The translations under genes were made by a program, and so were the position numbers. DNA of 64,000 nucleotides from Holophagae bacterium (GTDB lineage Bacteria > Acidobacteriota > Holophagae > Acanthopleuribacterales > Acanthopleuribacteraceae), in contig JAJCXM010000008.1 in assembly GCA_029263455.1 (NCBI GenBank), positions 124,001 to 188,000 of the forward strand, given 5' to 3'. The notes below the pieces were generated by a model. That model made no database searches and was not told the DNA's origin. It saw only the letters and a program-made list of their open reading frames with translations. Positions within the stretch are counted from its first letter, which is position 1, and every line of letters starts with the position of its first letter. Shown here piece after piece: positions 1 through 64,000 of this stretch.

Positions 1-39
1 TTCATCTGAATATTCGCAAGACCTCAGGACGGTGATAGA

Positions 40-1578
40 TTGACTGGTAAACAAAGCATACATGATCGGCTCGATGAGATCCTGTCGGATCAAAGTTATT
101 TGGACGCTTCCCATGATTTAGCTAGGCCTACGCCGGAATGCCGTATCTTTACCAATCGTAACCTTAAGTTATCACGGGTACGGGCCGTTGGTTTTGATCT
201 TGATTACACGCTGGCCCAGTATCGCCAGGAGGCGTTAGATGCCCTGGTCTTTTCGATGACGGTCGAGCATTTGGTCAAGGCAAAGGGTTACTCAGAGTCA
301 ATTCTCGACTTGAACTACGATCAACAATTTGGGGTTCGCGGTTTAGTGATTGATATTCAGTTCGGTCATATTCTGAAAATGGACAAGTTTCGTTACGTGA
401 GTCTGGCATTTCATGGCCTCCAGAAGTTACCGAGTCAGGATCGACGAGATTTATACAATCAGCAGCGAGTCACCTTCAGCTCAGAGCGATTTCGCGTAGT
501 TGACACGCTCTTCGAATTGGTAGAAACCTATCTGTTTGCAGCGCTCATTCAGCGCCTTGAGGACCAAGGTGAGACCCTCGATTACGGCACGCTGTTCACA
601 GATATCCGTCAAACTGTCGATCTCAAACATCGGGATCACAGCATGAAGCGAAAGATCATGGAATCGCCTCAATCCTACATTGAGCGCGACCCCTTGTTGA
701 TTCCGGCGCTATATCGCTTTTTCCGCAGTGGCAAACGCCTGTTTGTCGTCACCAATTCAGAGGCCGACTACTCGCAGTTCGTATTGGACCACTTGTTCCG
801 CAACGCCGATGCCTATTTCTCAGGTTGGCGTGAATGTTTCGAGTTGGTGTGCGCCGAGTCCAGAAAGCCGTCCTTTTTTGGGCAGGGAAAACCGTGGGAA
901 GTCCTAGAGGATTCGAGTTGTTTGGTTGTGCGTGGCGGTTCTTTGGCTCAACTTGAAGCGAAGTTGGGTATACCGGGCGACGAGATCCTCTACGTTGGCG
1001 ACCATATCTATGGCGACATTTTGCGTAGCAAACGCAGTTCTAGTTGGCGAACTTGTATGGTGGTTCCGGAATTGAAAAGCCAGATTCGCATTGAAGCTGA
1101 AATCAGACCATTGATTCGAGAATTGATGCGTTGTGAGGCGATCCGTAAAGAATTGGCCATGGATTTTCATTTACATGGCAATCAGGTCAAACTGCTTTAC
1201 CAATTTAAGGATGCCGAATCTGATGATCTCGCCAATGGTGACTTGGCGCGTATTGACGACAAAATTGCAGAGATCAATCGTAAGCTTGAGAAAAATAACC
1301 GTGAGTTATCGCGAGTCCTTTTTCAGTCGCACCAATTACGCAGCAAGATTAGTAGTGCCTTTAATCCCTATTGGGGACGACTGTTTCAGACAGGTGGACA
1401 ACTAAGCGCATTCGCAGAGCAAATCCGAGACTATGCCTGCATCTACACCTCTTCTGTCAGTAACTTTAACTTCTATTCAAGCCAAGCTTATCTACAAAGT
1501 AACGTCACACCGATGCCCCACGAGCTGGATACGCACTCGGCTGAACTAGATTTTGACGAGTCATTGGATGCTGACTGA
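40..1578 (+). CDS. HAD-IG family 5'-nucleotidase
   Basis: This 512-residue protein is a cytosolic-type 5'-nucleotidase of the HAD superfamily (HAD-IG family, related to eukaryotic purine 5'-nucleotidases), expected to dephosphorylate nucleoside monophosphates. Motif I is GFDLDYTLAQY, with the nucleophile Asp and acid/base Asp at residues 53 and 55. Motif II is the VVTNSEADY segment, and the acidic motif is in ILYVGDHIYGD. The length fits the family. The start is a TTG at 40 with AGGA about ten bases upstream; no ATG lies near the conserved N-terminus. The C-terminal third is mostly helical and conserved only within the family. The gene stands alone, followed by the promoter of the next operon. 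The family assignment is secure; the substrate is not known. Confidence 0.85.
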   Translation: MTGKQSIHDRLDEILSDQSYLDASHDLARPTPECRIFTNRNLKLSRVRAVGFDLDYTLAQYRQEALDALVFSMTVEHLVKAKGYSESILDLNYDQQFGVRGLVIDIQFGHILKMDKFRYVSLAFHGLQKLPSQDRRDLYNQQRVTFSSERFRVVDTLFELVETYLFAALIQRLEDQGETLDYGTLFTDIRQTVDLKHRDHSMKRKIMESPQSYIERDPLLIPALYRFFRSGKRLFVVTNSEADYSQFVLDHLFRNADAYFSGWRECFELVCAESRKPSFFGQGKPWEVLEDSSCLVVRGGSLAQLEAKLGIPGDEILYVGDHIYGDILRSKRSSSWRTCMVVPELKSQIRIEAEIRPLIRELMRCEAIRKELAMDFHLHGNQVKLLYQFKDAESDDLANGDLARIDDKIAEINRKLEKNNRELSRVLFQSHQLRSKISSAFNPYWGRLFQTGGQLSAFAEQIRDYACIYTSSVSNFNFYSSQAYLQSNVTPMPHELDTHSAELDFDESLDAD

Positions 1579-1610
1579 GTGTGGTCATTCTATCGGGACG
1601 CGGGTTGGGC

Positions 1611-1619
1611 TGATATAAT
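1611..1619 (+). promoter_or_regulatory. extended -10 promoter for pruA operon
   Basis: The sequence TGATATAAT is a perfect extended -10 element (TGN plus TATAAT). No convincing -35 is present, as is usual for extended -10 promoters. Transcription would start near 1626, giving a leader of about 190 bases before pruA. Confidence 0.5.
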
Positions 1620-1649
1620 CAACTTAGCTATCGGGTTCAACTCGATTTG

Positions 1650-1697
1650 CACGTGTAAGGCAAGGCCAACGGCCTAATAAATGCCTTCACACCCGTG
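1650..1697 (+). promoter_or_regulatory. long imperfect hairpin in the pruA leader (first stem)
   Basis: An inner stem AGGCC-AAC-GGCCT is flanked by AAGGCA pairing with TGCCTT. This is extended by TGT pairing with ACA (one bulged C) and by CACG pairing with CGTG. A run of nine cytosines lies just 3' of it and no U tract follows, so it is not a simple terminator. It falls inside the predicted 5' untranslated region of pruA. Confidence 0.45.
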
Positions 1698-1734
1698 TTC
1701 CCCCCCCAACCTGTTCCTTTGAAAATGAGTGTTT

Positions 1735-1784
1735 TGCGGATGGAGTCGCGTTAGCGATCACTCGCATGCGACGTTCATTTCGCA
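1735..1784 (+). promoter_or_regulatory. second hairpin in the pruA leader
   Basis: GTCGC pairs with GCGAC around an inner GCGA-TCAC-TCGC hairpin. Outer pairs ATG/CAT and TGCG/CGCA extend it to about 50 bases. It ends about 17 bases before the ribosome binding site (AGGAG) of pruA. Together with the stem at 1650 it makes a two-domain structured leader. Confidence 0.4.
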
Positions 1785-1815
1785 GGTCTATAGATCGAAC
1801 TAGGAGAACCCATAC

Positions 1816-3447
1816 ATGTCGAATGCTTTTTTTCGTGTTCCACACCCACATAACGAACCTGTGCGTAATTATGCGCCTGGCTCGCCTGAAACCATGTCGA
1901 TCCAGAGTCGATTAGACAAAATGGCGTCAGAAGTTGTGGATATTCCCATCATTATTGGGGGCAAAGAAATAAGAACGGGCAAAACAAAGCCCTGCGTCAT
2001 GCCGCACGACCATCAACACGTATTAGGCCACTATCATCAAGCAGGTGCTGCCGAAATTGATGCCGCTGTCAAAAGCGGGCAAGAGGCATGGCACGAATGG
2101 TCGGAAATGCCTTGGCAAGAACGGGCGGCGGTTTTTTTGAGAGCGGCTGAGTTATTGGCAGGCCCTCACCGTGACACGCTTAATGCGGCCACCATGCTTG
2201 GTCAATCCAAGACAGTGATTCAAGCCGAAATCGATTCGGCCTGCGAATTAATCGATTTCTATCGCTTTAATCCCTATTTCATGACGCAAATATACAATGA
2301 ACAACCCGCATCTTCACCCGGCGTTTGGAACCGTAGCGAGTACCGCGCTTTGGAGGGATTCGTCTTTGCTGTAACGCCTTTCAACTTTACCTCGATTGCC
2401 GGTAACTTACCCACCGCACCAGCGATGATGGGTAATGTTGCTATTTGGAAACCTGCTTCTAGTTCGGTATTTTCTGGGTATTACATTATGAAGTTACTTG
2501 AGGAGGCGGGCCTACCCGCTGGCGTGATTAACTTCGTGCCCGGATCTGGTGCGACGATTGGCAATGCCATGATGGCACGTCCGGAACTTGCTGGGGTCCA
2601 TTTTACGGGCAGTACAGGCGTATTTCAGGGTATGTGGCGTACGGTTGGCGAACATATCCAGCGCTATTCAAGCTATCCACGAATCGTTGGCGAAACGGGC
2701 GGCAAAGATTTTATTTTTGCGCACGAAAGCGCTGACTTGGACGCGCTAGCCATTGCCATTATTCGCGGTGCCTTTGAGTTCCAAGGCCAAAAGTGTTCTG
2801 CAGCGTCTCGAGCATATGTGCCAGATCACTTGTGGCCTGAACTACGTGATCGGCTCGTGTCCCAGTTGGAAACGGTCGAGCAGGGTGATGTACGCGATTT
2901 CCGAAACTTCATGAGTGCCGTAATCGACCAATCCTCCTTTGACAATATCTCAAAATATATTGACCATGCTCGTCAGGCCAATGATGCGAAGATCATATTT
3001 GGTGGCAAGTGTGACGACAGCAAAGGATTCTTTGTAGAACCCACCTTGATCGAAACTTCTAACCCGGCGTTTAAGACCATGTGCGAAGAAATATTTGGGC
3101 CGGTTATGACGATTCACCCATATGCCGCAGATCAGTATGAGGCCGTTCTGAAACAGTGTGATCAGACCTCTCCATACGCGTTAACGGGAGCCATTTTCGC
3201 GCGTGACCGCAAAGCAGTTGTGACAGCAACACGTGCTCTGAGGCATGCAGCTGGTAATTTTTATATCAATGACAAACCTACAGGCGCCGTTGTCGGACAG
3301 CAACCTTTCGGGGGCGGTCGTGCGAGTGGTACCAACGACAAAGCGGGTAGTAAACTGAACTTATTGAAGTGGTGTAATAGTCGCAGTATTAAAGAGACTT
3401 TCTGCGCTGCAAAAAACTATGACTACCCTCACATGCGTGAAAGCTGA
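1816..3447 (+). CDS. pruA: L-glutamate gamma-semialdehyde (1-pyrroline-5-carboxylate) dehydrogenase
   Basis: A 543-residue aldehyde dehydrogenase of the P5C dehydrogenase type (ALDH4-like), which oxidises glutamate gamma-semialdehyde to glutamate with NAD+, the last step of proline degradation. The catalytic Glu is in GETGGKDF (E293) and the catalytic Cys in GQKCSAASRAY (C327). TPFNFTS and HFTGSTGVF form the cofactor-binding region. The motif GETGGKDFIF and the insertion around the IQRYSSYPR segment are typical of stand-alone PruA/RocA. It starts at ATG 1816 after TAGGAGAACC. Three further genes follow with a 20-base gap and then ATGA overlaps, so it heads an operon with dnaG. No proline dehydrogenase gene is visible in the window. 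Confidence 0.88.
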   Translation: MSNAFFRVPHPHNEPVRNYAPGSPETMSIQSRLDKMASEVVDIPIIIGGKEIRTGKTKPCVMPHDHQHVLGHYHQAGAAEIDAAVKSGQEAWHEWSEMPWQERAAVFLRAAELLAGPHRDTLNAATMLGQSKTVIQAEIDSACELIDFYRFNPYFMTQIYNEQPASSPGVWNRSEYRALEGFVFAVTPFNFTSIAGNLPTAPAMMGNVAIWKPASSSVFSGYYIMKLLEEAGLPAGVINFVPGSGATIGNAMMARPELAGVHFTGSTGVFQGMWRTVGEHIQRYSSYPRIVGETGGKDFIFAHESADLDALAIAIIRGAFEFQGQKCSAASRAYVPDHLWPELRDRLVSQLETVEQGDVRDFRNFMSAVIDQSSFDNISKYIDHARQANDAKIIFGGKCDDSKGFFVEPTLIETSNPAFKTMCEEIFGPVMTIHPYAADQYEAVLKQCDQTSPYALTGAIFARDRKAVVTATRALRHAAGNFYINDKPTGAVVGQQPFGGGRASGTNDKAGSKLNLLKWCNSRSIKETFCAAKNYDYPHMRES

Positions 3448-3467
3448 GTTAGAGCGGGGTCGGACCC

Positions 3468-4592
3468 ATGGGTCTTACAGGTAATCTATCGACCATGTCC
3501 CTGGCTGAGATCTTTCAGTGGTTAGCCATTGGAAGTAAGACAGGGACGTTGAAGGTTGATGGCACTGGCGTTACCAAGCGGGTGTTCTTCAAGCAAGGGA
3601 CCATTGCCTCCGCTACCTCAAGTGATCCAAAAGAGCTGATGGGTCAGTTCCTCATCAGCTCAAATAAGTTGACGGAACGACAACTACGTGTGGCGCTTGA
3701 AATGCAAACCAGAGATCAGGTCATGCTGGGTGATATCCTCTTAAAACAGAATATTCTCAGCAAAGACGAGCTGATGCTGATATTGAGGACAGCATCCGAG
3801 GAGGTTATTTTCGATCTCTTTATCTGGACGGAGGGAGATTTCGAGTTCCTTGACTCGGATCTACCTGAACGGGAACTGGTTAACTTTAATCTAGATATAA
3901 CACATGTGATTTTGGAAGGGGTGCGTCGTGCCGACGAATGGGCGCGAATCAAAGAGGTATTTCCAGATTCATCAACCGTTATTAGGCCAAGAATAGAAAA
4001 TATTGTTCTACGATTACCACTCAATCGCAGCGATGAACGATTGTTGAGATTAGTCAATGGAGAACGACTAATCGAGTCCATCGCCATGGATATGCGCGCG
4101 ACTAGATTTGACGTTTTTAAAGGCTTGCTTGACCTTTTTGAGTCCGATCTGATTGAAGTCGGTTCTTATGAAGAAGTCACCATACCTACCGGCGGTGACG
4201 GTTCCAAGCAAGATCCGATTGTCGCCATGATGACCACCACCAAGAACCTGATTGAACGTGGTCAAACCGATCAAGCTGAGGAAATGTTGGCGCGGCTCAA
4301 TAAAGTTTCTCCCAATAATCCGCAAGCCAATCTGCTCAGCGAAGCGCTTCAGGAAAAAAGATTTGAGACAACCGCCAAACAAATGATTCGTGTGGATGCG
4401 GTGCCAGAACTGGCCATGACGGTGGACGAAATTACCCGTTTACCACTTTCACCGGAAGAGGGTTTTGTGGTTTCGCGTGTTAATGGTATCTGGGATGTGC
4501 AGTCGATTATTAAGATCGCGCCATTTGATGAAAATGTCTCCCTGAAAATATTCAAGAAGTTCCTAGACGAAGGAGTTGTAAGGTTCAAGTGA
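3468..4592 (+). CDS. DUF4388 (PATAN-type) domain protein
   Basis: A 374-residue cytoplasmic protein whose first ~110 residues (GLTGNLSTMSLAEIFQWL, GTLKV, FFKQGTIASATS) match the DUF4388/PATAN domain. That domain is found in many Acidobacteria, Deltaproteobacteria and Cyanobacteria and is usually linked to signalling or gliding regulation. A second region (residues ~70-190) resembles the helical module that often follows DUF4388, and the C-terminal ~90 residues form another conserved winged-helix-like repeat. It has no transmembrane segment and no catalytic motif. It sits 20 bases behind pruA and overlaps the next gene, so it is translated with the coiled-coil protein and primase. The function is unknown; a scaffold or regulatory role is inferred from the family. 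Confidence 0.75.
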   Translation: MGLTGNLSTMSLAEIFQWLAIGSKTGTLKVDGTGVTKRVFFKQGTIASATSSDPKELMGQFLISSNKLTERQLRVALEMQTRDQVMLGDILLKQNILSKDELMLILRTASEEVIFDLFIWTEGDFEFLDSDLPERELVNFNLDITHVILEGVRRADEWARIKEVFPDSSTVIRPRIENIVLRLPLNRSDERLLRLVNGERLIESIAMDMRATRFDVFKGLLDLFESDLIEVGSYEEVTIPTGGDGSKQDPIVAMMTTTKNLIERGQTDQAEEMLARLNKVSPNNPQANLLSEALQEKRFETTAKQMIRVDAVPELAMTVDEITRLPLSPEEGFVVSRVNGIWDVQSIIKIAPFDENVSLKIFKKFLDEGVVRFK

Positions 4593-5722
4593 TGATGAGC
4601 ATGCCCCCAGACACAGGATTCGATCTAGATGAGATGGAACTAAAATCAGATGTGGGTATTCACCGCGGTACTGATCCTCCTAGTAATCAACCTGAACCGC
4701 GAATTCGAACGGGTAAGCGCCCATGGTTGTGGGTTTCCTTAATTGCGAATATTGGTTTGGCGGCCACGCTCGCCTATTTTTTTGTCGAGCAACAATCATT
4801 GAAAGAACAGTTGCTTGCGACGTCAACACGTTCAGAGGATCTCGCGCGGGACAGCCAAAGCGTTCAAGAAACTTTGGCCGCCGTGCAATTGGACCTTAAG
4901 AAAATAACAACTGAGAATACAGATCTACGTCGCGAGATTGATCGCCGCAAGGATAGTCAGTCCGACCTTAGAGGGAGCCTCGGAGAGCGCGAGAAGAAAC
5001 TTTCAGACATAGAGAATGAGCGGGACCTTATTGCTCAAGACAAGACACGTCTGGAAAAAGAACGCGACGTTCTACTGAAACAGATTGAGGATTGGACCAA
5101 AAAACAGGCCAAGACCGTGAATGAACTTAACCAGGTCAAAAAGGAAAGCGTCCGTGTAGTGACCGAGTTGAGCGACCAAGTTGCTCTGCTTGAGACGAAG
5201 ACGACAGAATTAAATACCGCTTACAAGAAAGAGGCTGCCAACGCCAAATCATTCGAACGGCAGTTGAGTGATATCCGTAAGCAGTTTAATGAAGAAGCGC
5301 AGGCGAGCTTAGATCTAATCCAAGAACGTGCCAACCTGCAACGTGAGAATCGCGAATACAAAGAACAGGTGCTGAAGTTAAAGCAGTCGGGCCAGGAAAA
5401 AGATAGTCGGATTAATGAGCTCAAGAACACGCAAGAGGGAGATTTGGTTCCTTTCTCTACGGAAATCACGCCAGCCGAGATCACGTATCGTGAGCCGTTC
5501 CCGGAAGATAAAAATCTGTCACGCAGGTTTGGGCCCTATGTCATCCAAGCCTTGATTAACGAGTTCGGCGCGGTGGAACGTGCCTTTTTCGTGAATGGAC
5601 AAAATGTACCCGCAGAACAGTCACGACTTGTATTGGAAACCATCTTCAAATTCAAATTCTCTCCTGCCTCACTTGATGGGGTTCGGGTGAAGACCTGGCA
5701 GCCGATTATTGTTGAAAGATGA
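4592..5722 (+). CDS. membrane-anchored coiled-coil protein
   Basis: A protein of about 376 residues with a short acidic cytoplasmic N-terminus, one transmembrane helix (about residues 45-67, WLWVSLIANIGLAATLAYFF), a coiled coil of roughly 230 residues rich in Glu/Lys/Gln heptads, and a ~90-residue C-terminal globular domain. That domain (TPAEITYREPF...) resembles the small energy-transducing/TonB-C-like beta fold seen at the ends of such proteins; this last point is weak. The start is chosen as ATG 4592, whose A is the last base of the upstream stop; a GTG at 4589 is equally possible. It overlaps dnaG by four bases. The function is not recognised. Confidence 0.65.
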   Translation: MMSMPPDTGFDLDEMELKSDVGIHRGTDPPSNQPEPRIRTGKRPWLWVSLIANIGLAATLAYFFVEQQSLKEQLLATSTRSEDLARDSQSVQETLAAVQLDLKKITTENTDLRREIDRRKDSQSDLRGSLGEREKKLSDIENERDLIAQDKTRLEKERDVLLKQIEDWTKKQAKTVNELNQVKKESVRVVTELSDQVALLETKTTELNTAYKKEAANAKSFERQLSDIRKQFNEEAQASLDLIQERANLQRENREYKEQVLKLKQSGQEKDSRINELKNTQEGDLVPFSTEITPAEITYREPFPEDKNLSRRFGPYVIQALINEFGAVERAFFVNGQNVPAEQSRLVLETIFKFKFSPASLDGVRVKTWQPIIVER

Positions 5723-7452
5723 GCGATGCAGTAGCACTCCTCAAACAAAGCCTCACCTTATCGTCGCTTGTCGGCCGCTATACAGACCTTAAGGCCAAGG
5801 GCGCACGCCTAGCCGGGCGTTGTCCATTCCATACGGAAAAAACCGCTTCCTTTTATGTGGACGACAATAAGGGTCTTTTTTACTGTTTCGGATGTAAGAA
5901 GGGCGGTGACTTATTGAAGTTCGCCCAGGACATTGAGCATCTGGAATTTACGGAGTCATTAGATTTCTTGGCAGAACTGGCTGGCGTAGAACTACCCAAA
6001 CACAAGGGCCGTGGGCCAGGGCGCGATGTCATTGAACAATTAAGGGCTTTGAATGAAAGCGCAGCTGAGGTTTTTGTTAAGCAGTTCCGCAGTTCCGAAC
6101 TGGCGAAGGACTATGTTAAACAACGCGGGTTGAGCGATATGACGTTGCGATTGTTCGCGGTCGGTTACGCGGATGAAACCTGGGACAGCCTTTATATTTT
6201 GTTGAAAGAACAAAATGAAGCGGCCATTTTGCGCCAGTCGGGCCTGTTCAAGGAGGGCCAAGGTGGTCGTGTATACGATCTCTTTCGCGATCGACTCATG
6301 TTTCCGATCCGTGACAGCTATGGTCATTTGATCGCCTTTGGTGGGCGCCTGATCGAAGGCGAGGGTCCTAAATACGTCAACTCACCTGAAACCCCATTGT
6401 TCACCAAAGGCCAGCACGTTTATAACTTGAATCACGCCAAGCTCTATCTTAAGAAACAGCCCTACTTGATCGTCGTCGAGGGTTACACCGATGTGCTGCA
6501 GCTCTGTCAGGCTGGCATCAATCATGTCGTAGCCAGCCTGGGCACAGCTTTTACGCCTGCACAAGCCAAACTACTTAAACGCTATACAAACCAAGTCATT
6601 TTGAATTTCGATGGTGACCAGGCTGGATTCAAAGCCGCACGGACCAGTATCGAACGGCTCTTGTCTGTGGGCATGGAAATATCGATTGTGAGTCTACCTG
6701 ACGGTGCGGACCCCGACAGTTTTGTGCGCGAACAGGGGATCGAGGCCTACAACAATCAAATCGATCAAGCGCTTAATTTTTTTGACTTTTTGCTGCGTTA
6801 TTTTTCACAGGACCAAGCCCAAGATGACCCTCATGTACGGTCAGCTTTGATTCACGAGATGGTGCATACGCTCAAGGAAATAGACGATCCCGTCGTTCGT
6901 GAACATTATGAAAACAGGCTGTGTGGTGAACTAGGCGTGACGCGAGATGCGCTAAATATGGTTTGGAAAAAAGGCAGCGCTGCCGTTACGCGGAAGCCCT
7001 CGGACAAGCGACCTGAAGAAAATATTAAAGAGGTCCATTTTAGTAAGTTGGAATCAGAGTTCCTCTTTCAAATACTCCATGACGCCGCATGTTATTCCAG
7101 ACTCGTTGAAGAACATCCCGAATTGCCTGACGTTTTGACGCATGTTTTTGCAGAGCACCCAACCCTTTTTGAAGTCTTCGAATCACTCGTATCGGACGAT
7201 CTACATGGTCTTTTAGACGCGCAACCGATTGCCTTGCAGAAAACGCTAAGGGAGATCTATTTTTCGGCTGAATTCGAAGTGTCTGCGGACCGTAACCAAG
7301 TGCTTCTCCCTGATCTAGTGATATCCATGATCCATAGGACCATCGACCTGAACAGTAAACGATTGAGAGCGCTCGATGCCTTGGACCATGAAGGGAAGCG
7401 CGCTTTGATGCTTCAAAACCAAGCCTTGACCCGTCAACTACATCAACTTTGA
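5719..7452 (+). CDS. dnaG: DNA primase DnaG
   Basis: DNA primase, which makes RNA primers at the replication fork. The CHC2 zinc ribbon is at residues 35-59 (C35, H38, C56, C59; CPFH ... CFGC). The primase core contains GFGGRL-like RLI motifs and the TOPRIM centre (VVEGYTDVL and NFDGDQAGF). The C-terminal ~150 residues correspond to the helicase-binding domain. The length of 577 residues is normal. The ATG start lies within the stop of the upstream gene (ATGA overlap), so translation is coupled. It is the last gene of the pruA operon; neither rpsU nor rpoD is adjacent, unlike the classical macromolecular synthesis operon. Confidence 0.93.
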   Translation: MSDAVALLKQSLTLSSLVGRYTDLKAKGARLAGRCPFHTEKTASFYVDDNKGLFYCFGCKKGGDLLKFAQDIEHLEFTESLDFLAELAGVELPKHKGRGPGRDVIEQLRALNESAAEVFVKQFRSSELAKDYVKQRGLSDMTLRLFAVGYADETWDSLYILLKEQNEAAILRQSGLFKEGQGGRVYDLFRDRLMFPIRDSYGHLIAFGGRLIEGEGPKYVNSPETPLFTKGQHVYNLNHAKLYLKKQPYLIVVEGYTDVLQLCQAGINHVVASLGTAFTPAQAKLLKRYTNQVILNFDGDQAGFKAARTSIERLLSVGMEISIVSLPDGADPDSFVREQGIEAYNNQIDQALNFFDFLLRYFSQDQAQDDPHVRSALIHEMVHTLKEIDDPVVREHYENRLCGELGVTRDALNMVWKKGSAAVTRKPSDKRPEENIKEVHFSKLESEFLFQILHDAACYSRLVEEHPELPDVLTHVFAEHPTLFEVFESLVSDDLHGLLDAQPIALQKTLREIYFSAEFEVSADRNQVLLPDLVISMIHRTIDLNSKRLRALDALDHEGKRALMLQNQALTRQLHQL

Positions 7453-7488
7453 GTAACCCTGGTGGCGATACAGAATTAGGCTAACCTT

Positions 7489-8487
7489 CTACTCTTTATG
7501 CATTTTGATGGTGTCTTCGATCAAGCACAGGTAGTCGCCAGTTTTGAGAGATTGCTTGCTGTCTGTCTTTATTCCTTTGATGCGAACCCAGTGCTGTCCG
7601 ACACGCGTCGTGCACGTGTTTTTACTTACTTCGCGTAGGTAGCCCTGCGGCGAATCGTCCAGATTAGCGCGACCAATGATGACAAGTTGGTTGAAGTGGA
7701 ATAAACATTTTTCCGTGGCAGCGATCATTGAGTGGTGAGAGAAGCATGCGCGAATACGTCGTTCCATGGCGCGTGCGTCGTTGGTCACATCCAAAAATCG
7801 ATGGCGTTGGCGGAATGGTTTACAGTAGCTTGGCGAACCCTTCTGGGGACTTCCCTTTGGGTTTCTTATGAAACGCTGAATGGCGCTCAAAAGATGCTGG
7901 TTTACTTGCCGTCTTATGCGTAGATAGACATCATCGTAGGTATCGTTGGGCATTAGCGTCGTGTGCTTCTGCACCACAATTCCGCCAGCATCTAATTCAG
8001 ACGTCATGGCGTGGAAAGTGACCCCCAAGTTTGTCAGTCCCTGATCAACGGCGTGAAAAATGGGATCGGCACCGCGTAGATTAGGCAACAAAGACGGATG
8101 GATGTTTAAGCCACCGTGACGAAACAACGACAAAGTACTCTGTTCGATCCTGCGGGGCCAACCAACGACAACTAACAGGTCGGGCGCTACGGCACGCATG
8201 CGTTCGTGAAAAGCGCCGTCTTGTAGATAGGCTTCACAACGAACAGGAATTGAATGCTTCCGGCACACGCCCTGAATGTCTTTGTTCCGTAAGCGCTCTG
8301 CTCGCAACCGCCAGTGAATAGGCTCCTGTCGGAGTATGTCGTTTGTGGGGACTACGACGTCAGTTACATGGTTATGTTGGGCGAGTTGCTTAAGAACGAT
8401 ACCGTAATGTCTTTCGCTGGTCGCAAAGACGACCTGGAGCGGACCGCCGACGGATTGGCGATCAGAACCGGTCGCCTCGTGATTCAC
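7489..8487 (-). CDS. formyltransferase family protein, methionyl-tRNA formyltransferase-like
   Basis: A 332-residue protein with the formyltransferase fold. The catalytic Asn-His-Asp set is visible in NIHPSLLPNLRGADPI and ELDAGGIV, which bind 10-formyltetrahydrofolate and position the amino acceptor. The remaining ~120 C-terminal residues look like a diverged version of the OB-like tRNA-binding domain of Fmt. The simplest reading is the enzyme that formylates initiator Met-tRNA. However, identity to standard Fmt appears low and no def gene is adjacent, so a sugar- or purine-directed formyltransferase cannot be excluded. It overlaps the PhoH gene by four bases (ATGA) and is translated after it. 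Confidence 0.65.
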   Translation of the reverse strand: MNHEATGSDRQSVGGPLQVVFATSERHYGIVLKQLAQHNHVTDVVVPTNDILRQEPIHWRLRAERLRNKDIQGVCRKHSIPVRCEAYLQDGAFHERMRAVAPDLLVVVGWPRRIEQSTLSLFRHGGLNIHPSLLPNLRGADPIFHAVDQGLTNLGVTFHAMTSELDAGGIVVQKHTTLMPNDTYDDVYLRIRRQVNQHLLSAIQRFIRNPKGSPQKGSPSYCKPFRQRHRFLDVTNDARAMERRIRACFSHHSMIAATEKCLFHFNQLVIIGRANLDDSPQGYLREVSKNTCTTRVGQHWVRIKGIKTDSKQSLKTGDYLCLIEDTIKMHKE

Positions 8488-9791
8488 AGTAAATTGCTAG
8501 CCAACTCAGCCAACTCGGAGCGCTCGCCCTTTACTAATGTCATATGGCCGTAAATCCGTTGGCCGCGGAAGCGGTTAACCAGGTAGGTAATGCCATTTGT
8601 TGAGGCATCTAAGAACGGATTGTCAATTTGGTGTGGATCCCCGGTGAGGACTATTTTGGTTCCATGTCCTGCGCGTGTGATCACGCTCTTAATTTCATGA
8701 GGCGTCAAGTTTTGTGCTTCATCAATTATGAGATATTGGTTGGGAATACTGCGGCCACGCATGTATGTGAGCGGTTCTACGGACATCCAACCTTTGTCGA
8801 ACAGGTACTGGAACGAAGGCTGTCCCTTGGACCCTTCATTGGCGTTACAGCTCAATATGTATTCAAGATTGTCAAAGATCGGCTGCATCCAAGGCTTCAG
8901 TTTTTCATCCATATCGCCTGGTAAATAACCGATGTCACGGCCTAGGGGTAAAACGGGTCTAGAAACGAGTAAGCGATGATAGTCACCTTCGTCGATGACT
9001 TGATGCAGTCCTGCGGCAATAGCAAGCAAGGTCTTTCCGGTTCCTGCTTTGCCGATCAACGTCACCAATTTGATGACAGGGTCCAGCAATAATTCCAACG
9101 CTAAGCGTTGCTCCAAATTAAGGGGTTTTATGCCCCAAACATCGTGCAGCGTGGCGATCGGTTGAAGGGCATCGCCGCTGGCGTTGACTCTGGCAACCGA
9201 TGTGTGAGTGCTGTTATCACTGCTTTGCAAAATCATGAACTGATTAGCGAACCGATTTTCTAAAGGTATATCGATAAATCCGCGCTCATGTAGTTCATCA
9301 ATTTGACTGCTAGTAACCTGGATTTCACCGCGACCTGTGTAGAGTTCATCGAACTCTACTTTATCGTTACGAAAGTCTTGGGCAGGGATTCCCAAGGCAT
9401 CCGCCTTGATGCGCAGGTTGGTGTCCTTACTGACAAGGATACAATTCGTCTTTTTGACGTTTGAAAAATGTAAGGCACAACCTAGGATGTAGTTGTCGGC
9501 GGTTTGATTGGGGACATTGCCAATTTCGATTGGGTCTGACTTGATCACAACTTTTAGCGTGCCGCCACTTTCTAGCAGCACGCCTTTATTGAGCGCACCT
9601 TTTTCGCGTTCACGATCAAGGAAACGTGAAACCGCGCGCGCGTTGCGGCCGACTTCAGACTGATCACGTTTGAATTTGTCGATCTCCTCAACTACAACTA
9701 AGGGGATCAGTACATTATTGTCTTGGAACTTGTACAATGCGTATGGGTCATGGAGAAGCACATTGGTATCAAGCACATAATTCTTCTTCAT
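8484..9791 (-). CDS. PIN-PhoH fusion ATPase (PhoH2 type)
   Basis: A 435-residue protein with an N-terminal PIN ribonuclease domain (YVLDTNVLLHDPYAL; further acidic residues in VEEIDKFKR and in the VSKDTNLR segment) followed by a PhoH ATPase domain. The ATPase has Walker A GKAGTGKT, Walker B LIIDEAQN and a sensor-like LTGDPHQID. PhoH2 proteins act as RNA helicase/RNase enzymes in the cytoplasm. The ATG at 9791 follows GGAG at a good distance. The gene heads a two-gene unit with the formyltransferase. It is the standard chromosomal PhoH2 form rather than a toxin-antitoxin variant, since no PhoAT-like gene precedes it. Confidence 0.85.
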   Translation of the reverse strand: MKKNYVLDTNVLLHDPYALYKFQDNNVLIPLVVVEEIDKFKRDQSEVGRNARAVSRFLDREREKGALNKGVLLESGGTLKVVIKSDPIEIGNVPNQTADNYILGCALHFSNVKKTNCILVSKDTNLRIKADALGIPAQDFRNDKVEFDELYTGRGEIQVTSSQIDELHERGFIDIPLENRFANQFMILQSSDNSTHTSVARVNASGDALQPIATLHDVWGIKPLNLEQRLALELLLDPVIKLVTLIGKAGTGKTLLAIAAGLHQVIDEGDYHRLLVSRPVLPLGRDIGYLPGDMDEKLKPWMQPIFDNLEYILSCNANEGSKGQPSFQYLFDKGWMSVEPLTYMRGRSIPNQYLIIDEAQNLTPHEIKSVITRAGHGTKIVLTGDPHQIDNPFLDASTNGITYLVNRFRGQRIYGHMTLVKGERSELAELASNLL

Positions 9792-9948
9792 TCACCGCTC
9801 CGGATTATGGGTGTAGGGTCGTCGGGGCGTGGAATGATGCGCGCGATTCAAAATCTCGGCTTGTCTTTTATTCACTGGGAACAAACGCTGTCCCATCCCA
9901 CAATCAATTTTAAAACTTCGATAGTATAGCATAGCGGGAGCCGTCAAC

Positions 9949-11094
9949 GTGCAGCCGACAACCATACAAAATAAGAGCTCCCTAGCGGTTTATGTGCATG
10001 TTCCTTTTTGCGGTCAGCGCTGCCATTATTGCCACTTCGATATCAAGGTCTTGCATCCCCGTAGTGACCCTACTCTATGGCTGGCTAACTACATGAAAAC
10101 AGTCACTAATGAATTGAAACACTACGCTCGCCAACTCGGTAAGCCGCCGGTACATTCCGTCTTTTTGGGAGGGGGCACACCGTCCAGATTGCCCGATTCG
10201 CTGGTAGCTGAAATAGTTCGATGTATCAGGGATGAGTATGATTTGATCGATGGTGCTGAACTAACCATCGAAGTTAATCCGGAAGATCTGGTTCCCGACT
10301 GGGTCGACCACATCATGGCGTTGGGAATCAACCGTATATCCGCTGGTGTACAGACGTTTCATGATCCATCATTGAAAGCAGTACGACGACCTCACACCGG
10401 CGAACAGGCACTAGCAGCCCTGAGCCGATTACCCAAGTTTGAACGCGGTAGGTCCATTGATCTGATGCTGGGTTTGCCCTTTCAAAACGCGCAATCGATT
10501 GCAAGAGATCTAGATCTATTTAAGCAACTCGATGTGGAACACGTGTCCGTGTACATGCTCGAAACCGATTTACCCACTCCGTTAGACAAGTCACACCCTC
10601 AAAGATGGACGGACGATGAAATGGTTGACATGTATCACTGGGTGGCATATGAACTCGCAGGAGCCGGTATGCAGCATTACGAGATTTCTAATTTCGGGAA
10701 ACCCGGCTACCGGAGCCGCCACAATATGACCTATTGGAATGGAGAGTCCTACATTGGCGTCGGGCCCGCAGCCCATGGCCGCTTGGGCCATGTCTACTAT
10801 GGCAATCATCCCCAATTAAGTGACTGGCAAGAAGCCGTCGCGAAACAGGGCGCGGGCCAAAAATTTAGCGAGACTTGGAGTCCAGATCGTCTGGCCTATG
10901 AAAGCCTCATCCAGGGATTGAGATTGGCAGACGGCGTTAATGTTGATCAATTTTCATCCTCGCAAACAGCAGCCATGCTTGCGTTTCAAGGGCAGGGATT
11001 TTGCGCCTTGAAGAACAAATACTGGCACTTAACGAGAGCCGGATGGCTAGTTTCAAATGAGATTTTTATCGAATTAGCCGGTGCTCAGCTCTAG
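9949..11094 (+). CDS. hemW: HemW-like radical SAM protein
   Basis: A 381-residue radical SAM enzyme of the HemN/HemW family. The cluster motif is CGQRCHYC with cysteines at 21, 25 and 28. The glycine-rich GGGTPS and the VNPED segment are family hallmarks, and the C-terminal HemN domain is present (HYEISNFGKPG, RHNMTYW, GVGPAAHG). It lacks the long N-terminus of true coproporphyrinogen dehydrogenase, so it is called HemW, a heme chaperone. It starts with GTG at 9949; the conserved N-terminus leaves little room for another start. It is convergent with the bactofilin-like gene with only two bases between the stop codons. Confidence 0.85.
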   Translation: MQPTTIQNKSSLAVYVHVPFCGQRCHYCHFDIKVLHPRSDPTLWLANYMKTVTNELKHYARQLGKPPVHSVFLGGGTPSRLPDSLVAEIVRCIRDEYDLIDGAELTIEVNPEDLVPDWVDHIMALGINRISAGVQTFHDPSLKAVRRPHTGEQALAALSRLPKFERGRSIDLMLGLPFQNAQSIARDLDLFKQLDVEHVSVYMLETDLPTPLDKSHPQRWTDDEMVDMYHWVAYELAGAGMQHYEISNFGKPGYRSRHNMTYWNGESYIGVGPAAHGRLGHVYYGNHPQLSDWQEAVAKQGAGQKFSETWSPDRLAYESLIQGLRLADGVNVDQFSSSQTAAMLAFQGQGFCALKNKYWHLTRAGWLVSNEIFIELAGAQL

Positions 11095-11096
11095 GG

Positions 11097-12002
11097 TTAA
11101 CTGGCTGACCAGAACCTGGTTTTTCGAGTGAACCACGCTTTATTCGTACCAAAACGAGTCAAGATCACAATTCCTGTACCCAGCACGAGAATCAGCGACT
11201 GGATCAGAATACCCAAGATCGGCAGCTCTGAAGCAATGGACACAAGCATGACGACCACAAAAACGGCGCTCACGGTCGAAATCTTCTGAGCTGTCATCGC
11301 TAACACGCCTCGACTCAACCAAACATAGACAATTACCTGACCGAACAGCGCACACAATGTGACCATGCAACCGAACAGGATAAAGAGCGGAACGCCAATA
11401 GCGACCACCATCAATAAGAAACTCAAGAAAAGCGACGTACCGAAAGCTGCCAAGGCGACAATGCCCATCAACGTTGCCCTAGGTATGTCTTGAGCCAAGT
11501 CGAAACTTGCTTGTCGAACCTGAGTCGGAAATAGGTAGAAGAGACCGATAACAACCATGAAAACTAGTAAGGTACGTGCAAAGAATAGGGCGGCCTGTGC
11601 CTTATTACCTAAACGAGGAGTCAACAGGCTACCTTCTTTGGAACTCAATAAACGAATCGTTTGGCCACTTACTTGGGCTTCCGGGTGCAATATGATCGTG
11701 CCGCCGACCGAAACAATATCTCCCTGTACGACCGCTGTTTGTGTCAACTCAATCGTTCCGCGTAACACGCTGACACTGCCATTCACTTGTCCGTCGATTC
11801 GTACATTGGCAAATATCGCGCCTACGTCCGAATCAACTTGTCCTTCCACCACAATATCGCGACCAAAGCCAAATAGCTGACCGGAGAAGGTTTTGTTGGA
11901 TTTCACGATAATGGGCAGTTCATCGGCAGTAGTCTGTGCCCGAAGTAAGAAACTCCATTGGCAAAGCACGATGGCAAACAATATTTTAGCTAGATGTTTC
12001 AA
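11097..12002 (-). CDS. bactofilin-like polymer-forming protein with signal peptide and membrane helices
   Basis: About 301 residues from a TTG start at 12002, chosen because the residues that follow (KHLAKILFAIVLC...LLRAQ) form a clear signal peptide and the upstream gene ends four bases before it. The mature N-terminus (~residues 30-120) is a repetitive beta-helix with short V/G/I-rich turns (DIVVEGQVDSDVGAIFANVRID), like bactofilin/DUF583 or polymer-forming cytoskeletal proteins. The C-terminal half has about four hydrophobic helices. It is the last gene of the gcv-sigma operon and lies after the anti-sigma candidate, which suggests an envelope role under that sigma factor. A longer reading frame extends upstream to 12071 but would overlap the preceding gene. 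Confidence 0.6.
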   Translation of the reverse strand: MKHLAKILFAIVLCQWSFLLRAQTTADELPIIVKSNKTFSGQLFGFGRDIVVEGQVDSDVGAIFANVRIDGQVNGSVSVLRGTIELTQTAVVQGDIVSVGGTIILHPEAQVSGQTIRLLSSKEGSLLTPRLGNKAQAALFFARTLLVFMVVIGLFYLFPTQVRQASFDLAQDIPRATLMGIVALAAFGTSLFLSFLLMVVAIGVPLFILFGCMVTLCALFGQVIVYVWLSRGVLAMTAQKISTVSAVFVVVMLVSIASELPILGILIQSLILVLGTGIVILTRFGTNKAWFTRKTRFWSAS

Positions 12003-12006
12003 AGGG

Positions 12007-12549
12007 TCACCGGTCCATGATGTGCAGTGATGAGATCCACTTCTTAAGCGCAAAAGCGATAATCCCAACAATCACAACGACAAGAATCAGATAGGGCAGA
12101 TTTGCACCCGTAAAGGCGACTGATAAAAGACCTGTCACCATTTGCCAGCTGGCGGACAAAATTCCTGTGACACTGGAGAATGAGGTGTTGGCATCGCCGA
12201 TAAGGGACTGTAATTTGTCCATGAAAGCAACTCCGGGGCTTTCAAGACCAAGCGCTTTTTGAGCGGCAAGCAGGTCCCACATCAAAAATCCGATGCTTAA
12301 GACGAAGAGGCTTAAGGCGTATGCCAGCACATGACGTAACTTAATATTGGCCCGTGCATGATGTGTGTAAACCTTTGACATAACACGAGGTAGAAACTCG
12401 GATGAGACTTGAACCGCGGGCAGCTTTTGAAAGGCGTCGGCGAAAAACGCGTCATCTTGATCCCAGTTTTCTGGCAACACAAGATCATCTGCGTCAGTTA
12501 ACGGGGTTGTCAGAGGGTCGTCGGCGGGTAAGCGAGTTTCTTCAGCCAC
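12007..12549 (-). CDS. putative membrane anti-sigma factor
   Basis: A 180-residue protein with an acidic, Asp-rich cytoplasmic N-terminus of about 80 residues and two to three transmembrane helices (HVLAYALSLFVLSIGFLMW near 90-110 and YLILVVVIVGIIAFAL near the C-terminus). It overlaps the end of the ECF sigma gene by eight bases, the usual arrangement for a cognate anti-sigma factor. The classical HxxxCxxC zinc-binding motif is absent, so the assignment rests on position and topology rather than on homology. Confidence 0.5.
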   Translation of the reverse strand: MAEETRLPADDPLTTPLTDADDLVLPENWDQDDAFFADAFQKLPAVQVSSEFLPRVMSKVYTHHARANIKLRHVLAYALSLFVLSIGFLMWDLLAAQKALGLESPGVAFMDKLQSLIGDANTSFSSVTGILSASWQMVTGLLSVAFTGANLPYLILVVVIVGIIAFALKKWISSLHIMDR

Positions 12550-13204
12550 GGCGAACCTCCCTTGTTGAATCGTCGGCCAAGGTTACTTTTAACATTTCAC
12601 GACCTCGGAATATCCGGTTCTTAACCGTACCCAGAGGTAAATCCACGGCCGCTGCTATTTCTTCGTAACTCAACTCGTTCAGGTGCCGCAAGACAATGAG
12701 TTGGCGGTAAATATATGGCAGCTTATTGATGGCTCCCTCAATGCGATCTCCCAACTGGCTCATCTCAAGCTCTCGCAACGGACCTAATTCATCCGAAGGT
12801 ACTTGCTGGCCGATAGTAGGGGAATCTTCGCTTGCCGATGACTCAAGTGAGTAAGTGTCAATTTTCTTTTTGCGCAAGAAGTCGATGGTCGCGTTGGATG
12901 CAATACGGTGCACCCATGTCGTGAATTTGTATTCCGGATTATATTTGTCTAAGGATGTGTAGACTTTTAGAAACACGTCCTGACACAACTCCATCGCTTC
13001 CTCGTAGTTGTTGATCATGCGATAGATGTAGTTGACCAATTTGCGATTGTAACGCGAAACGATGAGCTCAAAGAGATCAACTTCACCGCCTTGTATGCGG
13101 TCGATCAACTCTTCGTCTGTTAATGCGCTTTCGCCGTTTGATTGGTTTTTGCCTGAGGCCATTCGTGGTTGTAGTTTCTCGTTTAGCTGGTTTTGGGTTG
13201 CCAT
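12542..13204 (-). CDS. RpoE-type ECF RNA polymerase sigma factor
   Basis: A 220-residue ECF sigma factor. Region 2 is seen in FELIVSRYNRKLVNYIYRM, the CQDVFLKVYTSLDKY core-binding segment and FTTWVHRIASNATIDFLRKKK. Region 4 is the C-terminal helix-turn-helix LSYEEIAAAVDLPLGTVKNRI. It begins inside the 3' end of gcvPB if the ATG at 13204 is used (22-base overlap); the internal ATG at 13162 would remove the overlap, and neither has a strong Shine-Dalgarno sequence. It is followed by its likely anti-sigma factor. Its place at the end of a glycine-cleavage operon is unusual. Confidence 0.85.
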   Translation of the reverse strand: MATQNQLNEKLQPRMASGKNQSNGESALTDEELIDRIQGGEVDLFELIVSRYNRKLVNYIYRMINNYEEAMELCQDVFLKVYTSLDKYNPEYKFTTWVHRIASNATIDFLRKKKIDTYSLESSASEDSPTIGQQVPSDELGPLRELEMSQLGDRIEGAINKLPYIYRQLIVLRHLNELSYEEIAAAVDLPLGTVKNRIFRGREMLKVTLADDSTREVRRG

Positions 13205-14646
13205 CGTAAGATGGGCTGTCTTGCAGCGATCGTTTCGTCGGCTCGTTGGATCTGAGTCGTATGAGGCGCGCTGGTGACGGATTGAGGGTCGCTGGCGGCT
13301 CTATTTGATATGTCCATTAATGCGCGCGCGAATCGGTTTAACTCACCGCGACTCTCGGTCTCGGTCGGCTCTACCATTAAGGCGCCAGGAACTACCAATG
13401 GAAAGTATACCGTAGGCGGGTGAAATCCGTAGTCAAGTAAACTTTTTGCGATGTCCATGGTACTCACGCCATGTGCCTGTTGGCGTTTGTCTGTGAAGAC
13501 GGTTTCATGGAGTGTTTCCGCAGGGTAAGGAATATCAAAATGCGGTGCCAGCATTTTTCGAAGGTAGTTATTATTTAAGACGGCATGTTCTGTATGGCGG
13601 ACAAGCCCTTCTTTACCCAAGGTTAGGATCCAGGTTAGCGCACGCACTAAGACACCAAATTGTCCATACCAACCATGTACTTTTCCAATGGAGTCAGGAA
13701 AATCGTTGGACCAAGCGTATATGTCGTTGCCATCTTTTGTTACCCGAGGTGTCGGCAAGAAGGGTGCTAATTCTTCGGTACAGCAAATAGGACCTGAACC
13801 TGGACCACCGCCCCCGTGAGGCGTCGAAAAGGTTTTGTGGAGATTTAGATGTATGACGTCTACGCCCATGTCGCCCGGTCTCGTTTTGCCAACCAAGGCA
13901 TTCATGTTGGCGCCGTCCATGTATAAGAGAGCGCCTTTTGCGTGCAATATCTCGGCAATTTCTGCGATATTGGTTTCGAAAATGCCCAACGTGTTTGGAT
14001 TTGTGATCATCATGCCAGCGGTCTGATCGTTGACCATCGAAGCTAAATGTTCCATATCAACACGACCGTGTTTATCGGATTTGACTTCCTTGACGTCGAA
14101 TCCACATAAAGATGCCGTTGCCGGATTCGTGCCGTGGGCTGAATCTGGAACAATGACAATTGATCTTTTAGAGCCACGTTTGTCTAAAAGCGCTTTGATG
14201 AGCAAGATCCCAGTAAATTCACCGTGGGCACCCGCGGCTGGCTGTGTTGAGCAATAGGGGAGCCCTGTGATCTCACATAGGTAGGACTGCAGTTCGTGGA
14301 TAACGCCAAGACAACCTTGTACTTGGCTGTCCTCGGCTAAAGGGTGAGCGTTTGCCAAGCCTGCAAGTGCTGCCATGGCCTCGTTGATGCGGGGGTTGTG
14401 TTTCATGGTGCAGGAGCCTAAGGGGTACATACCTTGATCAATGCCGAAGTTCCATTGGCTGAGGCGCGTGAAATGGCGTACTACCTCAACCTCGGAAATT
14501 TCTGGAAATACATCGAGCTCGGCACGCGTCATCTCCGGCAGACTCGACTCGAGTTCCACTTCGGGAACGTCGAGTGCCGGCATCGGGCAACCCACCTTGC
14601 CTTGACGAGAGCGTTCAAAAAGCAAAAATTCGCGAAAGTCGTTCAC
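13183..14646 (-). CDS. gcvPB: glycine dehydrogenase (decarboxylating) subunit 2
   Basis: The C-terminal half of a split P-protein of the glycine cleavage system. With GcvPA it decarboxylates glycine and transfers aminomethyl to lipoyl-GcvH. The PLP lysine is K271 in NLHKTFSTPHGGGGPGSGP. MYPLGSCTMKHNPR near residue 75 and MDGANMNALVG near 245 are conserved in the beta subunit. The length of 487 residues is typical. The start ATG overlaps the stop of gcvPA by four bases. The last ~25 residues overlap the start region of the sigma gene. Confidence 0.93.
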   Translation of the reverse strand: MNDFREFLLFERSRQGKVGCPMPALDVPEVELESSLPEMTRAELDVFPEISEVEVVRHFTRLSQWNFGIDQGMYPLGSCTMKHNPRINEAMAALAGLANAHPLAEDSQVQGCLGVIHELQSYLCEITGLPYCSTQPAAGAHGEFTGILLIKALLDKRGSKRSIVIVPDSAHGTNPATASLCGFDVKEVKSDKHGRVDMEHLASMVNDQTAGMMITNPNTLGIFETNIAEIAEILHAKGALLYMDGANMNALVGKTRPGDMGVDVIHLNLHKTFSTPHGGGGPGSGPICCTEELAPFLPTPRVTKDGNDIYAWSNDFPDSIGKVHGWYGQFGVLVRALTWILTLGKEGLVRHTEHAVLNNNYLRKMLAPHFDIPYPAETLHETVFTDKRQQAHGVSTMDIAKSLLDYGFHPPTVYFPLVVPGALMVEPTETESRGELNRFARALMDISNRAASDPQSVTSAPHTTQIQRADETIAARQPILRWQPKTS

Positions 14647-15980
14647 AGCAGACCCTCCAACGCGGTGACATAAGCATCTAGCTGCTTACGGGTGTTCAAT
14701 TCAGTGACTGCCACTAATATCTCGTGGTCCCGACGTTCGTCGAATCGACCTAAGTCAACACCTGCCTGAACGCCGTGTTCGGCCATACCTTTTAGAACGG
14801 ATTTTGCCGGTCTAGGTAAGCGCACCACAAATTCATTGAAGAAAGCAGCGTTGGTTACCGTAACCCCATCAATGGCGCCGAGGCACTTGTGTAAATATAC
14901 GGCTTTTGAGTGATTGGCTATGGCCAGTTTGCGTAGTCCAACTTTGCCCATCGCCGACAAGTAAATAGTTGCTCGCAATGCGCACAACCCTTCATTTGAA
15001 CAAATGTTAGATGTCGCTTTTGCGCGTCTAATATGTTGCTCTCGTGCATTGAGCGTAAGCACAAAGGCTCGTTTGCCTTGTCGGTCAACCGTTTGCCCGC
15101 AAATTCGGCCCGGCATCTGACGCTTGTCTGCATCCAGGCAGGTGAAGAATCCGAGATGGGGACCGCCATATTGGGGAGCGTTGCCAAAACTCTGCGCCTC
15201 ACCGACACTCAAATCGGCGTTGCATGACCCAGGCGACTTGAGCAACGCCAAACTTAATGCCTCTGTGGTGACGGCAATGGTCATGGCTCCGGACGCGCGA
15301 ACAGCCTCAGAAATTTGCTCAAGGGGTTCGACAATCCCATTAAAGTTTGGATAGCCAACCACAAAAGCGCAGACGTCATTATCGAGATTCTCTTTGAGCT
15401 CGGATACGTTGGTAACGCCATCTGCCTGGCCAACCATCTGGATGTGCAACTCCAGATTAGACAAGTAGGTTTCAATGACTTTGATGTAATTGGGATGCAG
15501 TGCGCGTGATAACAGAACTCGCGGGCGCCGTTTCCTGAGTCTTGACGCCATCAGCACCGCTTCGGCAGCGGCAGTAGCTCCGTCATACATGGATGCATTA
15601 CTGACATCCAGCCCAGTCAACGTCGTGATCATGGTTTGGAATTCGAATAAATACTGCAGTGTTCCTTGCGATATTTCAGGTTGATAAGGCGTGTAGGAGG
15701 TCAGGAACTCCTGGCGTTGCGACAGGGCGTCCACAATGACCGGATAAAAGTGAGCATAAACGCCGGCTCCCAAGAAACGCGCGGCAAGTAATTTGTTCTT
15801 ACCGGCTAAATTCTCAAAATGTTCGCGGATTTCCATTTCTGAGTACGCGCTGGGCACGTTCAAACTTCCACGGAATTTCAAGTCACTGGGAATGCTCGCG
15901 AAAAGATCATCGATGGTCTTTGCGCCAACGAATTCCAACATTTCAGTTTTGTCTTTGGGGCTTAATGGCAGGTACTTCAC
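14643..15980 (-). CDS. gcvPA: glycine dehydrogenase (decarboxylating) subunit 1
   Basis: The N-terminal half of the split glycine decarboxylase P-protein, 445 residues, working as a heterotetramer with GcvPB. Family landmarks are FLGAGVYAHF, TPYQPEISQGTLQYLFEFQT, NASMYDGATAAAEA and GGPHLGFF. The GTG start at 15980 directly abuts the TAA stop of gcvH, so the operon is tightly coupled. Confidence 0.93.
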   Translation of the reverse strand: MKYLPLSPKDKTEMLEFVGAKTIDDLFASIPSDLKFRGSLNVPSAYSEMEIREHFENLAGKNKLLAARFLGAGVYAHFYPVIVDALSQRQEFLTSYTPYQPEISQGTLQYLFEFQTMITTLTGLDVSNASMYDGATAAAEAVLMASRLRKRRPRVLLSRALHPNYIKVIETYLSNLELHIQMVGQADGVTNVSELKENLDNDVCAFVVGYPNFNGIVEPLEQISEAVRASGAMTIAVTTEALSLALLKSPGSCNADLSVGEAQSFGNAPQYGGPHLGFFTCLDADKRQMPGRICGQTVDRQGKRAFVLTLNAREQHIRRAKATSNICSNEGLCALRATIYLSAMGKVGLRKLAIANHSKAVYLHKCLGAIDGVTVTNAAFFNEFVVRLPRPAKSVLKGMAEHGVQAGVDLGRFDERRDHEILVAVTELNTRKQLDAYVTALEGLL

Positions 15981-16367
15981 TTACTTAGATTCCTCTTCAA
16001 CATAGGCTTCATATGCCTCGTGGTCCATAAGGTCTTCCAGTTCAGACGGGTCAGAATAACGGATTCGTACCATCCAACCGTCGTCATGGGGACGTTCATT
16101 GACCAATTCAGGGTTCTCTTCTAACGCTTCATTGATTGAATCGATTTCGCCAGTGATGGGCATAAATATTTCGGCGACTGCTTTGACCGACTCAACGGTT
16201 CCAAACTCATCACCTATGGTGAAGGTTGAACCCCCTTCAGGTAACTCGACAAAAACAATATCGCCCAACTGGTTCTGGGCGTGATCCGTAATGCCGACAA
16301 TAGCGAAGTTGCCTTCGATATTGATCCACTCATGGTCTTTCGTATAGCGATACTCACTTGGATACAT
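15981..16367 (-). CDS. gcvH: glycine cleavage system H protein
   Basis: The 128-residue lipoyl carrier of the glycine cleavage system. The lipoylated lysine is K62 in ESVKAVAE. HEWI near the N-terminus and GDIVFVELPE are typical. The gene lies between gcvT and gcvPA with a 23-base gap on one side and none on the other. The ATG at 16367 follows GGAGGA. Confidence 0.95.
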   Translation of the reverse strand: MYPSEYRYTKDHEWINIEGNFAIVGITDHAQNQLGDIVFVELPEGGSTFTIGDEFGTVESVKAVAEIFMPITGEIDSINEALEENPELVNERPHDDGWMVRIRYSDPSELEDLMDHEAYEAYVEEESK

Positions 16368-16390
16368 GATGTCCTCCTCCAGGCGCAGGT

Positions 16391-17500
16391 CTATGAGCTT
16401 GTACGTTGATAAAATGGGCCTTTTACGACGATGGCAGAAACGCTTTTCTTACGTACTTGAATCGCCAGTTCAGTACCAGGTTCACTATATTCGATGGGGA
16501 CGTAACCCATTCCGATGGCTTTCTCTAGCGTAGGTGAATGGCTACCACTAGTGACTTCGCCAATTAAATCGCCTGCACCATTGACGATTGGGTAACCGTG
16601 TCTGGCGATGCCGCGATCTGTTAACTCAAAACCAATTAGCCTTCGCTTGCAACCCTCTTTTTTCTGTTGAGCCAAGGCTTGCTGGCCGACAAAAGTGAAT
16701 GGCTTCTTTAACTTGACCACCCATCCCAAGCCGGCCTCTAAAGCCGTGGTTGTTTGGTCGATATCGTTTCCGTATAGGGCTAGTCTTGCTTCGAGACGTA
16801 ATGTGTCACGCGCACCCAGGCCAGCCGGTTTAAGACCGTGCGGTGTGCCTGCTACCAATAAAGCTTTCCAAACGGAAGCTGCGTCCTTGTTGTCCACGTA
16901 AATCTCAAATCCATCTTCGCCGGTATAACCCGTTCTAGAAATGAGAGCTCGTGTGCTGGCAACTCGGCCTTCTGTGAAGTGGTAATAAATGAGGCCGCTC
17001 AAGTCTGAGTCCACTAGCGTCTGCAATATCTTTTCGGCAAGTGGACCTTGCAGTGCAATTTGTGAGGTTTGATCACTTTCGTTGCTTACCTGAACGTCAA
17101 ACGCCTGAGCTTTTTGCTCAACCCAATCCCAGTCCTTGTCAATATTTCCCGCATTAACAACCAATAAATAGTGGTCGTCAGCGAATCTATAGATAAGTAG
17201 GTCGTCAACGATTGTCCCTTCGGGATAAGTCAGGAGCGTGTAGTGAATTCGACCGTCTGTCAGTTTCTGCACATGATTCGTGGTGATCGATTCGAGAAAC
17301 TCGCATGCCTGTGGACCGCGGACACGAAATTCGCCCATGTGACTGACGTCAAATAGACCTGCCGCGTTACGAACTGCGTGATGTTCGTCCATAAGTCCTG
17401 AATATTGTACGGGCATATACCAACCCGCAAATGGAACCATCCTGCCGCCAAGCTGCTCGTGTTCTTGGCATAAGGCCGTTTTTTTTAAGCCGTCGCTCAT
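16391..17500 (-). CDS. gcvT: glycine cleavage system T protein (aminomethyltransferase)
   Basis: A 369-residue aminomethyltransferase that releases ammonia from aminomethyl-GcvH and forms 5,10-methylene-tetrahydrofolate. Typical segments are VPFAGWYMPVQY, GLFDVSHMGE, the folate-site RTGYTGEDGFE and LRLEARLALYG. The start is placed at ATG 17500, which follows AGGAAAGTGAG. A longer frame to 17542 would begin at the predicted transcription start (about 17539) and adds residues not seen in the family. It is the first gene of gcvT-gcvH-gcvPA-gcvPB-sigma-anti-sigma-bactofilin-like. Confidence 0.92.
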   Translation of the reverse strand: MSDGLKKTALCQEHEQLGGRMVPFAGWYMPVQYSGLMDEHHAVRNAAGLFDVSHMGEFRVRGPQACEFLESITTNHVQKLTDGRIHYTLLTYPEGTIVDDLLIYRFADDHYLLVVNAGNIDKDWDWVEQKAQAFDVQVSNESDQTSQIALQGPLAEKILQTLVDSDLSGLIYYHFTEGRVASTRALISRTGYTGEDGFEIYVDNKDAASVWKALLVAGTPHGLKPAGLGARDTLRLEARLALYGNDIDQTTTALEAGLGWVVKLKKPFTFVGQQALAQQKKEGCKRRLIGFELTDRGIARHGYPIVNGAGDLIGEVTSGSHSPTLEKAIGMGYVPIEYSEPGTELAIQVRKKSVSAIVVKGPFYQRTSS

Positions 17501-17545
17501 GCTGCTCACTTTCCTGACTTTGTCGCGCCATCTCTTGCCCATCGC

Positions 17546-17574
17546 ATTCTAATCACTGTTGATAGGGTTGTCAA
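17546..17574 (-). promoter_or_regulatory. sigma-70 promoter of the gcv operon
   Basis: On the minus strand TTGACA (17574-17569) is followed after 17 bases by TAGAAT (17551-17546). This is a near-consensus housekeeping promoter about 46 bases upstream of the gcvT start. No glycine-riboswitch-like structure is evident in the short leader. Confidence 0.75.
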
Positions 17575-17635
17575 AAGCTACCTCCAGGAATCTTCGCTCA
17601 ACGTGGAATGAAGGACTGGACTGGATTTCCGTCTC

Positions 17636-17663
17636 TTGAAATTAATGCCACACGTTCTATAAT
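17636..17663 (+). promoter_or_regulatory. sigma-70 promoter of the ALDH7 gene
   Basis: TTGAAA at 17636 and TATAAT at 17658 are separated by 16 bases and lie about 60 bases before the ATG at 17722. The promoter is back-to-back with the gcv promoter. Confidence 0.7.
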
Positions 17664-17721
17664 CCCCAGGTTTGATTGAACGTGTCCCCGACGCCTTGCG
17701 CTCGGGAGTTGGAGGAAAAAT

Positions 17722-19233
17722 ATGCAAGACTTTTTGAAGCGATTAGGCATTCAAGATGTCAACCAAGGAGCGTTTGCTGGTTCTTGGGTTCCGTGTTCAG
17801 GCGATATGCTTGAGAGTTATTCGCCGGCAGATGGGTCGTTGATTGCCAAGGTCAAAATGGCCACGGCCAAGGAATATGAAACCGTCATGAGTTCGAGCGT
17901 CGAGACCTTTAAGGCTTGGCGTAATGTGCCAGCGCCGGAGCGGGGCAACCTGGTCCGTGAATTGGCCGATACGTTGCGAAAGCACAAAGCGGATTTGGGT
18001 CGCCTAGTTAGTTTGGAAATGGGCAAGATTTATCAGGAAGGACTGGGCGAAGTTCAAGAAATGATTGATATCGCTGATTTCTCCGTCGGTCTTTCTCGCC
18101 AATTATATGGTTTGACGATGCATTCGGAACGGCCCGGTCATCGTATGTACGAACAGTACCATCCGCTTGGTGTTGTCGGCGTGATTAGTGCCTTCAACTT
18201 TCCGGTTGCTGTGTATGCGTGGAATGCAATTGTGGCCGCTGCCTGCGGTGATTCCGTCGTTTGGAAGCCATCTTGGAAAACGCCCTTGTGCGGCGTGGCA
18301 GTGATTAATCTGTTCGAGAAAGTAGCCGCTAAACATGGCCATCCTGGCCTGTTTAATCTGGTCATCGGCACCGATCAGGAGATAGGTGAACGACTGGTTG
18401 AAGATGAACGTGTGCCGCTTGTCTCGGCCACTGGCTCGGTTCGTATGGGCAAAATCGTGGGCGCTAAAGTGGCTGCCCGCTTAGGACGTAGCTTACTCGA
18501 GCTGGGCGGCAACAACGCCATCATCCTTTCCCCAGAAGCCGATGTCGAATTGGCCATTCCTGGCATTGTGTTCGGGTCAGTAGGCACAGCCGGCCAACGC
18601 TGCACCACGACACGCCGCCTAATCATCCATGAAAGTTTAGTGGATTCTGTTGTCGAACGACTAAAGAAGGCGTTTGGTCAAATCCGAATTGGCGATCCAT
18701 TAGACGAAAACACACTAATGGGTCCACTCATTGACGAACAGGCCGTAGATCAGATGATGAGTGCCATTGAGAAATTGAAATCAGAAGGTGGCAGCGTTAT
18801 TTGTGGGGGCGAGCGGCTTGATCGGCCCGGCCACTATGTAACGCCGTGCATTGCGCGAGCGGAAAATGCCTATCAGATCGTGCAAGACGAAACCTTTGCA
18901 CCCATTCTGTATGTGATTCCTTATTCTGATCTAGAAGAAGCTATCGGATACCAAAATGGCGTGCGTCAGGGCCTATCTTCGGCAATATTCACGCGTAATC
19001 TGTTAGAAGGCGAGCGTTTCCTGAGTCAGGCAGGATCTGACTGTGGCATTGCTAATGTCAATATCGGCACATCTGGTGCCGAAATTGGTGGCGCTTTTGG
19101 TGGAGAGAAAGAAACCGGCGGTGGACGAGAATCAGGATCGGATTCTTGGAAATGTTACATGCGTAGACAGACAAATACCATCAACTACACAAGTGAGCTG
19201 CCATTGGCTCAAGGTATTAAGTTCGATTTGTAA
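17722..19233 (+). CDS. ALDH7-family aldehyde dehydrogenase (alpha-aminoadipic semialdehyde dehydrogenase type)
   Basis: A 503-residue NAD(P)-dependent aldehyde dehydrogenase of the antiquitin/ALDH7 class, which oxidises L-2-aminoadipate semialdehyde (piperideine-6-carboxylate) in lysine breakdown. The catalytic Glu is E260 in LLELGGNNA and the catalytic Cys is C294 in GQRCTTTRRL. GVISAFNFPVAVYAWN and SERPGHRMYEQYHPLG are characteristic of this class. The start follows GGAGTTGGAGG. It is a single-gene unit with its own promoter and a downstream hairpin. The substrate is inferred from the family; no other lysine-degradation gene is nearby. Confidence 0.82.
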   Translation: MQDFLKRLGIQDVNQGAFAGSWVPCSGDMLESYSPADGSLIAKVKMATAKEYETVMSSSVETFKAWRNVPAPERGNLVRELADTLRKHKADLGRLVSLEMGKIYQEGLGEVQEMIDIADFSVGLSRQLYGLTMHSERPGHRMYEQYHPLGVVGVISAFNFPVAVYAWNAIVAAACGDSVVWKPSWKTPLCGVAVINLFEKVAAKHGHPGLFNLVIGTDQEIGERLVEDERVPLVSATGSVRMGKIVGAKVAARLGRSLLELGGNNAIILSPEADVELAIPGIVFGSVGTAGQRCTTTRRLIIHESLVDSVVERLKKAFGQIRIGDPLDENTLMGPLIDEQAVDQMMSAIEKLKSEGGSVICGGERLDRPGHYVTPCIARAENAYQIVQDETFAPILYVIPYSDLEEAIGYQNGVRQGLSSAIFTRNLLEGERFLSQAGSDCGIANVNIGTSGAEIGGAFGGEKETGGGRESGSDSWKCYMRRQTNTINYTSELPLAQGIKFDL

Positions 19234-19244
19234 ACAGGTCTAAA

Positions 19245-19266
19245 GTGAGGGCCCTCGGGCCCTCAC
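19245..19266 (+). terminator. GC-rich hairpin after the ALDH7 gene
   Basis: GTGAGGGCCC-TC-GGGCCCTCAC is a perfect 10-bp inverted repeat eleven bases after the stop. The following sequence is not T-rich, so it may stabilise the 3' end or act with Rho rather than terminate intrinsically. Confidence 0.45.
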
Positions 19267-19347
19267 CATGTTCTCTTCGATGAGTTAAGGCACCGCCTTG
19301 GTATAATCCGCTAAGCGACAGAACGTACAATCGCTAAAGGCGACTCA

Positions 19348-20151
19348 ATGCTTTACCGCGAATACCAGCCAGTCACACGTCTTGGAAACCTTATCCAATG
19401 CTATTGGTTCTTAGCGGACCATTCAAACGAGCGCCAGCTCTCTAGGATCTTGCCTGATGCTTGCGTAGAAGTGATTCTACGAGGGCAGGGCACAACGCGA
19501 CGTCGCAGCAATCGTGGTTTTGTCAATCAAGAGCGTGCGATCGCCGTAGGTCAGCTCACCGAGCACTTAGAGCTCGAATCCGACGGACCTCACGAAATCA
19601 TAGGCATTCGCTTTAAGCCCCATGGACTTAGTGCTTTTACGCGCCTGCCCATGTGTGACATCACGGACAGCGAACTTGCGCTGGACAATCTGTGGGCTGC
19701 TTTCCCTTTTGATCGGCTTTGGGAAGCACAGTCTGACTGCGATAGGAGATTCATCCTGGACCAGTTCTTCTGCGCCCAATTACTTGCTGACGACTTTGAC
19801 CAGTTGCGACATGGTCAGCTGCTGATGGCTGCAAGTTTGTTGACGGTGGAACAGGTGGCAAAGCAAATCAATCTGAGTTGCCGACAATTGCAGCGTAAGT
19901 TTAAAAAGCAGATAGGTCTTAGCCCGTACCAATATAGGCGAATTTGCCGCCTGCGTGTCCTGGCCAGCCAGTTGAAACAGAAAGCTATGCCACGCCTAAC
20001 TGACCTTGCCTATCAGTTAGGGTTTAGTGATCAAGCCCATATGAATCGAGACTTTAAGAGCTATTCTGGATTATCGCCTTTGAATTTCCGCCATCAGCAA
20101 CTTTGGATGGGAGATGTCTTTCTGGGTGAGGATCCGTCAATCACGAATTAA
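19348..20151 (+). CDS. AraC-family transcriptional regulator
   Basis: A 267-residue regulator. The N-terminal ~150 residues (REYQPVTRLGNLIQCYWFL, followed by a GIRFKPHGLSAF segment) resemble the DUF6597-type sensory domain common in small AraC proteins. The C-terminal ~100 residues contain two helix-turn-helices (VEQVAKQINLSCRQLQRKFK and LTDLAYQLGFSDQAHMNRDF). A TATAAT box lies at 19302, without a clear -35. The target is unknown; it precedes a small secreted protein gene in the same direction but 100 bases away. Confidence 0.8.
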   Translation: MLYREYQPVTRLGNLIQCYWFLADHSNERQLSRILPDACVEVILRGQGTTRRRSNRGFVNQERAIAVGQLTEHLELESDGPHEIIGIRFKPHGLSAFTRLPMCDITDSELALDNLWAAFPFDRLWEAQSDCDRRFILDQFFCAQLLADDFDQLRHGQLLMAASLLTVEQVAKQINLSCRQLQRKFKKQIGLSPYQYRRICRLRVLASQLKQKAMPRLTDLAYQLGFSDQAHMNRDFKSYSGLSPLNFRHQQLWMGDVFLGEDPSITN

Positions 20152-20251
20152 TGATGTCGTTTTTGTTCAATCATTTATCGGGATCTTGTATTAGGTTTTA
20201 AGAGGATTATGGATGATCATCCAGAGATGAAGACCCGCAAAGGAGCCTCAA

Positions 20252-20692
20252 ATGTTAACGGCCGTTCTAGTAACCTGTTTGTGTGCAGATCCCGTTTTAG
20301 CAGACCTCTCGTTTGTGCGTGGCCACTGGCGCAATGAACAGCAAGGTAGCGTGCAGGAGGAGTGGTGGACGGACGACCGTGGCAACATGATGTTGGGCAT
20401 CAGTCGTGTTGCTAAGCCAGGTAAATCAGCATTCTTTGAATATCTTCGGATTGAGCTCAAGCAAGGGAAACTCTTTTATGTGGCTTCTCCTATGGGTGGC
20501 CAGCCGGTAAGTTTTGCGCTAGTCGAACTGACGGGCAAACGTGCCGTCTTCGAGAATAAGCAGCATGACTTCCCTCAACGTATCATTTATGAATTGGTAA
20601 GTGATGAAATCCTAAATGCTCGAATTGAGGGTGAGATCGATGGGCAACTGAAGTCATCGAGTTGGCAGTGGCACAAAGTCGGCGCTTTATGA
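20252..20692 (+). CDS. DUF6265-like secreted protein
   Basis: A 146-residue protein with a short signal peptide (MLTAVLVTCLCADPVLA) and a compact beta-rich domain (FVRGHWRNE, EEWWTDDRGNMMLGISRV, FENKQHDFPQRIIY) matching the DUF6265 family, a lipocalin-like beta barrel of unknown function. The WW and HDFPQRI motifs are the conserved core. Its 3' end overlaps the convergent miaE gene by six bases. Confidence 0.65.
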   Translation: MLTAVLVTCLCADPVLADLSFVRGHWRNEQQGSVQEEWWTDDRGNMMLGISRVAKPGKSAFFEYLRIELKQGKLFYVASPMGGQPVSFALVELTGKRAVFENKQHDFPQRIIYELVSDEILNARIEGEIDGQLKSSSWQWHKVGAL

Positions 20693-21328
20693 TGAATGAC
20701 TAGCACTAACCGGCACAATTGTAGTTGGTGGTCCGCTATGAAAACGAAAGACAGAGTCCTCCGTTAGGATGAGTTCTTGCTCTTTCGCCCTGAAGAAATC
20801 GATGCGCTCTTCAATCGAGGTTTTGGTGATTTCTTCCGCAAAACGCAGGTAGACCTTAAAGTGGCGCGCCTCTGAACGCAAGAGCGATTGGTAAAAGTCG
20901 GCTAACTGAGCGTCCAACAGCGGGATCAGAGCTGAGAATCTTTCACATGAGCGGGCCTCGATAAATGCACCGACAATCAAGATATCTATCAAACGCTCAG
21001 GATCCTTTTTGCGGCAGTAGCTTCGCAAAGATTCGGCATACCTAGATGCCGTCAAATGACGATATTCAATATGGCGTTGCTCCAACAATTTGAGAACTTG
21101 TTCAAAATGCCTTAATTCTTCGCGCGCCAACCGTGACATTCGGTGCAAGAGGGGCCCATATTCGACATATCTAAACATCATGTGTAACGCCGTCGCGGCG
21201 GCTTTCTTTTCGCAGTGGGCGTGATCGATTAGCAAGGTTTCCTGATCGGTGATCGCATGTTCAAGCCAACGCTCAGGTGTTGCACATCCCAGGAATAATT
21301 GGACTTCCGATATAAAACTAGCTGTCAT
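20687..21328 (-). CDS. miaE: tRNA 2-methylthio-N6-isopentenyl-adenosine(37) hydroxylase
   Basis: A 213-residue diiron monooxygenase that hydroxylates ms2i6A at position 37 of tRNAs reading U-starting codons. The four-helix-bundle iron ligands appear as EEL...H (AREELRHFEQVL), E in AFIEARSCERF, and ExxH in RSEARHFKVY. The length fits bacterial MiaE. The ATG at 21328 follows a weak GGTCTCC-containing leader. MiaE needs MiaA and MiaB, which are not in the window. Oxygen-dependent MiaE implies an aerobic lifestyle. Confidence 0.85.
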   Translation of the reverse strand: MTASFISEVQLFLGCATPERWLEHAITDQETLLIDHAHCEKKAAATALHMMFRYVEYGPLLHRMSRLAREELRHFEQVLKLLEQRHIEYRHLTASRYAESLRSYCRKKDPERLIDILIVGAFIEARSCERFSALIPLLDAQLADFYQSLLRSEARHFKVYLRFAEEITKTSIEERIDFFRAKEQELILTEDSVFRFHSGPPTTIVPVSASHSS

Positions 21329-21453
21329 TGCGGGTCTCCTGCGCGAAATGGGATTATAACTTAGCTTTTTGGATCATAGGCTGTTGTCGAGCAAGTAAGA
21401 TGTGACATGTGTGAGGTGTATCGCAAAACAACAGTTTATGGCGCTAAATCAGC

Positions 21454-21482
21454 TTGACATCGGCATTGGCCATGCCTAAACT
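21454..21482 (+). promoter_or_regulatory. sigma-70 promoter of the first HU gene
   Basis: TTGACA at 21454 and TAAACT at 21477 with a 17-base spacer. The start would be near 21489, giving a ~50-base leader ending in the AGGAGG ribosome site of the HU gene. Confidence 0.7.
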
Positions 21483-21536
21483 CCAATATTCCGTAAGGGT
21501 TTTCCTACTTTTTAATGTTCCCCAGGAGGATATCGA

Positions 21537-21809
21537 ATGAATAAAGCTGATTTGGTAAGCATCATTGCAAATGGTGCATCCGTTTCTAAAGCTCAAGCTG
21601 CTAAAGCCTTGGACACAGCGTTAGAAGCGATTGTTGGTGCTCTGAAAAAGGGTGAAAAGGTTACTTTGGTGAATTTCGGGACGTTTTCTGTTGCAGAACG
21701 CAAAGCGCGTACGGGTCGTAACCCACGCACCAACGCGGTGCTAGAAATTCCTGGCAAAAAGGTGCCTAAATTCAAGCCTGGTAAGACTTTCATGGATGCA
21801 GTTAAGTAA
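21537..21809 (+). CDS. hup: HU family DNA-binding protein (copy 1)
   Basis: A 90-residue histone-like protein with the complete HU/IHF fold: MNKADLVSIIA at the N-terminus, GTFSVAERKARTGRNPRT over the DNA-binding arm with the conserved RNPRT, and KVPKFKPGK at the end. It binds and bends DNA in the nucleoid. It has a strong promoter, an AGGAGG ribosome site and its own terminator, as expected for an abundant protein. A second HU gene lies at 34528. Confidence 0.93.
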   Translation: MNKADLVSIIANGASVSKAQAAKALDTALEAIVGALKKGEKVTLVNFGTFSVAERKARTGRNPRTNAVLEIPGKKVPKFKPGKTFMDAVK

Positions 21810-21834
21810 AATCAATTGCCTTCAATAGAACATC

Positions 21835-21863
21835 GGAGTGCCCATTAAGGCACTCCTTTTTTT
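21835..21863 (+). terminator. intrinsic terminator after HU
   Basis: GGAGTGCC-CATTAA-GGCACTCC is an 8-bp stem followed by a run of seven T. It is the clearest Rho-independent terminator in this region. Confidence 0.9.
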
Positions 21864-21940
21864 GTCTAAAATCGGGCTTTAGGGTGTGATTTTGGATTTT
21901 GGGAAAAATCGTAACTAAAAGGATCCGAAAGGACGGCTGG

Positions 21941-23575
21941 CTAGGCTTCTCGCATGAAGATCTCATGATGACGGAAGTACTTGCCATCCGCTTTCATGAC
22001 GTATTTGGTGGCATTGGCGTTAACCATGAGCACGCTCTCGAAATCGCCCAGTTGCACGTCTTGTATTTCGTCCCGCCGCATTCGGGCCGCACGTTTGAGG
22101 ATGCTCCTCAGGTCGCCAGCGGTCATACCGTCCTTGCGACCTAAACCAACATAAATCTTCTTGGCAGCTTCCTTGTTTGGGCGCGGCCTTTCCGTGCGAT
22201 CGCGTTTGTTGGGCCGTTCGCTTGTGCGGGCGCGGTCTTCATGGCTTGGTCTCTCGGGCAACGGCGCTACAACCGCACCGATGTCGCCGACGACTTGGCT
22301 GCGAAGAAACTTTTCTAGCAAGAAAGGCAAAAGTGATGTGGCTTGCTCTGCGGTGAGACGTTTAGCAAGCTGCATGTAGTCTTCGTGGATATCTGCATCA
22401 CTGGCGTAATCGATAGCTTCTAGTGCGCGGTGCTCAGCCACGACGCGCGCTTCAATGATTTCATCATCGGTCGGAATCTGTAATTCCGTTGCTTTGATGC
22501 CGTGGGTCTTGAGCGCTTGGTTGAAACTGGCGATATCGGTTCCGCCAACTAAGGACAACGCGCGGCCCAATTTACCAGCCCGGCCCGTGCGTCCTGTGCG
22601 GTGGATGTATGTCTCTAGGTCGTCGCTAGTCGAATAGATAAAGACATGAGATAAGTTCGGCACATCGATTCCGCGTGCGGCGAGATCTGTGCAAACCATA
22701 ATTTGTACAAGGCCCTGACGAAATAGGTTGAGGTTGCGCTCGCGTTGTCCTTGTGACAGGTCTGATGATAAGTAAACGGCGTTGGCGCCAGCTCCATTGA
22801 GAAAGTGAGCGACCGAACGAACTTCTACTTTGGTGTTGCAGAAAACAAGGCTCAGCCCTGGGTCTTCTTTTTCAACAAAACGCAACAGAACTTGATCCTT
22901 TTCTTGCAAGGTGGTGATGCAGTAACAATGATCAATTTCTTCGGGGGCACGTGAACTAGATTCCATCTGTAAACGAACCGGATCGGTCATATAGCCTTGA
23001 ATCAGGTGTTCGATGGCTGGTGGAAAGGTGGCTGATGACATCACGGTTTGATGCCGTTTGGGTAAATGTTGGAATATGCGACGCATTTCGGGCAAGAATC
23101 CCATCGACAACATCTTGTCAGCTTCGTCCAAGACAAGGCCTCTAACCACTGAGACAGACATTGTCCGGCGTTTAAGGTGATCCAAAATACGGCCCGGCGT
23201 ACCTACGACAATGTGCGGACTATTACGTAAGGCTTCGACTTGTGTCGACATCGAAGAGCCACCATAAACTGCGACAACATTGACGCCACTGTTTTCGGCT
23301 AATCGGGCCAATTCACGTTGTACCTGTAACGCCAATTCGCGGGCAGGAACTAAGACTAGAAATTGGACTGCGGGCACCCCGATTGAAACCGAATGGACCA
23401 GGGGAATTCCGAAAGCGGCAGTTTTGCCGCTGCCCGTCTGCGACTCAATGACGGTATCTCTTTTTTGAATGACTTCGGGGATCGCATTAACTTGGACCTC
23501 CGTAGCCTCCGTGTAACCCATGTTGGCTAAGTTCTCTAATAAAAAATCCTTGATACCGAATTCTTTGAATTCCAT
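21941..23575 (-). CDS. DEAD-box ATP-dependent RNA helicase with DbpA-type C-terminal domain
   Basis: A 544-residue RNA helicase. Conserved motifs are Q-motif/TEVQVNAIPEV, Walker A SQTGSGKTAAF, PARELALQ, GTPGR, DEAD (LDEADKML), SAT, ARGIDVP and HRTGRTGR. The last ~75 residues (KIYVGLGRKDGMTAGDLRS...) are a DbpA RNA-binding domain, as in DeaD/CsdA, which acts in ribosome assembly and cold adaptation. A basic linker rich in Arg/Pro/Asp precedes it. The start is set at ATG 23575, preceded by GGAG, which matches the family N-terminus (MEFKEFGI). A longer frame to 23680 would run through the tRNA 3' end and is rejected. Confidence 0.88.
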   Translation of the reverse strand: MEFKEFGIKDFLLENLANMGYTEATEVQVNAIPEVIQKRDTVIESQTGSGKTAAFGIPLVHSVSIGVPAVQFLVLVPARELALQVQRELARLAENSGVNVVAVYGGSSMSTQVEALRNSPHIVVGTPGRILDHLKRRTMSVSVVRGLVLDEADKMLSMGFLPEMRRIFQHLPKRHQTVMSSATFPPAIEHLIQGYMTDPVRLQMESSSRAPEEIDHCYCITTLQEKDQVLLRFVEKEDPGLSLVFCNTKVEVRSVAHFLNGAGANAVYLSSDLSQGQRERNLNLFRQGLVQIMVCTDLAARGIDVPNLSHVFIYSTSDDLETYIHRTGRTGRAGKLGRALSLVGGTDIASFNQALKTHGIKATELQIPTDDEIIEARVVAEHRALEAIDYASDADIHEDYMQLAKRLTAEQATSLLPFLLEKFLRSQVVGDIGAVVAPLPERPSHEDRARTSERPNKRDRTERPRPNKEAAKKIYVGLGRKDGMTAGDLRSILKRAARMRRDEIQDVQLGDFESVLMVNANATKYVMKADGKYFRHHEIFMREA

Positions 23576-23648
23576 GCACGCTCCGATCTTTAAATGGCAT
23601 TTACTGCCCTTTGGCTCGCTTCCGCCCCCTCTAAATGGGCCCATTATC

Positions 23649-23723
23649 TGGTACCCCCGGATGGAATCGAACCATCGCACCTAGCTCCGGAGGCCAGTGC
23701 TCTATCCACTGAGCTACGGGGGC
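23649..23723 (-). tRNA. tRNA-Arg (anticodon CCG)
   Basis: On the minus strand a complete 75-base cloverleaf is visible. The acceptor GCCCCCG pairs with CGGGGGT (G-U at the first pair), and the D stem is GCTC/GAGC. The anticodon stem CTGGC/GCTAG encloses CTCCGGA with anticodon CCG, the T stem is GATGG/CCATC with loop TTCGATT, the discriminator is A and CCA is encoded. It lies between the helicase gene and the rimP operon. Confidence 0.95.
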
Positions 23724-23739
23724 GCCGTTGCGACCCTAC

Positions 23740-23768
23740 ATTTAACTCTGATCGCGGCTAAATGGCAA
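23740..23768 (-). promoter_or_regulatory. promoter of the tRNA-Arg gene
   Basis: On the minus strand TTGCCA (23768-23763), 17 bases, then TTAAAT (23745-23740). This places the start about 10 bases upstream of the mature tRNA. Confidence 0.5.
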
Positions 23769-23781
23769 GCTTCGGGCTTAC

Positions 23782-23810
23782 TTGACTTTTGATGTAGGCT
23801 TCCGTATAGT
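23782..23810 (+). promoter_or_regulatory. sigma-70 promoter of the rimP-nusA-infB operon
   Basis: TTGACT at 23782, a 17-base spacer, and TATAGT at 23805. The predicted leader runs about 75 bases to rimP and contains the attenuator hairpin. A direct repeat CGTCTGACG (twice, from 23811) sits at the predicted start of transcription. Confidence 0.7.
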
Positions 23811-23855
23811 TCGTCTGACGCCGTCTGACGGCATCACCGAACTTGTCGTGACGGG

Positions 23856-23880
23856 AAGTGGGTTTAGCCCACTTTTTTTT
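23856..23880 (+). terminator. terminator-like attenuator in the rimP leader
   Basis: AAGTGGG-TTTAG-CCCACTT followed by eight T forms a complete intrinsic terminator located between the promoter and the rimP ATG, only about ten bases from it. Premature terminators before rimP-nusA-infB are known from several bacterial groups (rimP leader). Here it would let NusA or antitermination control operon read-through. Confidence 0.75.
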
Positions 23881-23890
23881 ATGCCTATAT

Positions 23891-24364
23891 ATGAAGTTAA
23901 GTAAAACCGAACATCTAACCAACCTTGTCGATCAGACACTTAATGAAACGCCCTTTGAGCTTGTGCACCTTGAGTACAAGAAGGAAGGCGCGGAATGGGT
24001 ATTGCGAGTCTATGTGGATCACGCCGAAGGCGTCAATTTGGATCGATGTGCGGAAGCGACCAGGCTAATTTCTGAAATGCTCGACGAGCAAGACCCCATT
24101 GAGCAGGGTTTCCAAATGGAAGTCTCCTCCCCCGGCATTGACCGCCCTTTAGTTAAGTTGACTCATTTTCAACGTTTCTTGGGCCACCGAGTCAAAATTA
24201 AACTAGTTAAGAGTCATGAGGGTGTAAAGCAAGTTGAAGGTCTTTTGCGATCGGCTGACGAAAAACAAATTCAAGTCGAATCAGAAACTGATAACAAAAT
24301 GTTACTCATACCCATGGAACTTATCTCCAAAGCAAACTTAAAACCGATTCTGGAATTTAAATAA
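23891..24364 (+). CDS. rimP: ribosome maturation factor RimP
   Basis: A 157-residue 30S maturation factor. The family core is visible in LVHLEYKKEGAEWVLRVYVDH, the CAEATRLISEMLDEQDP segment and the EVSSPGIDRPL signature. The ATG at 23891 gives the expected N-terminus (MKLSKTEHL). An upstream GTG at 23858 lies inside the attenuator stem and is rejected. No Shine-Dalgarno is seen ahead of 23891; the start sits just after the T run. First gene of rimP-nusA-infB-rbfA-truB. Confidence 0.9.
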   Translation: MKLSKTEHLTNLVDQTLNETPFELVHLEYKKEGAEWVLRVYVDHAEGVNLDRCAEATRLISEMLDEQDPIEQGFQMEVSSPGIDRPLVKLTHFQRFLGHRVKIKLVKSHEGVKQVEGLLRSADEKQIQVESETDNKMLLIPMELISKANLKPILEFK

Positions 24365-24375
24365 GAGGGTTACCC

Positions 24376-25815
24376 ATGACTTCTCAAATACTCAGCGCCA
24401 TTGAACAAGTGAGCCGCGAAAAGAATATCGAATCCGATGTCATTATCACGGCTGTCGAAGAAGCGATCGTTGCAGCTTCAAAAAAGATCTTCAAAACGGA
24501 CGAAAGCTTTGGCGCTCGTTTCAATCGTTCCACAGGTGATATCGAAGTATGGGCGATCAAAGAGGTAGCCGATGAGGTTACAAATCCTCGCCGGCAAATC
24601 ACCATGGACGAGGCCGCTCTTTATTACGAGAATCCAGAGGTTGGTGACACCATTGAATTCACCAAAGATACAAGTAAGTTAGGCCGAATCGCAGCACATA
24701 CGGCTAAGCAAGTCATCATGCAAAAAGTGCGTGACGCGGAAAAAGAGAATGTTTATCAGGAATATAGCCAGCGCATAGGCGAGGTGGTAACTGCCGTCGT
24801 ACGTCGCTTCGAGCGCGGCAGCGTGATTTTCGATCTGGGAAACAACGTAGAAGCGATCATGTATCGTGAAGAGCAGTCCCGTGCCGAACGTTATAACCAG
24901 AACGACCGCGTCCGTGTGGTCATCGTCGGTGCGGATAAGTCATCACGAGAACCGCAGGTCAAAGTTTCTCGTGCTGATGAACGTCTCCTGATGAAACTCT
25001 TCGAAATCGAAGTGCCTGAGATTTACGACGCGACGGTTGTGCTTAAGGTGGCGGCTCGAGAAGCCGGTGACCGCTCAAAAATTGCGGTTTATTCCACCGA
25101 CCCGGACGTGGATCCCATTGGCGCTTGCGTTGGCATGGGTGGATCGCGTGTCAAGAGTGTGATTCGTGAACTGAAAGGCGAACGGCTCGATATTGTTCGT
25201 TACTCTGATGAAGTTGCCTTATTCGCCTGTAACGCACTTTCACCGGCAAAAATTAACCGCGTCATCATCAGTGACCCGGAGAATCGCCGTCTAGAAGTTA
25301 TTGTTGATGAAGATCAGCTGTCCCTGGCCATCGGCAAAAAAGGTCAAAACGTTCGTTTAGCTTCCAAACTAGTTGGTTGGTCATTAGAAGTTAAGACCGA
25401 AGAGCAGAAAAGAGCCGAAGCGGACGCAGAGATGCAACGTATGGCTGATGAGACCGCGAAAGCGAAGGCCGATAAAGCCGAGGGCAAGGAAGTAGAAGAT
25501 GTGGCAGCTGAAGCTGGCACCGACGTCGCCGCAACCGATAAGGAAGCTGCTAGCACCGAAACGGCAGTCGAGGGCGCAACCGACGTAGCGAGCACCGTAG
25601 CGGCTGCCGAGGCTGAACCAGAAGGCGTACCGTTGAAGTTCCTTGAAGGACTGACGGACGAAGATAAACGCATACTCGAGGTTTACAATATCCTCTATAT
25701 TGAAGATATACTGTACACGCCTCGAGAAGTGCTCGCGGAGATCCCTGAACTCACGGATCACATCGACCGCATCATCAATTTGGCGAAAAAATACGCAAGT
25801 GAGTTTGGCGAATAA
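24376..25815 (+). CDS. nusA: transcription termination/antitermination factor NusA
   Basis: A 479-residue NusA. The N-terminal RNA polymerase-binding domain covers ~1-125. An S1 domain follows (GEVVTAVVRRFERGSVIFDLG). Two KH domains come next (GACVGMGGSRVKSVIRELKGERLDIV and LAIGKKGQNVRLASKLVGW). An Ala/Glu-rich linker (~345-420) leads to a single C-terminal helix-hairpin-helix-like repeat (LKFLEGLTDEDKRIL...). It lies 11 bases after rimP with a GAGGG ribosome site and is the likely autoregulator of the operon. Confidence 0.95.
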   Translation: MTSQILSAIEQVSREKNIESDVIITAVEEAIVAASKKIFKTDESFGARFNRSTGDIEVWAIKEVADEVTNPRRQITMDEAALYYENPEVGDTIEFTKDTSKLGRIAAHTAKQVIMQKVRDAEKENVYQEYSQRIGEVVTAVVRRFERGSVIFDLGNNVEAIMYREEQSRAERYNQNDRVRVVIVGADKSSREPQVKVSRADERLLMKLFEIEVPEIYDATVVLKVAAREAGDRSKIAVYSTDPDVDPIGACVGMGGSRVKSVIRELKGERLDIVRYSDEVALFACNALSPAKINRVIISDPENRRLEVIVDEDQLSLAIGKKGQNVRLASKLVGWSLEVKTEEQKRAEADAEMQRMADETAKAKADKAEGKEVEDVAAEAGTDVAATDKEAASTETAVEGATDVASTVAAAEAEPEGVPLKFLEGLTDEDKRILEVYNILYIEDILYTPREVLAEIPELTDHIDRIINLAKKYASEFGE

Positions 25816-25858
25816 GGGTCGTAAGAGCGAGATTATTGAGTTAAGTGGAGGATCATCT

Positions 25859-28528
25859 ATGGCGATACGCGTATACCAAATCGCAAAAGAATACTCGAGG
25901 TCATCTGAAGAGGTGCTGGGCATTCTTATGGAGGCGGGTTGCCCGGTATCGTCCCATACCGCGGAGCTGGACCAGCACGCTGTTTTGACGGTTCGAGCTA
26001 AACTCGGCAAGTTCAATTTAACGGTTATTGACGGCGAAGAAGAGAAGAGCCTTGTCAATGAACCGGCCCCTGCGATCGAACCCGAGCCTACCGGCAAACG
26101 TCGAAAGCGCAAGTCCAAGAAGACACCTGAAGTGGTGGCGCCTTCCATGAAGGTTCGCGTTATCAAGACAAAGCACGAGGAAGAAGAGCCAGCTGCTCCG
26201 GAAGTGGAAGCTGATAAAGTAGAAACACCAGCTGAACCCGCCAAGCCTGCTGCTCCACCACGTCCAAAATTACGTACGCCAGCCGCGCGTATGCGCAATG
26301 TAAACGTCAAACAACGTTTGGATCAGATTCATCGCATTGCGGAGAAACGTTCCGAACCTGCACCCGCGCCTCAAGCCCAGAATGCGAATACGTCGCGACC
26401 TGATCCACGAGGACGACGCCCTTCGGGCCCGCCAACACGACAGCGGCCAGGCGGATCTTCTGCTCCGGGCCGACCGAGACCAGGCGCCAAACCGGACCGC
26501 CCAGCTATTCCGGGTAAAGGTACTGTTATTACGGCTGCCGATCTTTCACGCGCCTTTGGGGCTCCAGCAGCCGGTTCATCAAGTCCAGGTGCCCGTGGCC
26601 CAGGTGGCGGCGGTAGTCGTTTTAAAGGTGGACCCGCGACAGCTGGCCTACACGGCAAGAAAAAGAAAAAGAAGAAGCGCCGGTCCGAGAAGCTTATGAA
26701 GGTGGGACCTGTTCTGCCTTCGGCCAGTAAGGTGAATTTGCCAGATGAGGATCTTGGCATCATCATGCTTTCTGAAGGGGTAACCGTAAAAGAGCTCGCC
26801 GATAAAGTGAGTCGACTATCGAAAGATGTTATCAAACGTTTGTTTGAGAAAGGCATGATGGCGACTATAAACGATGTGTTAGATCGCGATCTGGCCGTCG
26901 AGTTGGCGAAAGACTTTGGCTATCTTGCCGATGTCGTTAGCTTCGAAGAAGATATGCAAATCCGTGAAGAAGAAGAAATTGCGACCCTGCAAGACGGATC
27001 GAGCGATGACGTCATGGAGAGCCGCGCGCCCATCGTCACGATTATGGGTCACGTGGATCATGGTAAGACTTCTTTGCTGGATCGTATTAGATCCGCACGT
27101 GTTGCAACCGGTGAGGCGGGTGGCATCACTCAGCACATTGGTGCATATGCCGTGTCATGTAATGATCGAGATATCGTTTTCTTAGACACACCTGGTCACG
27201 AAGCATTCACGAAAATGCGTGCCCGCGGTACGTCGGTCACTGATCTGGTAATTTTGGTCGTTGCTGCCGACGACGGTGTTAAACCTCAAACCATTGAGGC
27301 AATCCATCATGCGCAGGCAGCTAAAGTGCCTATCATTATTGCAATCAATAAGATAGATAAGCCCGAAGCCAATCCTGATCGCGTCAAAATGATGTTAACG
27401 GAACACTCTTTGGTGGTTGAAGATTTTGGTGGAGACAGTCCCTGTGTCATGGTTTCGGCCAAAACAGGTGATGGCATTCAAGATCTGTTAGAAATGATCT
27501 TGCTTGTTTCTGAGATGCTGCAGTTGAAGTCTAGTCCTAGCCGCAAGGGTAAGGGCACGGTTATCGAAGCTCAGCTTGATCGGGGTCGTGGCGCCGTCGC
27601 GACGATTCTAATCCAAGATGGTTCCGTTGCCGTGGGCGACTATTTCATTACTGGTTCAACCTACGGAAAAATCCGTGCAATGAATTCCGATATTGGTAAG
27701 TCTGTCAAGAACGCTGGACCGGCAACGCCGGTTGAGATTTTGGGCTTAAACGAAGTGCCCATGGCAGGTGATTCGTTCCAGGTCGTGGACGATGAAGCGA
27801 CCGCTCGCCAAATATCAAGTTTCCGTAAGGAAAAAGTACGGGAAGAGCAGTTAAGACAACGCAAGCATATGTCGCTTGATCAGCTCTTTAACAAAATGAC
27901 TCATGGTGAGGTCAAGGAACTTCCGCTCATCGTGAAAGCCGATGTTCAGGGTAGTGTCGAGGGCATTAGTCATGCGCTTGAGAAAATCGTTAGCGAGAAA
28001 GTCCATTTACGTGTCATCCATCAGGGTGTAGGTAATATTACCGAGAATGACGTTTTGTTAGCGATGGCATCAGATGCGATTATCATTGGCTTCCACATTA
28101 AGTCTGAACCCAAGGCAAACGATCTGGCGGATCGTGAAGATATAGATATTCGCCTTTACGACGTCATCTATGAGATTTCGAAAGAAATCGAAGAAGCTAT
28201 GATTGGCATGTTGGCACCCGAGTACCACGAGAAGATCGTTGGCAAAGTGGTCGTTCGTCAAATCTTCCAGGTTCCACGTATGGGTCGCGTAGCGGGCTCC
28301 TATGTTGAAGATGGATTCGTAAAACGAGATGCCAAGGTTAGGGTCATACGTAATGGTGAGATGCTGCACGAAAGTACCATTGTGGCTTTGAAACGCTTCA
28401 AAGACGACGTTAACGAAGTTAAGTCGGGTTACGAGTGCGGTATTAAGGTTGCCGGTTTCGAGGAAATCGAAGTGGCAGATCAACTTGAAGTCTTTGTTAT
28501 GGAGGCAGTTCGCGCGACTGAACTGTAA
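25859..28528 (+). CDS. infB: translation initiation factor IF-2
   Basis: An 889-residue initiation factor that delivers fMet-tRNA to the 30S subunit. The N-terminal IF2-N domain (MAIRVYQIAKEYSRSSEEVLGIL) is followed by a long Pro/Ala/Lys/Arg-rich linker and a second IF2-N element. The GTPase domain has GHVDHGKTSLLD, DTPGHEAF and NKID, and domains II-IV follow. The start is ATG 25859 behind GTGGAGGATC. An in-frame extension to 25700 overlaps nusA and is not conserved-looking. Confidence 0.95.
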   Translation: MAIRVYQIAKEYSRSSEEVLGILMEAGCPVSSHTAELDQHAVLTVRAKLGKFNLTVIDGEEEKSLVNEPAPAIEPEPTGKRRKRKSKKTPEVVAPSMKVRVIKTKHEEEEPAAPEVEADKVETPAEPAKPAAPPRPKLRTPAARMRNVNVKQRLDQIHRIAEKRSEPAPAPQAQNANTSRPDPRGRRPSGPPTRQRPGGSSAPGRPRPGAKPDRPAIPGKGTVITAADLSRAFGAPAAGSSSPGARGPGGGGSRFKGGPATAGLHGKKKKKKKRRSEKLMKVGPVLPSASKVNLPDEDLGIIMLSEGVTVKELADKVSRLSKDVIKRLFEKGMMATINDVLDRDLAVELAKDFGYLADVVSFEEDMQIREEEEIATLQDGSSDDVMESRAPIVTIMGHVDHGKTSLLDRIRSARVATGEAGGITQHIGAYAVSCNDRDIVFLDTPGHEAFTKMRARGTSVTDLVILVVAADDGVKPQTIEAIHHAQAAKVPIIIAINKIDKPEANPDRVKMMLTEHSLVVEDFGGDSPCVMVSAKTGDGIQDLLEMILLVSEMLQLKSSPSRKGKGTVIEAQLDRGRGAVATILIQDGSVAVGDYFITGSTYGKIRAMNSDIGKSVKNAGPATPVEILGLNEVPMAGDSFQVVDDEATARQISSFRKEKVREEQLRQRKHMSLDQLFNKMTHGEVKELPLIVKADVQGSVEGISHALEKIVSEKVHLRVIHQGVGNITENDVLLAMASDAIIIGFHIKSEPKANDLADREDIDIRLYDVIYEISKEIEEAMIGMLAPEYHEKIVGKVVVRQIFQVPRMGRVAGSYVEDGFVKRDAKVRVIRNGEMLHESTIVALKRFKDDVNEVKSGYECGIKVAGFEEIEVADQLEVFVMEAVRATEL

Positions 28529-28537
28529 GGATTCCGT

Positions 28538-28894
28538 ATGAACATGCGTTTGGAACATATTTGCGAGCAAATACGCGAAGTGTTGAGCACCGCCCTCGCG
28601 TTTGAGATGCGTGACCCCGCCTTTGAAGGGGTCACGATTACGCGCGTCCGTGTCAGCCCTGACTATCAATACGCAGATGTTCGGTTCAGTACATATGACG
28701 AGAAAGATCGCTCGCGTGTCGAAGCTGGTTTTGCGCGTGCCAAGGGCGCATTGCGCAGTCTAGTGGCGAAACGGGTTCTGATGAAGAGCGTTCCTCAACT
28801 GCGTTTTCACTATGATGATGATGTGGCCGCCGAACGTCGTATCGGCAGAATCCTGGAAGAATTGCACGTGGATGGCGAACCTCTTGAAACGTGA
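28538..28894 (+). CDS. rbfA: ribosome-binding factor A
   Basis: A 118-residue 30S assembly/cold-shock factor with a KH-like fold. Landmarks are the RLEHICEQIREVLSTAL start, DPAFEGVTITRVRVSPD and LRFHYDDDVAAERRIGRIL near the end. It lies nine bases after infB and overlaps the truB start by 23 bases. Confidence 0.92.
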   Translation: MNMRLEHICEQIREVLSTALAFEMRDPAFEGVTITRVRVSPDYQYADVRFSTYDEKDRSRVEAGFARAKGALRSLVAKRVLMKSVPQLRFHYDDDVAAERRIGRILEELHVDGEPLET

Positions 28895-29795
28895 TCAGGT
28901 ACCGTTTGCCTTCCTACCTATTAACAAACCTGCAGGGCCTACTTCACACGATGTCGTTGCAGCGGTTCGCCGCTTATTGCCCCGCAAGTTAAAGGTAGGC
29001 CATACAGGCACACTTGACCCCTTTGCTGAGGGCTTAATGTTGCTTGCCATCGGCAAAGCCACCCGCTTCTCCGATGAAGTGCATCTGTTGGACAAACGCT
29101 ATGAGGGCATCATCAAGCTTGGTCAAGAAACCAATACGCTTGACCCCACTGGCGATGTGGTTTTGGAAAAAGAAGTTCCACAAATCAGAATGGAACAATT
29201 AGCAGAAATAGCGAAACGTTGGACGGGTGAAATCGAACAGGTACCACCAGCGTTTTCGTCAAAGAAAGTTGCTGGAGTTCGTAGTTACAAGCTGGCGCGT
29301 AAAGATCAGGCCGTTGAACTACCGCCACAAAAAGTATCCATTCACGAATTAATCCTTAGTCATGTTGATGATCAGCGAATCCACATCAACGTAAGATGTT
29401 CTACCGGCACCTATGTAAGGTCGTTGGCGCGTGACCTTGCCGTTGAACTAGGCACCTGTGGTCACCTTGAAACGCTAGTCCGTCAAGCAGTGGGTCACGT
29501 TGAATTGAATAGGAGTTTGCAATTGTCGGCATTGAGCAGCGAAAGCCTGATAGCTCATCACTGGAAAGTCGGAGATGTGTTATCTCAGTACCCCGAAATC
29601 CCCTTGCCGCTGGAAGCTTACTCAGATCTCGCCAACGGGCGCATTTATGCCACACGTGAACCCTTACCAGCTTCCTTTATTGGATCTATTTCGCGAAATG
29701 ATGACGTACGTGCTCTGTTCAAGTGCACGTTTCAGGCAGGAATCGGTATTACGTCAAAGCTGGTCTGTTATCAATCGGTCCCAGACTCTGTTTGA
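28872..29795 (+). CDS. truB: tRNA pseudouridine(55) synthase
   Basis: About 307 residues; isomerises U55 in the T loop of tRNAs. The catalytic Asp is D49 in GHTGTLDPFAEG, within the INKPAGPTSHDVV...GHTGTLDP block. CSTGTYVRSLARDLAVELG is the second family signature. The start is put at ATG 28872 inside the rbfA end; the TTG at 28884 is an alternative. The 3' end overlaps the convergent VWA gene by 25 bases. Last gene of the operon. Confidence 0.9.
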   Translation: MANLLKRDQVPFAFLPINKPAGPTSHDVVAAVRRLLPRKLKVGHTGTLDPFAEGLMLLAIGKATRFSDEVHLLDKRYEGIIKLGQETNTLDPTGDVVLEKEVPQIRMEQLAEIAKRWTGEIEQVPPAFSSKKVAGVRSYKLARKDQAVELPPQKVSIHELILSHVDDQRIHINVRCSTGTYVRSLARDLAVELGTCGHLETLVRQAVGHVELNRSLQLSALSSESLIAHHWKVGDVLSQYPEIPLPLEAYSDLANGRIYATREPLPASFIGSISRNDDVRALFKCTFQAGIGITSKLVCYQSVPDSV

Positions 29796-30739
29796 GCCAT
29801 CGTTAGCCATCGAGGGTATATTAGGCGTCCTTTTCGGCTCTTGAGTTTGAGTTTTATCCGACCCTTTCCTAATTGAGTTGGTTCGTCAAAGAGCAATTGA
29901 TAACCCGGTAGGCTCATGGTTAAAAAGCGACCGATCTCGCGCTGCCCAAATTCGTTCAACCGCGCATAGTCGCCCCCGCTGTCAGTTGCCAATAGTTTCA
30001 GTCCTTCTTCTAATGAATGATAATCTGCTTGACTGTAATCAAGCATAAAAACGCTTATCTGCGACCGAATTAAGAGGTCCCGGGCGGCGTAATAGTCTGG
30101 GCTGTAGCGGATGCCTGCTGGCGTGAATTCGCCGACGCCCCAGCCGATAAACAGAATCACTTTATCGCCCTCAATGGTGGCTAATGACGTCGCAAGTGCC
30201 TTTAGCGCTTGTTCAATCGTGGCACTGTCTTTCCAATTCTCAAGGTCCTCCTTGGTATGTCGCGGTTCGCTAGCAGGGGGCATTTCGGCTTGCCCAAGCA
30301 TATGCAGTAATGCTTGCTGGAGTTGATTTATGTCGCTGGTGAAGTCTGTGTGTTGCTTCAAATGAGAGCGAAATGAGAAGACAGCAACGGATGCATCGCG
30401 CACCAAGTCTTGTATGTGAGGTTGTAGTTGTTGATAGCTCTTCATAAGAGATGCAGATCTCGCACCCGTTAGATCCTTCTGAAAGAGTAGGACAACGCGG
30501 AACCGATGACGCGCATCTTTGTCTGATGAAACAGGGTAATCGCTTGGCGACAGTAAAACGTCAATGGACGATTCATGTCCGTCGATCGTTAAATTTAAAT
30601 CCGAGGCCGTTAGGTCGCGAATGACGTCGCCATGTTCGTCAAAGGCGCGAAATTCTAATTGTCGCTTCGATACCGTTACCTTGAGCTCAAGCTCCTGTGC
30701 CCATGTAAGGGCAACGAATAGGCCGACAATTAGGTTCAC
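29771..30739 (-). CDS. secreted VWFA-related domain protein
   Basis: A 322-residue protein with a short signal peptide (MNLIVGLFVALTWA) and a von Willebrand A-like domain of the VWFA-related family that is abundant in Acidobacteria. The N-terminal lead (VRDLTASDLNLTIDGHESSI-like) is the typical short beta domain. The VWA core contains RVVLLFQKDLTG in place of the classic DxSxS, so the metal site looks degenerate. It overlaps the stop of the histidine kinase gene by four bases and is therefore probably co-expressed with it, possibly as an exported sensory or adhesive partner. Confidence 0.7.
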   Translation of the reverse strand: MNLIVGLFVALTWAQELELKVTVSKRQLEFRAFDEHGDVIRDLTASDLNLTIDGHESSIDVLLSPSDYPVSSDKDARHRFRVVLLFQKDLTGARSASLMKSYQQLQPHIQDLVRDASVAVFSFRSHLKQHTDFTSDINQLQQALLHMLGQAEMPPASEPRHTKEDLENWKDSATIEQALKALATSLATIEGDKVILFIGWGVGEFTPAGIRYSPDYYAARDLLIRSQISVFMLDYSQADYHSLEEGLKLLATDSGGDYARLNEFGQREIGRFLTMSLPGYQLLFDEPTQLGKGRIKLKLKSRKGRLIYPRWLTMAQTESGTD

Positions 30740-33700
30740 CCGGTTTTAGTCTTACGCGATTCGGCAAATAGCGGAATTTCGAGAATAAAAACCGCTCCCA
30801 AGCCAGGACCGGCGCTTGTCACGCTAACTTTACCGCCCATTTCGGTCATGGCGTTGGCGCAGAAGTGAAGACCGAACCCGTGGCCGTGCTCCTTGTTGGT
30901 GTAACCGTGACTGAATACGCGCTGTAAGTCAGCCTCATCAATGCCGTGGCCGGAATCGCGAAATTGCAGATGCACAACTTGATCTACGTTTGATGCCGCT
31001 ATACGTAACAACCGATCTTCGGATAATGGTTTCTCTGCCATCGCTTCACAGGCGTTCTTGATGATATTGATGATTACCTGAAGCAGTCGCGATTTCTGTG
31101 CGTAAATCATCCATTCGTCGCCGACCTCTATTTCTGTCTTAATGTTCCACTTTTGAATTGTTTGACTCATGATGGTTATCGCATCCGCTACGAGCACACG
31201 TAGCGATAATTGATCAAATAGCGGTCCCATAAGCGCGTAATCTTGCTGAGCACTGATTATTTCCTTGATGTGATTGACGCGTATTTGGATTTGCATGGAT
31301 TCGTTGTGTAAAAGTTTCCGTTCATTGTCGGAGGCGTCGGCAATGCGCAGCAAAGAATCGGCGATATGGTCACTTTCTTTTTCCTGCTTGCGAATGCGAT
31401 CTGATAGCCGCTTACATAAGGATCCCAAACGGTCAGTCGACAGATGGTTTTGAATCATTTCTGCCGAGATATAGACACTATTAAGAGCATTGCCAATGTT
31501 GTGCAGGATATCAACAGCCATTTCCGCCATGCCGGCTCGATGCGCCGTATCCACCAGTTGTTGCTGAGCAGCGACTAAATCCTCATTCGCAGTCTTTAAG
31601 TCGAAGGTTCTAGATGCTACGTGTGATTCCAAAGATGTATTTTGCCGGCTAAGGTCCCAAAAACGCCAATAAATGATGGCCGCAAATAACAGAATTGCAA
31701 GTGCAATAAACCAGATTCTCTCCCAGAACGGCGGTATCACGGTTATCGGCAAGGCAATCCCGGCATGATTCCAAACACCGTCATGATTGGAGCCCTGCAC
31801 GCGGAATACGTAATTTCCACCAGCAAGATTCGAATAGCTTATGTAGCGCCGATCGTTACTTGTCCAATCGCTGTCAAACCCTTCCAACTTGAAACGGTAA
31901 AGGTTCTTGGCTGGATAGGTGTAGTCGAGCGCTGCAAATTCGAAAGAAATGAATTTGTCGCTATGGCTCAAGATGACGGTGTCGAAGCCGTCCGCTTGGC
32001 GATTAATAACCCTTTTTTCGTCAAAGACACGAAAGGAAGTGATTGCAATGGGCGGAATGTATGGGCTCTCCTGTATTTGGTCGGGGAAAAAGACATTGAA
32101 CCCATTCGCTCCACCAAACATCAATAATCCATCGTCGCCCTGATGTGCGCTACCGGAAAGGAATTCGTTTCCTTGTAAGCCGTCGGCTTCATCGTAGTTT
32201 CGGAATGTATAGTCGCCTTGTTCTTTCCGTAAACGCACCAAGCCGCGATTGGTACTGAACCATATGTCACCGCCGCTTCCATGTGTAATGGCATGTATGA
32301 CTGCGTTTGGTAAACCGGATTTGGTATCAAAGACACGAAAAGTGCTTTGGTCAGGCATCATCAAATTGAGTCCAGAGAAAGTTCCCACCCAGTACTGACC
32401 ATCGTCGGCTTCTAAGATGGAGGTCACATAATCGCTGCTTAAGCTGTCTCGTCGGCTAGATTGATGCATGTAACGCGTAGTGATGCGAGTTGTAGGGTCA
32501 AATTTGACCAAACCGCTGCCATACATGCCAATCCACAAAACGCCCTTGCTGTCCTCAATGATTTTCAAAATTGAATCGTGGGTTCCTGGAAGCGGGGCGG
32601 TGACAAAGCGGTTTTCTTCTTTGACGTAATATTGCAATCCGTCGCGTGTTCCAATCCACATGACCCCGGTTCGATCGCGAAGTATGTCGTGGATGTAATC
32701 GTCACAAATCGTTTTTCCATCTGTTCGATCGCTGGCAAAATAGTCGAATTTGTGGGTTTCTGGGTCGATGATGTTCAGGCCCGCGCCATATGTCCCAACC
32801 CAAATTCTATTTTCGGAGTCTTCCCTCAGGCTCAAGACCTGATATTCGGACAAGCCGCCTGGCTTGTCGGGGTCATGCAAATAAGTATGTAATACAGACA
32901 TGTTTTTATCCAAGACATTGAGCCCGTCAATCGTTCCTACCCATGTCCTCTTTTGGGAATCACGAAAAAGTGCTCGAACGTTATTGTCCGATAATGACTT
33001 TTCCGCACCCATATATCCTCGGACCAACATAAATGGCTTACTGTATATTGAGAATTTACTCAGGCCAGCCAAATAGGATCCAATCCAAAAAACGCCTGAC
33101 CTATCTAAGAACGTACAAAGGACGTTGTCACTGGTGATGGATGTGCCGATGATTGAATTAGCTCGATACGATTGAAAGCTGTCGGTTTCACGGTCGTAAC
33201 AGGCTAGCCCACCGTTCCGTGTCCCTACCCATATCGTTTGACGAATTGGGTCCTGAAAGACGGCATTCACCCAATCGTCTGCGAGTGCATCTGTCCTTTC
33301 CGGGTCCCTTAGCCACTGGCGTATACGACGTGACGAACGGTCTAGACGGTTCAAACCCCGGGTTGTTCCTATCCATATGAATCCAAGATCGTCCTCGCAA
33401 ATGGAACGAACCTCAGGATGGCTGATGGTGGTTTCCGTGGCTTGATTCAGGTGAGTACGGTATCGGAGTGTTTCCGGGTCAATTTCGTGTAGTCCATTCT
33501 TGGTACCCACCCACAAGAATCCATCTCTCGAAAACATGACCGAGCGCACGCGTAAATCGGTCAGTTCTTGTGGTGCAATTTCAGCAAAAGCCACGCTTTC
33601 TCCGGTCGCAGGATTGAAACGTGTTAAACCGCCAGCAAATGAACCGATCCACAAAAACCCGTTCGGACCCTGGACAATACGCGAAATGCCTTCACGAATA

Positions 33701-34128
33701 TTATTCGAGAGGTGCTCTTCGGAATGGAGGAAATGCGTAAAATCATCGCTGGCGGCGTTATATCGATTGAGCCCCGTTCTTGTCCCAATCCAAAGCGTTC
33801 CTTCTCGATCGACGAGCACGGCTTTCACCCAGTTGTCTAATAACGAGTTGGGCCTATCCATATCGTTCTGATAAACCGTAAACCGGTAGCCATCAAATTT
33901 GTTTAGGCCATCTTCGGTGGCAAACCATAGATAGCCTACCGTGTCTTGTTGGATATCAAAAACAGAGCTTTGCGATAATCCGTCTTTGATACCGAGCGTC
34001 GTAAAGACGATCTGTTGGTCAAATTGATTATTTGCTTGGCCAATGGCAGTTGTCGCCCAGAAGCAAAACCACAAGAAATAAAGCTGGTTGGAACTGATGT
34101 TCCTAGTCTTGGTGTTCAATAAACTCAT
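30736..34128 (-). CDS. two-component-propeller sensor histidine kinase
   Basis: About 1130 residues from ATG 34128 (upstream codons to 34179 are less likely). A signal peptide (...YFLWFCFWATTAIG) is followed by some fourteen periplasmic beta-propeller repeats with the WIGTxxGLN / LWIGT signature. Next come a Y_Y_Y domain (YRFKLEGFDSDW), one transmembrane helix (WFIALAILLFAAIIYW) and a cytoplasmic kinase with H-box DILHNIGNALN. The ATPase lobe has NIIKNACEA, DSGHGI and GHGFGLHFCA. There is no receiver domain, unlike the hybrid versions common in Bacteroidetes. The propeller senses an unknown, perhaps polymeric, ligand. No response regulator is adjacent; the VWA protein gene overlaps its end. 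Confidence 0.85.
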   Translation of the reverse strand: MSLLNTKTRNISSNQLYFLWFCFWATTAIGQANNQFDQQIVFTTLGIKDGLSQSSVFDIQQDTVGYLWFATEDGLNKFDGYRFTVYQNDMDRPNSLLDNWVKAVLVDREGTLWIGTRTGLNRYNAASDDFTHFLHSEEHLSNNIREGISRIVQGPNGFLWIGSFAGGLTRFNPATGESVAFAEIAPQELTDLRVRSVMFSRDGFLWVGTKNGLHEIDPETLRYRTHLNQATETTISHPEVRSICEDDLGFIWIGTTRGLNRLDRSSRRIRQWLRDPERTDALADDWVNAVFQDPIRQTIWVGTRNGGLACYDRETDSFQSYRANSIIGTSITSDNVLCTFLDRSGVFWIGSYLAGLSKFSIYSKPFMLVRGYMGAEKSLSDNNVRALFRDSQKRTWVGTIDGLNVLDKNMSVLHTYLHDPDKPGGLSEYQVLSLREDSENRIWVGTYGAGLNIIDPETHKFDYFASDRTDGKTICDDYIHDILRDRTGVMWIGTRDGLQYYVKEENRFVTAPLPGTHDSILKIIEDSKGVLWIGMYGSGLVKFDPTTRITTRYMHQSSRRDSLSSDYVTSILEADDGQYWVGTFSGLNLMMPDQSTFRVFDTKSGLPNAVIHAITHGSGGDIWFSTNRGLVRLRKEQGDYTFRNYDEADGLQGNEFLSGSAHQGDDGLLMFGGANGFNVFFPDQIQESPYIPPIAITSFRVFDEKRVINRQADGFDTVILSHSDKFISFEFAALDYTYPAKNLYRFKLEGFDSDWTSNDRRYISYSNLAGGNYVFRVQGSNHDGVWNHAGIALPITVIPPFWERIWFIALAILLFAAIIYWRFWDLSRQNTSLESHVASRTFDLKTANEDLVAAQQQLVDTAHRAGMAEMAVDILHNIGNALNSVYISAEMIQNHLSTDRLGSLCKRLSDRIRKQEKESDHIADSLLRIADASDNERKLLHNESMQIQIRVNHIKEIISAQQDYALMGPLFDQLSLRVLVADAITIMSQTIQKWNIKTEIEVGDEWMIYAQKSRLLQVIINIIKNACEAMAEKPLSEDRLLRIAASNVDQVVHLQFRDSGHGIDEADLQRVFSHGYTNKEHGHGFGLHFCANAMTEMGGKVSVTSAGPGLGAVFILEIPLFAESRKTKTG

Positions 34129-34466
34129 ATGGCTATATTTTCGGCAGATCATAGCATGGACTTTTGCAGTATTTTCCAAAGTTGCCGATTTCCAAATGGA
34201 TGGTTCGTCATTGGGACCCTGTTTTCAGTCTGTCTAGAACGTGACCTTGGTCATTTACTGAACTTGACCTCCAGTCTTTAGTAAATCAATGGTTTGGAGC
34301 AACAACAGCCGTAAAAGGATCGAGATTCTTACCCGGCAACAGGTTCTCAAGATAGACGAGCGCTGAAAATCAGGCACCAATTGGCTGCTAAACTGATATT
34401 TAGGCATCAAATAGCGGTAAAAGATGTTAATTTAAGAAGTTTCCGCCTGCTGGAGTAAACATCGCT
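34129..34466. other. intergenic region between histidine kinase and HU
   Basis: No gene is seen. A perfect 12-base palindrome TGACCTTGGTCA lies at 34242-34253, with related TGACC half-sites nearby, and could be an operator for the divergent kinase or HU gene. The rest is unremarkable. Confidence 0.4.
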
Positions 34467-34494
34467 TTGCCAATCGGGTTTCTACCAGTACAAT
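34467..34494 (+). promoter_or_regulatory. promoter of the second HU gene
   Basis: TTGCCA at 34467, a 16-base spacer and TACAAT at 34489, about 34 bases before the ATG. Confidence 0.55.
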
Positions 34495-34527
34495 AGGCGC
34501 TTCCACACTATTATCGAAAGGTTAACC

Positions 34528-34794
34528 ATGAATAAACAAGAATTGATTGCTGCTATTGCAAAGAAAGCGAACGTGAGCAAGGCGGTCGCTGCTGACACGC
34601 TTGATGGTTTTATGGCTTCTGTAAAAGATTCCTTACAAGCTGGCGAGTCGGTTCAATTGACAGGCTTCGGCTCCTTTCAAGTTTCCGATCGGGCCGCACG
34701 TCAAGGACGCAATCCCCGCACGGGAGCGACCATTGACATTCCTGCCAAGAAAATTGCCAAATTTAAGCCGGGCAAAGCATTAGACTTAGGCTGA
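34528..34794 (+). CDS. HU family DNA-binding protein (copy 2)
   Basis: An 88-residue HU/IHF-fold protein (MNKQELIAAIAKKANVSKA, GFGSFQVSDRAARQGRNPRT, KKIAKFKPGKAL). It differs clearly from the copy at 21537 in the N-terminal helices and in the C-terminal tail but keeps the RNPRT arm. It is monocistronic with its own promoter and terminator. Two paralogues could form homo- and heterodimers. Confidence 0.92.
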   Translation: MNKQELIAAIAKKANVSKAVAADTLDGFMASVKDSLQAGESVQLTGFGSFQVSDRAARQGRNPRTGATIDIPAKKIAKFKPGKALDLG

Positions 34795-34802
34795 TTGAAA
34801 TG

Positions 34803-34832
34803 AGCTCAGGGTCTGGGGACCCTGAGCTTTTT
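34803..34832 (+). terminator. intrinsic terminator after the second HU gene
   Basis: AGCTCAGGGTC-TGGG-GACCCTGAGCT is an 11-bp perfect stem followed by T residues. Confidence 0.9.
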
Positions 34833-34935
34833 CCTATCTTCTTTGTTACAAAACCTAAGGCTCCATAGCTTAAGCTAGCTTTTCTGCAGATCCCTTTACA
34901 GGGTTTGAACAGGATCGTTAGCCGCTGGACTGGCT

Positions 34936-37053
34936 TTAGCGGTTAAATGCTGACCGTTTAATGACGTCGTCAGTCGATATTTTTGCGCCCACGTTCACAA
35001 AGTCGGGCGCGTCTATTGCGATCGTGGTGTCGCTGACTGACGTTCCTTGTATGAAAGCTTCGACTAACGGATAGATTCCGGGATGAGATGCGAGCAGATC
35101 GTTATGTCCGCCGCCTTCGATGGTTAGCTGGATGCCGTTCTCGAATCCTTCGATGACTTCAAGTGCATTGTTGATGGGTGTGCGTCCATCCAATGACCCA
35201 CTGATGAATAGGGTGGGGACCTGTGTTTGAACGGCCGCGCGAAAAGACATACCTAAATCCACCGCTGAGAAGCCAGCTGCCAATTCAGGAAGCGGAAAAT
35301 TGATGGCGCTGTCGAGCAATGTCTTGGTTCGCTCGGCTTGAATTCTCAACTGTCTCGCCACCGATATGCCTGAGGCAATATCGGTTGCCGATGGCATTAA
35401 GGCGATCGACACGGCTCTGCGTGCCTCCAGAAAGAAGGGCGCCATATCTGAATAGTTGCCTGCCGCCATATGGGCGAAAAAAGCAGGCAAGAAACGACTC
35501 AATTCAGGGCCTCTAAGAAAGGCGGTTGCCACTTGCTGAACGTCAAAGGGCCCAATGGTTAATGAAACTTGTTGGTTGCTCAAGGGGTCCATCGTTTGAA
35601 CGATGGCTGGAGTGAGTTCTAGATTCGACAGAGTGGTTTGTACGGAGCCCAAGAAATCCGGGTAAAGGGCGCGCGCGTTCTCGTCCTCTTGAATATAATT
35701 GTCGATGCGCTGCAATAGCGCCTGAGTGTCACTTGGCAATTTGTAGGTGTGATCTGGACCCTCAACACCAGCCAGGATCGCTTTGTGGATCGTATCCCCG
35801 TGTAGTCGCAAAGCGGTAAGAGCAAGATGGGTACCGTAGCTGTAGCCCAAGAGCACCATTTTTTTTGCGCCTAGAGCTTGCCTTAAGGCATCAATATCAT
35901 GGGCGCTTCGGATTGTATTGTAGTCAGCTTCATCGTGGCCCAACTCGTTCCAGAAATGGAGAGCCTGGGAGGACCATTCGCCGATGAGAACGCCGATCTC
36001 TTCACGTTCTAATGCGCGATCGTGTGGCCATTCAAAAGTGAACGAATAGTTAGGGGCTTTATCCGAAAGGCCTGTTCCACGTTGGTCTAGTGCAATAACG
36101 TCGCTGTATGCGCGCAGAGTTTGGAAAAGCTCAAAAAGGGCATTTTCTGCGGCTTCAATGCCAGATCCACCGGGTCCACCAGCTAAATACACGATAGGCG
36201 GGCCTGGGTTTGTGTTTGTGCTCTTGAGCCGGACAAACTTTAAGTTTATTTGTTTGCCATTCAAATCTTCCCGTTTGGCCGGAACCCAGAAACTGCCCCA
36301 TTCTGCCTCAACGCTTTGGTTGCCAGGTCCATGAAGAGGTCTTATTTCCCATTCAAGTCTAAAATCAACGCTGGGACGTAGTGTGGCTGCCAGATTCTGC
36401 CAAAGGAATCGACTGGAAACCACATCTCCTCGTAAGGCGGTTAACGCCAATGGTTGATTTGCCATGATTTCAACTCTTGTGTTTGAAACACTTGCTGGAA
36501 GAACGTAAAGGCCCTTTTGATTAGGACCTAAGTTCTGAAGTTCGGCAGGATAAAAGGCGTCTATTTCCATGTTGTTCTCGTCGAGGAGCCGCACTTGGAT
36601 TTGGGCGTGCTCGCGACCCGTATTAATGACGGCGAGCCCGTCCCAAGAAATAGTGTTATCGCCCATATATAGCTGCCAACGAAGTGCTTGACGATAGCTT
36701 TCACCTACATGTGCAGGTCCCCCTCCTTCAAAGTTTGACTGATAAACGGCGCTCAAGTGAAAACCATCACCCTCGACCATGAGGTGGGATATCCCATCGG
36801 ACTCAAACAACGATGACACTGGCGAAAAAATCGTCTGTCCTGCAGGCACGACCCCTTCTACAATTTCAAGGGTCTGGCCGCGGCTGTCAAAGGCCGTTAG
36901 TAGGTAGCAGGCGTCAATGGAGTCCGTACTGGCTAGAATCAAGTCGGTCTTGAAACCACCGTCCGCGCGCGTGATATGGGGAATCAAGCGAACCTGAGCC
37001 CAACCACAAATGGCGAAATTCCAAATAATTACCAGAACATAAATCTTCTTCAT
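34936..37053 (-). CDS. secreted alpha/beta-hydrolase (TAP/proline-iminopeptidase-like)
   Basis: About 705 residues from ATG 37053, which follows GGAGAAAGAG and opens a signal peptide (MKKIYVLVIIWNFAICGWA). The first ~220 mature residues form a beta-rich domain of unknown role. The hydrolase core has an oxyanion stretch YLAGGPGGSG, the DQRGTGLS motif, nucleophile Ser in GYSYGTHLA, Asp in SGSLDGRTP and His in GGGHNDLL, a complete triad. It belongs to the tripeptidyl aminopeptidase/proline iminopeptidase-like group and is probably an exported peptidase. It is monocistronic, and the ~270 bases upstream show nothing notable. Confidence 0.78.
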   Translation of the reverse strand: MKKIYVLVIIWNFAICGWAQVRLIPHITRADGGFKTDLILASTDSIDACYLLTAFDSRGQTLEIVEGVVPAGQTIFSPVSSLFESDGISHLMVEGDGFHLSAVYQSNFEGGGPAHVGESYRQALRWQLYMGDNTISWDGLAVINTGREHAQIQVRLLDENNMEIDAFYPAELQNLGPNQKGLYVLPASVSNTRVEIMANQPLALTALRGDVVSSRFLWQNLAATLRPSVDFRLEWEIRPLHGPGNQSVEAEWGSFWVPAKREDLNGKQINLKFVRLKSTNTNPGPPIVYLAGGPGGSGIEAAENALFELFQTLRAYSDVIALDQRGTGLSDKAPNYSFTFEWPHDRALEREEIGVLIGEWSSQALHFWNELGHDEADYNTIRSAHDIDALRQALGAKKMVLLGYSYGTHLALTALRLHGDTIHKAILAGVEGPDHTYKLPSDTQALLQRIDNYIQEDENARALYPDFLGSVQTTLSNLELTPAIVQTMDPLSNQQVSLTIGPFDVQQVATAFLRGPELSRFLPAFFAHMAAGNYSDMAPFFLEARRAVSIALMPSATDIASGISVARQLRIQAERTKTLLDSAINFPLPELAAGFSAVDLGMSFRAAVQTQVPTLFISGSLDGRTPINNALEVIEGFENGIQLTIEGGGHNDLLASHPGIYPLVEAFIQGTSVSDTTIAIDAPDFVNVGAKISTDDVIKRSAFNR

Positions 37054-37326
37054 CTCTTTCTCCTTGCCGTCAATTAGGCAATACTGACTTCCCCTCAGCC
37101 AGCGTTCTCGCGACTTGATCACGGGCCTCTTCGCTTAAGGAGTCGTTGTTAAGTAGGAGTGGTAAAGAGATGAAAATCCTTCGAATCTTTGTTACGGTAA
37201 AAGGCGGTGGATTGCAAGTCACGTAGGTAACATCCGAAGATAAACGGCTCTTTACTTCATTGGTTGCATAGCCGTTAAGCGCTAAGGATGGGATCCTGAA
37301 TTTAGGCTATGTTTTTCTTGGCTTTA

Positions 37327-39840
37327 TTACTCGTCGCCTAATACGTTCAAGTGCGACTGCAAAACGTATTCACGTAGCGGAGAGGCAGAAAACAGCGTGC
37401 CCTCCATTGTTTGAGAGGCGGCTAAGATCCAGGTCGCGCAAAGATCTTCTCCAGACAAGGCTCGGGCATGTTCCACCAGTAACTCAGCTTCGTCTTCGAA
37501 GCCAAGCTCCTGTTTTGCGACGGCTGCGTCTAATAAGGCGGTGAACGTGTTTGGCGTTTTTGACAAGTTAAGCTCAAAAAAGGCAAGTGCTTGTTCAGGG
37601 CGATGGCACATCATTTCTAACCAGCCCATAACGCGGTTACGGGACGCTTCTTTGAAGAAGATCGGCATCGGATAGGGTGATTCTAGTGTACTTTCGGGAC
37701 AGCTGCCCTGAGATCTCAGTAGTGCCTGTAACTCAACCCAGTAGGGGAATCGAGCTCCTTCGGGCACGCTTTGCGCCAATAAGGTCATGGCAGCCTGCGC
37801 TTTTGGGTTGTCTCGGTTCATTAGTAAACCGACGAGTTTGGTCAGGACCAAGGTGCGATCGTCTGGCGTTAGCCTGAGATCTGTGCGCGCTAGAGCTGCG
37901 TCATAACTTTCCTGTGCCTCATCGGGCCGGTCTAGCTTTATTAAGAGCTCGGCGCGACCGATCAAAACTTCGCCTAGCCAATCTGGGCGACTAATCGCAA
38001 GTTCGATCAAGACTTCTGCTTCTTCAAGCCCATGCTCTGGATCCTGTAAAGCGAGTAAGGCCAGCCTAGCTTCGATTTCGCCGTCTAGGTCCTCGGTATC
38101 GATGGCAATATCGCGTGCATATTCGTACATCATGCGCTGCGCATCCTGATCGCCGAGATCCTCGTTTGCAGCCATCCAAAGTGCTTCTTCCACCCTTTGA
38201 TCTTGAGGCAGTAATTCCAGCTGCTCAAATCGATCTTCGAGCGAAAGGGGTACATATTCTGTGAGTTCACCCGCCGCCCACAGGGCAAGAACGGGCAGGA
38301 CGGGCAAGCTGACGACCATGTAACTTAACAAGGCAACGATAAAGGTGGATAGGCTAGATTTCGCGCTGTTGAGACGTTGAACGGTGGGAGTTATCCACTG
38401 CGCTCGCTGTCCTATTGGAACCTTGCTGTACGTAAACTCCAGTGCACCTACAATGCGTTTCACTTTTTCTCGCAGTGAAAGTCGCGTGCCGCGCAGCTTT
38501 TGGCCTAAAGACTGCTCCATGAACGTCATGACACGAATCATTTTGAGCTGCATCAAATTGATGACGGCTAAAAATACGAAGATGGCGCTGCGTAAAAAGA
38601 AAGCCATCACAACCAATGCCACAATGCCGATCACCGAAAACAGGATCTGAGCTTTTGGGTAACGTTGAAAAACGGCTAAGTTAGCAATATGACCCCCATC
38701 GAGTGGGACGATGGGAACCAAGTTCAAATAGTTCACCAGCAAGAAAATAATGCCCAAGCTGAATAGGTCCCATCCCGTCACTGCACCTGCGATTAGGCAT
38801 GCGTACCCAAGAAATATGCCTGGGATAGGGCCCAATAAATAGACAATAAGTTCTTTGGTGGCGGAAATGTGGTCCGGAGCGTGTCCGATGGTAGCGGCGC
38901 CTAATAAAGGTAGGAATAGGATCCTTGTGTCGCGATAGCCGAATACCAACATGCCTAACAGGTGACCCGCTTCATGGATTAGGACAACCACCGTCAATTG
39001 CCAGGCGAATCGCCAATCAAATGAGAGCCCAAAGGCGAGCGCGAAAAGCAGAATGCTGCCCAGGAAGAGGAAAGCTTTCATCCAGCCTGAGTCTTGTGCC
39101 TTTAAGCTGTTGCGCTCCCAGTCAAGGGTCAGTGCAAAGATACGTGACGGCTTTGGCGCGCCAATGTCCATTTGACCGAGTGCCTTGACCTGTTTTTTTA
39201 AGACGTCTGTGATTCTTTTAGCGCCCTTATTTGTTGCGTGTCCTTGGCCGGCTCGTGTCTCGCGGATCAAGCCACTTTGAACGGCTTTTTGCCAGCGGTC
39301 CTCTTCCATTTTTGTGCAGACCAACAAGCCGTAGTTGGCGTCCTTGATGTCGATGGTGTCTTTCATCAGCATCTGATGGCGTTCCCACTGTTCGATTAAC
39401 GTGTCTGCCTCGGCATCAACGGCAACAACCCAATCAGGCCATACCAGTTCGTAGTCGCTTGACATGTTAGAGGTGGCCAACCATTGGTCACTTCTGTTCT
39501 GCGAGAAAAAAGTGATTTCATAGCCAAACTCAGATTCATAAGTCCTGGAATTACTGACGCGTGCGATTGTCTTTTGACTTCGGTGTAGCAGCAGCGCGCC
39601 AAACAGAGCTTCCCCTTTAAAGCGTGACCAGCGAAAATAGAGCGGCTTGTCGAATCCAAACGCGGCCAGGTCATGGATGGCCTCATCGATCAAGATACGG
39701 AAATCCTCGTCTAGTGCGTCGTAAGTGACTTCGATCGGGACAGGTTTAAGCAGCGTGTAACGTTTCATGTTACGCAGCACGATGAATTTCGAGCCTAAAG
39801 AGATGACTGCAACGAGTACGATGAACTCTATCCAACCCAT
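37327..39840 (-). CDS. M50-family (site-2-protease-like) membrane metalloprotease with TPR-like tail
   Basis: About 837 residues from ATG 39840 (MGWIEFIVLVAVISL, first helix). Residues ~30-255 are a soluble domain. They are followed by several membrane helices carrying the zinc motif HEAGH (VVLIHEAGHLLGML) and the third ligand in NLVPIVPLDGGHIANL, both hallmarks of S2P/M50 proteases. After a further transmembrane helix the last ~300 residues are helical repeats (EALWMAANEDLGD, EAEVLIELAISRP, DEAQESYDAAL) like TPRs. It probably performs intramembrane proteolysis or protein maturation; the TPR tail may recruit substrates. Unlike RseP it has no PDZ domain. Confidence 0.8.
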   Translation of the reverse strand: MGWIEFIVLVAVISLGSKFIVLRNMKRYTLLKPVPIEVTYDALDEDFRILIDEAIHDLAAFGFDKPLYFRWSRFKGEALFGALLLHRSQKTIARVSNSRTYESEFGYEITFFSQNRSDQWLATSNMSSDYELVWPDWVVAVDAEADTLIEQWERHQMLMKDTIDIKDANYGLLVCTKMEEDRWQKAVQSGLIRETRAGQGHATNKGAKRITDVLKKQVKALGQMDIGAPKPSRIFALTLDWERNSLKAQDSGWMKAFLFLGSILLFALAFGLSFDWRFAWQLTVVVLIHEAGHLLGMLVFGYRDTRILFLPLLGAATIGHAPDHISATKELIVYLLGPIPGIFLGYACLIAGAVTGWDLFSLGIIFLLVNYLNLVPIVPLDGGHIANLAVFQRYPKAQILFSVIGIVALVVMAFFLRSAIFVFLAVINLMQLKMIRVMTFMEQSLGQKLRGTRLSLREKVKRIVGALEFTYSKVPIGQRAQWITPTVQRLNSAKSSLSTFIVALLSYMVVSLPVLPVLALWAAGELTEYVPLSLEDRFEQLELLPQDQRVEEALWMAANEDLGDQDAQRMMYEYARDIAIDTEDLDGEIEARLALLALQDPEHGLEEAEVLIELAISRPDWLGEVLIGRAELLIKLDRPDEAQESYDAALARTDLRLTPDDRTLVLTKLVGLLMNRDNPKAQAAMTLLAQSVPEGARFPYWVELQALLRSQGSCPESTLESPYPMPIFFKEASRNRVMGWLEMMCHRPEQALAFFELNLSKTPNTFTALLDAAVAKQELGFEDEAELLVEHARALSGEDLCATWILAASQTMEGTLFSASPLREYVLQSHLNVLGDE

Positions 39841-40354
39841 GCTATGACCCCTCGAGATTGTGATCTTGATTGATTGACGCATTTGGTGTCGCGTATCGGC
39901 CTTGGATTGTGAGCGCCATCCAAGTGCTTGAGCTGGTGGCTGCTTTTTCGAGAAGGCGTTTCATTTTTTGGAGGAATGCTATGAACCGTACTGGCGTTGC
40001 CATAATCCTGAAAACGAATAGATTTTATCCGATGGGCTTTCATGTTTATGTCTCGATTAACTAGGCCGTCATTGATTGGTCGGCACAGTCAGAATACTAC
40101 TTATCGATTCGAAAATGGGTTCGATTGTGTTGGCCTTTTTCTCGAATGCTGTTCGACCGGCTACGAGCAGCTACGTGGTCGAAATCCGGTGCTTAATATT
40201 GGATCGGCCATTTATGCGTTTCCAATACCCTAACCTGTGCTTTAACTTCGCTTCGCGCACAGCAAAGTATTAACCATCAGACTGCGTTCACGCAACGAGA
40301 GGCGTTTTCTTGGGCGGGAAGGGCCCCGCCCCAAGGCTTTAACCTGTGATCTGA
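39841..40354. other. intergenic region without a convincing gene
   Basis: Only short frames without ribosome sites or family resemblance occur here. A GC-rich inverted repeat (CTTGGGCGGG ... CCCGCCCCAAG, 40309-40335) lies just downstream of the AbgT gene and may protect its 3' end, but no T run follows on that strand. Confidence 0.5.
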
Positions 40355-41968
40355 CTAGGGATAGGTGTACGAGGACTGCAGTCCCAGCGGGATACCCAGC
40401 CACCAATACGCCATCAGGAATAATGTCCAACTTATGAGGAACGTAATGCTGTATGGGAGCATCATTGAGACCAACGTTCCAATACCTGTTTTTTTTGTAT
40501 AACGCTGACAAAACACCACGACTAATGGGAAGTAGGGCATCAAGGGAGTCACGATGTTGGAGGCAGAGTCACCCACTCTGTAGGCGGCTTGGGTTAGGTC
40601 GGGCGATATGCCTAGTGGCATCAACATCGGCACAAAAATTGGGGCAATCAGTGCCCATTTTGCCGAGGCTGAGCCAACCAATAGATTCACCGCGGCAGAT
40701 AGGAAGATGATGCCAGCAATGGTTACCTGAGGCGCTAAGTTCAGTTCTCGGAGAAAATTGGCGCCCTTTACTGCCAATAAAGCGCCAATGTTGGAGTCCC
40801 CAAAGGCAGCGATGAACTGAGCACAGAAGAATGCCATGACAATGTAGTAGCCCATGGCGCGCATACTCTCGCTCATATGATCAATCATGTTTTTGCTGGA
40901 TGTATAAACGCCAGCGACGAATCCGTATACGACGCCAGGGATTAGGAAGAGCAAGAATATGAGCGGTACGATCGATCTCATGATGGGTGCTTTGAAATCT
41001 GCGATCGCTCCTGTAGATGAGCGCATAGGAGAGTCTTCTGGCCATACGACGAAAAACAAGACCGCAAGCCCCAAGATCATGGCAAAGGTGGCCCACTTGA
41101 ATGCACCCTTCTCCACCGCACTTAACTCGTGCATGGTTGGAATTTCGTCCGGATCGCCGTCCACCGGCGTGTGCTTTAAGTGGGGTTCAACAACCCTGTC
41201 CGTCAAGTACCATCCCACTAAGATGATCAAGATGCTAGAGATACCCGTGAAATAAATGTTACAGAGCGGATTGACTTGAAGCTGTGGATCCAATATTTGG
41301 GCAGCCGATTGCGTGAATGACTGCAACAAAGGATCGATTCCTGAAGGAATGAAATTAGCGCTAAACCCGCCAGAAACCCCAGCAAAGGCAGCCGCTATTC
41401 CAGCTAATGGATGGCGGCCAGCCGCGTAGAAAATAACACCGCCCAAAGGTATGACAAGTACGTAACCTGCATCTGTGGCTGTATGACTCACGATGGCGAC
41501 CAAGATCAGCATGGGTGTGAGCAGGCGTTTAGGCGTAAAACTCATTAGGTACTTCAGTCCAGCACTAATGTAGCCAGAATGTTCGGCGACGCCGACACCC
41601 AGCATGGCGACCAATACAATGCCTAACGGTGCAAATCCCGTAAAGGTCGTTACCATATTGGAAAGGAAACCCGCCAAGGCAGAGCCTGAAAGTTGATTAA
41701 CAACCTTGATGGTTGAGCCGTCGGGGTTGTCCACACCAACCGTTCTCGGATCAATCTCGGTGAAGTCCATGGGTGCCATGATCAACGACAAAATCCAAAC
41801 GATGACCATGGCGATCAGAAACAATACCGCCGGATCCGGTAGCTTGTTACCGATCCTTTCAATCCAGTCAAGCGCGCGAATCAGCCATCCATTTTTTTCT
41901 GGCGACGCTTCGTTCTCGTCTTTAGGTTCGGGTTTTTGGTCATCGGGCGATTCCGTTTTGTCGGTCAT
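40355..41968 (-). CDS. AbgT family transporter
   Basis: A 537-residue inner-membrane protein with about twelve helices and a charged N-terminal tail. It matches the AbgT/MtrF family: LDWIERIGNKLPDPAVLFL, AGVSGGFSANFIPSGIDPL, SHTATDAGYVLVIPLG and the SASNIVTPLMPYFPLV motif. Family members import p-aminobenzoyl-glutamate or export sulfonamide-type antimetabolites by proton coupling. No abgAB genes accompany it. The ATG at 41968 follows GGAGGAGATGATC. Confidence 0.88.
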   Translation of the reverse strand: MTDKTESPDDQKPEPKDENEASPEKNGWLIRALDWIERIGNKLPDPAVLFLIAMVIVWILSLIMAPMDFTEIDPRTVGVDNPDGSTIKVVNQLSGSALAGFLSNMVTTFTGFAPLGIVLVAMLGVGVAEHSGYISAGLKYLMSFTPKRLLTPMLILVAIVSHTATDAGYVLVIPLGGVIFYAAGRHPLAGIAAAFAGVSGGFSANFIPSGIDPLLQSFTQSAAQILDPQLQVNPLCNIYFTGISSILIILVGWYLTDRVVEPHLKHTPVDGDPDEIPTMHELSAVEKGAFKWATFAMILGLAVLFFVVWPEDSPMRSSTGAIADFKAPIMRSIVPLIFLLFLIPGVVYGFVAGVYTSSKNMIDHMSESMRAMGYYIVMAFFCAQFIAAFGDSNIGALLAVKGANFLRELNLAPQVTIAGIIFLSAAVNLLVGSASAKWALIAPIFVPMLMPLGISPDLTQAAYRVGDSASNIVTPLMPYFPLVVVFCQRYTKKTGIGTLVSMMLPYSITFLISWTLFLMAYWWLGIPLGLQSSYTYP

Positions 41969-42180
41969 CGATCATCTCCTCCAAATGAACACAGATCATT
42001 GGCTAGGGGTAATTGAAAAATTGAGCGTTAGCATACCACTAAGGTTTAGCGCTAGATAGACGATTCAACGGTGGCTAACGCAGACATATTCGATCGGTCG
42101 GATTATTGATACGCGCCGCATCAATGGTGAGCTTGAGGCACGGCTGTATTCTGCGCCACTGATTCAAATGGCGAAATGCT

Positions 42181-42645
42181 TCACTGCGTGTATTGCAGCT
42201 CGTAGGTATGACTTCCGTCAACTTTGTCAATACGCATGGAGCCGCTAATATTTTCAAGCTCACCCTTACCGGATCCTGCCAGAATTATAACTTCCAATGA
42301 TTGCGAATCTTTGTTCATGACACCATGATGAAGGAGCGTAAATGCGCCCTTTTTTCCGCCTAGTGTCCCGCTGAACTCTTCGATAGCGTAATAAACAGCC
42401 GCGCCATCGTCAGTCCTTTTGCTAATCATTTGGCCAAGGCCAGAGCCTTCGAGTACGCCGCTGTAGGATTTATTGATGATCATCCTACCTGCAGGAGCGA
42501 CTTCATCTTTTTGTGGCTCCAGATTGACCTCAAATTTTCCTTTGGCAGTCATCGTTTTTTCCTGTTCGGTCGATTCATTGGCACCTGATGAGCTAAGAAA
42601 TCCAGCTAATAGCGACATGAAAACCACTTGGATTATTATCTTCAT
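42181..42645 (-). CDS. DUF3224 family secreted protein
   Basis: A 154-residue protein with a signal peptide (MKIIIQVVFMSLLAGFLSSSGA) and one DUF3224 domain. The domain is an allene-oxide-cyclase-like beta barrel, seen here in AKGKFEVNLEP, GRMIINKSYSGVLEGSG and AYAIEEFSGTLGGKKGAF-like segments. The start ATG 42645 follows GAGG; a longer frame to 42843 is rejected because the signal peptide would be internal. The function of the family is unknown. Confidence 0.75.
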   Translation of the reverse strand: MKIIIQVVFMSLLAGFLSSSGANESTEQEKTMTAKGKFEVNLEPQKDEVAPAGRMIINKSYSGVLEGSGLGQMISKRTDDGAAVYYAIEEFSGTLGGKKGAFTLLHHGVMNKDSQSLEVIILAGSGKGELENISGSMRIDKVDGSHTYELQYTQ

Positions 42646-42921
42646 GAGATTCCTCACCCAGTTAGACACATAACGCGCATTATAGGTCGGTCGTACCGAT
42701 AATCCTAAGGGCATATGGTGGATTGAGATAGTAGGTGGGTAACTTTGAAAGTTTGACCGCCATCTTGATATGAGTGTTTTTCGTTTTGGTAGTGTGATTC
42801 GCACCACACTTAAGTGCTTAAGGACGTCGCATGACCTGGTCAACTTGATTTTTCTGCAAGAACCTATAAATTAAAACCTTATACGCAGTTCTCACATCTA
42901 TGAATTCACGGGGTTGGGTCA

Positions 42922-45402
42922 ATGCCTAAATCGATTGTTGTTATCGTGTGCCTATCTTTGACGAACCTTATCGCACAAGATACAAAGTCTCCGCTGCGGG
43001 TTCATACGCCTAGCTATTTCATAGACATTGGAAACCCAGCGGGCAACAAAGTCGATCGAGGTTCCTCAAACACCGTTGCCGTGACACGTTTGTCGGGAGC
43101 CTCGTTCGAGTTTCGCCGAGACGGTTTTGACATTCATCCTCCCATTAACAAAACCATGGCAGAGAAAAACTTAAAGGACAAAGTGGTAAGTCTTGGTTTT
43201 GTAGGCCAGCTGCATGGAAAAGACAACCAGGCGGTCAAACTATCTCATCCCGAAGGCAGTATTAATTACTTTATCGGTGAACCGTCACGCTGGAAAACGG
43301 ACCTTCCCGCTTACAAGCAGTTAACTTATGCACAAGTGTGGCGTGACATCGACTTTGAGTTCTTGGGCTTCCTCGATCGCCTGGAATACCGCGTCGTTGT
43401 TGGGCCAGGCGGTGACCCGTCCGATATTTTTGTGGCGACCCACGGCAAAAGTCACCAGGTCGTCAACCGAGCGTTACAGGTCGAGTACGACACGGGTGTC
43501 CTTAGCTTCGGAGCTCCCATCGCTTATCAAACAATCGATGGCACTCGGGTTGCTGTCGACATTGAATACACCTTCTCCAATCTCGGTTTTTCATTCGAAA
43601 TTGCACCTTATTCACCAGATCACGCGCTGGTCATAGACCCGGTTATCGCATGGAGCGGTTTTTTCGGAGGCAGTGACAGCGATACCTCTAAGTCAATCGC
43701 CACGGACGTATCGGGGAATGTGTATTTTGCTGGCAATACAAGTTCAAGCGACTTTAATGTTAATGGCTATGACGTGACTGCAAATGGATTTAGCGATATT
43801 TTTGTAACCAAGCTTGACCCGACTGCGACTAACTTGATCTATTCGACTTACTTGGGAGGCACCTCTTCTGACCAACTTGGCGAGATGGTCCTTGATACTT
43901 CGGGAAACGTCTACCTAGTCGGAACGTCTTCATCGAGCAGCTACCCTGTGACAACGGGCGCTTATGACCTAACCTACAACGGCGGCGACCATGATATCTT
44001 TGTGACGAAGTTAGATGCGAGCGGTAGCAGTCTTGGGTTCTCCACCTATGTTGGAGGATCTCTAAGTGATTGGGGTTTAGGGTTGGCGTTAAATGATCGA
44101 GCCTCTGGTATGTATGTCGTTGGATACTCTGAATCTGTCAATTTTCCCACCACGGCGGGTGCATTTGATCAAACGCACAACGGCGATGATGATGTCGTTG
44201 TTTTTCGGCTATCAAGTAGCGGGGCATCATTAACTTCATCGACCTACATCGGTGGCAGTTTGAACGATCAGGGTCATGCTATTTACGTGGATGCCCCCGA
44301 TATAATTGTCGGCGGTTGGACATCGTCGGCCAATTTCCCTACATCACCTGGTGCCTATGCGACCATGGCTTACGGAAATGTTAGGGACGGTTTTGTCCTC
44401 CGAATGGAAAGTTTGTCGGCATTGGAGGCCTCAACCTATGTGTACAGCGAGGTTACCGACGTCAAAAGGGCGCCAGATCAGACGATTTATGCCGTTGGCG
44501 TGACGGCGGATGGTCAGTTTCCCACAACTGTCGGCGCATACGATCGCAGCCATAACGGCGCCGATGACATGTTCGTGGTTGGCTTCGGTTATGACTGTGA
44601 CACGTTCCTCTACGGGACCTTTGTGGGTGGCACTGGAGTCGAGCATTCGGATGTCAAACTAGCACTCGATGAGGACGGCGATGTGTATATTGGTGGAGGG
44701 ACGTTTTCAACCGATTTTCCCGTCACCGCCAACGCGATAGACCCCACTGCCAATGGACTCGGTGATGGTGTCGTCGTGAAGCTGGCTGCGGATGGCAGTA
44801 GTCTCGATTTTTCGTCCTATATTGGAGGGACAGCTGCTGAACGACTCTATAGCATAGCGCTCAATGATTGCGGTGACGTTTATGTGACTGGCAGAACCAG
44901 GTCGGCTGACTTTCCGGCGACGTTTGGAAGTTACAACGCAGACTGGGATCCATTTGTGGCTTTGATCGAATTAACCTACAAAGCCAATCTGGCGCCTAAG
45001 ATCCAAGCAAGAGGCTTGAACGACCCCGTCTTCACGCTTGAAACCACTGGAGCGGCAGGTCCTCTGACCATCAACTGGAGCGCCATGCCAGCGACGCCAT
45101 TGACGGTTGGCGCGCAGCAGGTGACGATGACGCCACCGCCATCAGTGACGACTGCGCTTGAAGCTTCGGTCCTAGATACCGATAGCGGCGACACATTGGT
45201 CCCTAACGCCTTATTGCTGGTGTCCCAAAACCCACTCTTCTTTGACTACAACGTCGATGGTTGCAACAACCTCATCGATTTATGGATGCTGTTTGACGAC
45301 TGGCACTTGCCATTCCCCAACGATCCGGATGGCTCTGGCGTCATTGACATCAAAGATTTTCTCTACATCAATCTCGATGATTCGCTTCTTTTTTGTCCCT
45401 GA
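42922..45402 (+). CDS. secreted SBBP-repeat protein with dockerin-like C-terminus
   Basis: An 826-residue exported protein. A signal peptide (MPKSIVVIVCLSLTNLIA) precedes a ~230-residue N-terminal domain typical of SBBP proteins (FIGEPSRWKTDLP, YAQVWRDIDFEFLG). Seven or so beta-propeller repeats follow, with the SBBP signature (DVSGNVYFAGNT, FVTKLDPT, YSTYLGGT). Then comes an immunoglobulin-like stretch, and at the C-terminus a pair of Asp/Asn-rich loops (DYNVDGCNNLIDL and DPDGSGVIDIKDF) resembling dockerin or EF-hand calcium sites. It is probably surface or secreted; ligand unknown. Its convergent neighbour ends 90 bases away. Confidence 0.78.
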   Translation: MPKSIVVIVCLSLTNLIAQDTKSPLRVHTPSYFIDIGNPAGNKVDRGSSNTVAVTRLSGASFEFRRDGFDIHPPINKTMAEKNLKDKVVSLGFVGQLHGKDNQAVKLSHPEGSINYFIGEPSRWKTDLPAYKQLTYAQVWRDIDFEFLGFLDRLEYRVVVGPGGDPSDIFVATHGKSHQVVNRALQVEYDTGVLSFGAPIAYQTIDGTRVAVDIEYTFSNLGFSFEIAPYSPDHALVIDPVIAWSGFFGGSDSDTSKSIATDVSGNVYFAGNTSSSDFNVNGYDVTANGFSDIFVTKLDPTATNLIYSTYLGGTSSDQLGEMVLDTSGNVYLVGTSSSSSYPVTTGAYDLTYNGGDHDIFVTKLDASGSSLGFSTYVGGSLSDWGLGLALNDRASGMYVVGYSESVNFPTTAGAFDQTHNGDDDVVVFRLSSSGASLTSSTYIGGSLNDQGHAIYVDAPDIIVGGWTSSANFPTSPGAYATMAYGNVRDGFVLRMESLSALEASTYVYSEVTDVKRAPDQTIYAVGVTADGQFPTTVGAYDRSHNGADDMFVVGFGYDCDTFLYGTFVGGTGVEHSDVKLALDEDGDVYIGGGTFSTDFPVTANAIDPTANGLGDGVVVKLAADGSSLDFSSYIGGTAAERLYSIALNDCGDVYVTGRTRSADFPATFGSYNADWDPFVALIELTYKANLAPKIQARGLNDPVFTLETTGAAGPLTINWSAMPATPLTVGAQQVTMTPPPSVTTALEASVLDTDSGDTLVPNALLLVSQNPLFFDYNVDGCNNLIDLWMLFDDWHLPFPNDPDGSGVIDIKDFLYINLDDSLLFCP

Positions 45403-45491
45403 CGCGTTTTGATGCGTGCCATTGTTGGGTTTCACATGAATCAGTATTGCCTGAGTGGGTGCCTTTTCTGAAGACACGTCGGGCGTCGTTG

Positions 45492-47915
45492 TTATTTCGA
45501 AGCAGGCTCCGAATTCACGTCCGTCGCGCTGGTTTCCGTTAACGGTAGCAAGGTTTGAAGCACGAGATCCAGTTGACTCCTCCACGCCAACCAACCTGGA
45601 CTTGCATGGATCTCACGTTCCATGACCTTGTGTCCGGCCCGCTTAAGTTCGTTGACCAAGTTCTGATGATCACGTGGGTAGTCGTTATCTTGGTCAGGCG
45701 CATCTCGATGGTACGTGCAACGGTCGATCGATAACGCGAGTGGTTTTTTGTTCTCTTTGATCGCCGCCGAGATTAACTTGCGTAGATGGACCTGAAGTTC
45801 AATCGACTGAACCGCCACCGTCCCGATGCTGCCACGGCTGCGTAACGCGGCTAGAAGACTTACGTGCGCGCCCGCGCCCGAACCCATCACACTGCGTAAA
45901 TCGGACCCTTCGCTTAGCCGGTATCGTCGCTCCAGTTCCGGGATGAGCTCGTCAAGTAACATGTCAACATATTGACCCGTTTTTTGACCGCCACTTTCGT
46001 CATAGATTCCGAATCGACCTTCTGTGAAAGGCACAAAGGCAACCACAGCGGGGCGAATACTTTGCTGCATGAGTTTGTCTAACGTCTCTTGCATCTCGAA
46101 ATGTTTGAACGTCGAGGTGCCATGGTTGACGACCAAGAGCGGAAACGCCGACTGCGCTTCCTCGTAGCCATGCGGTAAATAGACGGTCACCGATCGGGCA
46201 GTCTCGCTTCGGTCCTTAACGTCAAAAGACTCAATTTTGCCGGCATGCTCAGGCTGTGCTTGAGCAAAAAATGCAGGTGTCCTCCATCCGCGCATCTTGA
46301 CCTCTGAGCCAGGCCCACTGCTATCAGTGTTACGTGGATCCTTGATCGGTGATTGGTAGTCGACCATGAATCCATAATCCCAACGTGCATCGGCCTCGAT
46401 CGGGTAACCCCGATAGAAAAAACTGCTTCCTGAAACTCGATACATGGTCTCACCTTCAGGGGCCATTGTGCCCATCACGGCCACATCGTCGCCCTCGCCA
46501 ACGTACACGAAGTGGACATACCCTTCATCCTCAATTACGGGCATGCTGGGATGCTCGTCCAAGAATCTCGTGATCAGGTCGGCTTTGTTCTTGGATTGCT
46601 GAAGGCGTACGATAAATGAACGGAACGCTGTGCTTTTCCCGAGATTCGGCATTTCGGAAGTTGAGGCGGACGTTTGTTTTTCAGCCACCACATCAACCGC
46701 TGCAATTTCCCACAGGTTGCGCAGGAAGAAACCACGTGGACCCACCGAAGGCAAGTTGAAGCTCCCTACGTCAAAGACTTGGATTTGGCGCTCATTTTCG
46801 TAGCCAGAAGCGGTGACGTGTCCAACCCGAAGCGAACCGTCCCGACACCAGGTCACCAGCCGCCCATTAACCATAATGGCTTGACCCTTTCCTGGCTTGC
46901 GCGACGTCCAAAGTTTATTGCCAGATTTAGGATCCACGCCAATCAGAAATTGGTTACTGTTGCCGATGATCACGTCGCCGTGCAGGATGGGGACTTGGTA
47001 GGTTTGTTTTAGATCTTTTTGAGCCCAAGCTTCAGAAATCTGCCAGCCGCCCTCGTCATGATTGAGTTCGTAGGTGGCGTAGTTTCCAAAAAAACCGCCA
47101 CGGCATATGAGGAATTGCTTGGCATTCAACTGGGTCAATGCCCCTGTGGCACTGAACCCCTTTTCGTTAACCAGTTGTTTCCATAAGGTCTGTCCGCTTT
47201 TTGGATCGATGCCCATCACATGGCTGGTAGACGAAGCGACGATCATGGGCTGGCCCGCGAAACTCATCAAACGCGGCGATTGATAAAAGACAGCGCCATC
47301 GCCGGCGCACCAAACCTGTCGGCCAGTGTTGGCATCAAAGGCACAAACCATCGATTCGCCCTCACCGCCAACGCCGAGGATGATCTTGTCGTCCAGCGCC
47401 ATTGGCGAGCTGGTAAAACCCCAAGGCGGAGGTTCGATGTTATAGGTCGCGCGCAAGTCTATGCGCCACAGTTCGCGGCCGCTTTTCTTGTCGAGAGCAA
47501 AGAACTGACCCCTGGGACCCAGTGCAAAGAGGCGATCGCCATAACTTAAAGGCGTTGAGAGTGGGCCATCGGCGGAACCTCCGTGACCGACATAGGTATC
47601 ACCAATTCGGTAGCGCCAAATCGATTTCCCAGTCTCTTGCGCCATAGCAACCACATAGTCGTCCTTGCCATCGGAATACATCGTGAACAATTCATCACCG
47701 GCAACGACGATATCCGAATATCCTGAACCCAGCTTCTTGCGCCAGCGGACTTCCAATCCGTAGTCGGACTTTTCGAAAAAGTGGGTGCCCAGCGTCGTGC
47801 CATCCCTGTTCGGCCCCAAATAGCCTGACCACGAGCTGGCTTGAATGGTTTCTTGGCCAAGAACAGCGGCACCGATAAGTAGCAATGAAATGAGGGCCAA
47901 ATTAGGTGTTTTCAT
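45492..47915 (-). CDS. PQQ-like beta-propeller fused to a degenerate enterochelin-esterase-like domain
   Basis: About 807 residues from ATG 47915, preceded by GCGGAG and opening a signal peptide (MKTPNLALISLLLIGAAVLG). Residues ~30-410 are PQQ-type propeller blades (GPLSTPLSYGDRLFALG, GIDPKSGQTLW, GVDPKSGNKLW). Residues ~440-560 look like the early-set domain that precedes Fes/IroE-type esterases. Residues ~565-790 have the alpha/beta esterase fold (VTVYLPHGYEEAQSAFPLLVVNHG, then LDELIPELERRYRL). The nucleophile elbow reads GSGAG (678-682), with Gly where Ser is expected, and the usual GGHxW is replaced by SPGW, so the esterase is probably inactive. Likely a secreted or periplasmic binding protein. 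Confidence 0.72.
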   Translation of the reverse strand: MKTPNLALISLLLIGAAVLGQETIQASSWSGYLGPNRDGTTLGTHFFEKSDYGLEVRWRKKLGSGYSDIVVAGDELFTMYSDGKDDYVVAMAQETGKSIWRYRIGDTYVGHGGSADGPLSTPLSYGDRLFALGPRGQFFALDKKSGRELWRIDLRATYNIEPPPWGFTSSPMALDDKIILGVGGEGESMVCAFDANTGRQVWCAGDGAVFYQSPRLMSFAGQPMIVASSTSHVMGIDPKSGQTLWKQLVNEKGFSATGALTQLNAKQFLICRGGFFGNYATYELNHDEGGWQISEAWAQKDLKQTYQVPILHGDVIIGNSNQFLIGVDPKSGNKLWTSRKPGKGQAIMVNGRLVTWCRDGSLRVGHVTASGYENERQIQVFDVGSFNLPSVGPRGFFLRNLWEIAAVDVVAEKQTSASTSEMPNLGKSTAFRSFIVRLQQSKNKADLITRFLDEHPSMPVIEDEGYVHFVYVGEGDDVAVMGTMAPEGETMYRVSGSSFFYRGYPIEADARWDYGFMVDYQSPIKDPRNTDSSGPGSEVKMRGWRTPAFFAQAQPEHAGKIESFDVKDRSETARSVTVYLPHGYEEAQSAFPLLVVNHGTSTFKHFEMQETLDKLMQQSIRPAVVAFVPFTEGRFGIYDESGGQKTGQYVDMLLDELIPELERRYRLSEGSDLRSVMGSGAGAHVSLLAALRSRGSIGTVAVQSIELQVHLRKLISAAIKENKKPLALSIDRCTYHRDAPDQDNDYPRDHQNLVNELKRAGHKVMEREIHASPGWLAWRSQLDLVLQTLLPLTETSATDVNSEPASK

Positions 47916-48273
47916 AGGTGCTCCGCAGGCTTCGGCTAATGGATAGGGGATATGCGCGAAAAGATTGGTGAGGTTCTTAATAAATACGGGCAACAGCAAG
48001 CACACCGTCAAAAGGTTACAAGTGTAAACATTTGCAACCCCACACATGGAACTGGCTCGTTTCATTCGGGACATATGTCAGACGGTTCGATTTGATCAAC
48101 AAACTAGCGACATAGGTTTTTGTCCCTCCTAAGTAAAAATTCAATGTAGACGTGTCTATGAGTAACGTGCGGCAAACCCCAATCGCAAAAAGGTGGTCGT
48201 GTTCACGTGATCGGTCGCGTGGATAGTTATATTGGGATGTTGGTAATATAAGCGGCTAGATTATGTGTAACGG
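47916..48273. other. intergenic region between divergent genes
   Basis: About 358 bases that must hold the promoters of the PQQ/esterase gene and the phosphoesterase gene. I see no gene and no convincing -35/-10 pair or structure. Confidence 0.4.
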
Positions 48274-48759
48274 GTGGACTCAATGATTATTGCCGGTGAT
48301 ATTGGTGTTATTGCGGACACTCATGGACTAGTCCGTGCAGAAGTGGCGAACGCTTTTGAAGGCTGTGAACTCATTATCCATCTCGGTGATATTGGTAGTC
48401 TGGATGTCATTACCGAGCTAAGAAAAATGGCTCCCGTGGTTGCCGTTAGAGGCAATGTGGACAAAGGTTTGTGGGTAAACGAGTTTCCCGAGTTCGAAGC
48501 AATGGAAATAAACGGTAAGTTCATTTATCTTGTCCACAACATAGCCGATCTGGATTTTGAGCCGAAGGGCAATTTTGATGCTGTTCTATTCGGTCATTCA
48601 CACGTTCCCTGCAACGAGAGGCGCGACGGTGTTCTCTACTTCAATCCTGCCAGCGCGGGTCCACGCCGCTTCAGTTTACCAATCTCGGTCGGCAGGCTCC
48701 GTATCACCGAAATAGGCATCGAAGCTGAGATCAACCAACTCATCCCAGATTCTGTCTAG
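48274..48759 (+). CDS. YfcE-type metallophosphoesterase
   Basis: A 161-residue calcineurin-like phosphoesterase of the YfcE/MJ0936 type. Metal ligands appear in IADTHG, HLGDIG, RGNVDKG, VHN and FGHSHVP. Members hydrolyse phosphodiesters in the cytoplasm; the natural substrate is usually unknown. The reading frame starts with GTG at 48274; the ATG at 48283 is a good alternative. Confidence 0.82.
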   Translation: MDSMIIAGDIGVIADTHGLVRAEVANAFEGCELIIHLGDIGSLDVITELRKMAPVVAVRGNVDKGLWVNEFPEFEAMEINGKFIYLVHNIADLDFEPKGNFDAVLFGHSHVPCNERRDGVLYFNPASAGPRRFSLPISVGRLRITEIGIEAEINQLIPDSV

Positions 48760-48869
48760 CTTGACCATCAAACACGTTTCCAATAAACAAGGTTACGACG
48801 AATGGTTACATAATTACATTAGATGTGAGTTCACCGCGCACCTGGAAAAGTTTAATGAGAATTAACCAA

Positions 48870-49173
48870 ATGGCACGCACACTTGACCAAATATTTGCAT
48901 CCGAGAAGCCCGAAGTTCTTGCTCAAGCTAGGGCTAAAGCGGACGAAATACTGTTCACACTCAACCTCGCGGAATTGCGTGAACGTGTTCAGAAAACACA
49001 GGAGGAGATGGCCCAGGCTTTATGGATTAAGCAACCTACAGTGGCTGGTATGGAAGAGTCGGGGGCGGGATCTGAAATTATCATCGCTTAAGCGATTTGT
49101 TGAAGCGACAGGAGGCAAACTTCGTCTTGATATTGAGCTGCCCGATCATTGGGCCTTATTGAACAATTACTAG
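48870..49173 (+). pseudogene. frameshifted XRE-family helix-turn-helix regulator (HigA/antitoxin type)
   Basis: From ATG 48870 the frame encodes MARTLDQIFASEKPEV and the first half of an XRE domain (LRERVQKTQEEMAQAL, QPTVAGMEES) and then stops early at 49091. The next frame continues exactly where the domain should (RDLKLSSLKRFVEATGGKLRLDIELPD) to the stop at 49173. Removing one G from the GGGGG run at 49061-49065 joins the halves into a normal ~100-residue XRE antitoxin-like protein. No toxin gene is recognisable next to it. A sequencing error in the homopolymer is the alternative. Confidence 0.75.
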
Positions 49174-49306
49174 CGGTTTTGGCCCAGCCCCCACAAAAAT
49201 TACTTGAGAATTCATCGCCTGGCGCGCTTTCTTAGGCTTTCATCCATGCACAAATCGTCACCGCATGTACAACAAGACGATAATTCGATATGCGGGAACG
49301 GCTGAA

Positions 49307-49395
49307 GTGTTCCCCACGGGCGTGGGGGTGAATCGGTGTCCGCCCGGGCGAACATGCTTCTTTGGGCGTGCTCCCCACAACGTGGGCATGAATCG
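49307..49395 (+). CRISPR. two-repeat relic of a type I-E CRISPR array
   Basis: The 29-base sequence at 49307-49335 begins GTGTTCCCCACGGGCGTGGG and ends GGTGAATCG, matching the type I-E repeat consensus (GTGTTCCCC, stem, GTGGGGATGAACCG). A second, diverged 28-base copy lies at 49368-49395 (GTGCTCCCCAC ... GTGGGCATGAATCG). Start-to-start distance is 61 bases, exactly one I-E unit, leaving a 32-base spacer at 49336-49367. No third repeat occurs 61 bases on either side and no cas gene lies in the window. Both copies keep the hairpin stem. Interpreted as a decayed fragment. Confidence 0.75.
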
Positions 49396-49789
49396 ACTGC
49401 GCGACTGTTGTTGGAGAGAAAGCACGAACCCGCACGTAATTTTTTGCGTTGGTTGATGGCAAGTTACGGAGCATCGTCTTGTCTGCGGTCACGGGCCACG
49501 CTTTCCATGGTTTCTTTTTTACTCCGGGAACGCGTCCAAGAGCCTTTCGAAATTAAAAGAATGATATTAGTGGGATATGCTGCCGTGAGGCCACCCTGTC
49601 ACAGGACCTGCCACGTATATTGGGGCGGACTGGCAATTTTCAATCCCCTATTTGTAGGTGGACTAACGACATTGGGAGTTTCTCGCTCGACAAAATTTGT
49701 AAAGGTTGGGGAGTATATGCGGCTGTAGGTAAAAAAGGAGGGAAATCACTATCTCGTTGAAGCTAACGTCTAGGCGGGTTCGACATCTT
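49396..49789. other. gene-free stretch between CRISPR relic and toxin
   Basis: No frame with family resemblance or a ribosome site is visible. It is probably decayed mobile DNA, given the neighbours. Confidence 0.4.
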
Positions 49790-50209
49790 TCATATGTGAA
49801 AATCGAGAATGTCTTGTAGCCTAGGATTTACGCAACATGTCCCGTTAATTTTACTAAGAGCCTGAACACATCGATCTCCCAACGGAAAAGAGAGCTGCAG
49901 AAGATCATAAAAAAGCGCAACAGGAACAAGAGGATGGTTTCCAATGCTGCGCAGCAGTAGCGCCCGCAGTATTCGGATGGTAAAAGCGTCCTCTTCGTAT
50001 GCGGGGATGTAACTCGTAAGTGCAACCAGCTCCCTTGTTCGTTCGACTCGACCGGAACGTCTCATTCTCGGGAAGTCTGATAGTTTTTCGGCCTTTGCGT
50101 TGATGTCATCCTTGATGCGTTGTGCTGCATCCGGATTATCGTCAGATATGTAATCTACTATCGCCAAAACGTCGGCGCGAGCCAGCTCCAGCCACACCAA
50201 TTCAGGCAC
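49790..50209 (-). CDS. ParE/RelE-family toxin, frameshifted near its C-terminus
   Basis: The frame from GTG 50209 (overlapping the antitoxin stop by eight bases) encodes PELVWLELARADVLAIVDYI and continues through the ParE/RelE fold to AFTIRILRAL. There the family normally continues with HAAxxWP. In this frame the sequence runs on into ~50 unrelated residues to 49790. In the next frame AAQHW follows directly, so one base appears lost near 49957-49960, removing the true C-terminus. Toxins of this group block DNA gyrase or cleave mRNA. Loss of the last strand probably inactivates it, which fits the decayed surroundings. Confidence 0.7.
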   Translation of the reverse strand: MPELVWLELARADVLAIVDYISDDNPDAAQRIKDDINAKAEKLSDFPRMRRSGRVERTRELVALTSYIPAYEEDAFTIRILRALLLRSIGNHPLVPVALFYDLLQLSFPLGDRCVQALSKINGTCCVNPRLQDILDFHI

Positions 50210-50495
50210 GGCGGTGCTTTTTGTCGATGATGGCTTGAGCCTCATCCATTACTTGTTTATGCGATACGGTAGGTCGCATGTCCGCCAATGCCTCTTTCAC
50301 CTTTTCACGGAACCAAGCGTCATGAGCTTCTGGATTGGCTGTCAGTCCGATAGGCAAACCGCCTTCTTTAGTTATGCGAGTCAACAAAATACGGACTGCG
50401 TCTGATACTGTCAGGCCGAAGCTCGCGAGCTTTTCTGTTGCATCCGCCTTCAGTTCGTCGTCGACGCGAACGTGCAGCATTGATGTGTGAGCCAT
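50202..50495 (-). CDS. RelB/DinJ-family antitoxin
   Basis: A 97-residue antitoxin with an N-terminal ribbon-helix-helix (MLHVRVDDELKADATEKLASFGLTVSDAVRILL) followed by a toxin-binding tail ending in AQAIIDKKHRRA. It starts at ATG 50495 after AGGAGAACC and overlaps the toxin gene, the classical order. It would neutralise the toxin and repress the operon. It appears intact while its toxin does not. Confidence 0.85.
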   Translation of the reverse strand: MAHTSMLHVRVDDELKADATEKLASFGLTVSDAVRILLTRITKEGGLPIGLTANPEAHDAWFREKVKEALADMRPTVSHKQVMDEAQAIIDKKHRRA

Positions 50496-50790
50496 GTTTG
50501 GTTCTCCTGTTTTCTTTTACTGACCCAATATGTATCTCAATTGAGATACAGTCATGTTGTTAGCGCTTCGCAGACCGTTGAACGGCCTATTTTTTGACTG
50601 CTTGGCAATCTCTGTAGCGCCGACGTAAGTTGAAAAGTGATTGAAGACCGCCGATTGCAAGGCATAACGAGCATCCATGTTTCGACAGAAGGACAGGAAA
50701 TCCCAAACCAAAGTCAGCATCATCCATTCAGTCAGTCAGGCGCAACACCAAATCGGCGACCTCGTCGAGATCAAACGACGTAAACGTACA

Positions 50791-50880
50791 TCGTCATCAA
50801 ACAAGAAAGCCTGCTTACGACGACATAGCTTAAGCGGAGGCGGGACGAATGGTGCGGTTCATGACTTGTTACGCCTGCCC
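50791..50880. repeat. decayed repeat, copy A
   Basis: These 90 bases align without gaps to 57611-57700, with about 70 identical positions counted by eye. On the minus strand both copies share a frame reading KQAFLFDDDV preceded by PP-x-x-K, suggesting a common decayed coding sequence. The family was not recognised. Confidence 0.6.
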
Positions 50881-51125
50881 GACCAGATGTGACTTAAGAC
50901 GACAAATTCGTGCCATATGTGCCTCCTCAAAGAATTATGATGATTAGTGTTACTTGAACCAAGGGATCTATGAACCCATAAATCAAGATGAAGCTGGTCG
51001 CCTTTTTATGGTCACGGCAGTAAAAAATGGGCGACAGACTCGTCTCACGACAGCGTGTCCCTAAAAAACCGTGACAGGTTAGCTATAGATTTAGCCCAGG
51101 CATGTAATATGGATATCGAAACGGA

Positions 51126-53312
51126 TTATTGTTGTGCAATAAAGGTGTCTTCCAGCGATTTGATCCCACGATTTCGTTTGATCTCTTTGATAGCAAGATT
51201 TAGATGATGATGAAGTTGATGTTCTTTTGTAGCCACAGCAATTGCATAATTCTCCGATTTTGGGCCCTGAAAATTTAGGGGGTAGTCATCTTCTCTAATC
51301 TGAAGCACTCGATAAATGTTTCCCTGGTCGCGGTTGCGTTTTCTCAGATAGGGGCTGTCTGCTAGTATCACCTTAATCGTGCCGCTGTTTAGGTCGACGA
51401 ACATTTTGTCAAGCACACCCTTGCCAGAATACGCTTCGACATTACCTGGCACCAAGAACTGCGCGACGTCAAAATTTGTTGTATTTTCTTGGGCACCGAC
51501 TCTTAGATTGCTGTGCGTCAATTCTGCGATAGAGTTCAGTTCGGTGCTGGGGAGGAATAGAACTGCCTGTGTGGTGGATAAGTAGGGTTCTGTGAATTTT
51601 ATTCCATAAAGACGTTCGCGTTCTCTTGTGCTTGAAATACCGGAGATAATGAAATCGACGCACTGACCCTCGTCGCTTGCCGTCAAGCTCAGTAGGTCGC
51701 TCCACTGACGTTTTTCAATGATGGGCTCGCTATTAATGGTCACCCCAAAACTCTCACTCCAGTAGTGGCAAATTCCCCTAACTAATTCGACATCAAGCCC
51801 TGTCCATCGATCCGTTGCATCATCGAAAAAAGCAAAAATCCCTTCCGATTGCGTCCCAGATATTCCAATCCGCACGACCCTCTCGCGTTTTATGCGCTCG
51901 AGACGATCTCGGTAGAGTTTGAAATTAGACCAATTACTCCAACGCGTTTTTCGATTCTTGGGGCTAATACCGCGCACCCTCCAGTTGATTTTGCATTCGT
52001 CGTCGCGCAGTTCAATGAGTTGCTTAAGGTCATCGCCAGAATACCGGAGAAAATCGTGTCCGGCTGATTTAATCAAAGATTTATCGCCACTCTCAAATTG
52101 AATTTCATAGTGATCAGATGATTCAATTTGGGTTTTCCACTTGAGAACAACGTTGCTGGAAATGATCGTTTCTTTGTTTTTGGGCGTTGTCAATTCGGGC
52201 GGCGGAGCGCCGCGAAAAAACAAGAAATAAAGTAAACCAACTGTGCATGCAGCAATAGCTGTTGATATATGAGCGATTCGGAATGGACGGAAACGGTCAG
52301 TTCGTCTGCGGTTGTGATTAAATTCCTTTTCGGACTGATCGCTGTTTTTGGTTGGTGTATTTAGCTCGCGGTAGCGTTTGTCCCGACGGGCCAGCTCGTT
52401 TGAGGCCTTCTGGCTCATTTCAACGCTATCTGATTCACGGAGTTCGATAAGCTTTAGAAAAGCCGCTTTTTCCTTAGCCGCACTTGTACTTTCTAGGTGG
52501 CTGACAAGGCTTTCAAATGCAGCTGATCGGAGTTCAGAAATACTAGATACCAATCCTGTTAGAAGCGCTGGATCAAGTTTAGCTGGTCGGACATTAGGGT
52601 TTTTAGAAACAATTAGTTCCGTCTCTGAATTCAAACCACTGTATTGCGGGTTCTGTTCTCTAAGCTCGCTTTGTAAGTAAGCCGCAAGCTCATGGATTGT
52701 GACATGTCCATCGTTATCTCGATCCGCAAGTCCTAGCTTAATCCCGGAAACGAGTTTGTGCGTGAATATACCCATTACTTCGCCGTCGTCAACTTTGTGT
52801 TCTCTTGACGTTGAAGTCTCGGTTGTCGAAGTGAGAAGGTGGAAACCACCAGAATGGGCAGCTAATTCATCTCCGAATGTTCCTCGTAGGCCCAGTCCAG
52901 ACATTCCAGCTGCGCCACTGTAGCAACAGTCCAAAATCACGACGTGATTATCACACCGTGAGTTGCGGATCATGGTGTGTATGGAACGATAGTCAAGCGC
53001 CGTGCCTGCTAGTAACCCTGGGTCCGTCTCAATAGTGGCAAGAAACAAATGACCATCTATGTCCAATTTGCCGTGGCCAGAATAGTAAACAAGAGATACG
53101 TCGCCCGGAACTAGATCTCTGAAATGACGAGCCAGTTTGTGACGGACCTCAGAAGCGTCTTCGTCAATTAATTCAACTATTTTTGTAAAATGCCCATATT
53201 TTTTGTCTCGTAATAAATTCCCAAATTGACGAACATCATTCTTGGTACCCTTAAGCAACGGGAGAGACGAACCAAAAATCCCGTTTCCAATAAGAAGTGC
53301 ATGGCGTTTCAT
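51126..53312 (-). CDS. transmembrane caspase-family protease with EF-hand loop and C-terminal amino-acid-binding (SBP_bac_3) domain
   Basis: A 728-residue protein. Residues 1-235 form a caspase (peptidase C14) domain with catalytic His80 in YYSGHG and Cys130 in LDCCYSG. Residues 197-208 (DRDNDGHVTIHE) are a canonical EF-hand calcium loop inside the C-terminal part of the protease. A helical linker (250-340) and a basic stretch lead to one transmembrane helix (~348-366). An extracytoplasmic beta-sandwich follows (~370-465), then a type 3 solute-binding domain of the amino-acid/PBPe kind (~478-725: VVRIGISG, FFDDATDRWTGLDVELV, GISSTRERER, FTEPYLSTTQAVLF). No signal peptide is present, so the caspase is cytoplasmic and the sensor periplasmic. 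It overlaps the EACC1 gene by four bases. Probably a ligand-triggered conflict or cell-death effector; the target is unknown. Confidence 0.85.
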   Translation of the reverse strand: MKRHALLIGNGIFGSSLPLLKGTKNDVRQFGNLLRDKKYGHFTKIVELIDEDASEVRHKLARHFRDLVPGDVSLVYYSGHGKLDIDGHLFLATIETDPGLLAGTALDYRSIHTMIRNSRCDNHVVILDCCYSGAAGMSGLGLRGTFGDELAAHSGGFHLLTSTTETSTSREHKVDDGEVMGIFTHKLVSGIKLGLADRDNDGHVTIHELAAYLQSELREQNPQYSGLNSETELIVSKNPNVRPAKLDPALLTGLVSSISELRSAAFESLVSHLESTSAAKEKAAFLKLIELRESDSVEMSQKASNELARRDKRYRELNTPTKNSDQSEKEFNHNRRRTDRFRPFRIAHISTAIAACTVGLLYFLFFRGAPPPELTTPKNKETIISSNVVLKWKTQIESSDHYEIQFESGDKSLIKSAGHDFLRYSGDDLKQLIELRDDECKINWRVRGISPKNRKTRWSNWSNFKLYRDRLERIKRERVVRIGISGTQSEGIFAFFDDATDRWTGLDVELVRGICHYWSESFGVTINSEPIIEKRQWSDLLSLTASDEGQCVDFIISGISSTRERERLYGIKFTEPYLSTTQAVLFLPSTELNSIAELTHSNLRVGAQENTTNFDVAQFLVPGNVEAYSGKGVLDKMFVDLNSGTIKVILADSPYLRKRNRDQGNIYRVLQIREDDYPLNFQGPKSENYAIAVATKEHQLHHHLNLAIKEIKRNRGIKSLEDTFIAQQ

Positions 53313-53677
53313 GTTAGGTCTGGTCTAACGAATGACTCGAGAAGCTTAACTGTGGTTTGGATCTCGTTCGGGCTTAGATTTTTCGAACTTATGGAAACCC
53401 GGTCTCCGCGGCTGGAAACAACTTCAAACGATATCTCCTTGGATCTCGCGAAGAAGTTGCCCAATACGTTGACTAGGGCGACAACAGCACCGCTGGACAG
53501 AACACTCACGATGATCTGGCCCATGATGGCTGGGTCGCCTCGTTCGCCTGGGTTTACTGGGTTTTCAGGTTGGATTATTTCAAGGCCCGAAATGCGATTC
53601 AACATCAGCGACCCGTCGGTTTTGAATTGATTTTGAAGTTGTGGATGGGCAGGAGAGATAGCTGTGAGTTTTAACAT
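53309..53677 (-). CDS. EACC1-like effector-associated membrane protein
   Basis: A 122-residue protein resembling effector-associated constant component 1 (EACC1) of the NTP-dependent and caspase-containing conflict systems described by the Aravind group. After ~45 N-terminal residues comes ERGDPAIMGQIIVSVL, leading into a hydrophobic segment (SSGAVVALVNVLGNFF), then a short beta domain (EISFEVVSSRGDRVSISS). It is the first gene of the pair and its stop overlaps the caspase start (ATGA), so the two are made together. EACC1 is thought to link effectors to the membrane or to regulate them; its biochemical role is not established. Confidence 0.7.
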   Translation of the reverse strand: MLKLTAISPAHPQLQNQFKTDGSLMLNRISGLEIIQPENPVNPGERGDPAIMGQIIVSVLSSGAVVALVNVLGNFFARSKEISFEVVSSRGDRVSISSKNLSPNEIQTTVKLLESFVRPDLT

Positions 53678-53770
53678 CTTGCCTACTCTTTATGTGTTTG
53701 CGGATTTTTTAATAGCTCCCACCTTACTCCTCATGATTTGTATTAAGGAGTTACAATTATCTCGAAAAAT

Positions 53771-53786
53771 TGTGATTTTTGTCACA
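53771..53786. promoter_or_regulatory. CRP/FNR-family-like palindrome upstream of the EACC1-caspase operon
   Basis: TGTGATTTTTGTCACA matches the CRP consensus TGTGA-N6-TCACA in all ten defined bases. It lies 94-109 bases upstream of the EACC1 start, inside an AT-rich promoter-like region. The regulator is inferred; no crp-like gene is in the window. Confidence 0.5.
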
Positions 53787-54315
53787 GAATGAGCTAAGTG
53801 ACCAGATTTAGGCATCATCAAACGTAGCAATTCAGGTTAGGTTGTATAGCTGAATTGAGACGAATAATGCAATGCGAACTGTGTCTTCAATCATAAATTA
53901 AAGTAAGACGCATGGCCTTTCGCTTTGTGACGATTGACGTGACGGGCGATAGAGAAATTGAGATCTTGCATAAAACGCGACAGATCACTCTGTCTCTGCG
54001 CCCATTCAAGCGACTTTTTTGGGATGCCGTAAGCGACGTTGCTAGACGTCTAAGCGTTCTTTCATGTCCATCTCACTAAAGGTTTGCTTATCCACGTTTT
54101 TATAGGCAGGTTCTGAGACTTGACGCCTCTATTTCCACCCAATATATTGTGGCATTTCAAAATAGCCGCCCTACGGAAAAATGTGAATGGTCAAATAATA
54201 AATGCAATATGTTGATAATATATCTATTTAATTTGGTAAAATGATATATTGAGCATCTATTATTTGGTTGTGATGTGGCCTAGGATGGATTTGGTTTTGA
54301 ATTTGGGAGGCATCC
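53787..54315. other. AT-rich intergenic region before the PLP enzyme
   Basis: No gene is visible. The last ~120 bases (54180-54270) are strongly AT-rich with TTGATA at 54212 and TAAAAT at 54237, spaced a little wide for a standard promoter. Alternating A/T tracts there are of the kind bound by Lrp-type regulators, and such a gene lies downstream at 55567. A small palindrome TAGACGTCTA is at 54043. Confidence 0.4.
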
Positions 54316-55536
54316 ATGAAAACATTTGACCCTTGTGCCGAAATGGCCTCAGTTCGCCATGAGTTTGGTGAACATGGTGGCGTAAATATGTCCATTGAAG
54401 CATCGACGACCTTTACCGTCATGCACGCGGACACCATGCCCGAAATATTCAGGGGACAATTCGGCCCAGAAACTGGTGGCTGTTACCTGTATGGGCGACA
54501 CTTTAACCCCACCGTTTTCACCCTTGGCCGCCAGTTGGCTGCCATGGAAGGGGCAGAATCGGGCTACTGCAGCTCCAGTGGCATGAGTGCCATTGCAGGG
54601 GCGCTGCTGCAAATTTGTTCACACGCTGAACATATCGTTGCCTCCCATACCCTGTACGGCGGCACCTATGCCTTGCTCAAAGACTATTTGCCGCGCGTGA
54701 CGGACATACGAACCACCTTTGTGGATGTCTCTGACCCTGACAAGATTGAAGCGGCTATTACCACCAGAACCAAGGTCATCTATGTTGAGTCGTTGGCGAA
54801 CCCAACCTTGGTATGTGCCGATATCCCAAAACTGAGCCAAATTGCCAAGAAACACGGACTGATGTTGGTTGTCGACAATACTTTTACCCCCATGATCTTT
54901 TCACCGCTCAAAATGGGTGCTGATGTGGTGGTTCACAGCTTGACTAAATATATTAATGGCGCCTCCGACATTATTGGTGGTGCCATCCTGGGAAGTAAGG
55001 AATTTATTTCCAGTCTGATGGACCTTCACCAAGGAAGTCTGATGCTGCTGGGACCGACCATGGACCCAGAAGTGGCATTTAGGGTCCACATGCGCTTGCC
55101 CCATCTGGCTATTCGTATGAAGGAGCATTCCGCGCGCGCGAAATTCTTTGCAGAACGATTGGCTCAACGGGGTCTTGATGTCATTTATCCTGGATTGCCA
55201 GGACATCGCCAATTTGATTTGTTTTCCTCACTTTGCCATCCCGAATATGGGTATGGAGGTATATTTGCCTTAGATGCCGGAACCGAGGAGCGCGCCAATC
55301 AGCTTATGGAACATTTGCAGATTCAGTGCAATTTTGGGTTTATCGCCGTCAGCCTTGGCTATTTTGAAACGCTTATGTCGTGTTCTGGATCCTCCACTTC
55401 CTCTGAATTGAGTGACGAGGAAAAACGAGAGAGTGGCATTACGCCAGGCCTAATCCGTTTCTCGATCGGTTTGACCGGTGACCTGGAGCAGCGTTGGCAA
55501 CAAATGGAACGCGGCTTAAGATCGGTAGGCATGTAA
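54316..55536 (+). CDS. Cys/Met-metabolism PLP-dependent enzyme (methionine gamma-lyase / cystathionine gamma-lyase type)
   Basis: A 406-residue fold-type I PLP enzyme of the trans-sulfuration family. The PLP lysine is K211 in HSLTKYINGASD. YLYGRHFNPT, SSGMSAIAGALL, the Tyr114-containing HTLYGGTYAL and VVDNTFTPM are family landmarks. The position equivalent to Cys116 of classical methionine gamma-lyase is Gly here (YGGTY rather than YGCT), so the enzyme may be a cystathionine or homocysteine lyase rather than a strict methioninase. The next gene is an Lrp/AsnC regulator, an arrangement known for methionine gamma-lyase loci. The ATG follows GGGAGG. Confidence 0.78.
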   Translation: MKTFDPCAEMASVRHEFGEHGGVNMSIEASTTFTVMHADTMPEIFRGQFGPETGGCYLYGRHFNPTVFTLGRQLAAMEGAESGYCSSSGMSAIAGALLQICSHAEHIVASHTLYGGTYALLKDYLPRVTDIRTTFVDVSDPDKIEAAITTRTKVIYVESLANPTLVCADIPKLSQIAKKHGLMLVVDNTFTPMIFSPLKMGADVVVHSLTKYINGASDIIGGAILGSKEFISSLMDLHQGSLMLLGPTMDPEVAFRVHMRLPHLAIRMKEHSARAKFFAERLAQRGLDVIYPGLPGHRQFDLFSSLCHPEYGYGGIFALDAGTEERANQLMEHLQIQCNFGFIAVSLGYFETLMSCSGSSTSSELSDEEKRESGITPGLIRFSIGLTGDLEQRWQQMERGLRSVGM

Positions 55537-55566
55537 GATAGGCTGTGCTGGCACCTTGCAGAGGAG

Positions 55567-56034
55567 ATGGCTTTGACGCTTGATAAAACCAACCGCAAAA
55601 TTTTGACCCTGCTTCAGCAAAGCGGGCGTATGACCAACCAGGAATTAGCCGAAAAAGTTGGATTGAGTCCCGCTACGACTTTGGAACGCGTCAAAAAGTT
55701 AGAGAAAAACGGATTTATCGAAGGTTTTCGCGCCCTACTCAATGCGGACAAGGTTGGCAAACACCTTTTGGCATTTGTGGCTGTCAGCATGTCGAGTCAT
55801 ACCAGTGCGTCCATGGCGCAATTCAAAGTGGTCATGGACGAAATACCCGAAGTTATGGAGTGTCACCACGTAGCCGGCAATGACGACTATCTGCTGAAAA
55901 TCGCGGTGAAAGACGTGGCATCCTATGAGCATTTGCTGGTGACTCGAATCACCCCATTGCCCTTCATTGCCCGAGTCCGTACCACCTTTATTCTTTCGAC
56001 ATTAAAATATGGAACTGCATTTACATTGGACTAA
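55567..56034 (+). CDS. Lrp/AsnC family transcriptional regulator
   Basis: A 155-residue regulator with an N-terminal helix-turn-helix (LDKTNRKILTLLQQSGRMTNQELAEKVGLSPATTLERVKKL) and a C-terminal RAM ligand-binding domain (VECHHVAGNDDYLLKIAVKD-like). It starts 30 bases after the PLP enzyme, with GAGGAG upstream, and probably regulates that operon in response to an amino acid, most simply a sulfur amino acid. Confidence 0.88.
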   Translation: MALTLDKTNRKILTLLQQSGRMTNQELAEKVGLSPATTLERVKKLEKNGFIEGFRALLNADKVGKHLLAFVAVSMSSHTSASMAQFKVVMDEIPEVMECHHVAGNDDYLLKIAVKDVASYEHLLVTRITPLPFIARVRTTFILSTLKYGTAFTLD

Positions 56035-56077
56035 GTCATGCTTGTAGGGTTCAGCCTATTTTGGTTGGTGCCAGAAG

Positions 56078-56815
56078 TTATGGGATGATTAGGATGTCCT
56101 TGTCGATTAGTTCCTCGAAATCGGCAAAGGGACGCAGCCTGAACGGGGTTGCTGAGGCTTGGGCCTGCTCAATGCGATCGCTGCGAAAAGTGCGAACCGT
56201 GGATCTTAAATGGTCCCAAGCCAGGACATACCAGACCGGGTAGTTCAAATACATATAATGCGGTTCAACAGCTCGGTCCGTGAGCTTGTTTTTGCCGTCT
56301 CGATACTGAATATTCAAAACCAAACTGAACAAAAAAGCCCGGTTGATGGCTTCGACACCCCGTTTTTGACTTTTTTCAAAGCTGGATAACACGGTCGGCG
56401 AAGCCCAACCCCCAATTCGGATGCGTTCACGCAGTAATTCCATTTTCTGTTTTTGAGGTAAAGACATGAGAGCAAGCAACTTATGACGGATCGAAGTCAG
56501 GTTCTCCATCAAAACCGGTGAATTCATTTTCTCGGCGATGGCAAGACTAATAAACAGGTCAATGGCCTCTGAATTACTCAAAGTGAGTTTCCCTATCCCC
56601 CAACTTTGCTGCAGCCTGACCCCGCCTCCGCGGCCTCGATCGGAGTCAATGGGCAGTCCGCGCTCGCGCAATAGATCGAGATCTCGATGCAACGTGCGGG
56701 AACTTATCCCCAACGTATTGGCCAGTGCCTGCACGGTTTGGAATTCGTCTGCTTTGAGTAGGGTGACAAGGTAATCAAGCCTAGCAATGTGATGGATGGT
56801 GTCACTTCGCGCCAT
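56078..56815 (-). CDS. WYL-domain transcriptional regulator (YafY/DeoR-like)
   Basis: About 245 residues. An N-terminal winged helix-turn-helix (RLDYLVTLLKADEFQTVQALANTLGISSRTLHRDLDLL) is followed by a WYL ligand-sensing domain (IQYRDGKNKLTDRAVEPHYMYLNYPVWYVLAWDHLR; the usual W-Y-L is W-Y-V here). The start is taken as ATG 56815, matching the family; upstream ATGs to 56902 are possible but run into the leader of the divergent gene. It is divergent from the small gene at 56922 and a good candidate to control it. Confidence 0.82.
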   Translation of the reverse strand: MARSDTIHHIARLDYLVTLLKADEFQTVQALANTLGISSRTLHRDLDLLRERGLPIDSDRGRGGGVRLQQSWGIGKLTLSNSEAIDLFISLAIAEKMNSPVLMENLTSIRHKLLALMSLPQKQKMELLRERIRIGGWASPTVLSSFEKSQKRGVEAINRAFLFSLVLNIQYRDGKNKLTDRAVEPHYMYLNYPVWYVLAWDHLRSTVRTFRSDRIEQAQASATPFRLRPFADFEELIDKDILIIP

Positions 56816-56921
56816 TATCAAATATGACATTAAATGGCAGCTATGTCGATAAGATGGCTTATCAACCTCTGCAGGCCGGCGCTTGAACAGGTTGATAGTC
56901 ATCAGCCAAGGAGAAAAAGAA

Positions 56922-57422
56922 ATGCAAAGTTTACGGCAGTCAGCGCCTCATTCACCCAGCGATTTTGATTTTGAAATTGGCGACTGGAGCGTCCAACACC
57001 GGCGACGAAAAGATCTGTTAAACACTTCGGATGAATGGATTGAGTTTGACGGCTTTTCTTCTACCCGCAAAATTCTAGGCGGATTTGGCAACCTAGAAGA
57101 AAACCTGCTTCACTTTCCTGGCCAATCCTACCGAGCGATTGCCCTTCGCTCCTATCATGCAGAAACCCAAACCTGGTCCATTTGGTGGTTGGATGGCCGA
57201 AACCCACATGCCTTGGACAGCCCAGTGATTGGGCGCTTCGCAAAGGGTATTGGCCTCTTCTGCGCGGATGAGGTGTTCTTGGGTGTACCCACACGAGTAA
57301 GGTTCATTTGGGATACCACCGACCCCGGTCAGCCATGCTGGGAACAAGCTTTTTCGCAAGATAGTGGTGAAACCTGGGACACCAATTGGCACATGACCTT
57401 CACAAAGAAATCGCGCATTTAA
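56922..57422 (+). CDS. small DUF1579-like protein
   Basis: A protein of about 166 residues with no signal peptide. It shows the DFDFEIGDWSVQHRRR opening and the FPGQSYRAIALRSYHAETQTW and WLDGRNP segments of a lipocalin-like family related to DUF1579. The function is unknown. The start ATG 56922 lies behind CAAGGAGAAAAAG, so the longer frame from 56883 is rejected. It is divergently arranged with a WYL regulator, as often seen for regulator-target pairs. Confidence 0.65.
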   Translation: MQSLRQSAPHSPSDFDFEIGDWSVQHRRRKDLLNTSDEWIEFDGFSSTRKILGGFGNLEENLLHFPGQSYRAIALRSYHAETQTWSIWWLDGRNPHALDSPVIGRFAKGIGLFCADEVFLGVPTRVRFIWDTTDPGQPCWEQAFSQDSGETWDTNWHMTFTKKSRI

Positions 57423-58330
57423 GGGGGAGTCTGATTCAGATTTGAAGCGATCGCGCTAATGTCGCCCTCTTCGTCCGGTCGCGGCCATGGACGTACATTG
57501 CAATAGATCGGTTCAGGTCCTACATAAAGCGCGATAAATCGGTCTAGCGTTTTGACTATTCGTTGAGTCGCCATTCGAACCATTTGCGGATGACGTAATC
57601 GACGCTGACATCGTCATCAAATAGGAAAGCCTGCTTGCTGTGCCATGGCTTAAACGAAGGTGGGATGCACAGTGCGATTCATGACGTGATAGGCCTGACC
57701 ATCTAAATGAGAATTCAAACTTGAAACCCTCGACGTAAGTACCCCACTGGCTGAGTTGACTGGCTGAACATAGGTTCCTAAATAGAATAATCAAGTATCT
57801 ATGGGATATTAACCGATGGTGTCGAGCTAAATACAGGATGAGTTTTGACTAGAGAAACCCGCCTCGTTTTCAGGTTCTTAGTCACGCAGAAGTCAAAGAG
57901 TTATACGGGGTCACGGAATTGAATGCCATAGTCATTGATGTTAGCAAGTTTGAATTTCTGTTTCTCTAAGCTCACTACTTCGGCCAGTCCCGCCAGGTCG
58001 AGCGATGTCCTAACGTTTTCGTACCACTTTTCTCTTCCGCCTATAAATTGTGCATGCATTCCGGCCGATCTTTTGAATCCTCGTAGAATGTTTCAAGTTC
58101 AATTAATGCATGATCCCTGGCACCTAAATGACATGACAAAAGAATGGTGTCTCGGTAAATCAATGGCCAGCTTCTGCCACGACCCGCACCACATTTTCCA
58201 GACAGGGCAATTGGTACAGGTCTTACATAGGGCAAACTGAAACGCTGAGCATTACCGTGTGATCGTATCGTTTTTCCGCTGTCGCGTAGGTCGATCATCA
58301 CACCTATCCGTTTCGTAGGGGGTCCAGGCC
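57423..58330. other. gene-poor region with decayed sequences
   Basis: About 900 bases with no frame that I can support. It contains copy B of the decayed repeat. Several short frames near 58041-58334 have no recognisable family and no ribosome site. Probably remnant DNA. Confidence 0.5.
57611..57700. repeat. decayed repeat, copy B
   Basis: Partner of the copy at 50791-50880, same orientation, about 70 of 90 bases identical by eye. On the minus strand this copy keeps a longer open frame (KPWHSKQAFLFDDDV, ending KWFEWRLNE and a stop). It may be the tail of a lost gene family or element. Confidence 0.6.
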
Positions 58331-61300
58331 TCATCGGTGTTGATTTGAACTATTTTCAAGATGGTCATGGGATGTGCGAGCCTGTTCAGGATTCTGCCAC
58401 CGCTCGTAAAGACGAACAAGACGATCAATACATGATTGCGTTGGATTAGTATCTGGGCCACGAGTCTGTACTAGTCCCTCGTAGCACTTCATTAGTTCGC
58501 GTTCTGCTTCTTCGAATAATCCCTTTTCGGTCTTAACTGAAGCAAGAATGCTCCGTGCGTCAAAGATACGCCAATGGCCAACGGGCATGCATTCTACGGT
58601 AATCGCTAAAGCAAGCTGAGCGGCGCTCTCGGCCTCATCGAGACGACTTTGGACAACCAAAACCTCCGCGAGCCTGGCCCAGGCCAATCCAACCAACCAA
58701 TGTCGTTCACCGCGTTGTCGTTGAAATATGTCCAAGGCTTTGCGATTGAGAACTTCGGCTTCTGGGTAGCGGCTCTGCTTGCGATAGGCCAAAGCTAACA
58801 CCATCATGACTTCTGCTGTCGAGGAATGGAGCCCGCCCCAACATCGAAGGCGCTTGTCGAGAGCGCGGCAAAGGTAACTCTCCGAGGATTCGTAGTCCTC
58901 TAGCAAATACCTTATCGATCCGATGCGAAATTCGTAATCGGCAAGCTGTGCCAGATTCTCGGGATGAACATCCATATTAATATCCAGCGCCTGCATGAAA
59001 AGGGTTTCTGCCTCACTGAATTCTCCAATTCCGATGAGTTGCTGTGCCAATCCCGACATTCTTCTTGCGGTCTCTGGGTGGCATGGCCCCAGCCGATCAT
59101 AGGTTAAAGCTAAGCTTTGGCGTAGCAATTGAACGCCACCATTGATATCACCTAATGAAGACTTGAGCTGGCCAATCCAACTGATTAGGGCTTCAGCAAG
59201 AGGGTGTTTTGGGCCGACGGTCTTAAGGACAATATTTAGTGAATCCGTGTACAAGGCTTCAGCCTCAGCAAATCGACCTTGCAACCAATTGACCTCGGCG
59301 AGAAAGCAAACATCTGCAATGACCTCGGGATGCTCAGGGCCGAGGAGATCTCGGTCAATGTCAAGCGCTTCATGCAATGTGGATTCCGCACGCCACAACT
59401 GGTCTCGGTCCCTGTAAATCTTTGCCTTCTCCTTCAATATCTGCCCAATGAGATAACTATGTGGTGATTCCGGGCGACGTGTTAAGTCATCGGCTCGTTG
59501 CAAAAGTGACATGGCCTTGTCCTGATTGCCGTGCGCGAGAAATGCGGCAGCACAGTCCAAGAGAGCCGGAATGATGGAAGGGTGATCGGCGCCGCGCAAT
59601 CGTCGAATAATATGTACAACATTTTCGTACGTCTGACTTGCCTCGCGGTACGCTCCTGCATGCATGTATACGTCTGCGATCAACTGGAGGCTCACAGGGT
59701 CGGCAGCCTCACCCATATGTGGCAGTACTGGTAGACTGACGGGATTTTGTGACGGATCATGGCCCATTGATCTAAGAATACGGTGATATACGACCAAATC
59801 GCGGAGTTGTTCGCTTTCCTCATTGATCTGCACATGATGTTTAATGGCTATTTCGATTGAATCTAAGGCTTCGCCATAATCAGCCATCAGTTCTTGGATT
59901 GAGGCGAGCTGTCGATACGACTCGGCAATATCTCTCAGCCGCTTGTCGGGCTGGTTCATTCGGGCATTGAGTGCATTCCGCGATAAATCAAGCGCATGGG
60001 CCAAATCACCGAGGTGAACCAGTACCGTTGCAAGTTGGAACTGGGTTGAAGCCGTATTTGCGTCATCATATCCCAACATTTGGATCCGCATGGCTAAAGC
60101 ACGCTCAAGAATGTTTTGGGCGCGCGGTGCGAATCCGATCCCCGAGTAAGCTGATCCCAGGTTGTGCCAAAGTGTTGCTTGAATTTGTGGCTGGTCCCCG
60201 AGTTCGCTTTCGACGCGTTGGGTCATCAGGTCAAGAATCTCGAGGGTAGGGACGGCGGCCCCACGTCCCCATTTGGAATCGGCTTGGCTGATGCCCTCGA
60301 CCAGGAATCGAGCTACGGTTTCAGCTTGCTCCTTTGCGTACTTGGCTTCGCCGTGTTGTATTTGAGCGTAATCCCGTTGCTTCTTGACATGTTGGGACTG
60401 AATTCCGACAACGGTTGCAAATGTGACCAAAAGTAAGAAGAATGTCGTCAGATACGCAGTTGCCCAGGAATGCCGCCGAATGAATTTTGTGAAGTAGTAT
60501 GTTCTTGACGGTGGTCGGGCGGAGATAGGGTGACCATTCAGGTGATATTGGATGTCATCTGCCATCTTTTGCACGGACGAATATCGGTACCGCGGTTCGT
60601 ATTGCAGGGATTTCTGGATGATGTTATCCAGGTCGCCGTCCAGGCGGCGGACCATCGCAGCACGGGTCAAGCCGATACTCCGAAACCGATTGTCATAATA
60701 CGCGTTGTCGGGGTCAATTGAAGAGAGGACCTTGCTGGCCAATGGAACAGACTTATGCTCCCAGTCTTCTTGAATGTCTCGGAGCGTTTTGCCATCCCAA
60801 TGAAATGGACGTGTTCCTGTCAAGAGTTCAAACAGCAATACCCCAAGCGAATACACGTCTGTCGCAGTCGAGATGTGCTCTCCTTTGAATTGCTCGGGAG
60901 CAGCATAACCTGGTGTCATCACGCGCGAATGAGTACTTGTGCGATCGCGATAAAACTCGTCAAGCCTTCTAGCTATGCCGAAATCCAGCACCTTGGGCGT
61001 ACCACACTCATCCACGAGAACATTCCCGGGCTTTATGTCTCGATGGACAATGAGATTACTGTGGGCATAGAACACGACATCACATATGCGAATAAACAAT
61101 CGCAGACGCTGTTCCAAGTTACACTCGGACCGATGGCAATAGTCCGTCACGGGAATACCAGCTACGAAGTCCATTGCAAAGAAGGGTCGACCGTCTCGAG
61201 TGATACCGCTTTCATGTAGGTCAACCAAGCTGGGATGATGTAGTTGAGCCAAGATTCGGATCTCATCGTCGAATCGCGCAGCACGACGAGATCCAGCCAT

Positions 61301-61642
61301 CGTATAGTCTAGAACCTTAAGCGCGACTCTTCCGTGGTCAGGATGGTGAGCTAAGTAAACAGAACTTGAACCTCCACGTCCTATTAAACTCAACACCTCG
61401 TATCCAGGAACTGAATTACGACTCGTCGTTAGGGCACCAAGGTCATCAAAAGCGAATCGGGGACGCATCAATGGTTCTTCCATAAAACGAGACTTACTTT
61501 CCTCGAAACGCAAAAGTGTTAACACAGCATCTCGAAGTTCCTTTTCGCCTTTGCAGGTAGATTCAACGAAGTTGATCCGCAGGTCGGCTTCAAGCGTAAT
61601 CGCCTCGTTGAAAATCGTCTCGATCCGTTTCAGGCTTATCAC
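58331..61642 (-). CDS. Ser/Thr protein kinase with transmembrane helix and TPR tail
   Basis: A 1103-residue kinase. A short N-terminal helical segment precedes the catalytic domain (~75-355) with the glycine loop IGRGGSSSVY, VALKVLD lysine, HRDIKPGNVL catalytic loop, DFG in LDFGIAR, and an activation segment ending in MTPGYAAPEQF. After a juxtamembrane stretch there is one transmembrane helix (TAYLTTFFLLLVTFATVVG, ~400-420). About 650 residues of tetratricopeptide repeats follow, on the other side of the membrane. The start ATG overlaps the stop of the ECF sigma gene, so the two form one operon. In such pairs the kinase is believed to phosphorylate and activate the sigma factor. Confidence 0.9.
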   Translation of the reverse strand: MISLKRIETIFNEAITLEADLRINFVESTCKGEKELRDAVLTLLRFEESKSRFMEEPLMRPRFAFDDLGALTTSRNSVPGYEVLSLIGRGGSSSVYLAHHPDHGRVALKVLDYTMAGSRRAARFDDEIRILAQLHHPSLVDLHESGITRDGRPFFAMDFVAGIPVTDYCHRSECNLEQRLRLFIRICDVVFYAHSNLIVHRDIKPGNVLVDECGTPKVLDFGIARRLDEFYRDRTSTHSRVMTPGYAAPEQFKGEHISTATDVYSLGVLLFELLTGTRPFHWDGKTLRDIQEDWEHKSVPLASKVLSSIDPDNAYYDNRFRSIGLTRAAMVRRLDGDLDNIIQKSLQYEPRYRYSSVQKMADDIQYHLNGHPISARPPSRTYYFTKFIRRHSWATAYLTTFFLLLVTFATVVGIQSQHVKKQRDYAQIQHGEAKYAKEQAETVARFLVEGISQADSKWGRGAAVPTLEILDLMTQRVESELGDQPQIQATLWHNLGSAYSGIGFAPRAQNILERALAMRIQMLGYDDANTASTQFQLATVLVHLGDLAHALDLSRNALNARMNQPDKRLRDIAESYRQLASIQELMADYGEALDSIEIAIKHHVQINEESEQLRDLVVYHRILRSMGHDPSQNPVSLPVLPHMGEAADPVSLQLIADVYMHAGAYREASQTYENVVHIIRRLRGADHPSIIPALLDCAAAFLAHGNQDKAMSLLQRADDLTRRPESPHSYLIGQILKEKAKIYRDRDQLWRAESTLHEALDIDRDLLGPEHPEVIADVCFLAEVNWLQGRFAEAEALYTDSLNIVLKTVGPKHPLAEALISWIGQLKSSLGDINGGVQLLRQSLALTYDRLGPCHPETARRMSGLAQQLIGIGEFSEAETLFMQALDINMDVHPENLAQLADYEFRIGSIRYLLEDYESSESYLCRALDKRLRCWGGLHSSTAEVMMVLALAYRKQSRYPEAEVLNRKALDIFQRQRGERHWLVGLAWARLAEVLVVQSRLDEAESAAQLALAITVECMPVGHWRIFDARSILASVKTEKGLFEEAERELMKCYEGLVQTRGPDTNPTQSCIDRLVRLYERWQNPEQARTSHDHLENSSNQHR

Positions 61643-62217
61643 GTCTGTGAATGACCTGTCTCTCGCAGCGACGTCGCTAGCCAGGCCCGAGCGAACCTCC
61701 AGTGCCTTTTGACGGTCGCCGTGCCTATTTCGAGAATGGCAGCAGTTTCTTCAACACTCATGCCAGCGAAATAGCGAAGTTCAACGACTTTCGCCGCTGC
61801 CGGATGCAACTTATCCAATCGTCTAAGGAGTAATTCAATATCCAGAGCAAGATCTAGCTTGGCATATTCAGCGTCAGAATGAATGTGGTTTTCATTCGAC
61901 GGATGTGTATATGCCTGACGTTTTTGACTACTTCGCTTTCGCTGAAGGTCCCACACGATCCGTCGGATGAGCCGACCGGCGGTTGCAAAGAAATGACCGC
62001 GGTTGGCCCAGATTCGTGTTTCTTGTCCAGCCAATCTTAATAATAACTCTTGTGCTAGGTCAGACACAGGCTCTGTCAAATCTCCTCTGCGACCAAAGTG
62101 CGCGGACATACGGTAAAGCTCAGGATATATGAGTCGCAGGAGTTGATCAGCAGCGGTTTGTGAGCCATTGGCCCATTCATTTAATAGTGAAGTAATTTCT
62201 TCCGAGTCGATAATCAT
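61639..62217 (-). CDS. ECF sigma factor paired with a Ser/Thr kinase
   Basis: A 192-residue sigma factor of the TIGR02999-like group. Region 2 reads EITSLLNEWANGSQTAADQLL, LAQELLLRLAG, WANRGHFFATAGRLIRRIVWD. Region 4 reads VVELRYFAGMSVEETAAILEIGTATVKRHW. This group is common in Acidobacteria and Planctomycetes and lacks an anti-sigma factor; control is thought to come from the linked kinase. Translation is coupled to the kinase gene by a four-base overlap. Confidence 0.88.
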   Translation of the reverse strand: MIIDSEEITSLLNEWANGSQTAADQLLRLIYPELYRMSAHFGRRGDLTEPVSDLAQELLLRLAGQETRIWANRGHFFATAGRLIRRIVWDLQRKRSSQKRQAYTHPSNENHIHSDAEYAKLDLALDIELLLRRLDKLHPAAAKVVELRYFAGMSVEETAAILEIGTATVKRHWRFARAWLATSLRETGHSQT

Positions 62218-62616
62218 TCTTGGCGTAGTACGGAAAAATTGATCCCAATTGTTGCCTTTTTGCGCGTACTCATTGTGTAGGTCCTAATGGGATCCAGAAT
62301 GCCTAGTATAACGACCGTGTTCGGGCAACTCAACGTCTTTCCCAACTGTTCAAAAATACTGGCAGATTGGGCGCGCATCTGAATAAACGGACGCCGAGAG
62401 GAATATTTATCGCACATTCGACAGCATTCATATGTGAGGTCTTGAAGAAGTGAGTACAGTTGAAATTTTTAATGGTATTTCTCCAACCAGTCACTTGGCC
62501 TGCAACATATTGAAAAGGTCTCTGTTGATTCGACTAACGAGCGCCAACGCTTCAAATGAGAAACGTTATGGTGGTTGGCTCGAATTACGTCTACTTGCGA
62601 TGCAACCGGATTTGTC
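62218..62616. other. intergenic region between divergent operons
   Basis: About 400 bases without a convincing gene. It must hold promoters for the sigma-kinase operon and for the DUF354 gene, but I cannot assign them with confidence. Confidence 0.4.
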
Positions 62617-63669
62617 ATGCGAATTGCCATAGACATCTCGCACCCTGCACACGTCCACTTTTTTAGGAATCCAATCTCCATTTGGAGCAGCAAGGGACAT
62701 TCGATCCAGGTCTTTTCAAGAGATAAAGACATTACTTTGCGCCTTCTGGACGACTTTTCGATACCCCATAAATGCCTGAGTCGGTCCAGCAAGGGGATTG
62801 CGGGTATGGCGCGGGAACTCATCGTTCACCAAGCCAGGCTGTTTTCGCGAACCCGAAACCCGAAACCCGACTTATTCCTCCAGGTTGGCGGTACTTTCGT
62901 TGTACATGTAGCTAAATTGCTACGACGTCCATCAATCGTATTTTACGATACTGAGAACGCCAAAATCTCTAACGTTATTACGTATCCATTCGCCTCGGCA
63001 ATTTGCACCCCATCCTGTTACCAGGGTGATCTAGGTAAGAAGCATGTTCGATATCCAGGTTTCCACGAACTTGGATATCTGCATCCGAGTAAATTTTCCC
63101 CGAACAAGGATGTCGTGCGTTCCGTAGGGATCGACCCCGATCAGCCATATGTAGTATTGCGCTTCGTTGGCTGGGAATCGAGTCACGACTTACTCGAAAA
63201 TGGACTGACATCTAAAGCGAAGATCGATGTTGTTCGGCAGATCGAAAGATATTGTAAGGTCATGATATCTTCTGAAGCCCCAATCCCAACGGAATTGGAG
63301 CGCTATCAAATTGATGTTCCCGGTGACGTCATTCATCACGTACTGGCTTATGCGATGCTATGTTTTGGAGAGAGTGCAACGATGGCGTCTGAGGCTTCAG
63401 TTCTTGGTGTCCCTTCAGTGTTCATATCACCTTGTTCAAGAGGATACATCGACGAATTGCAGAATGAATATGAGATGAGTCGACATTTCATTGACTGGCG
63501 CCTGGCCTTGAAGCATGCGCTGCAAGTGATTGCCACGCCAAAGGATGAATACATGTGGGATAGACGTTGGCGCCGTATGATTACGGACAAGGCCGACGTT
63601 TCAGAGTGGGTTGTCAATTTCGTGGAAAGGTTTCATGCGCAACAAAACCCCACTGGACAAGCGCAATAG
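62617..63669 (+). CDS. DUF354 family glycosyltransferase-like protein
   Basis: About 350 residues beginning at ATG 62617 (MRIAIDISHPAHVHFFRNP), the canonical start of DUF354 proteins. The fold is GT-B-like: an N-terminal Rossmann half with the HPAHVHFF motif, and a C-terminal half with FGESATMASEASVLGVPSVF, similar to UDP-GlcNAc 2-epimerase or MurG nucleotide sites. These genes usually sit in surface-polysaccharide clusters. A 42-base longer frame starting with TTG at 62575 is rejected. The SGNH-like gene follows after 11 bases. Confidence 0.8.
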   Translation: MRIAIDISHPAHVHFFRNPISIWSSKGHSIQVFSRDKDITLRLLDDFSIPHKCLSRSSKGIAGMARELIVHQARLFSRTRNPKPDLFLQVGGTFVVHVAKLLRRPSIVFYDTENAKISNVITYPFASAICTPSCYQGDLGKKHVRYPGFHELGYLHPSKFSPNKDVVRSVGIDPDQPYVVLRFVGWESSHDLLENGLTSKAKIDVVRQIERYCKVMISSEAPIPTELERYQIDVPGDVIHHVLAYAMLCFGESATMASEASVLGVPSVFISPCSRGYIDELQNEYEMSRHFIDWRLALKHALQVIATPKDEYMWDRRWRRMITDKADVSEWVVNFVERFHAQQNPTGQAQ

Positions 63670-63680
63670 CTGGAGAGAGT

Positions 63681-64000
63681 GTGGCACAAATTTTTAGTGT
63701 TAAACGACGTTTGCTACTGACACTTATTTCCGCATGTCTGGTCATCGTCTTTTTGGAATTAGCTGCGAGGTGTATCGCTTGGCTTCCCTATTTGGCTCGA
63801 ACAAAAGATATGATCCCATGTCATGAACTTGGATGGAAGACCGTTGCCAACGCTCAACTTGAAGACAGGTTCGATGTATACGGCAAGGTTAAGTACTCGA
63901 CGAGCAAATATGGATTTCGTGTTTTTGGAGACATCTCATCTAAAAAGCCTAAGGTATTTGTTATTGGCGATTCCCAAACGCAGGCTAGGAAGGTCACCGA
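63681..64000 (+). CDS. membrane-anchored SGNH/GDSL-like protein (cut by the window end)
   Basis: The first ~106 codons of a gene that runs off the window. GTG 63681 follows GGAGAGA and opens an N-terminal membrane helix (LLLTLISACLVIVFLELAAR). A soluble part follows, with VFVIGDSQTQA, the GDS block of SGNH hydrolases as seen in many polysaccharide O-acyl-modifying proteins. It is 11 bases after the DUF354 gene and so likely part of the same polysaccharide operon. Confidence 0.65.
   Translation, partial: MAQIFSVKRRLLLTLISACLVIVFLELAARCIAWLPYLARTKDMIPCHELGWKTVANAQLEDRFDVYGKVKYSTSKYGFRVFGDISSKKPKVFVIGDSQTQARKVT

Follow-up and report, generated by a model that had tools for sequence, protein, structure and literature searches.

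Fes, the enterochelin esterase (PDB 3mga, 3c87 and 2b20), combines an Ig-like N-terminal domain with an α/β hydrolase, and a two-domain layout is also found in feruloyl and acetyl-xylan esterases of the CBM48-CE1 kind (PDB 8bbp, 6rzn, 7b5v and 6ne9). For the latter, the accessible part of one paper locates a Ser-His-Asp/Glu triad within the interdomain (CE1/CBM48) groove and describes a dimer for the solved enzyme DmCE1B_ct, with an interface common to its relatives (PMC8040265). Pseudoenzymes of the α/β hydrolase fold are already known. Neuroligin, neurotactin and the C-terminal domain of thyroglobulin display this fold without a working triad and, according to the accessible part of another source, non-catalytic domains of this type in animals, such as those of neuroligin and thyroglobulin, serve adhesion or chaperoning (PMC5943944).

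The 807-residue protein described here, encoded in the window (the whole 64,000-nucleotide stretch of Holophagae DNA that was analysed), resembles Fes in having an Ig-like domain followed by an α/β hydrolase in the same orientation, but differs from it in that the Ser, acid and His of the triad are all altered and a propeller is added. It likewise shares the two-domain layout of the CBM48-CE1 esterases but, in contrast to these enzymes with their own triad, it has none and begins with a propeller. The propeller has the fold of BamB (3prw) and YxaL (7eq5), with Z scores of 32-35, but is fused to a pseudo-esterase. As for the cholinesterase-like proteins, which are animal proteins from another branch of hydrolases and have no propeller, the likeness is one of principle, not of descent. 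No description of a propeller-fused, Fes-like pseudo-esterase family was found in the open-licence papers searched, and the words PQQ and propeller are absent from the main text of a paper on Acanthopleuribacteraceae, as far as its accessible part goes (PMC8841776).

Architecture of the 807-residue protein

The reading frame (Table 1) is open, with a GGAG motif upstream of the ATG at 47915 and a hydrophobic, signal-like stretch downstream of it, and we infer from the sequence that the protein is probably exported.

Table 1. Features of the fused gene, in window coordinates; residues are those of the 807-residue protein
Feature	Position	Strand	Basis or remark
Putatively exported propeller + Ig + pseudo-esterase protein, CDS	45492..47915	-	807 aa, ATG at 47915, stop counted in
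Signal-peptide-like N terminus, residues 1-21	47853..47915	-	Read from sequence by eye
β-Propeller, BamB/YxaL-like, approximately residues 22-412	46680..47852	-	Pfam PF13360 (PQQ_2) E 4e-26 and fold match
N-terminal Ig-like domain, Fes/CBM48-CE1 kind, approximately residues 443-559	46239..46589	-	Fes matches cover Ig + esterase
Pseudo-esterase domain, Fes-like α/β hydrolase fold, residues 560-807	45495..46238	-	Pfam PF00756 (Esterase) E 2.9e-16; VIA Z 31.7 to Fes 3mga_A (Ig + esterase unit)
Dead nucleophile elbow GSGAG, residues 678-682, Gly680 at Ser position	45870..45884	-	Motif, alignment column, domain model
Acid position, His736	45708..45710	-	Alignment column; Asp/Glu in 85/98 assessable fused homologues
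Catalytic His position, Pro773	45597..45599	-	Motif, alignment column, domain model

The full-length AlphaFold model, computed with an 87-row alignment, has a mean pLDDT of 92.4 and a pTM of 0.90, values that give confidence in the predicted placement of the domains relative to each other. In this model, the propeller matches YxaL (7eq5_B) with a VIA Z of 34.8 and BamB with a Z of about 32, and residues 425-774 match Fes with a Z of 31.4. When modelled alone, the Ig + esterase half has a pLDDT of 89.9 and superposes on Fes 3mga_A over 335 aligned residues (rmsd 3.1), which indicates that the Fes fold is retained, as the first-pass annotation had supposed; its VIA Z to the CBM48-CE1 esterases is 24-26. 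The best sequence profile match of the protein is 8bbp (E 8.6e-31), and Foldseek matches it to 6ne9 (E 5.3e-21).

The N-terminal part had initially been labelled a PQQ-type propeller. It is indeed a propeller by its Pfam PQQ_2 match, but one that is nearer to BamB and YxaL than to a PQQ enzyme. The protein scores 51.2 bits with the PQQ-dependent dehydrogenase model TIGR03075 (cut-off 480), 64.3 bits with the BamB model TIGR03300 (cut-off 285.2) and 25.8 bits with the Fes model NCBIfam NF007758 (cut-off 222). Generic esterase and PQQ/BamB models match the fused proteins, and names taken from them would mislead.

Motif positions and alignment columns place the three catalytic residues at Gly680 (Ser), His736 (acid) and Pro773 (His). 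The elbow with Gly in place of the nucleophile, pointed out in the first-pass annotation, is confirmed, and so is the replacement of the usual GGHxW, the position reading ASPGW with Pro773 where the His is expected; the third loss, that of the acid, had been overlooked. When solved feruloyl esterases are aligned by profile (8bbp and 6rzn), the elbow lines up with their GLSMGG and the SPGW motif with their GGHTWANWR. In the domain model, Gly680 is located between strand 232-237 and helix 239-250, that is, at the nucleophile elbow, and His736 and Pro773 come after the strands that normally precede the acid and the His.

A nucleophile at Ser679, which would require a shift by one residue, is ruled out because position 679 varies among relatives. 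An alternative triad is ruled out at the level of the family: there is no conserved alternative His in the esterase domain, and the sole His present in at least 80% of the fused family (87-row alignment) is H468, in the Ig domain. A sequencing error or frameshift is also ruled out, because a loss of this kind is shared by five paralogues in the same genome; moreover, none of 102 propeller homologues has both Ser and His.

Propeller-fused and unfused relatives

The host genome (6.25 Mb) encodes six full-length fused proteins, all without the Ser and without the His, the five paralogues being 27-43% identical to the 807-residue query. It also encodes propeller-only relatives and a protein consisting of Ig and esterase domains without a propeller (L011), in which the corresponding GASFG and DGHNW motifs are intact. 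When genome contigs were scanned with the single protein as query, no relative was detected. A later scan of the contigs identified 27 loci with fused relatives, including one duplicate locus. It yielded 27 distinct fused proteins, of which 25 are assessable, and neither Ser (0/25) nor His (0/25) is retained in these. The titles of the records, which in the case of MAGs can misname contigs, assign the fused loci to Acidobacteria/Acidobacteriota (including Thermoanaerobaculia), Planctomycetota (Phycisphaerae and Pirellulaceae), candidate division KSB1, Calditrichia/Caldithrix (Calditrichota) and Poribacteria.

A search of the phylum, in which the best five candidates per genome were scored, gave a match at E 1e-25 in 120 of 396 genomes, fused and unfused proteins mixed. 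The loci examined were those with matches down to about E 1e-44, plus 20 picked for long frames or missing copies. Proteins were called fused or unfused with two profiles, one for the propeller and one for the Ig + esterase unit, which were derived from the initial 22 fused proteins and are hence biased toward fused-like matches. This set apparently overlaps in part with that of the contig scan. After merging matching genes and entering identical copies once, the final pool consists of 163 distinct proteins, 102 fused and 61 unfused.

The two groups differ sharply at the catalytic positions. Ser is retained in 6/99 fused versus 58/60 unfused proteins (Fisher p 9e-34, relatedness ignored), His in 2/98 versus 54/58, and both together in 0/102 versus 54/61; rows with a gap were excluded from the single-residue fractions (three fused and one unfused for Ser, four fused and three unfused for His). 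The search for homologues with the same substitutions, which had been suggested at the outset, thus reveals that the loss of Ser and His is near-general among propeller-fused relatives. Ser is missing from two unfused rows, L060, where the sequence starts at the edge of a contig, and the short fragment L210; in each of them, tblastn detected nothing of a fused relative but its C-terminal part. Four unfused rows are without His, namely these two and, by reading, L181 and L211, which are poorly aligned there. Besides the fragments L060 and L210, no dead unfused protein is present in the 163-protein pool.

What replaces the nucleophile in the fused group is highly variable, with 15 residue types at the Ser position. 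Asp occupies it in 12/99 fused proteins, and a subgroup (L003, L014, L128, L129, L134, L198, L202 and L207) has an elbow in which Asp-Glu replaces the Ser (GxDE).

In the 11 fully searched genomes, there are two to seven fused copies each, as counted from frame length and sequence. Ten of these 11 genomes have at least two fused copies alongside at least one unfused copy, some judged by frame length, while for one genome (G093) a threshold of E 1e-25 recovers four fused copies but nothing unfused. Sulfidibacter corallicola, which is in culture, has three fused copies.

Conservation, selection and descent

When 69 fused and 40 unfused proteins are compared position by position (L060 excluded), the unfused group hardly varies at Ser680, His773, Asp598 and Tyr602, positions that are free in the fused one. 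Residue 598 is Asp in 40/40 unfused proteins and in 12 of the fused ones; it is His in the 807-residue protein. Scaffold positions, P459, Y514, D526, P581 and W778, are conserved at 99-100% in fused and 84-100% in unfused proteins; among rows that have a residue there, the first four are invariant in both groups, and 67/68 fused rows have W778. The fused group also has features of its own. W732, within a DWGxYD motif, is found in 86/98 fused versus 6/59 unfused proteins, although the 807-residue protein has Arg there, and the loop from the acid to the next helix is longer in fused proteins (median 19 versus 11 residues), some unfused rows having a long loop as well. This motif and the longer loop suggest remodelling. 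The acid position, lost in the window copy, remains Asp or Glu in 85/98 fused proteins, which leaves room for residual or new chemistry.

Conservation within the fused proteins is highest in the propeller, with 63/397 columns at 80% or more, compared with 14/128 in the Ig domain and 24/223 in the esterase domain; R339 and R399 of the propeller are invariant across the 87 rows. For the 12 closest pairs among the 87 proteins, which are fairly distant, include one with saturated dS and leave the window gene outside, dN/dS is 0.10-0.38 in the esterase part and 0.08-0.38 in the propeller part. Judged by these ratios, the dead esterase domain is under purifying selection. The original proposal, in which the catalytic residues are gone, the fold is kept and the domain is joined to a propeller, is supported by structure prediction, homologues and selection alike. 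The family displays the hallmarks of a pseudoenzyme, namely a retained hydrolase fold and a lost triad, in a state common to relatives.

A single branch separates fused from unfused proteins, 68 versus 38, with an SH-aLRT of 97 in a tree of 106 rows (L060, L093, L124 and L125 excluded), and the same split, 99 versus 54, has an SH-aLRT of 99 in a larger tree of 153 rows (L060, L210 and other domains under 250 residues excluded). Both trees were computed with the catalytic columns removed, by quick searches without bootstrap, and are unrooted; they therefore do not order the catalytic loss before, with or after the fusion. That the fused family is catalytically dead, under selection and of single origin is, in our view, very probable.

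Possible roles and genomic setting

The explanation that we consider likely is that the fused proteins are an exported pseudo-esterase family of single origin, in which the esterase was turned from an enzyme into a binding or docking module, after which copies multiplied. There would have been a single loss of catalysis, coinciding or nearly coinciding with the fusion to the propeller, and the esterase fold, thereby freed, would have become a non-catalytic binding or docking surface rigidly held against the propeller. Duplication would then have produced the two to seven diverged copies per genome, each perhaps for different ligands or partners. Since the active site of CBM48-CE1 esterases lies in an interdomain groove (PMC8040265, accessible part), a remodelled groove could bind a ligand, and we tentatively suggest, by analogy, that the esterase domain may be a binding or recognition module. 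By analogy with neuroligin-type, cholinesterase-like adhesion domains, recognition might take place at the cell surface or in the periplasm. A bolder version, in which one ancient fusion of a propeller with a killed Fes-like esterase gave rise to an exported recognition family across several phyla, often in many copies, with a diversified pocket and surface and with tandem arrays as a source of specificities, would make these proteins a bacterial counterpart of neuroligins; by analogy it is conceivable, if doubtful. On the preferred reading, too, one fusion coincides with catalytic loss and is followed by expansion across several phyla, which makes the family a clean natural experiment on the reuse of an enzyme fold, with the intact relatives that most of these genomes also encode serving as controls.

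The propeller might instead be the working part, in binding or even catalysis, with the pseudo-esterase only orienting or stabilising it. While its superior conservation, its two invariant Arg residues and the propeller-only relatives in the same genome point that way, the PQQ dehydrogenase and BamB model scores are far under their cut-offs, comparable purifying selection acts on the esterase part, and this part has its own clade-specific motif, all of which makes the idea rather unlikely. We find it improbable that the fused protein regulates or partners an active esterase, for example by co-assembling with the intact relative without a propeller that its genome also encodes. The co-occurrence of fused and unfused copies in 10 of 11 genomes and the dimeric nature of DmCE1B_ct, with its common interface (PMC8040265, accessible part), are consistent with such an assembly, but G093 has fused copies only at the threshold used, fused and intact genes are non-adjacent in the loci examined (L129 excepted), and inspection by eye shows no obvious signal sequence in L011, so that this protein and the fused ones may occupy different compartments.

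It is highly improbable that another chemistry survives in the remodelled site, such as an Asp nucleophile in the GxDE subgroup. The Asp found at the Ser position in some fused proteins and the Asp or Glu kept at the acid position in most would fit, but 96/98 fused proteins are without the His, the esterase domain has no other conserved His, the Ser position varies in residue type and the window copy has lost the acid as well. Finally, the gene could be a decaying relic, as its missing catalytic signature might suggest, but this is scarcely credible given its open frame, the high-confidence predicted fold and a dead state common to several phyla; decay is ruled out by the dN/dS of related pairs, which is well under 1.

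As for the surroundings of the fused genes, beyond closely related contigs no neighbouring gene recurs, and gene context therefore points to no function. Fused copies occur in tandem, as a run of three in G387 and as a pair in G414. In a KSB1 MAG, the genome of L132, four fused genes (L202, L207, L212 and L216) lie in tandem with a spacing of about 2.5 kb (G442 C61:100471-108964), and at L134:3205-12330 two successive fused genes are flanked on each side by propeller-only genes. Elsewhere in the window, a gene at 42922-45402 (plus strand) encodes a protein with DUF7948 and SBBP propeller repeats, whose C terminus resembles, by eye, a dockerin-type pair of calcium loops. On the minus strand, 51126-53312 encodes a 728-residue protein with a caspase-like Peptidase_C14 domain (E 1.5e-14) and a family 3 solute-binding domain (E 4.4e-10), and 37327-39882 an 851-residue protein that matches peptidase M50 (3.3e-9) and contains TPR-like repeats.
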